A stretch of 47,507 nt of DNA from positions 1 to 47,507 of the forward strand of contig LVBB01000084.1 in assembly GCA_001603075.1 (NCBI GenBank), read 5' to 3'. Numbering within the stretch: the first letter of the stretch is position 1; each line of letters opens with the position of its first letter. Both the position numbers and the translations under genes were made by a program. This DNA comes from Phycisphaerales bacterium Planc_01 (GTDB lineage: Bacteria > Planctomycetota > Phycisphaerae > Sedimentisphaerales > Anaerobacaceae). Below the pieces are notes generated by a model, which was not told the origin of the DNA, ran no database searches, and saw only the letters and a program-made list of their open reading frames with translations. Positions 1 through 47,507 of this stretch are shown one piece after another.

Positions 1-1767
1 GACCTCATCCACTCGCCAGTAATACGTGGTGCCGAACATAAGCTCGGCCGGCGTGAAGGCGGCCTGCGCAGGACTGCCGGCCAGCGGCAACTCGTCCTGA
101 TCCGTGCCGAAGTACACCTCGTGGGAGACGGCCTCGCGGCCCGCGCGCCAACTCAGGCTCGCGACCGGATCGACATTCGCCGCCCCGTCGGCCGGCTGCG
201 GCTCCCGCGCCTGGACAGGGGTGTAGGTGAAGCGGACCTCGCTGAGGCCATACTGGCCCAGTGAGCCGTACGCGCTATTGACGTTCAGTCGGACAAACTT
301 TGCCGCTACGCCCTCGAGATCGACGACCGTATTGGCGGTGTAGTCGGTCTTGGCAGTCGCGCGGGCAAACTGTACCTCCGCGAGCACCGCCCATTCGGCG
401 CCATCGACGGAGTATTCAATCGTCACGTCCTTGACTCCGAAGCCGAGCACCGACTCGAACATCACGTTGTAGTTCCAGACCAGAAGCTCGTAGAGCTTGT
501 AGACCTTGTCGAACTCGTATTGAATCCAGAACGGCTCCTCCTCGGGGGCGTAGGCCAACCACATATCGCCCGCCTCGACCGAATGCCGGTCGGCGTCATT
601 GAGACCGGAACCGTCAACCGTCTTTTCCGGCCCGCTGCCCTCGTCCGAGTCGCCATTGGTGGTCGCGATGATATTCTCAATCGCGTAAGCAACCGGCTCG
701 GTGGTGAAGCTCCAGACCTTGCCGACATATACCGTGACACCGTCGGCCTCAAAGCCGTCCACTCGCCAGTAGTAGGTCTGGCGGAAATCGAGCAACCCAT
801 CCTGCGCGTAGGTCGCATTGCTCTGGCCCCGACTGGCCAGGACCCCCATCGGGTTGGCCCGGCTGGCGGCTTCGACCTCATCGAGCGAGGTGCCGAAGTA
901 CACGTCCTGCGTGGCCACGGCCTCACCCGGTTTCCAGGCGAGAACCACGTCGCGCGCCACATCGTTCGCGCCGTCTTCGGGCGTCGGACTCGCGGCGCGT
1001 CCCGGCTCAATATCTTCGCCCATCATGTAGAGAATGGCGTTGGCGAACACGGCCTTGCCCGTTTCGGTGAGATTGAACTTGCCCTGCGGGGTCGCGCCGG
1101 ATTCCTGGGTGCCCATACAGAAAAGCATGCGGTCGCTGGCGGGGGTGCCGGCTCCGGCGTAGTAGGGGGCACCGGCGGGCCATTCCACGATGCACGCGTT
1201 GGTGCCCGTCGAGACGAGCACCGTGCCACTGCCGACGCTAAGGGTGCCGGTAAACGACGTCTGTCCCGTGCCGGTCGTGCCATCGACCAACTGGACCTGG
1301 TTGTTGGCGCCGAGCGTCACCCCCGTGAAGATCGGGTGCCCTGGTACCAGAACGTCCATCGTCGGACCGGTCAGATTGTTGATGGTGTCGGAGTTGACCC
1401 ACAGCCATCGATTGCTTCGAGCGACATAGGCCGTCATATTGATGATTGGGGTCGTGATGCTGTTCCACTGGGCAATCTCAGTCGCATCACCGGCGTACTG
1501 ATCGCTGCCGGTCGAGCGACTGACGATGATCAGATCCGCCGCGTTGAGGGCTGCGATCTTCGTCGCATCCAGCGTGGTCCAGTTGCCCCGCTGAACGTCC
1601 AGGTCATACCCCAGAGACCTCACGAAATCTTCGGCCTCCAGGTCATCCTGGACCCCATCGCCGTCCGTGTCGTAGGTCTGCGAGACCCAGATGATGTTGG
1701 CGGCAAGGGAAACGGGACACAACAGAAGTCCCAACAGCACCATGAGAAGAACGAGTTGCCTGTGCAT
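1..1767 (-). CDS. Secreted discoidin (F5/8 type C) multimodular protein, C-terminus outside window
   Basis: The frame is open from the ATG at 1767 down to base 1 (589 codons), so the C-terminus lies to the left of the window. A signal peptide (residues 1-22, core LVLLMVLLGLLLCPVSLA) is followed by an approximately 220-residue alpha/beta region with the patterns ADLIIVSR and GHPIF, which resembles a ThuA or glutamine-amidotransferase-like fold. Next come a fibronectin-like module (DVYFGTSLDE ... QTYYWRVD), a discoidin-type domain (about residues 355-500: FDKVYKLYELLVWNYN, GVKDVTIEYS, KFVRLNVNS) and the start of a second fibronectin-like module. The start has a strong Shine-Dalgarno (AAGGAGG). 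It shares its module order and many residues with the proteins at 44061-46964 and 47407-47507. The family usually binds glycans or surfaces outside the cell; the ligand is not known. The ThuA-like call is tentative. Confidence 0.85.
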   Translation of the reverse strand, partial: MHRQLVLLMVLLGLLLCPVSLAANIIWVSQTYDTDGDGVQDDLEAEDFVRSLGYDLDVQRGNWTTLDATKIAALNAADLIIVSRSTGSDQYAGDATEIAQWNSITTPIINMTAYVARSNRWLWVNSDTINNLTGPTMDVLVPGHPIFTGVTLGANNQVQLVDGTTGTGQTSFTGTLSVGSGTVLVSTGTNACIVEWPAGAPYYAGAGTPASDRMLFCMGTQESGATPQGKFNLTETGKAVFANAILYMMGEDIEPGRAASPTPEDGANDVARDVVLAWKPGEAVATQDVYFGTSLDEVEAASRANPMGVLASRGQSNATYAQDGLLDFRQTYYWRVDGFEADGVTVYVGKVWSFTTEPVAYAIENIIATTNGDSDEGSGPEKTVDGSGLNDADRHSVEAGDMWLAYAPEEEPFWIQYEFDKVYKLYELLVWNYNVMFESVLGFGVKDVTIEYSVDGAEWAVLAEVQFARATAKTDYTANTVVDLEGVAAKFVRLNVNSAYGSLGQYGLSEVRFTYTPVQAREPQPADGAANVDPVASLSWRAGREAVSHEVYFGTDQDELPLAGSPAQAAFTPAELMFGTTYYWRVDEV

Positions 1768-2058
1768 CAGTGATTCCTCCTTCCAAACAGCGGTTGCATC
1801 GTTTCACATCGCAGAGGTACACGACACGCCCCCTTCCCTGCATTCGTCCCTGCGCAGGGTATGTCAGGCCTCAGACAGCATACTATATCTCTTGCCGGCA
1901 TGCTCCTCCCTGGCTTCCGACCACAAAAGCGGCAGATACGTCTGTAATCGTTATATCCGATCCGGACACATCATTTCAAGCGAAATCCGCCTCCACGGGA
2001 CCGCAGAAGGAGATTCGGCCGATTTCATCGACGGCCGACCCGGGCATCCGCCGGAGAT

Positions 2059-2700
2059 TCAGTCTCCCGGCCGCAGCGTCCACCTGCCGGAAAGCCTCCG
2101 GCCCGCCGGAATCAGGCAGGTGACCTCGACGACATATGTCTTGTCGGCCGCGATCTGGGCAGGAACCGCAAATTCGTAGGCCCGGAGGAAGTCCCGCCAG
2201 TATCGGTGGTTTTCAGCCGATCCGGTCAGGTCAATGTCCGGCCAGATCGCAATCCGCTGGCCCTTCGGATCCGCCGAACGCTGGACATAATCGTACAATT
2301 CAATGCGAAACGTCCCCGGCGCCTTCATCTGCGAACCGAAGGCATCCACCAAGGCGACATAGACCATCAGCCGCTGCCCCTGGCCATCCGTGGGTCGGGT
2401 CAACTCCGTCAGAGGCAGGATCGTGATCCCCGCTGGCGAGAACCCCCCTGCCGGGACCGCTGCCACAGGCTCCACAACCGTCCTCTCAGCCTCAGCGGGC
2501 CGATCCACTTGACGCACGGGCGTGGTGTCATCGACCGGTGGCTGGGGTTCATTGCATCCGGCGCACAACACCAGCGATGCCAGCAGCAGATAAGCCGAAA
2601 AGCAGCCGGTCCCGCACAGGACGACCGAAGTCCGCGGCAAGGTCCGGCGATGGGACCGTTCCGATTCCCGACTTGCGATGCGCACGTTGCCCTGTTCCAT
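2059..2700 (-). CDS. Putative lipoprotein of unknown function
   Basis: The 213-residue product has a basic N-terminus and then a hydrophobic stretch ending in a lipobox (LVLCAGC, Cys about residue 49), so it is predicted to be a lipid-anchored exported protein. The mature part starts with a Pro/Thr-rich linker, then a beta-rich domain (residues about 90-213) with LMVYVALVDAFGSQ and IAIWPDIDLTG that I do not recognise. Met1 is far from the lipobox for a normal signal, so translation may start later than the ATG at 2700. It begins only 3 bases after the ribBA stop, so it is probably the last gene of the pgsA-ribBA operon. Nothing ties it to riboflavin synthesis beyond position. Confidence 0.75.
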   Translation of the reverse strand: MEQGNVRIASRESERSHRRTLPRTSVVLCGTGCFSAYLLLASLVLCAGCNEPQPPVDDTTPVRQVDRPAEAERTVVEPVAAVPAGGFSPAGITILPLTELTRPTDGQGQRLMVYVALVDAFGSQMKAPGTFRIELYDYVQRSADPKGQRIAIWPDIDLTGSAENHRYWRDFLRAYEFAVPAQIAADKTYVVEVTCLIPAGRRLSGRWTLRPGD

Positions 2701-2703
2701 GGC

Positions 2704-3975
2704 CTACAGGTCCTCGTCAAGCATGTGCCCGAGACGGTGCTTCTTGGTCCGCAGGTAGTTGATGTTGTGCTCGCCGGGCACGGCCCGCAGGGGAACCTGC
2801 TCGGTGATCTGAATGCCGTAGACCTCCAGCCGGCTGACCTTCTTGGGGTTGTTGGTCAGGATCCGCACATTGCGAAGCCCAAGGTCCCGGCAGATCTGCG
2901 CGCCGATGCCGTAATCGCGACGGTCGGCGTCGAAACCGAGCTTCAGATTCGCGTCGACGGTATCAAGCCCCTGCTCCTGGAGTTCGTAGGCGCGCAGCTT
3001 GTTGGACAGACCGATCCCCCGACCCTCCTGTCGCAGATAGATCAGGGCCCCTTTGCCCTCCTTCTCGATCATCTCCATAGCGGTGATGAGCTGATAGCCG
3101 CACTCGCATCGCTGCGAGTGGAACAGATCGCCCGTCATGCACTCCGAATGCACGCGAATCAGGACCGGTTCGGGGTGCTCGATGACGTTGCCGGCCTCGT
3201 CGCGGTCGCCAATGCCGCCCTTGCACAGGGCCAGATGAGGCTCCGGACTGGTCATGCTCTCGTAGGCAATCAGCTTGAACTGGCCGTAATCGGTCGGCAA
3301 ATCGACCGATACGAACCGCTTGATCTGGCTTTCGCGTTGCAGCCGGTGCTCGATCAGCTTGGCAATCGAGAGAATCTTCATGTCGTGCCGCCGGCAGAAC
3401 CTCAGCAGGTCGGGGACGCGGGCCATCGACCCGTCTTCGTTCATGACCTCGCAGATCACGGCGGCGGGCTTCAGCCCGGCCAAATGAGCCAGATCAATGG
3501 CCCCTTCGGTCTGCCCGGCGCGAACGAGAACGCCACCGGCCCTGGCGCGCAACGGGAAGATATGGCCCGGCCTCGCCAGATCGCGAGGTCGGGCGTCGTC
3601 GGCGACGGCCACCTGGACGGTATGCGCCCGATCGGCGGCGCTGATGCCCGTCGTAACGCCCTCGGCGGCGTCGACGCTGACGGTGAAGGCGGTACTGAAA
3701 CGGGCCGTGTTCTCGAGCGCCTGCGGGTACAACCCCAGCGCATCGCACTTCTCGCCCGTCAGGGACAGACAGATCAGGCCACGACCGTATCTCGCCATGA
3801 AGTTGATGATCTCAGGCGTGACCTTCTCGGCGGCGCAGATCAAATCCCCCTCGTTTTCGCGGTCTTCCGCGTCCACGAGGACGACCATCTTGCCCTGCCG
3901 AAGGTCCTCAAGCACTTCCGGAACGTCGCTGAACGCCACGCCGGATGTTTCCTGCTGCAAAGGAGACTCGCTCAT
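2704..3975 (-). CDS. ribBA: Bifunctional 3,4-dihydroxy-2-butanone-4-phosphate synthase / GTP cyclohydrolase II
   Basis: This protein makes both precursors of riboflavin: the C4 unit from ribulose 5-phosphate and the pyrimidine from GTP. The N-terminal half carries the acidic RibB motif EDRENEGDLICAAE and TGISAADRAHTV. The C-terminal half carries the GTP cyclohydrolase II zinc motif HSECMTGDLFHSQRCECG (C-x10-C-x-C) and RQEGRGIGL. Its 423 residues match the usual fused length. I placed the start at the ATG at 3975 (MSESPLQQE) because the region upstream in frame overlaps pgsA and has no RibB homology. It lies 16 bases downstream of pgsA. No FMN riboswitch was evident upstream. Confidence 0.96.
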   Translation of the reverse strand: MSESPLQQETSGVAFSDVPEVLEDLRQGKMVVLVDAEDRENEGDLICAAEKVTPEIINFMARYGRGLICLSLTGEKCDALGLYPQALENTARFSTAFTVSVDAAEGVTTGISAADRAHTVQVAVADDARPRDLARPGHIFPLRARAGGVLVRAGQTEGAIDLAHLAGLKPAAVICEVMNEDGSMARVPDLLRFCRRHDMKILSIAKLIEHRLQRESQIKRFVSVDLPTDYGQFKLIAYESMTSPEPHLALCKGGIGDRDEAGNVIEHPEPVLIRVHSECMTGDLFHSQRCECGYQLITAMEMIEKEGKGALIYLRQEGRGIGLSNKLRAYELQEQGLDTVDANLKLGFDADRRDYGIGAQICRDLGLRNVRILTNNPKKVSRLEVYGIQITEQVPLRAVPGEHNINYLRTKKHRLGHMLDEDL

Positions 3976-3991
3976 ACTCACACTGGACTGC

Positions 3992-4711
3992 CTAATGCCG
4001 TTGCTTCGTGTCCAAATCAGTCGGAGCGATCGCCGGATCTTTCGTGCCAGACCGCTCAAATCGTTCAATATAGCGACTTCCATTGCGGATGTAAACCAGA
4101 GTGGCCAAAATGGCGACGGCCGCCGCGGACCACCACAGAACACTCAACGCCACCCTGTAATGCGGAATCACCCGTGAGAATTCCGGCGCCGTCAGCACAA
4201 AGGCGACCATCACCAGTTGCAGGGCGGTGGCCGCCTTGCCGAGCAGGACGGGCACGACGCGAATCTGCGAGGTGACCAGGTACACGATCGTGAAACCCAA
4301 TACGATCAGGACGTCCTTGCCGACGATCGCCACGACGACGGTCGTCGGCAGTGTGAATCCCTCGACATGGCCCCGCTGCGAGGCCAGCAGCAGACAGGCC
4401 GAGGTCATCAGCAGCTTGTCCGCCACAGGGTCGAGAAACGTGCCCAGCCTCGTGATCTGCCTGTGCCGGCGGGCCAGATAGCCGTCGAGGGCGTCGCTGA
4501 CGGCCATGACGACGAAGACGGCGATCGCCGCGTAGCGCAGGCCGGTGCGGGCACGCGGACCGACCGTCGGGTCGTTCATATTCAGCAGGAACATGACAAA
4601 CGGCACGATCAGCAGGATGCGGACCAGCGTGATCCGCGTGGCCCAACTGAGCCGAAATCGCTCGGCCGACCGCAACCGACACAAGGAGCGAAGCCGATCC
4701 ACCATCTTCAT
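3992..4711 (-). CDS. pgsA: CDP-alcohol phosphatidyltransferase, probable CDP-diacylglycerol-glycerol-3-phosphate 3-phosphatidyltransferase
   Basis: This integral membrane enzyme (239 residues) should transfer a phosphatidyl group from CDP-diacylglycerol to an alcohol, most likely glycerol 3-phosphate, in phosphatidylglycerol synthesis. The family signature D-G-x2-A-R-x8-G-x3-D-x3-D is intact (DGYLARRHRQITRLGTFLDP then VAD). Several hydrophobic segments follow the motif, as expected. A hydrophilic tail of about 30 residues ends in TDLDTKQRH. It is the first gene of the minus-strand trio with ribBA and the lipoprotein. A phosphatidylserine or phosphatidylinositol phosphate synthase is less likely but belongs to the same superfamily. 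Confidence 0.88.
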   Translation of the reverse strand: MKMVDRLRSLCRLRSAERFRLSWATRITLVRILLIVPFVMFLLNMNDPTVGPRARTGLRYAAIAVFVVMAVSDALDGYLARRHRQITRLGTFLDPVADKLLMTSACLLLASQRGHVEGFTLPTTVVVAIVGKDVLIVLGFTIVYLVTSQIRVVPVLLGKAATALQLVMVAFVLTAPEFSRVIPHYRVALSVLWWSAAAVAILATLVYIRNGSRYIERFERSGTKDPAIAPTDLDTKQRH

Positions 4712-4756
4712 CGCATCGTCCCCTTCGCGACCTCACGGGCCGCACGTATACCATCA

Positions 4757-4784
4757 TTGCGTCCCTGGCGACAGGTGATATACT
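4757..4784 (+). promoter_or_regulatory. Candidate sigma-70-type promoter for the GspF gene
   Basis: TTGCGT at 4757-4762 and TATACT at 4779-4784 are separated by 16 bases in the divergent gap between pgsA and the GspF-like gene. The -10 matches consensus at five of six positions; the -35 is weaker. This is pattern evidence only. Confidence 0.4.
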
Positions 4785-4891
4785 ATGGCCAGCCTGTCGC
4801 CTTGGCAAGGCGGCAACCACGCCTTCGGGATGGGAGTGCGGAGGTTGCCCGGCGTAGGCGCCCGGCGGAACGGACAGCGGAGCGGATCGCT

Positions 4892-5863
4892 ATGAGCTCG
4901 AAAACGCGACTGGCGCAGGCGTACTACGATTTGTCGGTCATGATGGACGCGGGCGTGCCGATCCTGCGCTCGTTGGATATCACGATCGAGGGACGCCAGG
5001 GGTACATCAAGCAGGTCCTCAAGCGGATTCGCGAGACCATCTCGAAAGGGTCGAGCCTGGCCGAGGCCCTCGACCAGCATCGCAACGTGTTTCCCCAGTT
5101 GGACCGAATGCTCATCGAGGCGGCCGAGACATCGGGAGCGCTCGGCCTGTCGTTCAAAATGCTCTCCGAGTGGCACGAGTTCGTCCACCGCATCACCCGG
5201 CAGCTCCAGATGGGCCTGATCTACCCTGTGTTGATTCTGCACATGGGCGCGTTCATTGCGGCCGTTCCGACTGCCGTTATGGGCGGATTCACGCCGTGGG
5301 GGTTCGCCATGAGCGTGCTACACCCCCTCCTGTATCTCTACATCCCCGCAGCCGTCGTCATCGTGTTTGTGCTTCTGAGAGATCGCAGTGCCCTGCTGCG
5401 CTGGCCGCTGGATTTCTTCGTACTGCGGATTCCCGTCCTCGGCCAGGCCGTCTACCACATGTCCGTCTGCCGGTACGCCAAGGCGTTCGCGATGATGTAC
5501 GCGGCGGGCGTCCCTATCACCGAGGTAACCGAACGCGCCACGCGCGCCACCGGCAACGAGATCATCGCCCGCCTGTTCGCCGGAGGCAAAGAAAGCGTCC
5601 GTGCCGGTGGGCTCGCCTGGGAGGGCTACTCCAAGCGGCTGCCGCCGCAGTATCTGCACCTGTTTCAGATCGGAGAGGAGACGGGCGAACTGGACAAGAC
5701 GGCCGAGAAGATCGCCGAGATCTCCGGCGACCGGGCCGATCTGCTCTTCACCGAATTCGCCAAATGGCTGCCCAAGATCGTCTACTTCGCTATCATGATC
5801 TACTTGGCAGCGAAGGTCATCGCGCTATGGCAGCAGGTCTACGGCAGCGCGCTGTCCTTCTGA
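4892..5863 (+). CDS. Type II secretion / type IV pilus assembly inner-membrane protein, GspF/PilC family
   Basis: Two T2SF-type units are visible: one from about residue 7 (LSVMMDAGVPILRSL ... GSSLAEALD ... LIEAAETSG) and one in the second half (YAKAFAMMYAAGVPITEV ... HLFQIGEETGELD). Each is followed by hydrophobic segments (LIYPVLILHMGAFIAAVP; a C-terminal helix ending KVIALWQQVYG). GspF proteins sit at the base of the secretion or pilus platform and couple to the ATPase. At 323 residues it is shorter than the usual 400 or so, lacking the N-terminal cytoplasmic extension. No GspE ATPase or pilin lies next to it; a prepilin peptidase is encoded at 22678-23859. Start chosen at the ATG at 4892 because homology begins directly after it. 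Confidence 0.88.
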   Translation: MSSKTRLAQAYYDLSVMMDAGVPILRSLDITIEGRQGYIKQVLKRIRETISKGSSLAEALDQHRNVFPQLDRMLIEAAETSGALGLSFKMLSEWHEFVHRITRQLQMGLIYPVLILHMGAFIAAVPTAVMGGFTPWGFAMSVLHPLLYLYIPAAVVIVFVLLRDRSALLRWPLDFFVLRIPVLGQAVYHMSVCRYAKAFAMMYAAGVPITEVTERATRATGNEIIARLFAGGKESVRAGGLAWEGYSKRLPPQYLHLFQIGEETGELDKTAEKIAEISGDRADLLFTEFAKWLPKIVYFAIMIYLAAKVIALWQQVYGSALSF

Positions 5864-5944
5864 AGCGGGCGCACCGGCTTCTGATAGTGTCCCCGGAGCC
5901 GATCCATCTCGTCCCGGGTCCGCCGAATGCATTTCATTTTTTTC

Positions 5945-6002
5945 TGGACAATGACGGACAATTTCCTACAATAGACCCGTCGAGCAATTGGAAGCGCTCG
6001 AC
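5945..6002 (+). promoter_or_regulatory. Candidate promoter plus 5'-leader hairpin of the seven-repeat protein
   Basis: TGGACA (5945-5950) and TACAAT (5967-5972) are 16 bases apart. The predicted transcript start falls at the first base of a hairpin with a 7-bp stem GTCGAGC/GCTCGAC (5979-5985 and 5996-6002). The leader would then be about 180 bases long before the ATG at 6162. The element could stabilise the mRNA or be an operator; neither is shown. Confidence 0.35.
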
Positions 6003-6161
6003 TCATGCGAGAGGGATTTCAGCGAAGCGTTCGACTGAATGATCGGTGGTGCCGCGAGACGATGCCCCGCCGGGACGCGCAGTGTGATTCAAGCGGCACG
6101 CGCGGACGATCTGCGCGTGCGCGAGACCGGTTTGTCAACGCAAAGTGAGGAGGGACAACCC

Positions 6162-7400
6162 ATGAGACAGACGATCGTGATTTGCGCTATTGTGTTGTGC
6201 GCTCCGTTGTGGCTGGGCGCCGAAGAGTTTCAGATCAACGGGCGGACGAGCGGAGCACAGGCCAACGCGGCGGTCACCGCCGACACCGATGGGCGCATCG
6301 CCGTCGTCTGGAGCAGCTACTTCAGCAGTTCGGGCCGCTCCAACGACATCCTCGTCCGCCGCCTCGACACCACCGGCCGATCGCTCGACGCCGACGAGGT
6401 CCAGGTCAACACGGTGTGGAAGGGCAACCAGACCGAGCCGGCAGCGGCCACCAATGGCGCCGGCATGCTTCTGGTGGCCTGGCACGGACCGGGACTCGAT
6501 GCCGAGGGCATCTTCGCCCGCCTGTTCCATCAACTCGGCGCCGCAATGACGGATGAGTTCCCGGTCAATGCGACGATCGAAGGCCAGCAACTCTATCCGA
6601 GTGTGGCCGGCAGTGAGGCCGGAACGTTTGTCGTCGTCTGGGAGAGCCGACAGGCGGATGCTGTCGGCAAGATCGGTGCGATCCGGGGGCAGTTGTTCGA
6701 CGGACACGCTACGCCGCTGGGCTCGGAGATCGGCATCGATGCAGAAGCGCGTGATGCCCGTTATCCGAGCGTCGCGATGGACGCCGCAGGCGGATTCGTC
6801 GTGACCTGGCTGCAAGCGCAGACGACGAATGCGGTGATGGCCCGACGCTTCGACGCGAACGGCGTGCCGCTGGGCGAGCCGTTCCAGGTCAACGAAATCG
6901 CCTTCGGCTCGATCACGCAACCGGCGGTGGCGACGAGCCCCTCAGGCGACTTTGTCATCGTCTGGGACGGCGATCCGAACCGGGCCGGCGACGACGACAT
7001 CCACGGGCGATGCTACGATCCGAACGGTATGCCACGGACCGGGCAATTCACCGTCAACTCGCTGTGCGAAGGGGCCCAGCAGTATCCGCGCGTCGCGATC
7101 GACGATGCGAACGCGTTCGTTGTCGTCTGGCAACACGACCACGGCGATCCGAATCTGGCGACTGACGTCTGGGCTCGCCGGTTCGACGCGGCAGGCTCGC
7201 CCCAGGGCGACCAGTTTCAGCTCAACGGCTATGTCGCCGGCAAGCAGCAGTCGCCCGATGTTGCCATCGCAGCGGGTGAATTCCTCGTCACCGTATGGCA
7301 GAGCGACGGTCAGGACGGCTCGGGCTACGGCGTCTTCGCCCGGATCGAGCCCTGGACCACCACCGACCCGGCTCCCGTCGAGACGCCGCGTGTCGAATGA
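6162..7400 (+). CDS. Secreted protein with seven propeller-like repeats
   Basis: A short signal peptide (IVICAIVLCAPLWLGA) precedes a 390-residue repeat region. Seven repeats of roughly 50-57 residues can be lined up on a V-V-V-W strand: VVWSSY, VAWHGP, VVWESR, VTWLQA, IVWDGD, VVWQHD and TVWQSD. Each repeat has a second strand of the type ARRFDANGVPLGEPFQVN. Seven repeats of this length suggest a seven-bladed beta-propeller; this is a prediction from the pattern. Function is unknown; such proteins are often surface or periplasmic binding modules. Start chosen at 6162 for the GAGGAGG Shine-Dalgarno and the signal peptide. The C-terminus is a Pro/Thr-rich tail without an obvious anchor. Confidence 0.85.
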   Translation: MRQTIVICAIVLCAPLWLGAEEFQINGRTSGAQANAAVTADTDGRIAVVWSSYFSSSGRSNDILVRRLDTTGRSLDADEVQVNTVWKGNQTEPAAATNGAGMLLVAWHGPGLDAEGIFARLFHQLGAAMTDEFPVNATIEGQQLYPSVAGSEAGTFVVVWESRQADAVGKIGAIRGQLFDGHATPLGSEIGIDAEARDARYPSVAMDAAGGFVVTWLQAQTTNAVMARRFDANGVPLGEPFQVNEIAFGSITQPAVATSPSGDFVIVWDGDPNRAGDDDIHGRCYDPNGMPRTGQFTVNSLCEGAQQYPRVAIDDANAFVVVWQHDHGDPNLATDVWARRFDAAGSPQGDQFQLNGYVAGKQQSPDVAIAAGEFLVTVWQSDGQDGSGYGVFARIEPWTTTDPAPVETPRVE

Positions 7401-7496
7401 AGACCGCCATGTGCCCGTCAGCCTCGAATCGGACCGACGACGGTCCTCGGGCGACCCGTTCCAAGGGTCTCGCGTCGAGCCAACTTCCGAGGCCGG

Positions 7497-8255
7497 CTAC
7501 ACCGAGGTCAGTCCGTCATCGACCGCACGGGGCCATGTGGCCGCAATGACGCCGGAGACGATCAGCATCTGTCCGATGCCATAGGTGATCCAGCACAGGT
7601 CGCCGAGGCCGCGCCAGTTGTCCTGGAAGAGGCGGACCGCCAGAAAACCGTCGCTGAGCAGAAAGAGCAGGCCCCCGATCCCCATCGCGAGGAATCGCCG
7701 GTCGAAGCAGGCCACCGCCGCCATCACCGCTGCGGCCGTCGCGAGGAAGAGCGTATAGACCGCCGTCGGCAGGTGCATGGCCGGCAGAGCGTCCGAGGGA
7801 TGCACCAGCAACGCCCAGAGGGCCAGGCCCGCAAGATTGTAGAGCGCCACAGCGATCGCCAGCGTTCTCCTCCAGCCGGGCCGGCTGGTGAGTTGCAGGC
7901 GGCCCGCCAGTATCAGCAGGCCCGCGACATAGCCGACGTGTCCCAAGGCGAACAGCGGGACGATCATCGTCAGCGGCTCGGTGAAGCGCAGGGCCCGGCA
8001 CGCGCCGTAGAGGTCGGCCAGCATGCCCAGCGTGATCCCGCAGGCGATCAGGGCACACGCCGGCCCCAGCCGGCCCCGCCGTTGCCAGAACCAGTGGACC
8101 CACGCGGCACACACCAGCACCAGCGACGACATCCACCAGAACCGGCTCCAGCCGCCCTGCCCCGTGACAAACGCCGCCACAAACGTCCCCGGCAGCAGCC
8201 CCAGCCACGCCAGCCACAGCACCGACACCACCACACATCGCCACGATCGTCTCAT
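7497..8255 (-). CDS. YhhN family (lysoplasmalogenase-like) membrane protein
   Basis: The 252-residue product is almost entirely hydrophobic, with about eight predicted membrane helices. Family-like features include GMLADLYGAC, LFALGHVGYVAGLL, LLFLLSDGFLAVRLF and the C-terminal TYGIGQMLIVSGV. Some YhhN proteins (TMEM86 relatives) cleave the vinyl-ether bond of lysoplasmalogens; plasmalogens occur mainly in anaerobes, which would fit, but activity here is inferred from family only. I preferred the ATG at 8255 (MRRSWRC) over an in-frame upstream start, because the upstream residues are arginine-rich and unlike a membrane protein N-terminus. It stands alone between convergent and co-directional neighbours. 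Confidence 0.75.
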   Translation of the reverse strand: MRRSWRCVVVSVLWLAWLGLLPGTFVAAFVTGQGGWSRFWWMSSLVLVCAAWVHWFWQRRGRLGPACALIACGITLGMLADLYGACRALRFTEPLTMIVPLFALGHVGYVAGLLILAGRLQLTSRPGWRRTLAIAVALYNLAGLALWALLVHPSDALPAMHLPTAVYTLFLATAAAVMAAVACFDRRFLAMGIGGLLFLLSDGFLAVRLFQDNWRGLGDLCWITYGIGQMLIVSGVIAATWPRAVDDGLTSV

Positions 8256-8395
8256 CCCATCCACACTACCACAAACCCGCCCCCGGCGAAACCCGGAATC
8301 ACGCCCCGCTCGCCATGTCTGCTCTCGCAGGGCGCGTGAGCCGTGCGTCCGCACGTGACGACAGGCCGGAGGAATTCGATTGGCGGATCGGGTTG

Positions 8396-10120
8396 TCAAT
8401 GTACGGCCTGGATGGTGCCGTCCTCGGCGATGTCGACCTGGGCGCGGAGGGTCTTGGCGGATTGGAAGGCGAATTCCTGTCTGCCGCGAACGACGATCGT
8501 GTCGCGATCGGCGATCAGTTGCAGCGCCCGGTCCGGTTCGCGCCGGCGGAGAACACTGGCCAGGAGGAAGGCCTTTTCGAGACCGTCGCCCCGGCTGAAG
8601 TTGGCGACCTCGTCGGGCTGGGCGAGACGGTTACCGTCGTAGATGGAGCTCGATTCCAGACCGTCGAGCCAGGCGCGGACCTCCTCGACGGGCTTGTCGC
8701 CGGCCATGTCGAGCGAGACCGGATTGCGTTCGACGGCGGCCTTGACGAACGGTCGCCAGTCGCACGTGTCCATGTCACGAAAAGCGTAGAAGGCCAGATC
8801 GACGGTGGGGTGGCTGGCCCGCATGGACTGGAGCTGCGCGACGATCTCCTCGCGGCTCTGATCGACCGACAAGCGGATGGGCTCGACGGTCTTGAAGTTC
8901 TTCTGTCTGCCGGGCAGCCTCGGCTGGATGTAAAGGAAATCGGCAAGCAGGTCAACCATCTTCTTCGCTTCGGGCACGTGCGGTTCGAGGAAACGGCTCA
9001 TCGCCTCACGACCGGCGGGCGTCTTGAGGTCCGGCTTCTGCTCGGTGAGAAACGCATCCAATCGGTCGCAGCGAACCCGTCCCGGGATCTCGTGCCGCAT
9101 GAAGTCTTCGTCGGAAACCTCGGCAAGGAGCTTGTCATGGGTGGCGTCGCCGATCTTGTAGGGGCTGCCGTGCTCGTAGCTGAAGAGCGTCTCGGCCTTG
9201 AGGAATTGCGGCTGGCCGTGGCAGTCGCGACAAATCTGGAAGCACTTCTGATACGGCGTCTGGCAGCGCAGGAAGCTGGCGAAACTCGTGATCGTCACGT
9301 CGTCCGACAGATATGCGCCGAGCCGGCCGGCAAAATGGTCGTACGCCTTCGGGTCGATCGTGGCGTCGTCGTAGAAGCAGTGGATGTATCCGCTCGGATG
9401 CGCGACGATGGTCACCTGCTCGTTGCGTAGGGCCCGCTGGGCCTTGTAGGAGATCTCGGTGCCGTTGAACCACATGGTCTTGGTGACGAGCCGGCGGTTG
9501 TTGGTGAGGATGCCGTCCTGCATGTCGATGAAGTTCTGCGAGTGCAGCGGCGTGAGGATCAGGTAGATGTCTTCGAGCGGAACGCCGCAGACGATGAAGG
9601 CCGCCGCCGCGTAGAGCGTCGCCAGCGACACGCACTCACCGGCCGCCTTGCCGTAACCGGGCTTGAAACGAAACGCGTCCATCGCCTCGACCGTCTCGGT
9701 CTTCCAATACGGGATCACGTCGCCGTCGTACTTGTCCAGGCCGAAATGCTTGCGGATATCGACGTCGAAGTAGTACTGGTCGCCCGTATAGCCGAACAGC
9801 GCGTTGCTGCCGGCGATCTGCTCGGGGCTGATCACGTGACGGAAGCGCTCGACCTCGGTTGCCTGTTTGGTCAGGCCCCAGGTCTCCAGGTCGAGGTTGA
9901 AGTCGAACTCGTCCATGATGTACTGGCGCATCCGCATCAGCCGGCGGTAGCTGGTCTTGCCGTCCAGCTTGGCGAAGCAATCGACCTGACGCCACGTCCA
10001 CAGCAGTGGGCTCATGATGTTGGCCAGCACGAGGCTGTACATCAGTTCCGGAAAGACGAACACCTCCATGTCCGAGAGCGTGATCGCCGACGAATACTTC
10101 TCCAGGTCCTTCGCGTCCAT
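8396..10120 (-). CDS. Large transglutaminase-like protein of unknown function with a CxxCH motif
   Basis: The product is 574 residues from the ATG at 10120 (MDAKDLEKYS). I do not recognise a named family. The centre looks like a transglutaminase-like core: GECVSLATLYAAA with Cys163, then His193 (TPLHSQNF) and Asp202 (MQDGIL), in the order and approximate spacing of a Cys-His-Asp triad. Further on are Cys286, Cys293 and a CRDCH motif (Cys297, Cys300, His301), which could bind haem c or metal. No signal peptide is visible, so haem c attachment would be unexpected unless the start is further upstream. The C-terminal third is charged and helical, ending in VDIAEDGTIQAVH. Long upstream extensions rely on a TTG start and were not used. 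Confidence 0.8.
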   Translation of the reverse strand: MDAKDLEKYSSAITLSDMEVFVFPELMYSLVLANIMSPLLWTWRQVDCFAKLDGKTSYRRLMRMRQYIMDEFDFNLDLETWGLTKQATEVERFRHVISPEQIAGSNALFGYTGDQYYFDVDIRKHFGLDKYDGDVIPYWKTETVEAMDAFRFKPGYGKAAGECVSLATLYAAAAFIVCGVPLEDIYLILTPLHSQNFIDMQDGILTNNRRLVTKTMWFNGTEISYKAQRALRNEQVTIVAHPSGYIHCFYDDATIDPKAYDHFAGRLGAYLSDDVTITSFASFLRCQTPYQKCFQICRDCHGQPQFLKAETLFSYEHGSPYKIGDATHDKLLAEVSDEDFMRHEIPGRVRCDRLDAFLTEQKPDLKTPAGREAMSRFLEPHVPEAKKMVDLLADFLYIQPRLPGRQKNFKTVEPIRLSVDQSREEIVAQLQSMRASHPTVDLAFYAFRDMDTCDWRPFVKAAVERNPVSLDMAGDKPVEEVRAWLDGLESSSIYDGNRLAQPDEVANFSRGDGLEKAFLLASVLRRREPDRALQLIADRDTIVVRGRQEFAFQSAKTLRAQVDIAEDGTIQAVH

Positions 10121-10284
10121 CCGTTCGATTCCCCAATCCAAAACCAGCTCTTCCGTCCGCCCTGCCAGCGATACGTCCCTCCCGCCGCCGGAGTTTACCA
10201 GAAATCGCAACAATCACAACCCAAGAAACGCGGAGGACCGTGGATGCCCTTCTCCGCTCGTGTATCGATTCGGCGGGCGATACC

Positions 10285-10313
10285 TTGACAGCCACACGCT
10301 CAATCCCGACAAT
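10285..10313 (+). promoter_or_regulatory. Promoter of hicAB
   Basis: A perfect -35 TTGACA (10285-10290) and GACAAT (10308-10313) are 17 bases apart, 43 bases upstream of the hicA start. HicB-type antitoxins often repress such promoters, but this short HicB lacks a visible DNA-binding tail and I see no strong operator palindrome. Confidence 0.5.
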
Positions 10314-10355
10314 AGCTTGCGATACTCGGACAGTGGCTTCGGTGAGATGCTCGAT

Positions 10356-10607
10356 ATGAACAAGCGAAAGCTGCTACAGAAGATCCTCGCGAGTCAGAAG
10401 AACGTGCGATTTCAAGACGTGGTCGTTCTTGTGGAGGCCTTTGGCTTTCGTCTGGCGCGGACCGCTGGTAGCCACCATATCTTCGTCCATCCGGAAATCC
10501 CCGAACTGGTCAATCTTCAGAATGTCCAAGGACAGGCCAAGCCCTATCAGATACGCCAGTTCTTGCGCCTGGTCGAACGTCATAACCTGACAATCGAGGA
10601 TGCATGA
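10356..10607 (+). CDS. hicA: HicA family toxin (mRNA interferase)
   Basis: The 83-residue protein has the dsRBD-like HicA/YcfA fold pattern: KLLQKILASQK, then FGFRLARTAGSHHIF with the catalytic His (GSH, residue 40), then a C-terminal KPYQIRQFLRLV. HicA toxins cleave mRNA and block translation when not bound by HicB. An in-frame ATG nine bases upstream (10347) would add three residues (MLD); I chose 10356 because the GTGAG stretch is better spaced. The stop codon overlaps the hicB start by four bases (ATGA), the usual coupling in hicAB pairs. HicA is slightly longer than the canonical 60 residues but in the common range for this subgroup. Confidence 0.88.
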   Translation: MNKRKLLQKILASQKNVRFQDVVVLVEAFGFRLARTAGSHHIFVHPEIPELVNLQNVQGQAKPYQIRQFLRLVERHNLTIEDA

Positions 10608-10825
10608 TGCAGGACTATCATATCAATATCTTCTACTCACAGGACGACGGCGGGTACATCGCCGACATACCCGACCTGGAGGCTTGCTCGGCCTTCGGAC
10701 GAACGCCGGCCGAGGCCTTGGAGGAAGTGGAGAAAGCGAAGGCACTATGGCTGGAGACCGCCAAGGCAGAGGGCAAGCCGATCCCAGCCCCGCGATACCG
10801 CCCCGCCATCTACCAGGCAGGCTGA
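10604..10825 (+). CDS. hicB: HicB family antitoxin (short form)
   Basis: The 73-residue product matches the partly degraded RNase H-like HicB fold: INIFYSQDDGGYIADIPDLE, then the helix TPAEALEEVEKAKALWLETA. It should bind and neutralise HicA. It stops after PRYRPAIYQAG and has no HTH or ribbon-helix-helix tail, so any autoregulation would need another repressor. Translation can start at the ATG at 10604 or the next one at 10607; both overlap or abut the hicA stop. Confidence 0.87.
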   Translation: MMQDYHINIFYSQDDGGYIADIPDLEACSAFGRTPAEALEEVEKAKALWLETAKAEGKPIPAPRYRPAIYQAG

Positions 10826-10889
10826 GAACCGGCGGGTATCTAGGGACCGGAGCCAAATCCACTGTGCATTCTCTGCCTGGAAGGGTCAG

Positions 10890-11408
10890 ATGAAACGAAG
10901 ATCAAGGGCTGTCGTTCTGGCCGGTATTGCCCTCGTCCTGCTGGCGAGCGCAGGCACTGTGTCTGATCCACTCTCCAGACAATTGCTTCTGGGCCAGGCC
11001 AGACTGTTGAGGCATGAGATTTCTGTCACGGGCGAGGTCGACGGGCACAGACTGGAGGCGATACGCGGCTTTGCAGAGCCGGGTCGATTTGGCGGCCCTG
11101 CCTCGCAGCGTCTGGTCCTTTGGATGGATGATACAGGAGGGACCATTCCACACCGTGTGCTCATCGTCGATCTGGACAATGGGAAGGTCATTGTGCCGAA
11201 CGCCAGCCAAGCCAACTACAGATTACTCGGGCGCAGGTGGCTTGCGCAATCGGATTCGGGGGCGGAAGGGATGCTGTTTGGCGACCCCAAACTGGATGCA
11301 CGCGATCCCGGCTTTCAGCGGTCAGCAGACACGGTCTCTTTCACCGTCCCTGCCGTACTGAATCTGCCATCGGGTCAGTGGAGTCTGCGACTTGCAGAAG
11401 GTGGCTGA
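10890..11408 (+). CDS. Hypothetical exported protein
   Basis: A basic start (MKRRSR) and a hydrophobic core (VVLAGIALVLLASAGT) indicate a signal peptide or N-terminal anchor. The remaining 145 residues contain beta-rich segments such as RLVLWMDDTG and HRVLIVDLDNGKVIV that I cannot assign. A Shine-Dalgarno-like GGAAGGG precedes the ATG. It follows hicB by about 65 bases on the same strand but nothing links the functions. Confidence 0.65.
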   Translation: MKRRSRAVVLAGIALVLLASAGTVSDPLSRQLLLGQARLLRHEISVTGEVDGHRLEAIRGFAEPGRFGGPASQRLVLWMDDTGGTIPHRVLIVDLDNGKVIVPNASQANYRLLGRRWLAQSDSGAEGMLFGDPKLDARDPGFQRSADTVSFTVPAVLNLPSGQWSLRLAEGG

Positions 11409-11413
11409 GACAA

Positions 11414-11429
11414 GACTGCCACAGCAGTC
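11414..11429. terminator. Small hairpin between convergent genes
   Basis: GACTGC-CACA-GCAGTC forms a 6-bp stem in the 26-base gap between the convergent exported-protein gene and the DUF2400 gene. T-rich bases follow on the minus strand (TTGTCT). It could act as a weak bidirectional terminator. Confidence 0.3.
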
Positions 11430-11434
11430 GCATT

Positions 11435-12334
11435 TCAGCTTGGGCGTCCGCCACTCGATCTGTCCCGTTGCTGCAGGCAAACCTCGAAGAGTTCGCAGGT
11501 CTGGCAATCGGGGCGGGGGCGGCCGGTGCACTCGTCGAGGATGCCGATGCGGGACAGCGCGAAATCGTACTTGACCGGGTCGGCCGGCGCGATCGCGCCG
11601 AAACCCTCCGTGACCTGCACGGCGGTCGATTGCGAAATCGTGTTGCTGTCGTGCAGACCAAGGATGCGACAGAGGCGGGCCATGTGCACGTCGAGCGGCA
11701 CGATCAGCTTGGCCGCCTTGACGCCCTTCCATAGGCCCGGATCGACGTCATCGGCGCGGACCATCCATCGCAGAAACAGGTGCAGTCGCTTGCTGGCGCT
11801 GCCCCGGCTGGGACTGGCCAGCAGGTACATCAGCCCCCGGCTGACCCGACCAGCGTGCCTGCGGGCATAGGCATCCGTCAGGCAGTCGCAGAACCTCGCC
11901 AGCGCAGGCAGAACGTTCCGTTCCTTCGGATCGAAATCCTCGACGAAGAACGATTCGATGCTTCCGTGCCGGCGAAGCACCGGACGCAGCAACTCCAGCA
12001 GGTCGCCCAAATCCTCGGCGGTCGTGAAGCGATGCTTGAAGCCGGCCAGCCGAGATCGGCGCGACGGCGAGAAGCTCGTCACGAAATCGTACGGGCGGCA
12101 ATCCATGCGAGCGAACAGATCGTTCAGACTTCGCTGGATCTGCTGCACGCGACCGTAGGCCAGGGCCGCCGCCAGGAAGCAGGCGACCTCCGCGTCCTGC
12201 GGCCGGTCGAACCGATAGGCGAACTGAAGCGGGTCGGCGCCGATGAACCGCCGATGGTTGTACCGCGCGTAGACCCGATCAAGGATGCCGGCCAGGACAT
12301 CGACTCGTGGAGGGGATGCAAGCGAGACGGTCAT
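11435..12334 (-). CDS. DUF2400 / TIGR02757 family protein with a C-terminal Cys cluster
   Basis: The 299-residue product shows the family pattern YARYNHRRFIGADPLQFAYRF, VACFLAAALAYGRVQQI and FLRWMVRADDVDPGLW. The middle resembles a helix-hairpin-helix DNA glycosylase core (IVPLDVHMARLCRILGL). The C-terminus has CTGRPRPDCQTCELFEVC, that is C-x7-C-x2-C-x5-C, close to the 4Fe-4S loop of endonuclease III (C-x6-C-x2-C-x5-C). The biochemical role of this family is not established as far as I know; an FeS-containing DNA-binding protein is an inference. The start overlaps the cheD stop by four bases (ATGA), so it is translationally coupled as last gene of the six-gene operon. Confidence 0.85.
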   Translation of the reverse strand: MTVSLASPPRVDVLAGILDRVYARYNHRRFIGADPLQFAYRFDRPQDAEVACFLAAALAYGRVQQIQRSLNDLFARMDCRPYDFVTSFSPSRRSRLAGFKHRFTTAEDLGDLLELLRPVLRRHGSIESFFVEDFDPKERNVLPALARFCDCLTDAYARRHAGRVSRGLMYLLASPSRGSASKRLHLFLRWMVRADDVDPGLWKGVKAAKLIVPLDVHMARLCRILGLHDSNTISQSTAVQVTEGFGAIAPADPVKYDFALSRIGILDECTGRPRPDCQTCELFEVCLQQRDRSSGGRPS

Positions 12335-12828
12335 TCCGTCCTCTGCGGCGTCTTCTTGCGCGGGATATCGCCCGCGAAGCGGCATTCGATCTCGCCCGTC
12401 TGCGTGTTGAACCGGACGCGCCGCCCGCGCGAGCCGCCGACCTCCTGGCGGACGACGCGGATGCCGGCGGCCTTCAAAACCTCCAGGGCCGCCGCGACAT
12501 TGGCTTGGCCGATGCCCCCGTCGGCGGCCGGCGTCTTCAGAACCGCTGCCCCGCCGAAGACGCCGGCACGATAATGACGCGGCTCGGCGTCGATCTTCAG
12601 CAGGGCCTTGACGATCTGGCGGGTTGCACTGGTCCCGTAGGTACCGATCTGTGGATCGGATTCGTCCTTCGGCCGGTCGCGAAGGAAGTGATTCATCGCC
12701 CCGAAGCTCTCCTTGGTGTTGTACAGACAGACCGTGACGCAGGAACCGACGAGGGTCTCGGTCATCACGGGGCGGCGGGACGCATAGAACTCGCCCGGCC
12801 GCAGGAACTTTCGCATCAATGCCGTCAC
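12331..12828 (-). CDS. cheD: Chemoreceptor glutamine deamidase CheD
   Basis: CheD deamidates glutamines on chemoreceptors and can be a partner of CheC. The catalytic Cys (LVGSCVTVCLYN, Cys30) and His (GAMNHFL, His47) are present and 17 residues apart, as in characterised CheD. The 165-residue length fits. The start is uncertain: GTG at 12828 or ATG at 12816 (MRKFLRPGEF). No other chemotaxis gene lies in the window, and it sits between an ABC ATPase and a DUF2400 gene, so it may act on receptors encoded elsewhere. Confidence 0.9.
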   Translation of the reverse strand: MTALMRKFLRPGEFYASRRPVMTETLVGSCVTVCLYNTKESFGAMNHFLRDRPKDESDPQIGTYGTSATRQIVKALLKIDAEPRHYRAGVFGGAAVLKTPAADGGIGQANVAAALEVLKAAGIRVVRQEVGGSRGRRVRFNTQTGEIECRFAGDIPRKKTPQRTE

Positions 12829-12852
12829 AGCAATCGCAGCCCCCAGGAAGGA

Positions 12853-13662
12853 TCACCCCAAATCGGTGGCACGAACGCCGGCGAGGAACCGTCCATTGCT
12901 CTTGACCACCTCGACATGACAGTCGAACAGGGCCGTCAGGTGGGCCGAGGTCAGCAAATCGTCCGGCGCCCCCTGGCCGACCATCCGGCCGCCCTTCATC
13001 AACACGATCTTGTCAACCGCCTGCGGCAGCTCGTCCAGGTGATGCGAGACGATCACCACCGTCGGCGGCCGGCTTCGCGCCAGCAACCGGTCCAGGACGG
13101 CGACGCAGGCCGCACGCGAACCGATGTCCAATCCTACCGTCGGCTCGTCGAGAAGCAGGATCTTCGCGTTCGAAACCATCGCTCGGGCCAGAAGCGTCTT
13201 CATCTGCTCGCCGCTGGACAGGTCCCCGTAGGCTCGCTCGCCGATCTCCCCCAGCCCGACGGAAGCCATCTCCTCGTCCACGCGCCGCCGCTGGCTGTCG
13301 GTCACGTCACGATGCAAAGGCAGCAAGATCGTCCCGAACAGCCCCGTGGCCACAACGTCGCGGATGCACATCCGGTCGTCGAATTTCGGCATCCGCGAAG
13401 GCTCGATCAGCCCGATCCGGCGGCGGACGTCGCCCAGGTTGACGCGCCCGTAGGTGCGGCCGTCCACGCGGACCGTTCCGGTCGAGGGCCAAAGGTACCC
13501 CGCCAGCACCGCCATCAGCGCCGACTTGCCCGATCCGTTGGGCCCGAGGATCGCACAGCAACTGCCCGCGTCCACCGTCAGATTGACGCCGGCGAGGATC
13601 TCGTTGCCCCTTCGGATCACTCCGACGTTCTTCAGTTCAATCGCACTGCTGTTCAAAGCCAA
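12853..13662 (-). CDS. ABC transporter ATP-binding protein without adjacent permease
   Basis: All ATPase motifs are present: Walker A GPNGSGKSA, Q-loop region GLIEPSRM, signature LSSGEQ, Walker B ILLLDEPT and switch His in VIVSHHLDE. It has 269 residues, with a C-terminal extension (HVEVVKSNGRFLAGVRATD). The order of motifs and length resemble ModF/metal-type or other cytosolic ATPases with a single domain. There is no permease or binding protein in the operon, so the transporter partner is unknown or the protein has a non-transport role. It lies 21 bases after the siroheme reductase gene. Confidence 0.88.
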   Translation of the reverse strand: MALNSSAIELKNVGVIRRGNEILAGVNLTVDAGSCCAILGPNGSGKSALMAVLAGYLWPSTGTVRVDGRTYGRVNLGDVRRRIGLIEPSRMPKFDDRMCIRDVVATGLFGTILLPLHRDVTDSQRRRVDEEMASVGLGEIGERAYGDLSSGEQMKTLLARAMVSNAKILLLDEPTVGLDIGSRAACVAVLDRLLARSRPPTVVIVSHHLDELPQAVDKIVLMKGGRMVGQGAPDDLLTSAHLTALFDCHVEVVKSNGRFLAGVRATDLG

Positions 13663-13683
13663 ACCAATGCCCCTCGCCCGCTG

Positions 13684-14370
13684 CTATGCGCCCGCCGCCG
13701 GGGCCAGGTCGCCCAGCACGGGCTTTCGGAACTCGTCGAGGCCGCCCATCTTCTCGATCATGGCCCCCAGCCGCCTGTGTGGTCCGGCGTTGGCCTTGTA
13801 GTATTCGATGATTCGGTCGAGCAATCCCATTGCCTGCTCTTCGCTCAGGTCGCGGGCCAGTTCCTCGGCCAGTCGCGGCTTGACGCCCCCGTTGCCGCCG
13901 ACGAGGACCCGCCAGCCCTTGGGCGTCCCGACCAGCCCGACGTCCTTGATGCACGTCTCGGCGCATTGGTGCGGGCAGCCGCTGACGCCGATCTTGAATT
14001 TGCCGGGAAGCTCCATGCCGTGATATTTGCCGTCGAGCTTGAGCCCCAGCGAGAGGCTGTCCTGCTGGCCGCGCTTGCAGAAGGTCGTGCCGGGACAGGC
14101 CTTGACGCTGCGCACGCACAGCCCGACGGCGAACCCGGGCGACATCCCCAGGTCGGACCAGATGGCATCGACGTCCTTCTCGGCCACGCCCACGATGGCA
14201 ATGCGGGCGGCGCTGGTGATCTTCAGGGCCTGGGCCCCGTATTTCTCGGCAACGTCGGCCAGGCGCCGCAGCGTCTCTGGCTGCACGACGCCGCATGGAA
14301 TATGCGGGGCCACCGCATACGTCTGGTTGTCACGCTGTACGATCGCCCCTTTGTCCCCATCGTTGAGCAT
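13684..14370 (-). CDS. Low-molecular-weight siroheme/4Fe-4S sulfite (or nitrite) reductase-like protein
   Basis: The 228-residue protein has the ferredoxin-like half-domain and the siroheme-[4Fe-4S] site of the sulfite/nitrite reductase family: CPGTTFC (Cys92, Cys98) and SGCPHQCAETC (Cys132, Cys136), spaced C-x5-C ... C-x3-C. The size corresponds to the single-subunit assimilatory-type reductases known from sulfate reducers, not to the 450-600-residue two-repeat enzymes. It would reduce sulfite to sulfide, or nitrite to ammonia, with six electrons from ferredoxin or a similar donor. It starts only 12 bases after the korB-like stop, so the oxidoreductase is a plausible source of reduced ferredoxin. 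Substrate is not decided by the sequence. Confidence 0.87.
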   Translation of the reverse strand: MLNDGDKGAIVQRDNQTYAVAPHIPCGVVQPETLRRLADVAEKYGAQALKITSAARIAIVGVAEKDVDAIWSDLGMSPGFAVGLCVRSVKACPGTTFCKRGQQDSLSLGLKLDGKYHGMELPGKFKIGVSGCPHQCAETCIKDVGLVGTPKGWRVLVGGNGGVKPRLAEELARDLSEEQAMGLLDRIIEYYKANAGPHRRLGAMIEKMGGLDEFRKPVLGDLAPAAGA

Positions 14371-14382
14371 TCCCGATTCTCC

Positions 14383-15249
14383 TCAGCCGGCCATCTTGAA
14401 CGTGTCGATCAGCGAGGCGAGCTTCCTGGCGTCCACATCTCTCTGATGGAGCGGACGCTCGTCCTGGCGATACATCTGTGTGTTCTCTTCGAAACTGTCC
14501 TTCGGATTAACGTAGAAGACGCCGAGGGGCAGCCGGTCGGTTTCCGTCGCGCGAGCGAAGGCAGCCGTACGGTCCGAGGGATCGTGTGAGTCGTCGAGGT
14601 AGTACACGCGGTCCTTGAACCACTGATACGTGTTGAGCTTGTTGAACGTCACGCACGGCTGGAAGATGTCCACCAGCGCGTAGCCCTTGTGGCGGATGGC
14701 CCGCTTGAGGATCTCCTTGGTCTGCTCGCGGTCGCCCGAGCTGGCCCGCGCGACGAAGCTGGCGTCCAGCGAGATCGCCACCGCCAGCGGGTTGAACGGT
14801 TCGAGAATCACGCCGGCGACCTGAACGGGCGTCTTGAACCCGCGCCGGCTCGTCGGCGAGGCCTGGCCTTTCGTCAGGCCGTAGACCATGTTGTCGTGCA
14901 CGATGTTCGTGATGTCGGGGTTGCGGCGGATGCAGTGGATGAAATGGTTGCCGCCCTCGCCGTACATGTCCCCGTCGCCGCTCTCGGCGATCACCGTCAG
15001 CTTGGGATTGACCGCCTTGATCGCCGTGGCCGGCGGCAGCGCCCGACCGTGCAGGCCATTGAAGAAGTGGCATTTGAGATAATGCGGAGTCTTCGCCGCC
15101 TGGCCAATCCCGGAGACCATCACAAGCTGCCTCGGATCGATCTGGAGCTCCGCGAGCGCCTCTTTCACCGTCTTGAGGATCGGGAAATTGCCGCATCCCG
15201 GACACCAGGCAATGTCGATGTCACCCATCTCGAATACATCCGTCGCCAT
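14383..15249 (-). CDS. korB: 2-oxoacid:ferredoxin oxidoreductase, beta (thiamine diphosphate-binding) subunit
   Basis: The protein carries the family Cys pair and TPP motif: [16 protein letters not shown] and [16 protein letters not shown], with the third FeS-ligand Cys in [16 protein letters not shown]. It has 288 residues, typical of KorB/OforB beta subunits. With the alpha subunit it should decarboxylate a 2-oxoacid to acyl-CoA and reduce ferredoxin. I cannot tell 2-oxoglutarate from other 2-oxoacids, so the symbol is the nearest family name. Start at 15249 ([10 protein letters not shown]) because upstream residues would be encoded by the AT-rich inverted repeat. The gap to the alpha gene is 64 bases and holds that repeat. 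Confidence 0.9.
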
Positions 15250-15265
15250 CAGAACCCCACGAAAG

Positions 15266-15312
15266 TGATTATTGATGATTGATTGTTGGATTCCATGAAT
15301 CATCAATAATCA
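15266..15312. repeat. Perfect 15-bp AT-rich inverted repeat between the alpha and beta subunit genes
   Basis: TGATTATTGATGATT (15266-15280) and its exact reverse complement (15298-15312) flank a 17-base loop. The repeat sits between the alpha stop codon and the beta start, so it forms a hairpin in the intercistronic mRNA. Its AT-rich composition contrasts with the surrounding GC-rich genes. There is no T-run behind it, so it is more likely an mRNA-stability or processing element, or a small repeat insertion, than a terminator. Confidence 0.8.
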
Positions 15313-15313
15313 A

Positions 15314-17044
15314 TCATCCTTCTGCAATTTCAGTAAGTCCTTCGACCACATCCTCGACGGTGAAGCCGAGGCCGTCGTACTTGACCAGCCCTTCGGTCGC
15401 ATCCACGCCGGCGTGAAGGCGGATCAGCTTGCGGAACTGTCCCGTCGCGTTGCCCTCGACCACAACGGTCTTGCGGGCCTTGCCGATGAGGTCGGCCGTG
15501 CTCGGGTGCAGCGGATACACCTGGCTGTAATGCAGCATCGCGGTGTCGGTCCGGCCCATTTCGCCCAGCGCTTCCTTGACGACGTGATAGGTCGAGCCCC
15601 AGCAGATCACGAGCCTCTTGTAGTCCTTCGGCCCGATCAACTCGGGACGCACGATGTCCTTCCGCAACGCTTCACCTTTGGCCAGCCGCTTGTCCACCAT
15701 CGCGACGCGTACGTCGAGGTCTTCGGTGATGTGGCCTTGCTCGTCGTGCTCGTCGCTGTCGACGGCGACCAGCCCTGAGCCGTAGCCGGGAATGCCGCGA
15801 GGAGAAATCCCGTTTTTCGTCAATTCGTAACGGCGATAGTCCTTGGCGGTCTTGACGATGTGTTTCTGCACCTTTGTCCTGACCGGGTCGAACGCCTTGA
15901 GATTGTAGTAGGAGTCCATCAAGTGCTGATCGGTCAGGACGAATGCGGGGACCTGATACTTGTCAGCCAGGTCAAACGCCTTCTGCGTCAGGTAAAAGGC
16001 CTGTTCGAGCGTCCCCGGCGCAAAGAGGATTCGCGGGAATTCGCCATGTCCGGCGTAGAGCGCCAGTTCGAGGTCGGCCTGCTCGGTCCGCGTGGGCAGC
16101 CCCGTCGCCGGCCCGGGCCGCTGGGCGAGATGAATGACCACGGGACATTCGAGCATACCGGCAAGGCTCACGCCCTCGGTCATCAGGGCAAAGCCGCCGC
16201 CCGACGTGGTCACCATGGCGCGGGCCCCGGCGTAGGATGCGCCGATCGCCATGTTGATCGCCGCGATCTCGTCTTCGGCCTGTTCGGCCAGGACCCCCTG
16301 TTCGAGGCCGTGCTGGGCCAGAAAGGCCAGCACGCCGGTCGATGGGGACATGGGGTACGACGAAACGAAGTTGCAGCCGCCCGCGATGGCCCCGAGCCCG
16401 ACCGCCTCGGCGCCGCTGAGCAGCAACTCGTCCCTGACCTTGGCGCTGGGTTTGAAGGATAACCTGAGCCCATCAGGCATGTCGAGCTTGCCGATTGCGT
16501 CGTAGCCGGCGCGGACCGCCTTGACGTTGTTGGCAACGATCTCCTCCGACTTCCTCGCAAAGTACCGCCGCACGTAGCCGACAACGGCGTCCGGATCGAG
16601 CCCAAGCAGACCTGCGATCGCGCCGACCGCCACAACGTTCGAGTAGATCTTGCCGCCGATCTGCGAGGCAATCTCGGTGAATGGGACGGCGAGGGTGCGA
16701 TTCGACTCGACAGCCTCGTCGCCGATCACCTCACGCTCTCCGACCACTACGGTCTGAGGCGAGAGCCTCTCGGCTACGTGCGCAACGGCGCCGGCGTTCA
16801 GGGGCACGAGGACGTCCATCCGGTCGACCAATGCCGAGACTCGCTTGCCGCAAACGCGAATCGTGGTCGAATTGGCCCCGCCCCGCACGCGGGACATGTA
16901 CTCCTTCGTGGCAAACACGTGGTAGCCGGCAATCTTCAGGATGCGCGTCAGCAGGGTCTCCACCGTCTGCACCCCTTGGCCGGCCTGCCCGCACAGGACA
17001 ATGGATACGTCCCGTCGGTTCGCCATCCCTCTTGGGTCCTTCAT
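15314..17044 (-). CDS. korA: 2-oxoacid:ferredoxin oxidoreductase, fused gamma-alpha subunit
   Basis: The N-terminal 190 residues form the gamma domain (LCGQAGQGVQTVETLLTRIL, SRVRGGANSTTIRV, KIYSNVVAVGAIAGLLGLD). The rest is the alpha pyrimidine-binding part (GAIAGGCNFVSSYPMSPSTG, AEDEIAAINMAIGASYAGAR, TTSGGGFALM) and a C-terminal domain with VEGNATGQFRKLI. The 576-residue gamma-alpha fusion is the common bacterial and archaeal arrangement. Start at 17044 because GAGGA is 9 bases upstream; the internal Met at residue 7 lacks a properly spaced Shine-Dalgarno. First gene of the six-gene operon. No separate delta ferredoxin subunit is encoded, so an external ferredoxin is needed. Confidence 0.9.
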   Translation of the reverse strand: MKDPRGMANRRDVSIVLCGQAGQGVQTVETLLTRILKIAGYHVFATKEYMSRVRGGANSTTIRVCGKRVSALVDRMDVLVPLNAGAVAHVAERLSPQTVVVGEREVIGDEAVESNRTLAVPFTEIASQIGGKIYSNVVAVGAIAGLLGLDPDAVVGYVRRYFARKSEEIVANNVKAVRAGYDAIGKLDMPDGLRLSFKPSAKVRDELLLSGAEAVGLGAIAGGCNFVSSYPMSPSTGVLAFLAQHGLEQGVLAEQAEDEIAAINMAIGASYAGARAMVTTSGGGFALMTEGVSLAGMLECPVVIHLAQRPGPATGLPTRTEQADLELALYAGHGEFPRILFAPGTLEQAFYLTQKAFDLADKYQVPAFVLTDQHLMDSYYNLKAFDPVRTKVQKHIVKTAKDYRRYELTKNGISPRGIPGYGSGLVAVDSDEHDEQGHITEDLDVRVAMVDKRLAKGEALRKDIVRPELIGPKDYKRLVICWGSTYHVVKEALGEMGRTDTAMLHYSQVYPLHPSTADLIGKARKTVVVEGNATGQFRKLIRLHAGVDATEGLVKYDGLGFTVEDVVEGLTEIAEG

Positions 17045-17116
17045 TGAGTCATCCTCGATTCACTTGACTCCCACAGGCCCGCGGAAGGGTTCTCCATCCG
17101 CGACGCCGGTATCGGT

Positions 17117-17144
17117 ATTATGCCTCACGCCGGGGGCGTGTCAA
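17117..17144 (-). promoter_or_regulatory. Promoter of the korAB-siroheme operon with a palindrome in the spacer
   Basis: On the minus strand TTGACA (17139-17144) and CATAAT (17117-17122) are 16 bases apart, about 70 bases upstream of the alpha subunit start. The spacer is occupied by the palindrome CACGCC-GGG-GGCGTG (17126-17140), which overlaps the -35. A repressor bound there would block RNA polymerase, so this is a good operator candidate. Confidence 0.6.
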
Positions 17145-17218
17145 TGGTTCGGGATTTCCACGGAATTGCGGGTAAAACACCCGCCCGTCCCCCCGCCCCG
17201 ACAATGGGACATGTCCTC

Positions 17219-17710
17219 TCAAACCGTCTGCTCCAGCGACTGGACGAGGATGCGGACGTGCTTCATCTCTTCCTGAATGACCTCTTCCACAATCTGGCGG
17301 TCGGTCTGGTGCGGAACGAAATCCTTCAGTCCGGTGTAGTAGACGATGGAATCCTTCTCCTTCTCAATGGCCATTCGCAGGACGTCGGTCCGACTCTCGG
17401 CGCCGGTGAGTTCCCGGCCCGGATCGGGCTGAATCGCAAAGACCGCCAGACCCGCCAGGGCCTGCGCGTTGGGGCCGTCGATCCGGTCCGGGTCCAGGCG
17501 TCCCGGCTGCCATCGCTCGGCGGCCAGCCGTTCGCGCATCTCTTTGAACAACTCGATGTGCCTGGCTTCCCATTGGGCCAACTGGACGAAGAGCGTGCTG
17601 ATGCGGTCATCGCCGCACAGCCCGGCCGCCCGACGGTAGAACTTCACCCCATTGCGCTCGATCCTCTCGGCGACCTCGAGCACCTCATAGCCGCTCAGCT
17701 CCACATCCAT
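17219..17710 (-). CDS. Ferritin-like diiron protein, rubrerythrin type
   Basis: The 163-residue protein has a four-helix pattern with diiron ligands: ERIERNGVKFYRRAA in helix 1, WEARHIELFKEM with an ExxH in helix 2, EKEKDSIVYYTGL in helix 3 and EEVIQEEMKHVRIL with a second ExxxH-type site in helix 4. There is no rubredoxin domain. Such proteins act in peroxide defence or iron handling in anaerobes. I placed the start at 17710 (MDVELSGYEV) because GGGAG lies eight bases upstream; earlier Mets are possible. It is transcribed toward the korA operon and stops about 75 bases before that operon's promoter. Confidence 0.85.
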   Translation of the reverse strand: MDVELSGYEVLEVAERIERNGVKFYRRAAGLCGDDRISTLFVQLAQWEARHIELFKEMRERLAAERWQPGRLDPDRIDGPNAQALAGLAVFAIQPDPGRELTGAESRTDVLRMAIEKEKDSIVYYTGLKDFVPHQTDRQIVEEVIQEEMKHVRILVQSLEQTV

Positions 17711-17756
17711 CGCTCGTGCTCCCATATCCGAACCGGCCTCAGGGCCTGCCTGGGCA

Positions 17757-17778
17757 TAGGGTGTGCCGCGCACACCAT
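17757..17778 (+). repeat. Dispersed palindromic element, copy 1
   Basis: TAGGGTGTGCC-GCGCACACCAT: the core GGTGTGC-CGC-GCACACC is a 7-bp inverted repeat with a 3-base loop. A second copy, differing at one of 22 bases, lies at 41707-41728 in the opposite orientation. This copy is 47 bases upstream of the ferritin start, in the divergent gap with comEC. Confidence 0.75.
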
Positions 17779-17872
17779 CGCATCGCCCGACGAAGCCGAG
17801 GACGTCGCCATTCTATCATCTGCCTATAGACCGCCAAGGCCGGGCCTGTTCGTAAATTAGCGTGGTTGCGTC

Positions 17873-17901
17873 TGGACAAATGGCCTGAAAGCGGATAGCA
17901 T
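17873..17901 (+). promoter_or_regulatory. Weak candidate promoter of comEC
   Basis: TGGACA (17873-17878) and TAGCAT (17896-17901) are 17 bases apart. The predicted start would leave a leader of only a few bases before the ATG at 17914, and no Shine-Dalgarno is obvious, so translation might be near-leaderless. Confidence 0.25.
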
Positions 17902-17913
17902 ATCGGCATCATT

Positions 17914-20481
17914 ATGGACGAGATTCGCAGAAGGTTAGCCCTCATCGAGGCACAGCTCGATGCGCGGAGTCTGCACGTACGGCTGATCGACGCCGCCGGT
18001 CTGTTCTTTCCTGCGGTCGGCCTCATGGCGGGGATTGTTGCGCAGAACGCGATTGTGACGCGGCTTGGACCGGTCGAGTCGTCGGGCCGACCCGGCGTCG
18101 AGGTTGTCCTGCCGCTTGTCGCTTCGGCCGCCCTCTGCCTGGCAATGGTCCGGCGGTGGCGGCGTCTTCCGCCCACTGTTGCGGCATGGGGCGCCGCGTT
18201 CTGCTTCGTGGGTCTGGGCGCGACCCGCCTTGCCGTCTTCGACGCGGCACAGGGCGACGACGTCCGGCGATACGTGGGAAACGAGCGGCTCATGTCCACC
18301 GTCAGAGGACGCATTCTGACGCAGCCGGTCCGCATCCGAACCGACTGGCGATTTGCCGAATTGACATTCGCCGACCCTTCGACGGTGTTCTATCTGAGGC
18401 TCGATCAGATGCGCACCGACCGCGGCTGGATCGACGCCCGCGGCACGATCCGAGTACAGGTCGATGAGCCCACGCCCGCCCTGACGACCGGTGACACCAT
18501 CGAGGCCTACTGCTGGCTCTCGCGATTCAGCGGCCCGACGAACCCGGGCCAGTTCGATCTGGCGACGCATCTGGCGCGCAGGAACGTTTACGTCGGCGCT
18601 TCGGTCCCATCGAGCGACGCCGTCACGCGGCGTGCAACACGCTCCGGCGGCCTGCTGCGAGACCTGCAGGCACGGTTTGCCGCCGTGGCGTCCGAGGCGC
18701 TGTTGGGCGGACCGGCGCCCATTGAAGATGCTCATGGATTGGCGGCGGCCCTGCTGCTGGGAGATCGCGACTGCATCGACCGGCAGACGCAGGAGGCGTT
18801 TCGACGGACCGGACTGCTCCATCTGATCAGCCTGTCCGGCATGCACATGGGGATCTTCGCGGGCGCGATCTGGCGGCTGGGCAGATTGGCCGGGCTGATG
18901 AAGCCCCCGCGAGCCGTGCTATGCGCCGTCGCAACGGCGGCGTTCCTGCTGGCCGTCCCGGCACGGGCCCCTGCCGTTCGCGCAGCCGTCATCGTAGGGG
19001 TCTTCTGCGTCGCCGTCCTGGCGCGCCGGCGTACCAGCGGCTTGAACTGCCTGTGCCTGGCCGCCATCGTTCTGCTGCTGGTCCGGCCCACCCAATTGTT
19101 CGAGGCGGGCTGGCAGCTCTCGTTCGCCGCCGTGGCGGGAATCCTCGCGCTGACCGACCCGATCGAAGGCTTCCTCTGCAAGCTCACAGGCAACTGGTTC
19201 CGAAGCAGCGCTTGGCCGGCCCGTCCATCCTTCCATGTGGTCCGGCAAATTGGAGGCGGCGCGATCCAGCTCTTCTCGGCCGGACTGGGCGCCTGGATCG
19301 GAGGCGCCGGAATCCTGCTCTACCACTTCTGGACCGTCACACCGCTGGCGAGTCTCTGGACGGTGCTGGTCTTCCCGCTGGTCTCGGCAATCCTTACGCT
19401 GGGTTTTCTGAAGATCGCTCTTTCCTTCCTTCTGCCGACCGCGGCCGCGATGCTGGGGGCGCTGCTGACGGTCTGCACGGACCTGCTGGCCCGTATCGTG
19501 ACGCTCTTGGACGGCGTGCCTGCCAACACCCTGCTCATCGGTCGCGTCCCCCTGGCGATCGTCGTGGCGTACTACGGGCTGGTTCTCCTGGCCCGATTCG
19601 GACGCGCTCGCCGACGGTCTCTCAGGCTGGGTCTCTGTCTCGTGCCGGCCATCGTCCTGGTCGTGTGGATCGGCGCGATCCAATGGAACCGGTCCCACCG
19701 AGACCATCTGCGAATGACCTGCCTGGACGTCGGACACGGCCAGGCCATCGTCGTACAACTGCCCGGCAAGGAAACCATCCTCTTCGACGCCGGCTCGATG
19801 TACCACCGGGATATCGGATCGCGCATCGTCCTGCCCTTCCTGCGCTATATGGGCGTCGCACGCCTTGAGGCCGTCGTGCTGAGCCACGGCGACATCGACC
19901 ACGTCAACGGGGTCCCCGAGATCCTCGACGGCGGCAACGTCGATCACATCCACGCCGGCCCATCGCTTCTCGCTCGACAAGCAGCCGATCCGACAGCGGA
20001 CCTGCTGATCGCCTCGCTCGACCAGGGAGGTCGCACCATCGAACCGATGCCCCAAACGTCCGAGTTCGGCGGTGCGGTGATTCGCGTCTTGTGGCCGCCC
20101 GACGACGTCGTCACACAGCAACTCAACGACAACAACCAATCGCTCGTCTGCCTGATCGAATTCGCCGGCGTGAAGATCCTGCTGTGTTCCGACATCGAGC
20201 AGTACGCCCAGCAGCAGATCCTGGTCCGATATCCCGAACTGACCGCCGATATCGTGGTCGTCCCGCATCACGGCTCGACGGCGACCCTGGACGAGACGTT
20301 CCTGGAACGACTCGATCCCAGTGTGCAGATCTCCAGTTGCGACCAAAAGCAGTACACGCGCACGGGTCATCCGGCCGAAGAAGAAGTTATCGGGAAGTTC
20401 TCTACCGCACGGAACGGCGCGATCAGCGTTTGCGTAGAGAGCGATGGTATGGTATCTACGACAGCATATATTGACCCTTGA
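17914..20481 (+). CDS. comEC: ComEC/Rec2 family DNA-uptake channel protein
   Basis: The 855-residue protein has the full ComEC layout: N-terminal hydrophobic segments, a DUF4131-like region (RILTQPVRIRTDW ... TGDTIEAYCWLSRF), the Competence domain with GLLHLISLSGMHMGIFAGAI and many membrane helices, and a C-terminal metallo-beta-lactamase-like domain (LDVGHGQAIVVQLPG, LSHGDIDHVNGV, VVPHHGS). The channel moves single-stranded DNA across the inner membrane; the MBL-like domain is thought to degrade one strand. The metal motif HGDIDH is intact. It is followed after 18 bases by the phosphatase gene, so the two are probably co-transcribed, which is an unusual pairing. Confidence 0.93.
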   Translation: MDEIRRRLALIEAQLDARSLHVRLIDAAGLFFPAVGLMAGIVAQNAIVTRLGPVESSGRPGVEVVLPLVASAALCLAMVRRWRRLPPTVAAWGAAFCFVGLGATRLAVFDAAQGDDVRRYVGNERLMSTVRGRILTQPVRIRTDWRFAELTFADPSTVFYLRLDQMRTDRGWIDARGTIRVQVDEPTPALTTGDTIEAYCWLSRFSGPTNPGQFDLATHLARRNVYVGASVPSSDAVTRRATRSGGLLRDLQARFAAVASEALLGGPAPIEDAHGLAAALLLGDRDCIDRQTQEAFRRTGLLHLISLSGMHMGIFAGAIWRLGRLAGLMKPPRAVLCAVATAAFLLAVPARAPAVRAAVIVGVFCVAVLARRRTSGLNCLCLAAIVLLLVRPTQLFEAGWQLSFAAVAGILALTDPIEGFLCKLTGNWFRSSAWPARPSFHVVRQIGGGAIQLFSAGLGAWIGGAGILLYHFWTVTPLASLWTVLVFPLVSAILTLGFLKIALSFLLPTAAAMLGALLTVCTDLLARIVTLLDGVPANTLLIGRVPLAIVVAYYGLVLLARFGRARRRSLRLGLCLVPAIVLVVWIGAIQWNRSHRDHLRMTCLDVGHGQAIVVQLPGKETILFDAGSMYHRDIGSRIVLPFLRYMGVARLEAVVLSHGDIDHVNGVPEILDGGNVDHIHAGPSLLARQAADPTADLLIASLDQGGRTIEPMPQTSEFGGAVIRVLWPPDDVVTQQLNDNNQSLVCLIEFAGVKILLCSDIEQYAQQQILVRYPELTADIVVVPHHGSTATLDETFLERLDPSVQISSCDQKQYTRTGHPAEEEVIGKFSTARNGAISVCVESDGMVSTTAYIDP

Positions 20482-20499
20482 GCAAAGGAGATTGGCCCG

Positions 20500-21741
20500 A
20501 TGACGAAGAGTCGCAGAGCGTTGACAGTCACCACCGCAGCCGTCACCATCGTAGTCCTCTTATCGAGCATTCTGTCCGCCGCATCGGGTGTGGATTATCC
20601 GAATCCCAAGACCGACGCGAACGACATCAGCTTCTATCGCCCTCCGGCTCGCGATCGGTCGTATCCGGCGACGCCGTCGAGGGTGCGAAACGTCATCCTG
20701 CTGATCGGCGACGGCATGGGCCTCAGCCAGGTGATGTTGGCCCGCATGAAGGCCATGGGGGCCGAGGGCAAACTCAACATGCAGCTTCTGCCCGTCCACG
20801 GCCTGATTCGCACCCACTCGGCGGACAAGCTCGTGACGGATTCGGCGGCCGCAGGCACCGCCCTGGCCTGCGGGGTCAAAACAAAGAACGGTATGATCGG
20901 CATGGCCCCGGACGAGACGCCCTATTGCAGCATCCTGGAGGCCGCCCAGGACAAAGGGATGGCCACGGGTCTTGTGGCCACGTCCACGATTTCCCACGCC
21001 ACACCGGCGTCGTTCGGCTCGCACGTCAAGAGCCGCAAGATGGAACCCCAGATCGCCGAGCAGTTGATCGGCAATCGGATCAACGTCCTGTTCGCAGGCG
21101 GCCGAAAGTACTTCCTGCCCCAATCGAACGCCGACAGCGGCCGAAAGGACGACCGAGACCTGATCGTCGAGGCCGAGGAGGCCGGATACACCGTGATCGA
21201 GACGACCAATCAGTTGCGATGGGTCCACGGGCCTCGCGTGCTGGGCCTGTTTCAGCTCGACGGCCTGACGACGTTCGCCCCGGAGCCGATGCTGGCCGAG
21301 ATGACGAAGAAGGCCATCACCCTGCTCGATGAGACCGCGACGGATTCGCGCAAGTACGGACAAGGCTTCTTCCTCATGGTCGAAGGCAGCCAGATCGACT
21401 GGGCCTGCCACGCCAACGACGCCGCCAATTGCGTGCGGCAGACGCTGTTGTTCGACGAGGCCGTTCGTGCGGCGGTCGATTTCGCCCTGGCCGACGGACG
21501 GACCCTCGTGGTGGTCACCGCCGACCACGAAACCGGCGGCCTGACCATTCCGGACGGAGACCTCAAGGGCGATGAGATCAAAGTGCACTGGTCGACCAAA
21601 GGCCATAGCGCGGCGCCTGTGCCGGTCTATGCGATCGGGCCTCGCTCCGATCTGTTCGGCGGGGTCTATGACAATACGGAAATCCCCCAGAGGATCGCTA
21701 CGGCCCTCGGGATCAAGGCGTTTCCACAGGCGAGGAAATGA
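20500..21741 (+). CDS. Alkaline phosphatase, exported
   Basis: An N-terminal signal (VTIVVLLSSILSAASG) leads into a 413-residue alkaline phosphatase. Metal and catalytic motifs are visible: VILLIGDGMGLSQ (Asp ligand), TDSAAAGTALACG (nucleophile Ser), EGSQIDWACHANDA, and TADHETGG (Asp and His ligands). The distal zinc His is in KGHSAAPVPVYAIGP. It hydrolyses phosphate monoesters outside the cytoplasm. A strong Shine-Dalgarno (AAAGGAG) precedes the start. It lies in one transcription unit with comEC and the 68-residue protein, consistent with phosphate scavenging, perhaps from DNA. No Pho-box was recognised. Confidence 0.94.
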   Translation: MTKSRRALTVTTAAVTIVVLLSSILSAASGVDYPNPKTDANDISFYRPPARDRSYPATPSRVRNVILLIGDGMGLSQVMLARMKAMGAEGKLNMQLLPVHGLIRTHSADKLVTDSAAAGTALACGVKTKNGMIGMAPDETPYCSILEAAQDKGMATGLVATSTISHATPASFGSHVKSRKMEPQIAEQLIGNRINVLFAGGRKYFLPQSNADSGRKDDRDLIVEAEEAGYTVIETTNQLRWVHGPRVLGLFQLDGLTTFAPEPMLAEMTKKAITLLDETATDSRKYGQGFFLMVEGSQIDWACHANDAANCVRQTLLFDEAVRAAVDFALADGRTLVVVTADHETGGLTIPDGDLKGDEIKVHWSTKGHSAAPVPVYAIGPRSDLFGGVYDNTEIPQRIATALGIKAFPQARK

Positions 21742-21944
21742 CCGCTCGATGCGTCATTCGAATCGATGCCACCGAGTCGCCGGCCGTGCGCGTCGGCGAT
21801 TCTGTGCGTAAGGGACAGAACCTGTGCGCAGGCACGAAACTGGGCGTTTCGTATGTCAGTCCCATCGATGGGGTGGTGCAGGAGGTTCGTTTCGACCCGG
21901 CGCAGCACGAGTTCGTGATCTCGGTGTCACCCGAGAAGGAGTAG
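21738..21944 (+). CDS. Small barrel-sandwich (biotinyl/lipoyl or RnfC-N-like) protein
   Basis: The 68-residue product overlaps the phosphatase stop by four bases (ATGA). Its sequence AVRVGDSVRKGQNLCAG, then VSPIDGVVQEVRF, follows the barrel-sandwich hybrid pattern seen in biotinyl/lipoyl domains and the N-terminus of NqrA/RnfC. There is no MKM or DKA attachment lysine, so it is probably not lipoylated or biotinylated. It has no signal peptide, although its partner phosphatase is exported. Function unknown. The translational coupling makes it likely to be a real gene. Confidence 0.7.
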   Translation: MTARCVIRIDATESPAVRVGDSVRKGQNLCAGTKLGVSYVSPIDGVVQEVRFDPAQHEFVISVSPEKE

Positions 21945-21969
21945 GCTGACTGCCACCGACCCGACGCGG

Positions 21970-22635
21970 CTATCGCATGCGGACGACGATCTCGACGCGT
22001 CGGTTCTTCGCCTTGCCGGCGGCCGTGGTGTTCGGAGCGATCGGTCGAGCCGGACCGCAACCGGCCGCACGAAGCTGGCTGCCGGGGATGCCCTGAGCCA
22101 TCAGATACCGCGTCACCGAAAGCGCCCGCTCGGCGGACAGCTCCCAGTTGTCCTTCCATAGATCCTTGGTCTTGGCGATGGGATCGGTATCCGTGTGTCC
22201 GACGACATCGATCTCCTTGCCCGCATACTTCGACTTCAGAACGGAGAGGATGTGGTCGAGTTCGGCGCTGGTGGCGCTTTTCAGCTCCGCCTTGCCCGAC
22301 TCGAAGAGGATCGTATTGGGCAGCGTCACGGTGATCGTCCCGGCCGCCGCATCGAAGGCCACGTCGTAGCCTTCGCCGAATCCGGTCGCCTCGGCCGGCG
22401 TCTGGTTCAGTTCCTCGATCTGCCGGCGAAGATCGTCGATCGTCCGCTGGTCCTGGCTGATCCGCTGGGCAAGCTGCTGCTTCTCATTCTGGAGGTTCTC
22501 AAAACGCCCTTTGAGGTTCTGGTGTTCGACGTTGAGGTAGTCGTACTTCTTCTTGTAATCGGTGCAGCCGGAAACCAGAGACAGCCCAACGACCAACGTC
22601 AGCGGGACGATCGCTTTGACTTTGACAACCTGCAT
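21970..22635 (-). CDS. OmpA family peptidoglycan-binding lipoprotein
   Basis: The lipobox LSLVSGC (Cys about residue 24) marks a lipoprotein. A coiled coil follows (about residues 30-78, LKGRFENLQNEKQQLAQRIS and DDLRRQIEELNQ). The C-terminal OmpA domain has TILFESGKAELK, DVVGHTDTDPIAK, NWELSAERALSVTRYL and AKNRRVEIVV. The Asp and Arg that bind meso-diaminopimelate are present (HTDTD, NRR). It should link the outer membrane to peptidoglycan, as Pal does. It is 221 residues long and sits 42 bases downstream of the prepilin peptidase gene. Confidence 0.92.
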   Translation of the reverse strand: MQVVKVKAIVPLTLVVGLSLVSGCTDYKKKYDYLNVEHQNLKGRFENLQNEKQQLAQRISQDQRTIDDLRRQIEELNQTPAEATGFGEGYDVAFDAAAGTITVTLPNTILFESGKAELKSATSAELDHILSVLKSKYAGKEIDVVGHTDTDPIAKTKDLWKDNWELSAERALSVTRYLMAQGIPGSQLRAAGCGPARPIAPNTTAAGKAKNRRVEIVVRMR

Positions 22636-22677
22636 TCGAGACCTCCTTGCAATCCCATGAACGCAACCATGCCCTCT

Positions 22678-23859
22678 TCAGTGTGAGAAAAGGAGGGCAA
22701 ACTCCTTCACGATCCGATCGTGAAGAATCATAACCGTAAAGACAGCGAAAGACAAGAATGGGCCGTAGGGAATCTGGCGAATTTTTTTGGAGATCACCTG
22801 AAACACCGCCCAGCCGAGCCCGAAGAACGGCGCAACGAAGAACGCGATGACCGCCATCACCGGTCCAATCACGCTCCCGGCCGCCCCCATCAGGTGGACG
22901 TCGCCGAGCCCCATCGCCTCCTTGCCGAAGGCCAGGGTCCCCAGGACCCGGGTCGCCCAGACGACGGCGCAGCCGACGAAGTAGCCGAACAGACTGCCGA
23001 GAAACCCCGCCACCGCAGGGACCTCCAGGAGCCCGGCCCACCATGTCGCGATCGCCCCCGGCCGGGTCAATGCGGCGTTCGCCACGACCGCACCAACGAC
23101 GATCGGCATCAGAAAGGCGATCTCTCTGACGGCTTCGAGGCGATGGTTGAACTCGGGGTCGTCGGCAAACGGAAACGCCCCCTTCTCCACCTTCGGCTTC
23201 TGCTCGGCGGGCTCGGGCGTTTCATCCGATTCGGGCACCTCGTAGCTGTGCTTGAGCAGCCCCGTCTTCAGCAGGAGCAGGCCGACGGCCAGACCGACCC
23301 CGGCTCCAAGCGCCAGTGCCCCGGTCGTCGGGGAGGCGACGGGAAGCAGGGAATACGTCCTGATGGTCTCGGGATCGATCAGATACCCGCCGACGCCCGA
23401 GCCGACGAACCCGACCGCTGTCGCAAACCAGCAGATCGACAGCGGGATGATCCAAAGCTCCAGGTCGATTCCCGAGCCGGCGATAAGGGCCGCCAGCAGG
23501 ACCACATGGACCAGATAGACGAACCATCCGTTCGGCGCCTGCATCCCCATCCGCAGAGTCGAGTGGAAATAGACCAGGTACAGTCCGAGAAACACCATCC
23601 CCGTAAGCAGCTCGACGATGAAGTACCGTGGCGAGATGCCCACGCCGCAGTGACGGCACCTGGCCCGCAGAACGAGCCACGAGATCAACGGGATGTTGTC
23701 GTAGAATCGGATGGGCTTGCCGCAGCCGGGACAGGCCGAACCGGGGCTCACCAGCGACTTCTCACGAGGCAGGCGATAGATCACGACGTTCAGAAAACTG
23801 CCGATGCAGCAGCCGAACGCAAAGGTGAACGCACTGATGATCCATTCCTGTGCCGCCAC
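22678..23859 (-). CDS. pilD: Prepilin peptidase / N-methyltransferase with an enlarged central loop
   Basis: The enzyme cleaves and N-methylates type IV prepilins and pseudopilins. The N-terminal part has [17 protein letters not shown] and the zinc tetracysteine (Cys43, Cys46, Cys68, Cys71). The catalytic aspartates lie in [12 protein letters not shown] and in the GxGD motif [10 protein letters not shown]. At 393 residues it is longer than the usual 250-290: a cytoplasmic insert of about 70 residues ([19 protein letters not shown] ... EFNHRLEAV) lies between the two aspartates. The function of the insert is unknown. GspF at 4892 and ComEC at 17914 could use its substrates. Confidence 0.9.
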
Positions 23860-23904
23860 ATCGCCTCCTGTGCCGTGCCGGGCGTCCTGTCGCTCGAATG
23901 TTCG

Positions 23905-25140
23905 CTACTTGGCGCCTTTCTGCTCCCTGCGAGCAACCGCCCCGGCGACCTTCATCGGCAGCCCGAACAGGCGAATGAACCCCTTGGCGTCGATCTGATC
24001 GTATTCGGCGCCCATCGTGAAGCTGGCCAGGTCCGCCTGGTAGAGGCTGTGCGGGCTCTTCATGCCGGCCAGGGTGCAGCGGCCTTTGAACAGCTTGACC
24101 CGGACGTCGCCCGTGACGCTGCGCTGGGTGACGTTGATGAAGGCATCGAGCGCCTCGCGAAGCGGACTGAACCACTGGCCGTAATAGACCAGCTCGGCAT
24201 ACTTCAGCGCCACCTGCTGCTTGTAGTGCATCGTCTCACGCTCCATCGTCAGGCTTTCCAGGGCCGCGTGGGCGGTCATCAGAATCGTGCCGCCGGGTGT
24301 CTCGTAGACCCCTCGCGACTTCATGCCCACCAGGCGGTTCTCCACAATATCCACCTGGCCGATGGCGTGCCGGCCGCCGATCTCGTTGAGCGTCTCGATC
24401 ATCTTGACGCCGCTGGTCAGCTTGCCGTCGAGCTTGACGGGGACCCCTTCGTGGAAACCAATGGTGACATAATCGGGCTTGTCGGGGGTCTGGCTGACCG
24501 GCTGCGACATGACGAACAACTCATCCTTGGGCTCGTTGGCCGGGTCTTCGAGATCGGCGCCCTCGTGGCTGATGTGCCAGAGATTGCGGTCGCGTGAGTA
24601 TATCTTCTTCTTGCTCTGCTCTATGGGGATATTGTGCTTCTTGGCGTAGTCGACCGCCGCCTCCCGGCTGGTCAGCTTGAATTTCGGGTCCTTCCACGGC
24701 GCGATGATCTCCAGCGTCGGGTCCAGGGCCATGAAGGTCAGCTCGAAGCGGACCTGGTCGTTGCCCTTGCCCGTGGCGCCGTGGGCGACGGCGGTGGCCT
24801 TCTCGGCGTGGGCCACCTCGACCTGATGCTTGGCGATCAGCGGCCGGGCGATGCTCGTGCCCAGCAGGTAGCCGTTCTCATAGACCGCGCCGCTGCGGAG
24901 CATCGGCCAGAGGTAGTCCTCGACGAACTCGCGGCGCAGGTCCTTGACAACGCACTTGCTGGCCCCGCTGGCCAGGGCCTTCTTCTTGATGCCCGCCAGC
25001 TCGTCGCCCTGGCCCAGTTCGGCCGCGAATGCGATGACGTCGTACCCGTACGTTTCCCTCAGCCAGGGCAGGATCACGCTCGTATCCAGCCCGCCACTGT
25101 ATGCCAACACCACCTTCTGCTGCTGTTGCTTCTTCGCCAT
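23905..25140 (-). CDS. argG: Argininosuccinate synthase
   Basis: The enzyme joins citrulline and aspartate with ATP in arginine synthesis. The ATP pyrophosphatase motif [18 protein letters not shown] is at the N-terminus, after a short KKQQQQK tail. Family motifs [17 protein letters not shown] and [18 protein letters not shown] are intact. It has 411 residues, normal length. No other arg gene is adjacent. Expression is likely controlled at a strong promoter with a palindrome in its spacer (25180-25208). Confidence 0.97.
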
Positions 25141-25179
25141 AGCGGTATCCTCAAAACGCCAAGAATCTCAAAAACGCAG

Positions 25180-25208
25180 ATTATACGCGCGCACCGGGTG
25201 CGATTCAA
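25180..25208 (-). promoter_or_regulatory. Strong argG promoter with a palindromic operator candidate
   Basis: On the minus strand TTGAAT (25203-25208) and a perfect TATAAT (25180-25185) are 17 bases apart, about 40 bases upstream of the argG start. The spacer contains CGCACC-G-GGTGCG (25190-25202), an exact palindrome with 6-bp arms. The position suggests a repressor site between the promoter boxes. It does not look like a classical AT-rich ARG box. Confidence 0.75.
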
Positions 25209-25247
25209 CGGAATATCGTTCGAGGACCGTGAACCCGTCCGGGGCCT

Positions 25248-25556
25248 TCAGACGGCGCACTCGCCGGGGGGACGGGCGGTCCAGCCGTCGGGAAGACCCC
25301 CGCGCCGGTTCCGGGTGTAGTGGAAGTACAGCAAGAGGTCCGTCGCCACGAGGACCATGTTCAGAGCGTACAGCACGATGATCCAGTCGAAGGCGTGCAG
25401 GGCCTTATAGAGGACGCCGTTGAGATAGCCGAAGCAGACGATCCCCATGAACAGCGGGCTCTTGCCCTCGACCTTCTTCGTACGCAGCGATTTGGCGATC
25501 GAAATCGGCCAGCTCACCCCAAAACAGACCAGCATGATCGCTTCGAACACCGACAT
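25248..25556 (-). CDS. Small PQ-loop / SemiSWEET-like membrane protein
   Basis: The 102-residue product has three predicted membrane helices: FEAIMLVCFGVSWPISI, the helix after KSPLFMG, and IIVLYALNMVLVATDLLLYF. The pattern W-P followed by KSLRTKKVEGKSPLF resembles the PQ-loop seen in SemiSWEET sugar transporters, with WP in place of PQ. Such half-transporters form dimers. The start at 25556 is preceded by GGAG with eight-base spacing. Substrate unknown; a sugar would fit the surrounding carbohydrate genes. Confidence 0.7.
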   Translation of the reverse strand: MSVFEAIMLVCFGVSWPISIAKSLRTKKVEGKSPLFMGIVCFGYLNGVLYKALHAFDWIIVLYALNMVLVATDLLLYFHYTRNRRGGLPDGWTARPPGECAV

Positions 25557-25606
25557 ATCCAAACGCTCCACGTCGTACCCTCCCCCGCCCCCGATGCGTC
25601 ATTGCA

Positions 25607-25639
25607 CAGGGTGTCCCGACGAACCCCCGGGACACCCTG
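25607..25639. repeat. Perfect 12-bp inverted repeat between the SemiSWEET-like and DUF1080 genes
   Basis: CAGGGTGTCCCG (25607-25618) and CGGGACACCCTG (25628-25639) form a GC-rich hairpin with a 9-base loop, 43 bases after the DUF1080 stop on the minus strand. There is no T-run, so a classical terminator is not supported. The arm GGGTGT resembles the dispersed palindrome at 17757 and 41707. Confidence 0.75.
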
Positions 25640-25682
25640 CGCCGGAATCTCTGTCTCATCGTGCCGGCAAAACCGCCGTGGA

Positions 25683-26372
25683 TCAGATTTCCTTGATCTT
25701 CATATTGCGGAAGTAGATCGGAGCGCCGGCATGCTTGCCCTGGAGCCCGATATTGCCGTGCGTGGGCAGTTCGGCAAAGGGCGTGCTCAGCCAGGACGGA
25801 ATCTCGCTGCCGTCCGGGTTCGTCTTGGCGCTGGTCCACAGGGCCATGTTCATCACCGAGACCATCTCGCCGTTGAGCATGACGTAGATCATCTGATCCC
25901 GGCAGGTGATCGTCATGCGATTCCACTCGCCCGGCCTCTTGACCATGCTCTTGGTCGGCGCCAGGTGCCCGAAGATCGCCCCGCACTGCCAGGTGCCGGG
26001 GCTGTTGGCCCACTGCTCGGCGAAATCGTCGGCGATCTGGACCTCGACGGAGTTGGGGATCCAGTTCTGCATGTCGGTGCAGTAGACGATCACGCCGCTG
26101 TTGGTGCCTTCGGCGGTCTTGAACTCCAGGTCGATGATGAAGTTGTCGTAGTCCTTCTTCGTCCAGATCGCCTCGTCCTTGCTGGCGGTCAGGACGCCGT
26201 CCTCGAATGTCCAGACGCCTTCCGGGTAGATCGCATCGGACAGATCGGGGGCGAACAGGTCGTTCCACGAGCCGACCTTCGGGTGCGTCTTGGGCGGGAT
26301 GGAGACGTTTCGACTGCACGAGCTCAGCAAAAGACTGCAACCGATCACCGCCCAAACCACTGCCTTGTTCAT
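25683..26372 (-). CDS. DUF1080 (3-keto-disaccharide hydrolase-like) lipoprotein
   Basis: The start MNKAVVWAVIGCSLLLSSC gives a lipoprotein signal with lipobox LLLSSC. The mature part is a concanavalin-like DUF1080 domain (PEGVWTFEDGVLTAS, DYDNFIIDLEFKT, NSGVIVYCTD, SVEVQIADD, GEWNRMTITCRD, GNIGLQGK). Family members include enzymes that hydrolyse 3-keto-glycosides after a Gfo/Idh-type oxidation. The ATG at 26372 was chosen for its AAGGAG Shine-Dalgarno and signal peptide. The Tat-exported Gfo/Idh protein at 35874 could supply the keto sugar, but it is 9 kb away. Confidence 0.88.
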   Translation of the reverse strand: MNKAVVWAVIGCSLLLSSCSRNVSIPPKTHPKVGSWNDLFAPDLSDAIYPEGVWTFEDGVLTASKDEAIWTKKDYDNFIIDLEFKTAEGTNSGVIVYCTDMQNWIPNSVEVQIADDFAEQWANSPGTWQCGAIFGHLAPTKSMVKRPGEWNRMTITCRDQMIYVMLNGEMVSVMNMALWTSAKTNPDGSEIPSWLSTPFAELPTHGNIGLQGKHAGAPIYFRNMKIKEI

Positions 26373-26503
26373 TTCTTGCTCCTTCAGAAAAACCGGTACT
26401 TGCCACGATTCGGCGCCCTGTGGCGCGAACCGGCGGGGCATTCTACAACACGGACGCCGCAACGGCCAGCGCCAACCCTCTCATTCGCCTGCCACACGGC
26501 CGA

Positions 26504-27361
26504 TCAGGTCCGCACGCTACGCACAGTCTCGAAGGCGATGGCGGCAAGGATGACCGAGCCACCAGCCACGGTGCGAAGCGACAAAGATTCATCGTGGATC
26601 AGGTAGCCCAGCACCGCGGCATAGAACGGCAACAGCGTCGCGATGATCCCGACCGTCTTGGCGCTGAGGTGCTTGAAGCTGGCCGAGAACAGCGTGTGCG
26701 GCAGCGCCGTGAAGACCACGCCCAGCAGGAGCAGCAACCCGCCCGTGCCGGGCGTCCAGGGCACACGATCAACGACCAGCCACGGCAGCAGCACCAGGCC
26801 CGTCACCAGCATCTGCCAGAACATCAGGACGCTGCTGGTGTACTGATGGACGTACTTGCGGGTCAGCAGGTTGCGGGCCATGAAGAACAGGCCCGAGACC
26901 ACGCCCAGCACGATCCCCTGTGTCGTCGTGTCCGACAGGCTCAGCGTGGGCGTCATGATGAGGATTCCCGCGAAGACCACGATCGCCAGGACGACGTCGG
27001 ACTTCCGCAGCCGCTCGGAGAAGACGAACGGCTCGATGATCGCGGTAAGAATGGGATAGGTATGCAGGGCCAGAATCCCGACCGCCGCGGTGGAGACCTT
27101 CAGCGCCTTGAAGTAGGTCAGCCAGTGGGCGCACAGCAGCAATCCGAGCGTGACCATCAGCACGTAGTGCCGGCCCCCATTGGCCCCCAGCGGTCTCCTG
27201 AGAGCGACCAGCATGGCCATCAACGCCGCGGCCCCGATCAACGACCGCAGGCAGATGATGTGCGAGACGGGCAGCGCGATGCCCTTGGCGAACATCGCGG
27301 TGCCGCCCCACATCAGGACGGCAACGTTGAGTTGAATCAAGTTGATCTGTCTGGGCTGCAT
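26504..27361 (-). CDS. EamA family (drug/metabolite transporter) permease
   Basis: The 285-residue product has about ten membrane helices in two EamA halves. Typical patterns are AVLMWGGTAMFAKGIALP and GILALHTYPILTAIIEPFVF with FSERLRKSD, and in the second half FSASFKHLSAKTVGIIATLLP with HDESLSLRTVAGG. DMT transporters export small metabolites or amino acids; the substrate cannot be read from sequence. It is transcribed away from the GH32 gene, in the same direction as the DUF1080 gene. Confidence 0.88.
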   Translation of the reverse strand: MQPRQINLIQLNVAVLMWGGTAMFAKGIALPVSHIICLRSLIGAAALMAMLVALRRPLGANGGRHYVLMVTLGLLLCAHWLTYFKALKVSTAAVGILALHTYPILTAIIEPFVFSERLRKSDVVLAIVVFAGILIMTPTLSLSDTTTQGIVLGVVSGLFFMARNLLTRKYVHQYTSSVLMFWQMLVTGLVLLPWLVVDRVPWTPGTGGLLLLLGVVFTALPHTLFSASFKHLSAKTVGIIATLLPFYAAVLGYLIHDESLSLRTVAGGSVILAAIAFETVRSVRT

Positions 27362-27563
27362 ATTATGTCACGAGGCCCGTTATGCTTCAAACACCCGACA
27401 AAAACAAGGACGAAATCGCTCGTCGCCGTTCGACGCCGGCGATTCGGCGGGGGCAGAGACTTGCTCCCAACGGCCAAAACCCCCATAATCCAGACGTGCG
27501 AGCCGTGCAATCGGTCCGACGAAGACGGTGCAAACGGTATAAGAAGAAGGAAAGGACGCTCCC

Positions 27564-29678
27564 ATGCGACGATGGGTTTTGATTCTCCTGACGGTGCTCC
27601 TGCCCGGCCTCTGCCAGGGCCAGCGCGAAGCGGACCTGCTGATCTGCGATTTCGAGGGCCCGGACTACGGTAGCTGGGAAGTGACCGGCAATGCCTTCGG
27701 CAACGCCCCGGCCAGGGGAACCCTGCCGGGCCAGTTGGTGGTCACCGGCTTCCGGGGTCGAGGCCTGGTCAACAGCTTCCTCAACGGCGACGAGTCGAAG
27801 GGCACGCTCACGTCGCCGCCGTTCGAGATCGAGCGCCGCTACATCCACTTCCTGATCGGCGGAGGCGGCTACCCCCGCCTGACCTGCATGGACCTGATCG
27901 TCGACGGCCGGACGGTCCGCACCGCCACCGGACGCAACAACCGGCCGGGCGGCTCCGAGCGATTGTCTTCGCGGGTCTGGGACGTCTCCGATTTCGTTGG
28001 CCGGACCGCACGCATCCGCATCGTGGACAACCACGCCGGCCACTGGGGCCACATCACCGTCGATCACATCTTTCAGAGCAACTCGCAGACCGATTTCGAC
28101 CAGAGCAAGGAACTCCTGCTCAGCGCGCGATATCTCAACTTTCCCGTCAAGAACGGCGCTGCCAAACGGCGCGCCCGGGTCGTCATCGAGGGCAGCACGG
28201 TCCGCGAATTCGAGATCGAGCTGGCCGATGCCGATCCCGACTTCTGGGTCTTCCTGGACATCAGCGCGTTCAGCGGCAAGACCGCGACGATCGAGGTGGA
28301 CGGCCTGCCCCGCTTCTCGCACGGCCTCAATCTGATCGGCCAGGACGACGAGATCAAAGGGGCCGAAGACCTGTACCGCGAGAAGTATCGCCCCCAGTTC
28401 CATTTCACCTCGCGACGCGGATGGAACAACGACTCCAATGGGCTCGTCTTCCACAAGGGCCTGTACCACCTCTATTACCAGCACAACCCCTACGGCGTCC
28501 AGTGGGGCAACATGCACTGGGGCCACGCCGTCAGCACCGATCTGGTCCACTGGACCGAGCTTCCCATCGCCCTGTATCCGCAGCAGTTCGGTGACTGGTG
28601 CTTCTCCGGCAGCGCCGTGGTCGACGTCAACGACACCGCCGGCTTCCAGAGCGGCGACGAACCCCCCATCGTAGCCGCTTATACCAGCACGGGGAGGGGC
28701 GAGTGCATCGTCTACAGCAACGACGGCGGCATGACCTTCACCGAATACGACGGCAATCCCGTCGTCAAGCACGCCGGACGCGACCCGAAGGTCATCTGGT
28801 ACGGGCCGGGCCGGCACTGGGTCATGGCCCTCTACCACGAGGTGGACGACAAACGCACCATCGCCTTCTACACCTCCAACGACCTCAAGAGCTGGCAGTA
28901 CCAGAGCCTGATCGATGGCTTCTACGAATGCCCGGAGATCTTCGAGCTGCCCATCGACGGCGATGCGGACAACGCGCGATGGGTCCTGTACGCCGCCGAC
29001 GGCGCCTATCGGATCGGCGCCTTCGACGGCAAGACCTTCGCGCCCGAAACGGACAAGATCCAGTTCGACTACGGCAACTGTTTCTACGCCTCGCAGACCT
29101 ACAGCGACATCCCACCCGCCGACGGCCGGCGCATCCAGATCGCCTGGGGCCGGGTCGAGATGCCGGGCATGCCGTTCAACCAGATGATGCTGTTCCCCGT
29201 CGAGCTGACCCTGCGAACGACGGACGACGGGCCGCGTCTGTTCGCCGTGCCGGCCCGGGAGATCGAACGGATTCAAACGCCCCTTCGGACCTGGACGAAC
29301 GAGAAGCTCGCGCCGCGAAAGGACCTGCTCAGCGGTGTCCGGGGCGACCTGCTTCGCATCCGCACCCGCTTCGAGCCGGGCGATGCCGAACGCGTGACCC
29401 TGGACATTCGAGGCGTCCGCATCGTCTACGACGCCAAGGCCCGTCAGCTCTCCTGCCTGGACAAGACCGCCCCGCTGTCGCCTGTGGACGGCAGGATCGC
29501 GCTGGATGTCCTGGTCGATCGCACCTCGATCGAGGTCTTCGCCAACGCCGGGCGACCGTATATGCCGATGGGAGTCAAGTTCGCCGACGAAAACCAGTCA
29601 TTGCGCTTCTTCTGCGAGGGCGGCCCGATCGCCGTCGAGTCGCTGGAGGTCTTCGAGATCGCCTCGGCCTGGCCATAG
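27564..29678 (+). CDS. Glycoside hydrolase family 32 (levanase/fructanase-like), secreted, with N-terminal beta domain
   Basis: The 704-residue protein starts with a signal peptide (VLILLTVLLPGLCQG). Residues about 25-270 form an extra beta-sandwich-like region (RRYIHFLIGGGG, RTARIRIVDNHAGHWGHI). The GH32 five-bladed propeller starts at about 275. The nucleophile Asp290 lies in WNNDSNG (usual WMNDPNG), the stabiliser Asp407 in GRDPKV and the acid/base Glu455 in YECPEIFEL. A C-terminal beta-sandwich ends in VDRTSIEVFAN and VESLEVFEI. It should hydrolyse beta-fructans or sucrose outside the cytoplasm. The Pro-to-Ser and Met-to-Asn changes next to the nucleophile are unusual but the three acids are intact. 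AAGGA lies seven bases before the start. Confidence 0.93.
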   Translation: MRRWVLILLTVLLPGLCQGQREADLLICDFEGPDYGSWEVTGNAFGNAPARGTLPGQLVVTGFRGRGLVNSFLNGDESKGTLTSPPFEIERRYIHFLIGGGGYPRLTCMDLIVDGRTVRTATGRNNRPGGSERLSSRVWDVSDFVGRTARIRIVDNHAGHWGHITVDHIFQSNSQTDFDQSKELLLSARYLNFPVKNGAAKRRARVVIEGSTVREFEIELADADPDFWVFLDISAFSGKTATIEVDGLPRFSHGLNLIGQDDEIKGAEDLYREKYRPQFHFTSRRGWNNDSNGLVFHKGLYHLYYQHNPYGVQWGNMHWGHAVSTDLVHWTELPIALYPQQFGDWCFSGSAVVDVNDTAGFQSGDEPPIVAAYTSTGRGECIVYSNDGGMTFTEYDGNPVVKHAGRDPKVIWYGPGRHWVMALYHEVDDKRTIAFYTSNDLKSWQYQSLIDGFYECPEIFELPIDGDADNARWVLYAADGAYRIGAFDGKTFAPETDKIQFDYGNCFYASQTYSDIPPADGRRIQIAWGRVEMPGMPFNQMMLFPVELTLRTTDDGPRLFAVPAREIERIQTPLRTWTNEKLAPRKDLLSGVRGDLLRIRTRFEPGDAERVTLDIRGVRIVYDAKARQLSCLDKTAPLSPVDGRIALDVLVDRTSIEVFANAGRPYMPMGVKFADENQSLRFFCEGGPIAVESLEVFEIASAWP

Positions 29679-29886
29679 TCGTCGTCCCGGCACGCTGCCG
29701 ATACACCGGAAGAACTGCAGGGGATCGCCACCCTCCTTTTATGCGCTGCTTTTTTTGCAGACAGCACCCAAACGGTTGAACTGCGCGCCGTCTCCCATAG
29801 TAGGATCAATCAAGTCTTATACGTAATGAATCGTGTACGTTGCTTCGTTTGCTGCGAAATACCAAGGTGTGAAGGGAGATTGAATC

Positions 29887-31683
29887 ATGGAAACGTTGCG
29901 AATCCGTTTGAGGGGAGTTGTCCTGGCGACGATGTTCTTGTCGGCCGGCGTCGCGGTGCAGGCCCAGCCGGCAGATGTGACCTGGACGTTTGGCGCCATT
30001 GGTTCGGCCTCGTACCGACTGGATGCCTTCACCCCCGCCGACGCCGCGATTGGCACGATCGGCAGCGCCGACCCGACGCTGCCCCTGGCGTTGGGCAAGC
30101 GATACCAGGTCAGAGTGACCGACCACATGATGCACCCGTTCGAGGTCATCGCCAAGTCGCCGTCGCCGACGAACGACCGGGTCTTGCTGTCGATGTCGAT
30201 CGCCGGCCCGCTCGAATCGGACCCCAAGATCAACTGGCAGGACGACGGCCAAGGGACGGTCGCGTTCACGCTGACGAGCGAGTTGTATCATGCGATGGTC
30301 GAGGGCGGCCTCACACCCGGCTACCGGTGCCGCCCGCACTTCATGGACATGCGAGGCGATTTCACGATCACCGGCCTGCCGATCGCCGACCGCATCGATC
30401 CGTCGCCAATCCGAATCGATCTGGAGATCGTCGCCTCCGGGCTGATCGCCCCCGTAGACCTTCAGCCCGACCCGGTCATCGACGGGCGGCTCTATGTCGT
30501 CGATCAGGCGGGGCTGGTGCGTACGATAGAACAGGGACAGCTCCTGGAAACACCTTTCCTCGACGTGCGGGACCGTATCGTCCAGCCGCTGGGCATCTTC
30601 CGCAGTTACGATGAGGACGACTACGACGAGCGCGGGCTTCTCGGTCTGGCGTTTCACCCGCACTTCGCTGATCCGAGCAGCCCCGGCTATCGAACCCTTT
30701 ACACCTACACGAGCGAGCCGGCGGACGGGCCGGCCGACTTCACGCTGGACATCGCGCCCGAGCAGATCAGCCATCAGAGCGCCGTCACCGAGTGGCGGCT
30801 GGCCGGCACGCAGAACGTCGTCGACCCAAGCACGGCCCGCGTCGTGATGCGGATCGATCAGCCGCAATTCAACCATAACGGCGGATATCTTGCCTTTGGC
30901 CCGGATGGCTACCTTTATATTGCTCTCGGCGACGGCGGCGCGTCCAACGACGCCGGGGTCGGCCACGGCCCCCAAGGCAACGGCCAGAACGTCCACACCG
31001 TCCACGGGAGCATCCTGCGGATCGACCCGCTGCCGCCGGCGGCGACGCCCGACAGCCGCGACCCCGCCGCCGCCAACGGGCGGTACCGCATCCCCTGGGA
31101 CAACGAGTTCGTCGGGATCGACGGCGTCGATGAGATCTTCGCCTACGGCTTCCGCAATCCCTATCGCTTCAGCTTCGATACGCTCACCGGCGCGTTGATC
31201 GTCGGCGACGTCGGTCAGGGCCTTGTCGAGGAGATCAACATCGTACGCAAAGGCGGCAACTACGGCTGGAACATCAAGGAGGGCAGTTTCCTGCTCGACC
31301 CTACAGGCGCCGCCATCGGCCTGCCGTTCGACGACCCGGCCCTGATCGATCCCGTCGCCGAGTACGACCACGATGACGGCCTGGCGGTGGTCGGCGGGTT
31401 CCTGTATGCCGGGACACAGATTCCTCAATTGCGTGCGATGTACGTGTTCGGCGATTTCTCGCGTGCGTTCAGGACGCCACAGGGCCGGCTCTTCGTCGCC
31501 GACCTCTGGTCTGGGAAGATCGAGGAGTTGCTCATCGGCAACGAACAGCAGCCCCTCGGCCTGTTCCTCAAAGGCATGGGGCAGGACCGCGAAGGCGAAC
31601 TCTACGTCCTGGCCGGCACCGCCCTGGGGCCCTACGGCGATACGGGAGTGGTCTTCCGGATCGTCCCGGCGTCCAACCCATAG
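29887..31683 (+). CDS. Cupredoxin-fused PQQ-dependent sugar dehydrogenase (glucose/sorbosone type)
   Basis: After a signal peptide, residues about 28-165 form a cupredoxin domain with a type 1 copper site: His83 (HMMHPFEV) and YRCRPHFMDMRG with Cys148, His151 and Met153 or Met155. Residues about 175-598 are the six-bladed glucose/sorbosone dehydrogenase domain (DERGLLGLAFHPHF, FNHNGGYLAFGPDGYLYIAL, AYGFRNPYRFSFD, VEEINIVRKGGNYGWNI). The enzyme should oxidise aldose sugars at the envelope with PQQ, and the fused copper centre could take electrons directly. GGGAG lies eight bases before the start. It follows the GH32 gene by 208 bases, so it may oxidise the sugars GH32 releases. Confidence 0.88.
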   Translation: METLRIRLRGVVLATMFLSAGVAVQAQPADVTWTFGAIGSASYRLDAFTPADAAIGTIGSADPTLPLALGKRYQVRVTDHMMHPFEVIAKSPSPTNDRVLLSMSIAGPLESDPKINWQDDGQGTVAFTLTSELYHAMVEGGLTPGYRCRPHFMDMRGDFTITGLPIADRIDPSPIRIDLEIVASGLIAPVDLQPDPVIDGRLYVVDQAGLVRTIEQGQLLETPFLDVRDRIVQPLGIFRSYDEDDYDERGLLGLAFHPHFADPSSPGYRTLYTYTSEPADGPADFTLDIAPEQISHQSAVTEWRLAGTQNVVDPSTARVVMRIDQPQFNHNGGYLAFGPDGYLYIALGDGGASNDAGVGHGPQGNGQNVHTVHGSILRIDPLPPAATPDSRDPAAANGRYRIPWDNEFVGIDGVDEIFAYGFRNPYRFSFDTLTGALIVGDVGQGLVEEINIVRKGGNYGWNIKEGSFLLDPTGAAIGLPFDDPALIDPVAEYDHDDGLAVVGGFLYAGTQIPQLRAMYVFGDFSRAFRTPQGRLFVADLWSGKIEELLIGNEQQPLGLFLKGMGQDREGELYVLAGTALGPYGDTGVVFRIVPASNP

Positions 31684-31770
31684 CATGGACGGGCAAACAT
31701 GAAACGGCCGGGACGCTCGTCCGACGCAAGTCGCGGCGGGCGTCCTCGCCGCTCAAGGGCTCAGAGGCCA

Positions 31771-32127
31771 TCACTGGCCGAAAAGCTTCTGACGGAAGAC
31801 GAAGAAGACCGCGCCGAGGATGCACAGGCCCGCCCAGAGGTAGTCCAGCCGAACCTGCTCCTTCATGTACAGGATCGAGAACGGCACGAAGATCGTCAGC
31901 GTGACCGCCTCCTGGAGGATCTTGAGCTGCCCGACGTTCAGTACGCAATGGCCGATCCGATTGGCCGGGACCTGGATCAGATACTCGAAGAAGGCGATCC
32001 CCCAGCTCACCAACGCCGCAATGATCCATGGCCGATGCGACAGGTTCCGCAGGTGCCCGTACCAGGCGAACGTCATGAAGATATTGCTGCAACATAGAAG
32101 CAGCGTCGTCGTTAGAATCACACGCAT
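31771..32127 (-). CDS. DMT family protein, DUF486
   Basis: The 118-residue membrane protein matches DUF486 closely: CCSNIFMTFAWYGHLRN, SWGIAFFEYLIQVPANRIG, QLKILQEAVTLTIFVPF and AGLCILGAVFFVF. Four helices are predicted. The biochemical role is not known; it belongs to the small multidrug resistance/DMT superfamily. Confidence 0.92.
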   Translation of the reverse strand: MRVILTTTLLLCCSNIFMTFAWYGHLRNLSHRPWIIAALVSWGIAFFEYLIQVPANRIGHCVLNVGQLKILQEAVTLTIFVPFSILYMKEQVRLDYLWAGLCILGAVFFVFRQKLFGQ

Positions 32128-32486
32128 ACACCAAGTCCTTCGACTGACCCGAACCCTCGACCCTCGCCGCGACCACCGCGGCCGACAAGCCCAATATCAA
32201 ACCCGAAACCCCGCCCCTTGGGAAGAGGCAACCGGACGTATCTCTCGCCGGGGGCGCGATTGGTGTTTGCAGGGAGATTCTCGCAGAGCCCGGCAACACG
32301 TCCAATCGTTTCTGACAGGGGCGACCCATGCGTCGCCCCGCGGCACACGACCTGATCACTGCTTGTGCAGCAGAAGAGTCTGCGGGCGTGTTTTGGCCGC
32401 TGAGCAAGTCGATCTGCCATGAAGGCGCATGCGACTCGCCAGCTACAAATACGCAGTGCACCGTTGAGTCGCCAACCCAGACCGTC
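32128..32486. other. Intergenic stretch without a supported gene
   Basis: The 359 bases between the DUF486 gene and the aldo/keto reductase gene (both minus) hold no reading frame with credible composition; a 100-residue minus-strand frame here is Gly/Arg-rich and lacks a Shine-Dalgarno. I see no strong promoter, tRNA or repeat. It must carry the DUF486 promoter unless that gene is read through from upstream. Confidence 0.5.
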
Positions 32487-33500
32487 TCAGGCGACCGGGC
32501 CGTAGCGCGGGCCCAGGGTGGGGGCCAGCTCGTTGCCGAAGGCGAGCAGTTCCTGCCGCTCGGCGGCGGTCAGCGGCCTGTAGCGGCGGGCCAGTTCGAC
32601 GTTCTGAATCGCCTGCTCCATTGTGAACGGCCCTATGTTGGCGACGTGCACCCCGTCGAGGTCCAGCGCATAGGCCAGCGCCTTGGCCATCAACTCGGGC
32701 GGGGTGTTGCAGCCGACCCACGCCTTGCGGTGGTTGGGGAAGCCGCCCTTGATACCGGCATACACCTTCATCGCCACAACGCCGACGTTGCGCTTGCGGC
32801 ATTCGGGCAGCACCGTGCCTTCGAAGTCGTAGATGTTGCGGTCGGCGTAGTTCATCACCGCCATCAGCACGTCGATCTGATCCGTTTCGAGCATCTTGAC
32901 AAACCGCGGCGGCCTCTCGTGGCCCGAGACGCCGATGAAGCGCGTCTTGCCAGCCTCCTTCTGCTTGAGCAGGTATTCGAGGATGCCGTCCTTGGCCAGA
33001 ACCTTGTCGAGGTTCTTGTTGCCGATGTTGTGGATGTGCACGAGGTCCACGTGGTCGGTCTTGAGCGTCCGCAGGGATTCCTCGAACATCTTCTCGGCCT
33101 GCACGGCCGAGTCGGTCCAGCACTTGGTGACGAGGAACACCTTGTCGCGCCGCGTGGCGAGCACCTGGCCCAGGGCCTCCTCGGCGATGCCGTAGATGCG
33201 GGCGGCATCGACGTAGTTCACGCCGCGATCGATCACCTCGCTGAAGATCTTGACCGCCTCGCCCAGAGCGCCACGGGCCTCGCCGATGGGCGCGGTGCCC
33301 AGGCCCAGGATCGTGACCTTCGCCCCCGTGCGGCCGAGCACCCGCGTGGGCAACTCCGACCCGCCGGACGCCGCGCGCCCCCCTGCCGCCCCCACCGCCA
33401 GCGCCGCACCCGCCAGCGCCGTTTTGCGTAAGAACTCGCGACGACTATAATCTTCCCGCACGGAGACGCCGTGCCTGCTATGCGATGAATGGTCTGCCAT
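32487..33500 (-). CDS. Tat-exported aldo/keto reductase
   Basis: The N-terminus has a Tat signal (SRREFLRKTALAGAALAVGAAGG). The AKR barrel follows with the tetrad residues: Asp and Tyr in YVDAARIYG, Lys in FLVTKCW and His in LVHIHNIG. There are 337 residues from the ATG at 33500. Export of an AKR implies that the NADP cofactor is inserted in the cytoplasm before transport. The C-terminal Cys cluster of some periplasmic AKRs is absent. Substrate unknown; oxidised sugars are plausible given the neighbours. Confidence 0.9.
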   Translation of the reverse strand: MADHSSHSRHGVSVREDYSRREFLRKTALAGAALAVGAAGGRAASGGSELPTRVLGRTGAKVTILGLGTAPIGEARGALGEAVKIFSEVIDRGVNYVDAARIYGIAEEALGQVLATRRDKVFLVTKCWTDSAVQAEKMFEESLRTLKTDHVDLVHIHNIGNKNLDKVLAKDGILEYLLKQKEAGKTRFIGVSGHERPPRFVKMLETDQIDVLMAVMNYADRNIYDFEGTVLPECRKRNVGVVAMKVYAGIKGGFPNHRKAWVGCNTPPELMAKALAYALDLDGVHVANIGPFTMEQAIQNVELARRYRPLTAAERQELLAFGNELAPTLGPRYGPVA

Positions 33501-33668
33501 GGTCCACGGCCCCCTTTCTGGCTGTACTCTCGTCGCGCCAAACGCCCTGCCCGATTCGCACCCGCCCCTCGCCGACCTCAACCACCCTACCGCCGCGCAG
33601 CCCATTTGTCCAGACTCATCCGCCGTGGCCCCCACCAGAACGCAGCAGACCGCCGCTCCTTTAGAACG

Positions 33669-34379
33669 TCAACCCACGAACCAACAGTAGACCCCGTCGG
33701 ACCAACGGAACCAGTCGCTGTCGGCCAAGTTCTCATCGAGCTTTGGATCGGGAACTGAGCCGGGCGGACCGATGACGATATACCAGTGGAGAAAGCCGCC
33801 ACCATACCGCAGGAGAACGCCCTCCTGCCCATCCCGAAAGACCCGTTCGATGAACACACGTCCCGGTCGCAGCCGCCGCACCTGCTTCGACCAGGATGAT
33901 CGAGGCACGTCCCACTGCGTGAACGTCTCCTCGATCGAGGACCGCCCATTCTCGCCGTCGCGAGGCTGAGCGACCACCTCGACGGCCCACGATTGCAGCC
34001 GGCCCTGTCCACCGGTCATAGCCACGAGGCCTCGCATACGCAGGTTCAGCAGGCCGGTCCCGCCGGCCGGACCGATGGTCAGCACGTAGAGCAGCACGAT
34101 GATGCCGGCCAGGGCAGCGAGATTCTGCCACAGTCGAGGCGGCCTGCGATTGGCCTTGTGCCGAAGACCCAGGAGCACCGCGAGCCCGCCCAGAGGCAAT
34201 ATGACACCCGTGATCAGAATAAGGAAGCAGCAACTGGGATACCCCGTGATAACGGCGCCAGCGGTGCATGCAACCGCCACAATGAGCGCGAGCAAACCAC
34301 TCCTCAATGAATCCGGCGATCTTCCGATCCGATTGCCAGCACCGCCCTCTGTCGCTTGCTGTTTCTCCGCCTCGGCCAT
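33669..34379 (-). CDS. Hypothetical membrane protein
   Basis: The 236-residue product has an N-terminal hydrophilic stretch, three hydrophobic segments (LLALIVAVACTAGAVI, FLILITGVILPLGGLAVLL, LAALAGIIVLLYVLTIGP) and a soluble C-terminal domain of about 110 residues with many Trp (SWSKQVRRLRPGRVFIERVF, LHWYIVIGPP, WFRWSDGVYCWFVG). No family is recognised. The ATG at 34379 is preceded by AGGAGA with good spacing. It lies between the thioesterase and aldo/keto reductase genes on the same strand, with gaps above 140 bases. Confidence 0.75.
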   Translation of the reverse strand: MAEAEKQQATEGGAGNRIGRSPDSLRSGLLALIVAVACTAGAVITGYPSCCFLILITGVILPLGGLAVLLGLRHKANRRPPRLWQNLAALAGIIVLLYVLTIGPAGGTGLLNLRMRGLVAMTGGQGRLQSWAVEVVAQPRDGENGRSSIEETFTQWDVPRSSWSKQVRRLRPGRVFIERVFRDGQEGVLLRYGGGFLHWYIVIGPPGSVPDPKLDENLADSDWFRWSDGVYCWFVG

Positions 34380-34528
34380 GCCCGCTCTCCTGCGATTCGC
34401 ACGCACCCATCCGACGAGCACCATCGCCCGTCTGCACCACGGCGATTGTACACGAATACCCGACAAGGACGCAACCGCACACAGCCAACTGCGAGAGTCG
34501 CGCGCTGTCGAGAGACAGGATGCACCGT

Positions 34529-34951
34529 CTAAGGGTGCGGCGGGTCGGGCAGGATTTCGAAGGCGGCGGTGACGGGTTCGGGGATGGTGCGGGGCCGGCC
34601 GGTGGCGTGGTCGACGAAGACCCAGTCGGTCTCGCCCTGGGCGAGGGTGACATTGTCGGACGTTCGGACGAACCTGTAGCGGCGCAGCGAGCGGACCTTG
34701 CGAAAGCTCGCCACCCAGGTCGAGGCCTCGATCTCGTCGCCGGCGAAGGCGGGACTGAGGTACTCGATCTTGTGCGACCGCGCGACCCACGTGGCGCCGA
34801 TCCGCTGCGTCAGATCGGTGCACCCGGCGGCGTCGGCATGGCGCACGGCCATGTCCTGCATCCACTGCACGTACACCACGTTGTTGACGTGCCCGTTGGT
34901 GTCGATAGCCTCGGGGCCCACGGTGAATCGGTATCGATAGATCGCCTGCAT
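34529..34951 (-). CDS. Acyl-CoA thioesterase, 4HBT hotdog family
   Basis: The 140-residue hotdog protein has the catalytic region VGPEAIDTNGHVNNVVYVQW (Asp, His and Asn typical of YbgC/FadM-like thioesterases), then YLSPAFAGDEIEASTWV and QGETDWVFVD. It hydrolyses acyl-CoA or related thioesters in the cytoplasm. AAGGA lies nine bases upstream of the start. Confidence 0.92.
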   Translation of the reverse strand: MQAIYRYRFTVGPEAIDTNGHVNNVVYVQWMQDMAVRHADAAGCTDLTQRIGATWVARSHKIEYLSPAFAGDEIEASTWVASFRKVRSLRRYRFVRTSDNVTLAQGETDWVFVDHATGRPRTIPEPVTAAFEILPDPPHP

Positions 34952-35060
34952 TCCGAGTCCTTCTTGGCCGGCATTCCGAGCGGCGATGCCAGCCTAACAC
35001 ACCCGACGTCGCGCGGCAATCGCCGGTTCCGTGCCGCTCCTCCCGAACGACCTCGGCGGA

Positions 35061-35090
35061 TTGGCTTTGCACGCGATTGATTCGTATACT
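35061..35090 (+). promoter_or_regulatory. Candidate promoter of the coiled-coil/basic-tail gene
   Basis: TTGGCT (35061-35066) and TATACT (35085-35090) are 18 bases apart, 95 bases upstream of the ATG at 35185. The -10 region runs into a second AT-rich box (TATATA). Confidence 0.4.
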
Positions 35091-35184
35091 ATATATGGGC
35101 GGTCAGGAGATGCTGCAGCCTGTGTCAGTACAGCGAAGGGACGCGCCGCTGTGACGACGATGCAATCGAAGGAAGGGGAACACC

Positions 35185-35622
35185 ATGGACACAGAGGGAA
35201 TCATCGCCAGGTCCGGCCGGGCCTTCAAGTACATCCTCGACCCCAACGCCGATCTGATGTCCCCATCGCAGGCCGCTCGGCTCGCCGAGGCGGAACGCCA
35301 ACGCGATGAGCTCAAGGGCAAGCTCGATGCAAGCGAGAAGGCCTGCCGCGAGAAGGACGCGCTGATCGCACAGCTCCGCGAGCAACTGGCGGCCAAGGCC
35401 GAGCAGGCCCCGTCAACCCCGGCTGCGAAGCCCTCATCGCCTCGTCGACGCAGGAACGCCAAGAAGACATCGCCACAGGCCAAAACCACCGACACACCCG
35501 ATGCGCCCGCCAAACCCGCGCGAACCCGCAAGAGGAGCCGCCCGCGCAAGTCCGGGCCGAACACGCGGCGGCCCCAGACCCAGGACCGGCCCAAAGGTCC
35601 CGAAGATAGCCCCAAGGCCTGA
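35185..35622 (+). CDS. Small protein with a coiled coil and a Lys/Arg/Pro-rich tail
   Basis: The 145-residue product is acidic and helical at residues about 25-72 (LAEAERQRDELKGKLDASEK and EKDALIAQLREQLAA, a coiled coil). The second half is a disordered, strongly basic tail rich in Lys, Arg, Pro, Ser and Thr (SPRRRRNAKKTS, TRKRSRPRKS). Such tails resemble eukaryotic H1-like and other DNA- or RNA-binding proteins of bacteria; binding is inferred only from composition. The N-terminal AFKYILDPNADLMSPSQAAR is not recognised. The Shine-Dalgarno is GAAGGGGAA. Confidence 0.75.
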   Translation: MDTEGIIARSGRAFKYILDPNADLMSPSQAARLAEAERQRDELKGKLDASEKACREKDALIAQLREQLAAKAEQAPSTPAAKPSSPRRRRNAKKTSPQAKTTDTPDAPAKPARTRKRSRPRKSGPNTRRPQTQDRPKGPEDSPKA

Positions 35623-35873
35623 TCCCACCGCATCGACCGTCCCATTCCCATTTGCCTGACGGCGGCATGTCCCCGCAGAGTAACTCTGACCGCATAGACC
35701 GCAGATTCTCCCTTGCCGCATCCGGCCAGGCGGGCTATCATGGCCGTCAGCTTCGAGGGGCCATCCTGACGAGGCCGACGGGGTCCGATCCTTTATGGGA
35801 CACCGCACCGCTCGCCCGATCGCCACGCTTCGAGGCAGGAAACAATCCGTGCCAGTAATGGGAAGGGACCAAC

Positions 35874-37187
35874 ATGAAGAGCGTGACAACGAAAGCCCGT
35901 ACCCGCCTGCCCAACGAGACCATCGGCCCGGGTCGGCGGCAATTCCTCAAGACGGCGATGAAGGCCGGCGCCCTGCTGGCCCTGCCGCAGGTGATCCCCG
36001 GCAGCGCGCTGGGCAAGGCCGGCAGCGTCGCGCCCAGCGAGCGCATCATCCTGGGCGCCATCGGCATCGGCGGTCGCGGCCGCTATGTCCTTAGCTGCTT
36101 CCTGCAGGACCCCGACCTGCACTGCGTGGCCGTCTGCGACGTGCGCGGTGACAACCGCCAGCGGGCCAAGGCAATGGTGGACGACCGCTACGGCAATCAG
36201 GATTGCGCCACGTATATCGATCTGCGAGAGATCCTGGCCCGCCGCGACATCGACGCGGTGCTGATCGCCACCGGCCCCAACTGGCACGCGACCGCCTCGA
36301 TCATGGCGGCCCGGGCCGGCAAGGACGTCTACTGCGAAAAGCCCTGCACGAAGAACATCGCGCAGAGCCTGGCGCTGGCGGACGTCTTCCGGCGCACCGG
36401 CCGCGTTTTCCAGGCGGGAACGCAGCGCCGCAGCCTGCCCAACTTCGCCTATGCGGTCGAGCTGGCCCACAGCGGACGGCTCGGCCAGCTTCAGACCCTT
36501 CACGCCCACCCCGGCGGACTGGGGACCTCGATGAGCGGCTGGCTGCCGACCGAGCCCGCCCCGGCCCGCGACCAGGCGGACTGGGACCTGTACCTCGGGC
36601 CGGCCGCATGGCGACCCTACAACCGACGGCTCCTCGATGGCTTCAACTTCGAAAAAGGCGGGGGTATGACCGGCGGCGGATGCCTCGAATGGGGTTCGCA
36701 CTGCGTGGACCTGTGCCAGTGGGCCAACCAGGCCGACGACACAGCCCCCATCGAGTACGAGCCGGTCAACGGCCAGTTGCACGCCCGCTACGCCAACGGC
36801 GTCAAGCTCGTGATGCGCAACGACGGCTGGCTGCCGCTGGGCTCGTGCCCGGTCCGGTTCGAAGGCACCACCGGCTGGGTGGAGACCGGCGACGACGCCG
36901 AGTTCGGCGCCAGCTCGCCCGACCTTCTGACACGCCGCGGCGCCAAGATCCCCGGCTATCCGGCCGACTTCCACGTGCGCGACTTCGTCGATTGCGTCAG
37001 GACGCGGGCCCAGACCCGGGCCAACGCCGACTGCGCCTGCTGGGCCCATATCGCCTGCCACGCCGCCAATATCGCACTCTATCTCAATCGCAAGGTCACG
37101 TTCGACCCGAAGACGTGCGAATTCGTCGGCGACGAGCAGGCCAACCGGCTGCGCTCCGAGGCGTTGCGCGAACCGTGGCGGATCTGA
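35874..37187 (+). CDS. Tat-exported Gfo/Idh/MocA family oxidoreductase
   Basis: The N-terminal Tat signal is GRRQFLKTAMKAGALLALP (twin Arg 21-22). The Rossmann NAD(P) site follows at GAIGIGGRGRYVL, and the catalytic Lys in the EKP motif (VYCEKPCTKN). The C-terminal GFO domain continues to WRI (437 residues). In Planctomycetota and Bacteroidota this exported type is common and some act as 3-dehydrogenases of sugars with a bound cofactor. GGGAAGGGACC precedes the start. The HEAT-repeat gene begins 45 bases after the stop, so co-transcription is likely. Confidence 0.92.
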   Translation: MKSVTTKARTRLPNETIGPGRRQFLKTAMKAGALLALPQVIPGSALGKAGSVAPSERIILGAIGIGGRGRYVLSCFLQDPDLHCVAVCDVRGDNRQRAKAMVDDRYGNQDCATYIDLREILARRDIDAVLIATGPNWHATASIMAARAGKDVYCEKPCTKNIAQSLALADVFRRTGRVFQAGTQRRSLPNFAYAVELAHSGRLGQLQTLHAHPGGLGTSMSGWLPTEPAPARDQADWDLYLGPAAWRPYNRRLLDGFNFEKGGGMTGGGCLEWGSHCVDLCQWANQADDTAPIEYEPVNGQLHARYANGVKLVMRNDGWLPLGSCPVRFEGTTGWVETGDDAEFGASSPDLLTRRGAKIPGYPADFHVRDFVDCVRTRAQTRANADCACWAHIACHAANIALYLNRKVTFDPKTCEFVGDEQANRLRSEALREPWRI

Positions 37188-37232
37188 CGTCCGACCTTCT
37201 CCCGAGAGTCCACCTGAACTATGAGGATCATC

Positions 37233-39194
37233 ATGAACGTTTCGAAGAGATATGTCACGTGGTTCATTCTATTGGTCGTGACGGCCGTATCGGCCATGGC
37301 GATCGGCCAGGATCAGGCGGCAGCCGAGGCCAAGCAGCGAGAGCTGCTCGCCGTGCTGCAATCCAATGCGCCCAAGGCCGAGAAGGCCATCCCCTGCAAA
37401 CAACTGGCCATCTACGGCACCGCGGAGGCTGTGCCCACCCTGATGAGCCTGCTGGCCGACGAGGAACTGGCGTCGTGGGCGCGGATCGCGCTGGAAGCGA
37501 TCCCCGGCCCGGCCGCCGATGAGGCGTTGCGCGAGGCGATGGGCACGCTGCAGGGCCGACTGCTGGTCGGCACGATCAATTCGATCGGCGTCCGTCGCGA
37601 TGCACGGGCGGTCGATGGGCTCGTCCAGAAGCTCAACGACGCCGATGCCGACGTCGCATCGGCCGCCGCCGTGGCGCTGGGCCATATCGGCGGCGATCGG
37701 GCCGCTGCGGCCTTGACACAGGCCTTGGCTAAGGCCCCTGCCGCCGTTCGCTCGGCGGTGGCCGAAGGCGCCATCCTCTGCGCCGAGGGGTACATGGCGC
37801 AGGGCAAGGCCGCCGAGGCCGTCAAGCTCTACGACGCCGTTCGCGGCGCCGATCTGCCCGACCAGCGGCATCTCGAAGCAATTCGCGGCGCGATCCTCGC
37901 TCGCGGCTCCGGCGGCATCGGCCTTCTGACCGAGCAGCTTCGCTCGGACGACAAGGACCGGGTCGGCATCGGGCTGCGGACGGCGCGCGAGCTGCCGGGC
38001 CGCAACGTCACCGAGGCGCTGGTGGCCGAGATGGATCGGCTCAGTCCGCAGAAGCGATCCCTGCTGCTGCTGGCCCTTTCCGACCGCAAGGACGAAGCCG
38101 TGCGGCCGGCCGTCCTCAAGGCCGCCCAAGGAGGGCCGAACGCCCTGCGGATCACCGCCATCGGCATTCTGATCCGCCTGGGCGATGCCTCCTGCATTCC
38201 GACCCTGCTCCAGGCGGCCACCGAAGGCGATGTGGACCTGGGCCGCGCTGCACAGGAGACGCTGGTGCGTCTGCCCGGCAAGGATGTGGACGCCGACCTG
38301 GCCGCCCGTCTGCCGCAGGCCAGGGGCAAGCTGCGCCAAGTGCTGATCGAGCTGGCCAGCCAGCGGGAGATCCAGCAGAGCCTGCCGACGATCGTATCGA
38401 GCATGGAAGACGACGACCCCGCCGTCCGAGCGGCCGCCGTGCAGGCCGTCGGCGTCCTCGGCCGCGACCGCCAGCACGTCGCCGAGCTGACCCGACTCGT
38501 GCAGAAGACCGCCGCCTCATCCGAGCGGGCGGCCATCGAGAAGGCTCTGCTGGCCGTCACCGGCCGCGTCGGGGCCCCCGCCGTGTCATACCTGATGCCG
38601 TTGACCAAGAGCAGCGACCGCTCGCTCCAGATCACCGGCCTCCGCACGTTGGCTGTTGTCGGCGGCTCGGAGGCCCTGGACGCCGTCAAAGCCGCCATCG
38701 CAGGCGACGAAGGCGATGTCCAGGACGAGGCGGTGCGCATCCTCTCGACCTGGCCGAACCGCTGGCCCGACGACGCGGATGCGGGCGAGGCCCTGCTGCG
38801 TCTGACCCGCTCAGGCGGCAAGATGTCTCATCAGGTTCTTGCCCTTCGCGGCTACCTCCAGCATATCCGTGGCAACAAGGGCCTCAGCAACGATCAGAAG
38901 CTGGCCCGCATCGTGGAATTGCGGCCGCAGATCCAGCGGCCGGAGGAAGAGCGTCTGGCCATCGCCGTCTTGGGCGAGGCCCCGACCGCCGGGGCACTGG
39001 AACTGCTGACGACGCTGGCCCAGGACGCGGCGGTCGCCGAGGAGGCGTATTCGGCGATCGTCACCGTCGCCGCCGCCGACGTGCCGGGTCTGTCCGGGCC
39101 CCAGCGACGCCGGGCCCTGCAAACGGTCCTCGACAAATCCGCCAACAACGGAACCAAACGACGGGCGCAGGAGGCCCTGAAAAAGGTCCAATAG
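37233..39194 (+). CDS. HEAT-repeat protein, exported
   Basis: A signal peptide (VTWFILLVVTAVSAMAIGQ) precedes about 620 residues of paired helices in the HEAT/PBS-lyase style, roughly a dozen repeats (ADVASAAAVALGHIGGDRAA, ALRITAIGILIRLGDASCIP, PAVRAAAVQAVGVLGRDRQH, LQITGLRTLAVVGGSEALDA). Such solenoids bind other proteins; no catalytic site is seen. An upstream ATG at 37221 is possible, but GAGG is correctly spaced for 37233. It is downstream of the Gfo/Idh gene, so it may be a partner in the same envelope process. Confidence 0.88.
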   Translation: MNVSKRYVTWFILLVVTAVSAMAIGQDQAAAEAKQRELLAVLQSNAPKAEKAIPCKQLAIYGTAEAVPTLMSLLADEELASWARIALEAIPGPAADEALREAMGTLQGRLLVGTINSIGVRRDARAVDGLVQKLNDADADVASAAAVALGHIGGDRAAAALTQALAKAPAAVRSAVAEGAILCAEGYMAQGKAAEAVKLYDAVRGADLPDQRHLEAIRGAILARGSGGIGLLTEQLRSDDKDRVGIGLRTARELPGRNVTEALVAEMDRLSPQKRSLLLLALSDRKDEAVRPAVLKAAQGGPNALRITAIGILIRLGDASCIPTLLQAATEGDVDLGRAAQETLVRLPGKDVDADLAARLPQARGKLRQVLIELASQREIQQSLPTIVSSMEDDDPAVRAAAVQAVGVLGRDRQHVAELTRLVQKTAASSERAAIEKALLAVTGRVGAPAVSYLMPLTKSSDRSLQITGLRTLAVVGGSEALDAVKAAIAGDEGDVQDEAVRILSTWPNRWPDDADAGEALLRLTRSGGKMSHQVLALRGYLQHIRGNKGLSNDQKLARIVELRPQIQRPEEERLAIAVLGEAPTAGALELLTTLAQDAAVAEEAYSAIVTVAAADVPGLSGPQRRRALQTVLDKSANNGTKRRAQEALKKVQ

Positions 39195-39262
39195 CCTCAC
39201 CAGAAGCCGGAAACTCAACAGCCTTGTCGCGCACAATTTGCGTCGAATTGCAGCGAAAAAAT

Positions 39263-39292
39263 TTGACAGGATGGCAACGAGATCGCTATATT
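39263..39292 (+). promoter_or_regulatory. Promoter of tRNA-Asp
   Basis: A perfect TTGACA (39263-39268) and TATATT (39287-39292) are 18 bases apart in an AT-rich patch (GCGAAAAAATTTGACA), 16 bases before the tRNA. The predicted start is near 39299. Confidence 0.8.
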
Positions 39293-39308
39293 CTGTCTTC
39301 TATCGGTT

Positions 39309-39382
39309 GGGGCCGTAGCTCAATTGGTTAGAGCATCGGACTGTCGATCCGAAGGTTGAGGGTTCGAGCCCCTTCGGCCTCG
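39309..39382 (+). tRNA. tRNA-Asp (anticodon GTC)
   Basis: The 74-base cloverleaf folds fully: acceptor 39309-39315 with 39375-39381, D-stem GCTC/GAGC, anticodon stem TCGGA/TCCGA around CTGTCGA with anticodon GTC at 39343-39345, and T-stem GAGGG/CCCTT around TTCGAGC. The discriminator base is G, as expected for tRNA-Asp. CCA is not encoded. Confidence 0.97.
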
Positions 39383-39386
39383 ATCC

Positions 39387-39425
39387 AAGAACCGCGTTGG
39401 TGATATCGCCAACGCGGTTCTTTCT
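39387..39425 (+). terminator. Rho-independent terminator of tRNA-Asp
   Basis: AAGAACCGCGTTGG (39387-39400) pairs perfectly with CCAACGCGGTTCTT (39409-39422) over 14 bp, with an 8-base loop, and ends in TTTCTT. It begins four bases after the tRNA. Confidence 0.9.
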
Positions 39426-39652
39426 TGCGCCAGATAGCTCCCAATCACGTTTGCCGTGCCCGGAGCCCCCGTGCAGCCCCCTGCCCGAGCCGTCGGAGAT
39501 GCCGCGCCTGCGGTTTCCACCTGCATGAGCTGATCTCGGACTTCGCATCTGTGTCATACGCTTGCTGCCCAACGACCGAATGGCCACGTCATACCACCGG
39601 CGGCAGTTGGGAATAGGCAATCGTATGGTATGTTTTGATGGGGGACTGTACG

Positions 39653-39763
39653 ATGATCAGTCGCACGGAACTGATGATTATGCTCGCGATCCTCGCCGTG
39701 GGGACAGCGATCATCCTGCTGATGCTGGCGTCCGGCTGCATCAGCAGTGCGCCGGCACCGTAG
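39653..39763 (+). CDS. Tiny putative lipopeptide (36 residues)
   Basis: The frame from ATG at 39653 to TAG at 39763 encodes 36 residues: MISRTELMIMLAILAVGTAI then ILLMLASGCISSAPAP. A single hydrophobic helix ends in a lipobox-like LASGC, followed by only eight residues, similar in layout to entericidin-like lipopeptides. GGGGGA lies 8-13 bases before the start, and a -10-like TATGTT (39629-39634) with TTGGGA (39607-39612) lies upstream. Too short for certainty, but the lipobox and its place before two small genes with similar upstream regions support it. Confidence 0.45.
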   Translation: MISRTELMIMLAILAVGTAIILLMLASGCISSAPAP

Positions 39764-39829
39764 TCCGTGCACCGCACCAATTCACGGCCCCCTCGCACCG
39801 CTCCGGCTCGCTCATCCGCTGCCCTTGGT

Positions 39830-39858
39830 TTGGCCGTTGGCAGACGATTTCGTATGGT
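39830..39858 (+). promoter_or_regulatory. Promoter of the first tandem small gene
   Basis: TTGGCC (39830-39835) and TATGGT (39853-39858) are 17 bases apart, 16 bases upstream of the ATG at 39875. The same -10 (TATGGTTT) and the GCCCTTG block recur before the second copy. Confidence 0.45.
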
Positions 39859-39874
39859 TTGCCTGGAGGTGGTT

Positions 39875-40084
39875 ATGAAGATCTTCTGGCTGCACCGTAA
39901 CGGCAATCTCTACGCGCTGAAGCACGACACGTTCGGCCACATCGTCGGCGTCGCCGGCCCGCTGGACTGGGACAACCTGCACGATGCCGACGATCCGGAG
40001 TACCACAGCGAACTGGTCCTCTGGGCCGAGGGCGAAATTGAGCGGCGCGCCATGCAGCGCATGCGTGCGACCCTCATCTGTTAG
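39875..40084 (+). CDS. Small protein of an unrecognised family, tandem copy 1
   Basis: The 69-residue protein begins MKIFWLHRNGNLYALKHDTF and continues GHIVGVAGPLDWDNL. It aligns with the product at 40229-40456; by eye 24 of the first 55 aligned residues are identical, including FW-H-NG-YA, D-FG-I-G-AGP-D-D-L. GGAGG lies seven bases before the ATG. The C-terminal part is helical and charged (SELVLWAEGEIERRAMQRMR). I do not recognise the family. No signal peptide. The pattern of short strands at the N-terminus and a helix at the C-terminus suggests a small alpha/beta domain. Confidence 0.75.
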   Translation: MKIFWLHRNGNLYALKHDTFGHIVGVAGPLDWDNLHDADDPEYHSELVLWAEGEIERRAMQRMRATLIC

Positions 40085-40184
40085 CCCCACCGAGCCTCCC
40101 GCCCGATCCGCTCTCGATCCCGATGCTGTCCACGCGGGCGCACCCGCCCGTTTCATGGGACACGCGGCCGCCCTCCGCAGGCCC

Positions 40185-40213
40185 TTGCCCGAACGCCGTT
40201 CGTTTTCTATGGT
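40185..40213 (+). promoter_or_regulatory. Promoter of the second tandem small gene
   Basis: TTGCCC (40185-40190) and TATGGT (40208-40213) are 17 bases apart, 15 bases upstream of the ATG at 40229. The arrangement closely mirrors the one before copy 1, so promoter and gene seem to have been duplicated together. Confidence 0.45.
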
Positions 40214-40228
40214 TTATCGGGGTGTCCT

Positions 40229-40456
40229 ATGAAAGACTTCTGGCAACACGACAACGGCAAGGTTTACGCGGTGCGAAGCGACAGTTTCGGCAGGATCACT
40301 GGCGCGGCCGGGCCGTTTGACCCCGATGACCTGGGCAGCCTGGAAGAGTTCCACTACGGGCCCGCCATCGTCGATTGGGTCAAGAAGGCCATCGCCGAAC
40401 ACAAGTGTCACCGGATCAGCGTCGCGCCGATCAAGCGCGCCATATCGCAGCTCTGA
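40229..40456 (+). CDS. Small protein of the same unrecognised family, tandem copy 2
   Basis: The 75-residue protein begins MKDFWQHDNGKVYAVRSDSF and continues GRITGAAGPFDPDDLG, then a helix (GPAIVDWVKKAIAEHK) and a basic end (APIKRAISQL). It is a paralog of the product at 39875-40084. No Shine-Dalgarno as good as that of copy 1 (GGGGTGTCCT). A transposase remnant follows within about 20 bases, which marks the edge of a rearranged stretch. Function unknown. Confidence 0.75.
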   Translation: MKDFWQHDNGKVYAVRSDSFGRITGAAGPFDPDDLGSLEEFHYGPAIVDWVKKAIAEHKCHRISVAPIKRAISQL

Positions 40457-40474
40457 TCCGCAGACGCAACGGGC

Positions 40475-40830
40475 GATCGCGAGATGTGCTGCCGGGAGGC
40501 GTTGCATTGCCCTCTTGAAGTCGCCAGCGACAACCTGCAACGGACGGCCCAGTTGTCCCTCGCAGGTCGCAGTCTGAGGGAGGTGGTGGAGAACGAGGGG
40601 GCGGGCGGTGCTGACGGCCCAGCAAACGGGATCGTTGCCGCCGGCCTTTACGGCAGCCGAGTGTACCGAGCAGACGCTGATCACGGGGGCCGATGGGGTG
40701 ATGGTCCCGATGGTGACCGAAACGCAAAAGCAAGAGCGTCGGGCCACGGAGTCGGCCAAGCGGATTCAGCAAGGGCGGCCCTCGACCGCCGCCATGGGCC
40801 GGCCCCAAGCACACGGCCCTGGAATCTCCA
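40475..40830 (+). pseudogene. Transposase remnant with a one-base frameshift
   Basis: Frame 1 (from about 40475) reads DREMCCREALHCPLEV, then DNLQRTAQLSLAGRSLRE and VVENEG. After the G-run 40597-40601 the next frame continues directly: RAVLTAQQTGSLPPAFTA, LITGADGVMVPMVTETQK and ATESAKRIQQGRPSTAAMGR. The joined sequence has the ADGVMVPxVTExQKxxRR pattern that I associate from memory with an ISKra4/UPF0236-like transposase group. One extra G in the run explains the break. Start and catalytic C-terminal part are missing, so it is a decayed insertion. Ends are approximate. Confidence 0.6.
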
Positions 40831-40978
40831 CGGGATTACCTCGGCCGGCCGCATCAGGGCTGCCAGGATTTCTCATCACACACGATGCGGCGGACGCACC
40901 CAGGTGGTTTCTGGGGTTATTTCCTTGATGGGAGTCCACATCCTGCTACAATGGCCCGTTCAGTATGAGGGTCTGTTT

Positions 40979-41701
40979 ATGGCAGTCTTGAATGTCAATA
41001 TCGATCACGTGGCGACGGTGCGTCAGGCGCGTCTGACGGACGAGCCGGACCCGGTCTGGGCGGCCGCGCAGTGCGAGCTGGCCGGGGCCAACGGGATCAC
41101 CGTACACTTGCGCCAGGATCGGCGGCACATCAACGACCGCGACGTGCGCGTACTCAAGGAGACCGTCGCCTGCAAGTTCAACCTGGAAATGTCCATGGCC
41201 GAGCCGATCGTCAAGATCGCCGAGGCTGTGCGGCCCGATCAGGTGACGCTCGTGCCGGAGAACCGCGCCGAGCTGACCACGGAGGGCGGGCTGGACTGCG
41301 TCAAGTACAAGCGGCGTCTGGCGGAGGTGGTCAGACGGATGCACAAGAAGGGCATCCTGGTCAGCACGTTCATCGTGCCGCAGGCTGAGCAGATCGTCGC
41401 CTCGGCCGAAACCGGCTGCGACGCCGTCGAACTGCACACCGGCGCGTACGCCAACGCCAGAACCGACGCGGCGATTCGCAAGCGACTGGCCGAACTGGCG
41501 GCGGGAAAAGACCTCGCCAGAGAGCACAAGCTGGTGGTTCACGCCGGACACGGACTGACCTATCGCAATGTCACCCCGGTCGCCAGCATCGACGGGTTGT
41601 GCGAGTTCAATATCGGCCACAGCATCATCGCCCGCGCCGTCCTCGTCGGCATCCGTGAAGCGACAAGGCAGATGATCGAACTGATCGAGAAAGCGCTGTA
41701 G
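40979..41701 (+). CDS. pdxJ: Pyridoxine 5'-phosphate synthase
   Basis: PdxJ condenses 1-deoxyxylulose 5-phosphate with 3-amino-2-oxopropyl phosphate in vitamin B6 synthesis. The family sequence is clear: LNVNIDHVATVRQAR, GANGITVHLRQDRRHINDRD, FNLEMS, VTLVPENRAELTTEGGLD, DAVELHTGAYAN, VHAGHGLTYRN and FNIGHSIIARAV. There are 240 residues, typical length. The ATG at 40979 was chosen for the GAGGG upstream; the same frame is open further upstream into the transposase remnant, which is an artefact. dapA follows 48 bases later. Confidence 0.97.
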   Translation: MAVLNVNIDHVATVRQARLTDEPDPVWAAAQCELAGANGITVHLRQDRRHINDRDVRVLKETVACKFNLEMSMAEPIVKIAEAVRPDQVTLVPENRAELTTEGGLDCVKYKRRLAEVVRRMHKKGILVSTFIVPQAEQIVASAETGCDAVELHTGAYANARTDAAIRKRLAELAAGKDLAREHKLVVHAGHGLTYRNVTPVASIDGLCEFNIGHSIIARAVLVGIREATRQMIELIEKAL

Positions 41702-41706
41702 CTGCA

Positions 41707-41728
41707 ATGGTGTGCGGGGCACACCCTA
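41707..41728 (-). repeat. Dispersed palindromic element, copy 2
   Basis: On the minus strand TAGGGTGTGCC-CCGCACACCAT, with the palindrome GGTGTGC-N3-GCACACC at 41709-41725. It differs from the copy at 17757-17778 at one base. It lies between the pdxJ stop and the dapA start, so it would form a hairpin in the intercistronic mRNA. Confidence 0.75.
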
Positions 41729-41749
41729 CAAGACATGAGGAGTAGCAGG

Positions 41750-42622
41750 ATGTTCACAGGGGCCATGGTGGCACTCGTCACACCCTTCCAGGAGGGAGAA
41801 ATCGACTTCGAGACGCTCGATGAGCTGATCGAGTTCCAGATCGAAAACGGCATCGACGCCATCGTGCCCGTCGGCACTACCGGCGAGTCGCCCACGCTCA
41901 GCTTCGACGAGCACAAGCATGTCATCGAGCGCGTCGTCAAGGGCGCCGGGGGCAGCGTCCCGGTGATCGCGGGCGCCGGCTCCAACAGCACCGCCGAGGC
42001 CATCGAGTTGACCAGCTATGCCAAGAAGATCGGCGCCGACGCCTCCCTGCAGGTGTGCCCCTACTACAACAAGCCGACCCAGGAAGGGTTCTATCAGCAC
42101 TTCAAGGCGATCGCCGAAGAGGTGGACCTGCCGATGGTGCTGTACAACATCCCCGGCCGCTGTGGGGCCGGCCTGACGCCGGAGACCATCGCCCGGCTCA
42201 GCGAACTGGACAACATCGTCGCCATCAAGGAGGCTACCGGCAGCCTCGACCAGGCGTCGGAGATCGCGATGCGATGCGACCTGACGATCCTGTCCGGCGA
42301 TGACTCCCTGACCCTGCCGCTGGCGTCGGTGGGCGGCAAGGGCGTCATCAGCGTCGTGGCCAACATCGTCCCGGCTGACGTGGTGGCGATGACCGACCTG
42401 ATCCTCGAAGGGGATCTCGTCAAGGCCCGCCAGTGGCACCGCAAGCTCTTTGCCCTGAGCAAGAACATGCTGACCCTGGCGACAAACCCGATCCCGATCA
42501 AGGCGGCGATGGCCATGCTCGACATGTGCTCGGACGAACTGCGGCTGCCCATGACCCCGCTGGCCGATGCGCAGAAGTCCGCCCTCAAACAGACCCTGAC
42601 CGACTACGGCCTGCTGCAGTGA
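41750..42622 (+). CDS. dapA: 4-hydroxy-tetrahydrodipicolinate synthase
   Basis: DapA condenses pyruvate with aspartate semialdehyde in lysine and diaminopimelate synthesis. The 290-residue barrel shows ALVTPFQEG, PVGTTGESPTLS, the Tyr of CPYYNKPTQEG, YNIPGRCG and the Schiff-base Lys in IVAIKEATGS. The ATG at 41750 (MFTGAMVAL) has AGGAG at good distance; an upstream ATG would add five residues (MRSSR). Probably co-transcribed with pdxJ. Confidence 0.96.
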   Translation: MFTGAMVALVTPFQEGEIDFETLDELIEFQIENGIDAIVPVGTTGESPTLSFDEHKHVIERVVKGAGGSVPVIAGAGSNSTAEAIELTSYAKKIGADASLQVCPYYNKPTQEGFYQHFKAIAEEVDLPMVLYNIPGRCGAGLTPETIARLSELDNIVAIKEATGSLDQASEIAMRCDLTILSGDDSLTLPLASVGGKGVISVVANIVPADVVAMTDLILEGDLVKARQWHRKLFALSKNMLTLATNPIPIKAAMAMLDMCSDELRLPMTPLADAQKSALKQTLTDYGLLQ

Positions 42623-42672
42623 GATCCCCCCAACGGCCGGCGTAGCCCGCGTCCGCACGATATGTGTATCCG

Positions 42673-43803
42673 TCAATCGCGGAGCGCGCCGATGTGGTCG
42701 CGCTGCGCCTCGATGTAGGTTTCGAGGATGGCGGCGACGTGGCCGCCGACGGAATAGTGCTGCCGAACATGGGTTTGCGCCGAGGCCGCCAACTGGCGAG
42801 CGTATTCCGGATCGTCCAGCAACCTGGCGAGCGACTGTCGCAGACTCGCTTCGTCGTTCCGCTCGTAGACCAGCGCCGTCTTCTCGTGGATGATGGGATC
42901 ATCCACCCCGCCCTCACAGGCAACGACGGCGACCCCCAGCCCCATCGCTTCGAGCAGGAATCCGCTGAACGTCTTCGTCGGCCGTGGATGAACGAAAATA
43001 TCGCCGGCAGCCAGGACGGACCGCCACGGATCGAGCACAGGAACGATGGTCACGATGTGAGCCAGGCCGTACTCGGCCAGCGCGCTCCGCAGTCGGTGCT
43101 CTGCCCTGCCGCTGCCCATGATCGCAATGACGAACTCACGGCCTTCGGCCAGAAGGGCCTTGGCCGCCTTCAGCAGAGCGGAAAAATCGCTCAGGCGATC
43201 GATCGGATGGGCTACGACGATACTGCTGAGGCGCAAAGGATCGGAAAAACAGGCGGGATCCGAATCGGCAAATGTCGGCATGTGGATGCGCCGCACCCGG
43301 TCCGCCAGGCGGAAGTACGCTCGTGTCACGCTCGAACCGATCGTCTCGGCCGGCACCACAATGCTGGCGCAGCGCGTGGCAGAGATCGACAGTCGCCGCA
43401 GCCTTCCGGCAAGAGAATTAACGGCAAGCACGTAGGGAACGCTCAGCCGGCGAGCCAGCCGACGGGTCAGGGCCGCCCTGCTCTCGCACAGACAATGCAG
43501 AATCGTCGGCTTGAACTTCTCCAACACCCCCGCGAGCGATTCGAGACCCATGCGCTCCATGAGCGGCAAGTCGATCGCCGGATATGTGAATACCTCGACC
43601 GGCCCCGGCACGATTCCGATGTCCATCGGGTCACCACACATGGGCGGACAGATCAGCGCCGTCGGAATGGACTCGTCTACCAGTCCGACCAGAAGGCGGC
43701 GCAGAAACGGCGCGTGCTCCGTGACCTCCCGCTGTGACGCGATGAGGACCGGACGCAGCGCCTTTCTCACACTTGTCGTATCCGAACGCTCCGTTTCCGT
43801 CAT
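42673..43803 (-). CDS. Glycosyltransferase, GT4-like (GT-B fold)
   Basis: The 376-residue protein has a GT-B layout. The C-terminal half shows FVIAIMGSGRAEHRLRSAL, IVTIVPVLDPWRSVLAAGDI and the donor-binding stretch HPRPTKTFSGFLLEAMGLG, then VVACEGGVDDPI, as in GT4 enzymes. It should transfer a sugar from a nucleotide-sugar donor to a glycan or lipid acceptor; donor and acceptor are unknown. The start at 43803 (MTETERSD) lacks a clear Shine-Dalgarno. It converges with dapA and has no other polysaccharide gene next to it. Confidence 0.87.
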   Translation of the reverse strand: MTETERSDTTSVRKALRPVLIASQREVTEHAPFLRRLLVGLVDESIPTALICPPMCGDPMDIGIVPGPVEVFTYPAIDLPLMERMGLESLAGVLEKFKPTILHCLCESRAALTRRLARRLSVPYVLAVNSLAGRLRRLSISATRCASIVVPAETIGSSVTRAYFRLADRVRRIHMPTFADSDPACFSDPLRLSSIVVAHPIDRLSDFSALLKAAKALLAEGREFVIAIMGSGRAEHRLRSALAEYGLAHIVTIVPVLDPWRSVLAAGDIFVHPRPTKTFSGFLLEAMGLGVAVVACEGGVDDPIIHEKTALVYERNDEASLRQSLARLLDDPEYARQLAASAQTHVRQHYSVGGHVAAILETYIEAQRDHIGALRD

Positions 43804-43946
43804 AGATGCCCATCGAAGGATGCATCGACCCTCTCGCCCCACGCGCAAATGCGACGGGGCCAAACTCGGGCCTCAGGGGCATTCTATCGCCCTTTCGGAC
43901 GGAGTGTTATGAAAAAGCGACGTCGGTTCGGCCGACGAAGAGGGTC

Positions 43947-43983
43947 GGGGCCCGTCTCGATGGGTATCGGCGAGACAGGCCCC
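43947..43983. terminator. Long GC-rich hairpin between the glycosyltransferase and the discoidin gene
   Basis: GGGGCC-C-GTCTCG (43947-43959) pairs with CGAGAC-A-GGCCCC (43971-43983), 12 bp with one mismatch and an 11-base loop. It lies 78 bases after the stop of the 967-residue protein gene on the minus strand. No T-run follows on either strand, so termination would have to be atypical; mRNA 3'-end protection is another option. Confidence 0.45.
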
Positions 43984-44060
43984 GGCCGTTGTCTTCGACG
44001 GGGACGCACCCGGCGGCTGATGAATCGCCGGAATGCCCCGTCATGACTCCCGAATCAACA

Positions 44061-46964
44061 TTACTCGACCGCCGGCCTTCCAAAGCCGACGTCATCGATG
44101 TAGACCGTGCCGGTGCCGCCCGCCTTCGGGCTGGTCTTGCTGCCGACGCCGATCACCATCTTCTGGATGCGGCTCAGGTTCACGCCGGCCAGGTCGGCAT
44201 AGGAGATCGCCCATTCCTGCCAGGTCGAGTGCAGCGTGATCGCCTCATCGGGGTTCACGACCATCACACTCTTGCCCGTACTGTCCTCGATGCGAACGTA
44301 CATCGGCTCGGCCGAGTTGCCCACAGGCTGCGTCGCGCCGATCTCGGCCGTCTGCCAGGCGCCCGTCACGCTACCGGTCATCGCCACGTTCGAGAACTCC
44401 GCCGCCGTGGAGGTCGCCGCCTCATGACTGGTCAATGCCAGACCGATGAAGACGTTGGCCGCCATCGGAATTTCCACCGCCGGACTGACCGTGATATCGA
44501 CCCAGGTCACACCGTCAACCGACTGCTGGGCCGCGAAGACGTTGTTCGTCCGCGTCAACTTCACCCAATGCGGGATCGCGATGTCCGCCACGTCCGTATT
44601 GGCGCTATCCGTCCCGGCCACCGGACGACGCTGGAACGAAACGCCATGACTCGGCTCGGGCGTCACGGCCACGAACGCGTGCTTCGAACCCGGCTCCAGC
44701 GTCTCGCGGATCATCACGCCTGCCTTGGCCCACTCATTGCTGCGAATCAGGCTGTCCACCCGCGCCACGATCGAGCCGTTACCGCTGAGACTCTTGTAGG
44801 CGAAGCGGAACTGATCGGCCGTGCCCCAGATGTCGGTCCCGATCGCGCTCATGATGATCCTTCCGTCGGAAGTCTCCTTGAACGACGGTGCGTTGCCACG
44901 GACGTACAACACCAGCGTGTCGGCGCCGTAGCCCGACCAGTTCTGCGGCGAGGCGAACGCACACTCGGCCTCGGAGTAGAACGGTGAACCGGTGTTGTCA
45001 TACTGCAACGGCATCGACTGGCCGCCGCTGCGAACGATCGCCTTTTCGGCGAACGGAGCGTTGAGGTAGCCGACCGTCGAGCCGGTGTTGTTGACCCAAC
45101 CGTCCAGCCAGGTATCGAAGATGGTCGTGCCGGCGTCGATATTGTCGTTGTACGTCTCGAAGCCGTCGATCAACGCATACGACTTCGTCGCGAAGCTCCA
45201 GAGCTCGCCGGCCCAGACCTCGTCGCCCACCGCATCGATCCTCCAGTAATAGGTGTCACCGAAGTGCAACGCATCGGGTGCATAGGAGGCCTGAGCCGCA
45301 TCCACAACGAGCGACAGCTCTTCGGGATCAGCGCCGAGATACACCTGATGCGAGGTCGCGTCGCGGCCCGCCCGCCAGCTCAGCAAGGTACCCGGATCGA
45401 TCTCCGTGGCCCCGTCGGCCGGATGCGGTTGCCGGGCCTGAGCCGGAATGAACAGGAAGCGGACCTCGCTGAGCCCGAACCGGCCCATCGTGCTCCATCC
45501 ACTGTTGACGGTCAGACGGACATACCGGGCGGCGACACCGCCAAAGTCGACAACGGTGTTGGCGGCATAGCCTGCTCTCGACAGTCCTCTGGCCAACTCG
45601 ACGTCGCCCAGAACCGTCCAGTTCTCGCCGTCTTCAGAATGCTCGACCGTCACATCCTTCAGTCCGAAGCCGAGGATCATCTCGAACTGAACGTTGTAGT
45701 TCCAAACCAGCATCTGGTAGAGCTTGTACAGGCGATCGAACTCGTACTGGATGTACAGGGGCTCGTCCTCGGGCGCGTCGGCCAGCCACATGTCGGCGGC
45801 GGCGGCGGAATGCTCGCCGTTCGTGTTCAGGCCCGAGCCGTCGATGGTCTTCTCCGGCCCGGCGCCTTCGTCGGAATTACCGTTGGTTGTGGCGACGATG
45901 TTCTCTACAGGATAGCCGACCGGCTCGGCAGCAAAGGTCCAGATCTGGCCTTTGAAGACCGTGCCGTCCGGCGGCGCATTGACTTCATCGATCCGCCAGT
46001 AGTAGGTCTGCCCATAATCGAGCACTCCGGGCGGATCGTAGCTGGTTGCACTCTGCCCCTGACTGACCAGCACCCCCATCGGGTTGGCCCGCGTGGCATC
46101 GTTGACATCGTCGAACGTCGTGCCGAAATAGACGTCGTGACTGGCGGCAAACGCGCCCGGATCCCATGACAGACTGGCGTCGGTCGGCACATCCACCGCG
46201 CCGTTTGCAGGGTTCGGGTTTCGGCTGAGTTCCTTGGCGATGGCGCGCTCGGCCGAGAGAATCAGATACCCAAATCCGAGACTCTGGTCATGCGCCTCCC
46301 GGCTTGTCCAGGTCATCTGGATTTCCCGATCGCCGTTGTCTGTATCATCAATGACAGGGTGGAAACCAATGATACTGCCGACGGAGAAGTCCAGCGAAGC
46401 CATCTGTCGATACTCGATCGAGGCCTCACAGATGTATCCATCGGCAGTCCTGGTGGAAGCCACCTGCAGGTAGTCAATGGCGCTCTGACCGCCACTGTCC
46501 ATGTTGCACCAGTTCCATGTCTGTTCATTGGCGTTGAACCCGTATTGATAATGCTCGTCGTGTCCGCTCACGGCGTTGGTTGTGGCAAAGAACACCTCGA
46601 TGCAGTCCGCGTTCCAGATGTTGCCGTCGGTCTTGTTCATGGACAGCTTGTCGTCCTTGACCACGACAGCCATGTAGATCTTCTCGTCATCCCACAGCAG
46701 ATAGAACACTCCGCTGCAGTCCTCAGGACCGCTCCAACTCGTCTGCCCCGTATACAGTTGCGCTGCGGCATCCAGAACAGCCGGGGTCATCGCGGCAAGA
46801 TTCCAGTCACTCAAGTCACCGTCAATAGCATCCGGCGTGCCCCAGAGGCACTCGATCACCAAGGGCTCGCCAGTAACGGGGTGAACAGCCGGTGGGGCCG
46901 CAATCGCCAAACTCAGGCTGAGCAGGCCGAGGATGCCTGCAAAGAGCCATTTCTTAGCTGACAT
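44061..46964 (-). CDS. Large secreted multidomain protein: CBM9-like, fibronectin-like, discoidin and jelly-roll with inserted domain
   Basis: The 967-residue protein has a signal peptide (residues 1-22). Residues about 32-238 are CBM9-like (AIDGDLSDWN, VFYLLWDDEKIYMAVVVKDD, DCIEVFFATTNAV). Residues about 250-345 and 510-592 are fibronectin-like (HDVYFGTT ... QTYYWRIDEV). Residues about 350-505 are a discoidin domain (YKLYQMLVWNYNVQFEMILG, ARYVRLTVNS). From 598 a jelly-roll starts (IDGFETYNDN, ADTLVLYVRGNA), is interrupted at about 695-885 by a DUF1349/concanavalin-like domain (GSIVARVDSLIRSNEWAKAG, VMIRETLEPGSKHAFVAV), and resumes (EPMYVRIEDSTGK, IDDVGFG). AAGGAGGAAT lies before the ATG at 46964. 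Probable role is glycan or surface binding. Confidence 0.9.
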   Translation of the reverse strand: MSAKKWLFAGILGLLSLSLAIAAPPAVHPVTGEPLVIECLWGTPDAIDGDLSDWNLAAMTPAVLDAAAQLYTGQTSWSGPEDCSGVFYLLWDDEKIYMAVVVKDDKLSMNKTDGNIWNADCIEVFFATTNAVSGHDEHYQYGFNANEQTWNWCNMDSGGQSAIDYLQVASTRTADGYICEASIEYRQMASLDFSVGSIIGFHPVIDDTDNGDREIQMTWTSREAHDQSLGFGYLILSAERAIAKELSRNPNPANGAVDVPTDASLSWDPGAFAASHDVYFGTTFDDVNDATRANPMGVLVSQGQSATSYDPPGVLDYGQTYYWRIDEVNAPPDGTVFKGQIWTFAAEPVGYPVENIVATTNGNSDEGAGPEKTIDGSGLNTNGEHSAAAADMWLADAPEDEPLYIQYEFDRLYKLYQMLVWNYNVQFEMILGFGLKDVTVEHSEDGENWTVLGDVELARGLSRAGYAANTVVDFGGVAARYVRLTVNSGWSTMGRFGLSEVRFLFIPAQARQPHPADGATEIDPGTLLSWRAGRDATSHQVYLGADPEELSLVVDAAQASYAPDALHFGDTYYWRIDAVGDEVWAGELWSFATKSYALIDGFETYNDNIDAGTTIFDTWLDGWVNNTGSTVGYLNAPFAEKAIVRSGGQSMPLQYDNTGSPFYSEAECAFASPQNWSGYGADTLVLYVRGNAPSFKETSDGRIIMSAIGTDIWGTADQFRFAYKSLSGNGSIVARVDSLIRSNEWAKAGVMIRETLEPGSKHAFVAVTPEPSHGVSFQRRPVAGTDSANTDVADIAIPHWVKLTRTNNVFAAQQSVDGVTWVDITVSPAVEIPMAANVFIGLALTSHEAATSTAAEFSNVAMTGSVTGAWQTAEIGATQPVGNSAEPMYVRIEDSTGKSVMVVNPDEAITLHSTWQEWAISYADLAGVNLSRIQKMVIGVGSKTSPKAGGTGTVYIDDVGFGRPAVE

Positions 46965-47141
46965 TTCGATTCCTCCTTCAGACGCAACCCATTGTGCCAT
47001 ACGTTCCCGGCCACACGCCGAAAACACCGTCTCTCTCCCAACGTGGCGAGCCGTCCTACCTGACCCGCACGTGGGCGCCGGAACAACCGGCCCGCATCTC
47101 TTCACGTCGATGGAATACCGTTTGAAGTGCTTCTTGGGCTC

Positions 47142-47227
47142 ACCTCCTTTCTCACCACAGGCATGCTTGCCGGTGCGGGTGTGAGAATTCAGCCGCTTCG
47201 CCACAGACGGCCGGGGCGTTCCCCGGC
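47142..47227 (-). promoter_or_regulatory. Putative structured 5' leader with an orphan perfect Shine-Dalgarno
   Basis: In the minus-strand transcript a stem GCCGGGG/CCCCGGC with loop AACG (47210-47227) is followed by a second stem TTCTCAC/GTGAGAA (47149-47155 with 47181-47187) that encloses nested pairs. Directly after it stands AAAGGAGGTGA, a full anti-16S match, but no ATG, GTG or TTG is at a normal distance. The only nearby frame is a 20-codon one that starts inside the hairpin. The arrangement resembles a leader-peptide or riboregulatory element; no known class was recognised. Confidence 0.35.
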
Positions 47228-47310
47228 TCTCTGACCCATGACGCACCACGATCCGACATGTAGCACAGTCCCTTCGGCCCGGGCCGACCTCAGGAATGAT
47301 CGGCGATCGA

Positions 47311-47354
47311 CAAACAACAGGGACCCGCTCCGATGCAGATCGGAGCGGGCCCTG
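47311..47354 (-). terminator. Rho-independent terminator of the upstream discoidin-family gene
   Basis: On the minus strand CAGGGCCCGCTCCGAT (47354-47339) pairs with the segment 47334-47318 over 16 bp with one bulged base and a 4-base loop. TTGTTTG (47317-47311) follows. It lies 52 bases after the stop codon of the partial gene at 47407. Confidence 0.8.
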
Positions 47355-47406
47355 CCTGTGCTGCTGACCGCGGCAGGTGCATCCTGCCGCCATGCAATCA
47401 TAGACC

Positions 47407-47507
47407 CTATTCCGCCGCCGGTTTTCCGAAACCGACGTCGTCGACGTAGACGATGCCCGTGCCGCCGGCGCTCGGACTGGTCCGATTGCCCACGCCGATC
47501 ACCATCG
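47407..47507 (-). CDS. C-terminal end of a paralogous discoidin/jelly-roll protein (partial)
   Basis: The last 32 codons before the TAG at 47407-47409 read MVIGVGNRTSPSAGGTGIVY then VDDVGFGKPAAE. They match the C-terminus of the 967-residue protein (MVIGVGSKTSPKAGGTGTVY, IDDVGFGRPAVE) at most positions. The N-terminal part lies beyond the right edge. It shows a tandem pair of these genes on the minus strand, separated by a terminator. Confidence 0.85.
   Translation of the reverse strand, partial: MVIGVGNRTSPSAGGTGIVYVDDVGFGKPAAE

Follow-up and report, generated by a model that had tools for sequence, protein, structure and literature searches.

Three short genes within the window, that is, the whole 47,507-nt stretch of planctomycete DNA analysed here, are preceded by elements of a shared form, TTG-N19-21-TATRNTTTR, which very probably, to judge from the nucleotide patterns, represent a promoter class distinct from the common promoter of this genome. 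Two of these genes, A and B, encode members of FWQH, an undescribed family of small proteins for which the searched libraries contain no known relative, and the gene that precedes them encodes a membrane micropeptide. The genome itself is a 5.65-Mb draft assembly of 162 contigs. The features of the locus are listed in Table 1.

Table 1. The three small genes and their promoter-class elements, in window coordinates.
Feature	Positions	Strand	Description	Basis
Micropeptide	39653-39763	+	36 aa (MISRTELMIMLAILAVGTAIILLMLASGCISSAPAP); lipobox LASGC, apparently lineage-specific; predicted single-helix membrane peptide	ORF, alignment
FWQH copy A	39875-40084	+	69 aa, start MKIFWLHRNGNLYALKHDTFGHIVGVAGPLDWDNL	ORF, profile, tree
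FWQH copy B	40229-40456	+	75 aa, start MKDFWQHDNGKVYAVRSDSFGRITGAAGPFDPDDL	ORF, profile, tree
Micropeptide promoter-class element	39607-39637	+	TTG-N19-TATGTTTTG	pattern match
Gene A promoter-class element	39830-39861	+	TTGGCC-N17-TATGGTTTG	pattern match
Gene B promoter-class element	40185-40216	+	TTGCCC-N17-TATGGTTTA	pattern match

The original prediction, made from the sequence of this DNA, described A and B as two adjacent related genes of an unrecognised small protein family, with correct coordinates and motifs. Because B matches A in this genome with an E-value of 8.9e-11 and 40% identity, their likeness is not due to chance. The family does appear to have escaped the libraries: A, B and the micropeptide each match no Pfam family, 20 FWQH members match no NCBIfam family and reach only chance-level scores in Pfam and PHROGs (best E 0.15), and no match beyond chance was found among the PDB sequences. 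A limited literature library yielded no paper on either the FWQH family or the promoter class. Homologs do exist in planctomycete genomes, where the original prediction had proposed a profile search. With B and A as single queries, matches were found in 17 and 16 of 61 genomes, respectively, this genome included; a profile built from 20 members extends the family to 33 of the 89 genomes of the window's taxonomic family (one match weak) and to 46 of the 161 genomes of the order (several matches weak). In the phylum sample, where 15 candidates per genome were scored, at least 4 of 392 genomes match, two of them strongly, namely this genome and another member of its order, and two at a borderline E of 0.004. 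The 29 named FWQH loci, which came from scanning a large set of genomes once for two short peptide patterns, are all titled Phycisphaerae, Phycisphaerales, Sedimentisphaerales or Planctomycetota. Across 30 aligned members, W5, H7, Y13, A14, G21, G25, G28, P29, Y43 and W50 are invariant, and A and B lack a signal sequence.

It is almost certain that FWQH is a real family evolving under purifying selection, on which the original prediction had made its case depend. By the Nei-Gojobori count, dN of 0.09-0.31 compares with dS of 0.35-1.29 for A, and dN of 0.04-0.16 with dS of 0.33-0.73 for B (genomes G000, G001, G002 and G005; dS is saturated in two distant B pairs). For the micropeptide, the respective values are 0.12-0.27 and 0.54-1.22, with dN below dS in 6 of 6 pairs, and the same inequality holds in all A, B and micropeptide pairs with a defined dS. 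In the phylogenetic tree, the A proteins, which come from three genomes of this genus and a single genome of a second one, form a clade (support 100/99), the joining of which to B is weakly supported (48/80); G002 has kept the micropeptide and B, and A was not found there. The duplication had been explained by selection for either dose or two variants, of which the second fits better: judging from the separate A clade in two genera and the 38-40% identity between A and B, the two proteins appear to be old diverged variants, with no recent increase in dose.

The surroundings of FWQH genes are variable. Among ORFs of at least 90 aa in the 29 named loci and the window, no neighbour gene is common to more than 6 of the 30 FWQH loci. 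The most widespread ORF cluster is the FWQH ORF itself (7 loci), followed by clusters at 6 loci, in scattered positions, and, downstream of FWQH, at 5 loci (L043, L044, L054, L058 and L059); these five encode related proteins, probably secreted, on the FWQH strand at a distance of 0.4-3.1 kb. PilX-like genes, recognised by eye, lie close to FWQH at L051, L062 and L067; the one at L051, a place also designated L317, is itself preceded by the rare promoter. Rubrerythrin/ferritin-like genes, also identified by eye, are located directly upstream of FWQH in three genomes (L046, L047 and L048), and the FWQH genes at these loci are without the promoter element. Finally, a 304-aa open frame (L106, contig C373 of genome G097, 637-1548) contains three near-identical repeats (EYGRVTSEFAPSCDYRELVD.TEAE.DQIISDL) and ends with an FWQH-like domain (E 2.4e-9); this natural fusion could name a partner.

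The 36-residue lipobox peptide reported upstream of A and B is encoded in the window as predicted and has a related promoter. The same peptide is found upstream of FWQH genes in G002, G005 and G029, the linked copies being conserved in the stretch that runs from MISRTE up to the Cys and diverging beyond it. The conserved pairing that had been proposed for checking thus holds in four genomes of two genera; beyond these four, the micropeptide and FWQH are encoded on different contigs, and in G001 the contig includes only 50 nt upstream of A, too little to show whether the two are linked. Relatives of the micropeptide, found with the single peptide and then with an 11-member alignment, define a family of 27-36 aa in which members of 27-30 aa, for example MKKSELIMGLAILAAGTAIIVLILFYS, are without a lipobox. 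A lipobox (LASGC or LAAGC) is present in the window peptide and three relatives and absent in the other 7 of the 11 aligned members. Because the conserved part consists of the charged N-terminus and the membrane helix, we regard this as a family of single-helix membrane micropeptides. Accordingly, the name "lipopeptide" used in the original prediction suits the window peptide and a subset of its relatives but not the family, and the lipobox Cys looks like an addition of this lineage. The family was detected in 13 of the 161 genomes of the order (one match weak), including three (G018, G028 and G099) in which no FWQH is detected at E 0.01. As the model spans only 28 positions, the true numbers are probably higher.

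Several other genes lie near the micropeptide. PilX-like genes, assigned by eye, are close to it at L123 and L132, and in G002 a STAS-like ORF, likewise by eye, ends about 330 nt upstream. In the window, a tRNA-Asp gene (gtc; 39308-39383) lies about 270 nt upstream of the micropeptide; at L062, a tRNA-Pro gene (5700-5773) lies about 215 nt upstream of FWQH. A scan of 18 sources found tRNA genes, besides the window, in L057 and L062 only, the close one being that of L062.

Turning to the promoters, the units ascribed by the original prediction to A and B individually are present at nearly equal distances from the ATG. In A, TTGGCC (39830-39835) is separated by 17 nt from TATGGTTTG (39853-39861), with TAT 22 nt before the ATG, and the element can also be read as TTTG-N20-TATGGTTTG from 39829. 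In B, TTGCCC (40185-40190) is followed after 17 nt by TATGGTTTA (40208-40216), with TAT 21 nt before the ATG, and in the micropeptide gene, where the TTG is at 39607, TATGTTTTG starts 24 nt before the ATG. Counted from the TTG, the spacing is 20 nt to TATGGTTTG in A, 20 nt to TATGGTTTA in B and 19 nt to TATGTTTTG in the micropeptide gene. No fourth match to TTG-N18-22-TATNNTTTR exists on either strand of the 47.5-kb window beyond the three genes.

The element recurs throughout both families. TATRNTTT lies within 120 nt upstream of the gene in 19 of 28 FWQH loci, compared with 0.52 hits expected on the basis of the remaining sequence of these loci, and is preceded at 18-22 nt by TTG in 15 of the 28, versus 0.1 expected; 7 of the 28 have no element within 220 nt (L065 was excluded from this count, its frame from the match start stopping after five residues). 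For the micropeptide, the element is found within 120 nt upstream in 13 of 15 loci, against a summed background of about 0.46, and in 9 of the 11 loci that are unlinked to FWQH. The original prediction viewed the likeness of the promoters as a result of tandem duplication of promoter plus gene. Such duplication is insufficient: because the element also occurs before FWQH genes present in one copy, micropeptide genes at unlinked sites, and pilus genes, the likeness does not come from tandem duplication alone.

The contrast with the common promoter was drawn from 449 upstream regions in 1.10 Mb of this genome (genes of at least 150 aa, reach up to 200 nt; many targets have longer leaders). There, the common form TTG-N19-22-TATNNT occurs 55 times in sense versus 17 times in antisense orientation, and only 3 of the 55 sense sites carry the trailing TT; TATRNTTT alone, with 2 sense and 4 antisense sites, is rare in these regions and shows no strand bias. 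Spacings of 19, 20 and 21 nt between TTG and TATRNTTT give 3, 3 and 2 matches in the 1.10 Mb, three of these eight in the window; among the other spacings from 8 to 39 nt, there are 3 matches at 13, 2 at 25 and no more than 1 at any other. The pattern TTTGN{18,21}TATNNTTTR is found 13 times in this genome versus 3 times for the reversed pattern, and 110 versus 27 times in eight relatives. TAnnTTTG taken alone is not enriched (11 versus 22.6 in shuffles, 310 kb of this genome).

What else lies behind such elements was assessed by reading the ORFs behind 72 non-FWQH sites in eight genomes, 12 in this genome and 60 of the 110 in relatives; the 60 were picked by eye for clear elements, some of the ORFs chosen are not the true first gene, and matches that overlap or adjoin coding sequence (such as L165 and L169) are retained in the counts. 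Among the best 25 of 45 Pfam families listed, PilM_2 is the most frequent (7), followed by N_methyl prepilin (5), STAS (4: G000, G005 and twice in G022) and rhomboid (3), with T2SSE accompanied by MshEN, PilZ and PilX_N at 2 each. More than two sites were read in seven of the genomes; PilM has the element in all seven of these, and prepilin has it in five. The controls were 49 common promoters of this genome, again judged by the best 25 of 75 Pfam families listed; two of them precede pilus-type genes, one T2SSE and one prepilin-like protein found by motif, BLAST with the motif-set proteins found no PilM-like protein among the 49, and the control protein L196 is the same as the motif-set member L161. 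Among the families listed, pilus-type genes thus make up 18/72 behind the rare promoter versus 2/49 in the controls (p=0.002). The difference is not significant when counted by homologous group (5/41 versus 2/49, p=0.24), and for this genome alone the comparison is 2/12 versus 2/49 (p=0.17); a post hoc comparison of groups at three or more sites (3/7 versus 2/49, p=0.011) carries no weight in our conclusion. The presence of pilus genes in the promoter class is well supported at the level of the promoter sequence, because it is conserved across genomes; the counts fall short of showing that pili are the main theme of the class. What FWQH, micropeptide, PilM and prepilin genes have in common is the element itself.

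Two further groups of proteins recur behind the rare promoter. One, of 502-524 aa, is found in six genomes (L274, L276, L290, L292, L299 and L321), and the one member scanned matches no Pfam family. The other is a membrane protein of 57-61 aa from four genomes (L167, L272, L284 and L286), alike by eye, which perhaps represents a third tiny family of the same promoter class.

The original prediction also proposed modelling each FWQH protein alone, and AlphaFold, run on A and B separately with family alignments, gives confident models (pLDDT 88.4 and pTM 0.75 for B; 86.7 and 0.72 for A). The predicted fold is beta-beta-beta-alpha-beta, with antiparallel-type strands at 2-7, 12-17 and 23-30, a helix (48-56 in B, 45-56 in A) and a short fourth strand, with an additional predicted helix at 32-39 in A. 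Foldseek yields a best E of about 1 in the PDB and of 0.11 among viral models, the VIA structure comparison a best Z of 3.3, so that a known fold is still possible, and no structure match in either search points to a partner or an activity.

Taken together, our best reading, offered tentatively, is that a type IV pilus/surface regulon includes FWQH and the micropeptide as small accessory proteins under common control. The locus would then comprise three separately promoted small genes belonging to one regulon, which in relatives would extend, through the rare element, to type IV pilus/type II secretion-like genes (PilM, prepilin, PilX, PilB-type ATPase and PilZ) and to genes for STAS-domain proteins. 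The parts of this reading differ in strength. Co-regulation of the three small genes is suggested by their shared element, and a regulon that includes pilus genes is likely; that FWQH itself serves a pilus or surface machine is more doubtful, and a role as an adaptor is a speculation to which we give little credence. The pilus role of FWQH and the micropeptide is one that we infer. A dedicated sigma factor or regulator might read the promoter during pilus building or use, or upon a change of surface state; the micropeptide would insert in the inner membrane as a single helix, and the FWQH proteins would work from the cytosol, tuning a pilus- or secretion-like machine as small adaptors or binding subunits. 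The absence of a signal sequence, the predicted compact three-stranded sheet with a helix, and the invariant W5, H7, Y13, G25, G28-P29, Y43 and W50 are the traits we would cite for such a role, in which A and B would be diverged variants for different partners or conditions.

The main rival holds that the promoter serves a general stress or life-cycle regulon controlled by STAS-type partner switching, in which pilus genes would be one branch of many and FWQH and the micropeptide would be stress or stationary-phase proteins. We consider this rather unlikely. It draws on the STAS genes that carry the element, on the STAS-like ORF upstream of the micropeptide in G002 and on the 54 of 72 downstream proteins that are not pilus-type among the Pfam families listed (rhomboid, glycosidases, a symporter, unknowns), but the most widely shared targets of known function are PilM and prepilin, and STAS proteins occur in motility and surface control too.

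It is improbable that FWQH is a small nucleic-acid-binding (auto)regulator of the conserved promoter element or of transcripts. The small beta-rich fold, the conserved aromatic and basic residues and a faint resemblance, short of significance, to nucleic-acid-binding proteins, Lsm/Sm among them, would suit such a function; set against these are the poor structural matches (E about 1 or Z of at most 3.3), the many acidic residues of A and B, the occurrence of the element before genes far from any FWQH gene, and its fit to a sigma-type -35/-10 arrangement. The latter layout, being compatible with sigma-70, together with the lack of strand bias of TATRNTTT upstream of larger genes, would also accord with FWQH being an ordinary housekeeping small protein with a strong ordinary promoter, AT-richness being all that the promoters have in common. 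The scarcity of the trailing TT among common-promoter sites, the patchy distribution of FWQH and the finding of the element upstream of both small families across many genomes make this quite improbable. Least probable of all is a cargo of mobile-element or toxin-antitoxin type, in which the membrane peptide would serve as toxin beside a pair of small proteins. The small sizes, scattered contexts, patchy presence (33/89), membrane micropeptide and nearby tRNA genes of the window and L062 might evoke such a cargo, which we reject both as a toxin-antitoxin module, in view of three promoter elements, one per gene, instead of one operon and of micropeptide and FWQH genes unlinked on different contigs elsewhere, and as a mobile or phage element, given that two scans (the B protein and the profile) found no relative in viral contigs, that PHROGs matches are at chance level only, that one remote-subfamily protein as query matched nothing in plasmid or phage records, and that the examined stretches of other linked loci (L043, L025/L122 and L114/L053) contain no tRNA.

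If the pilus/surface reading is true, a readable promoter class ties two unknown tiny-protein families to pilus genes in more than one genus of planctomycetes that are for the most part uncultured, hypothetical proteins become named candidates for pilus or secretion control, and a sequence tag becomes available for tracking down the remaining regulon members and the corresponding sigma factor. The promoter class is a useful discovery, and the pilus link is the first testable hint of the function of FWQH and the micropeptide.

Comparison with other systems begins with a remote subfamily of FWQH itself, MKxLYRHKSGDIFAIETDxxGxVxxTSGPL (L109, L110, L111 and L113), found in 3 of 294 phylum genomes. 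It has the N-terminal half in common with FWQH (hhalign probability 96%, E 4e-9, 44 columns) but differs in its C-terminal half, which is well conserved. Among known structures, 3bid (NMB1088), with a DUF1508/YegP-like domain, is similarly small and beta-rich (VIA Z 2.9, rmsd 2.2 over 42 residues). FWQH, unlike DUF1508, has no Pfam match, and its identification with DUF1508 (PF07411) was rejected on an hhalign probability of 0.7% (E 0.079, 21 columns; the DUF1508 profile comprised five stretches only, from the same bacterial family). The window micropeptide resembles tiny bacterial lipoproteins such as the entericidins in being a small ORF with a lipobox; in its family, the membrane helix and not the part after the Cys is conserved, and most of the aligned relatives (7/11) lack the lipobox.

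The promoter element invites comparison with that of the Bacteroides sigma-A(Bfr), which consists of a -33 TTTG and a -7 TAnnTTTG (PMC7366714). Gene A, in its TTTG-N20-TATGGTTTG form, fits this arrangement, B departs from it in having CTTG and ending in TTTA, and the micropeptide gene has GTTG and TATGTTTTG; family-wide, the TTTG-like box plus TATRNTTTR resembles the same layout (PMC7366714). Unlike the Bacteroides promoter so described, the planctomycete element is rare beside the common TTG-N-TATNNT, and its last base is often A. It is conceivable, if hardly likely, that a Bacteroidetes-like dedicated sigma factor drives an undescribed planctomycete surface/pilus regulon in which an FWQH switch and the micropeptide tune pilus assembly or secretion; the FWQH fold would then act as a cytosolic switch, doubled here into two variants.
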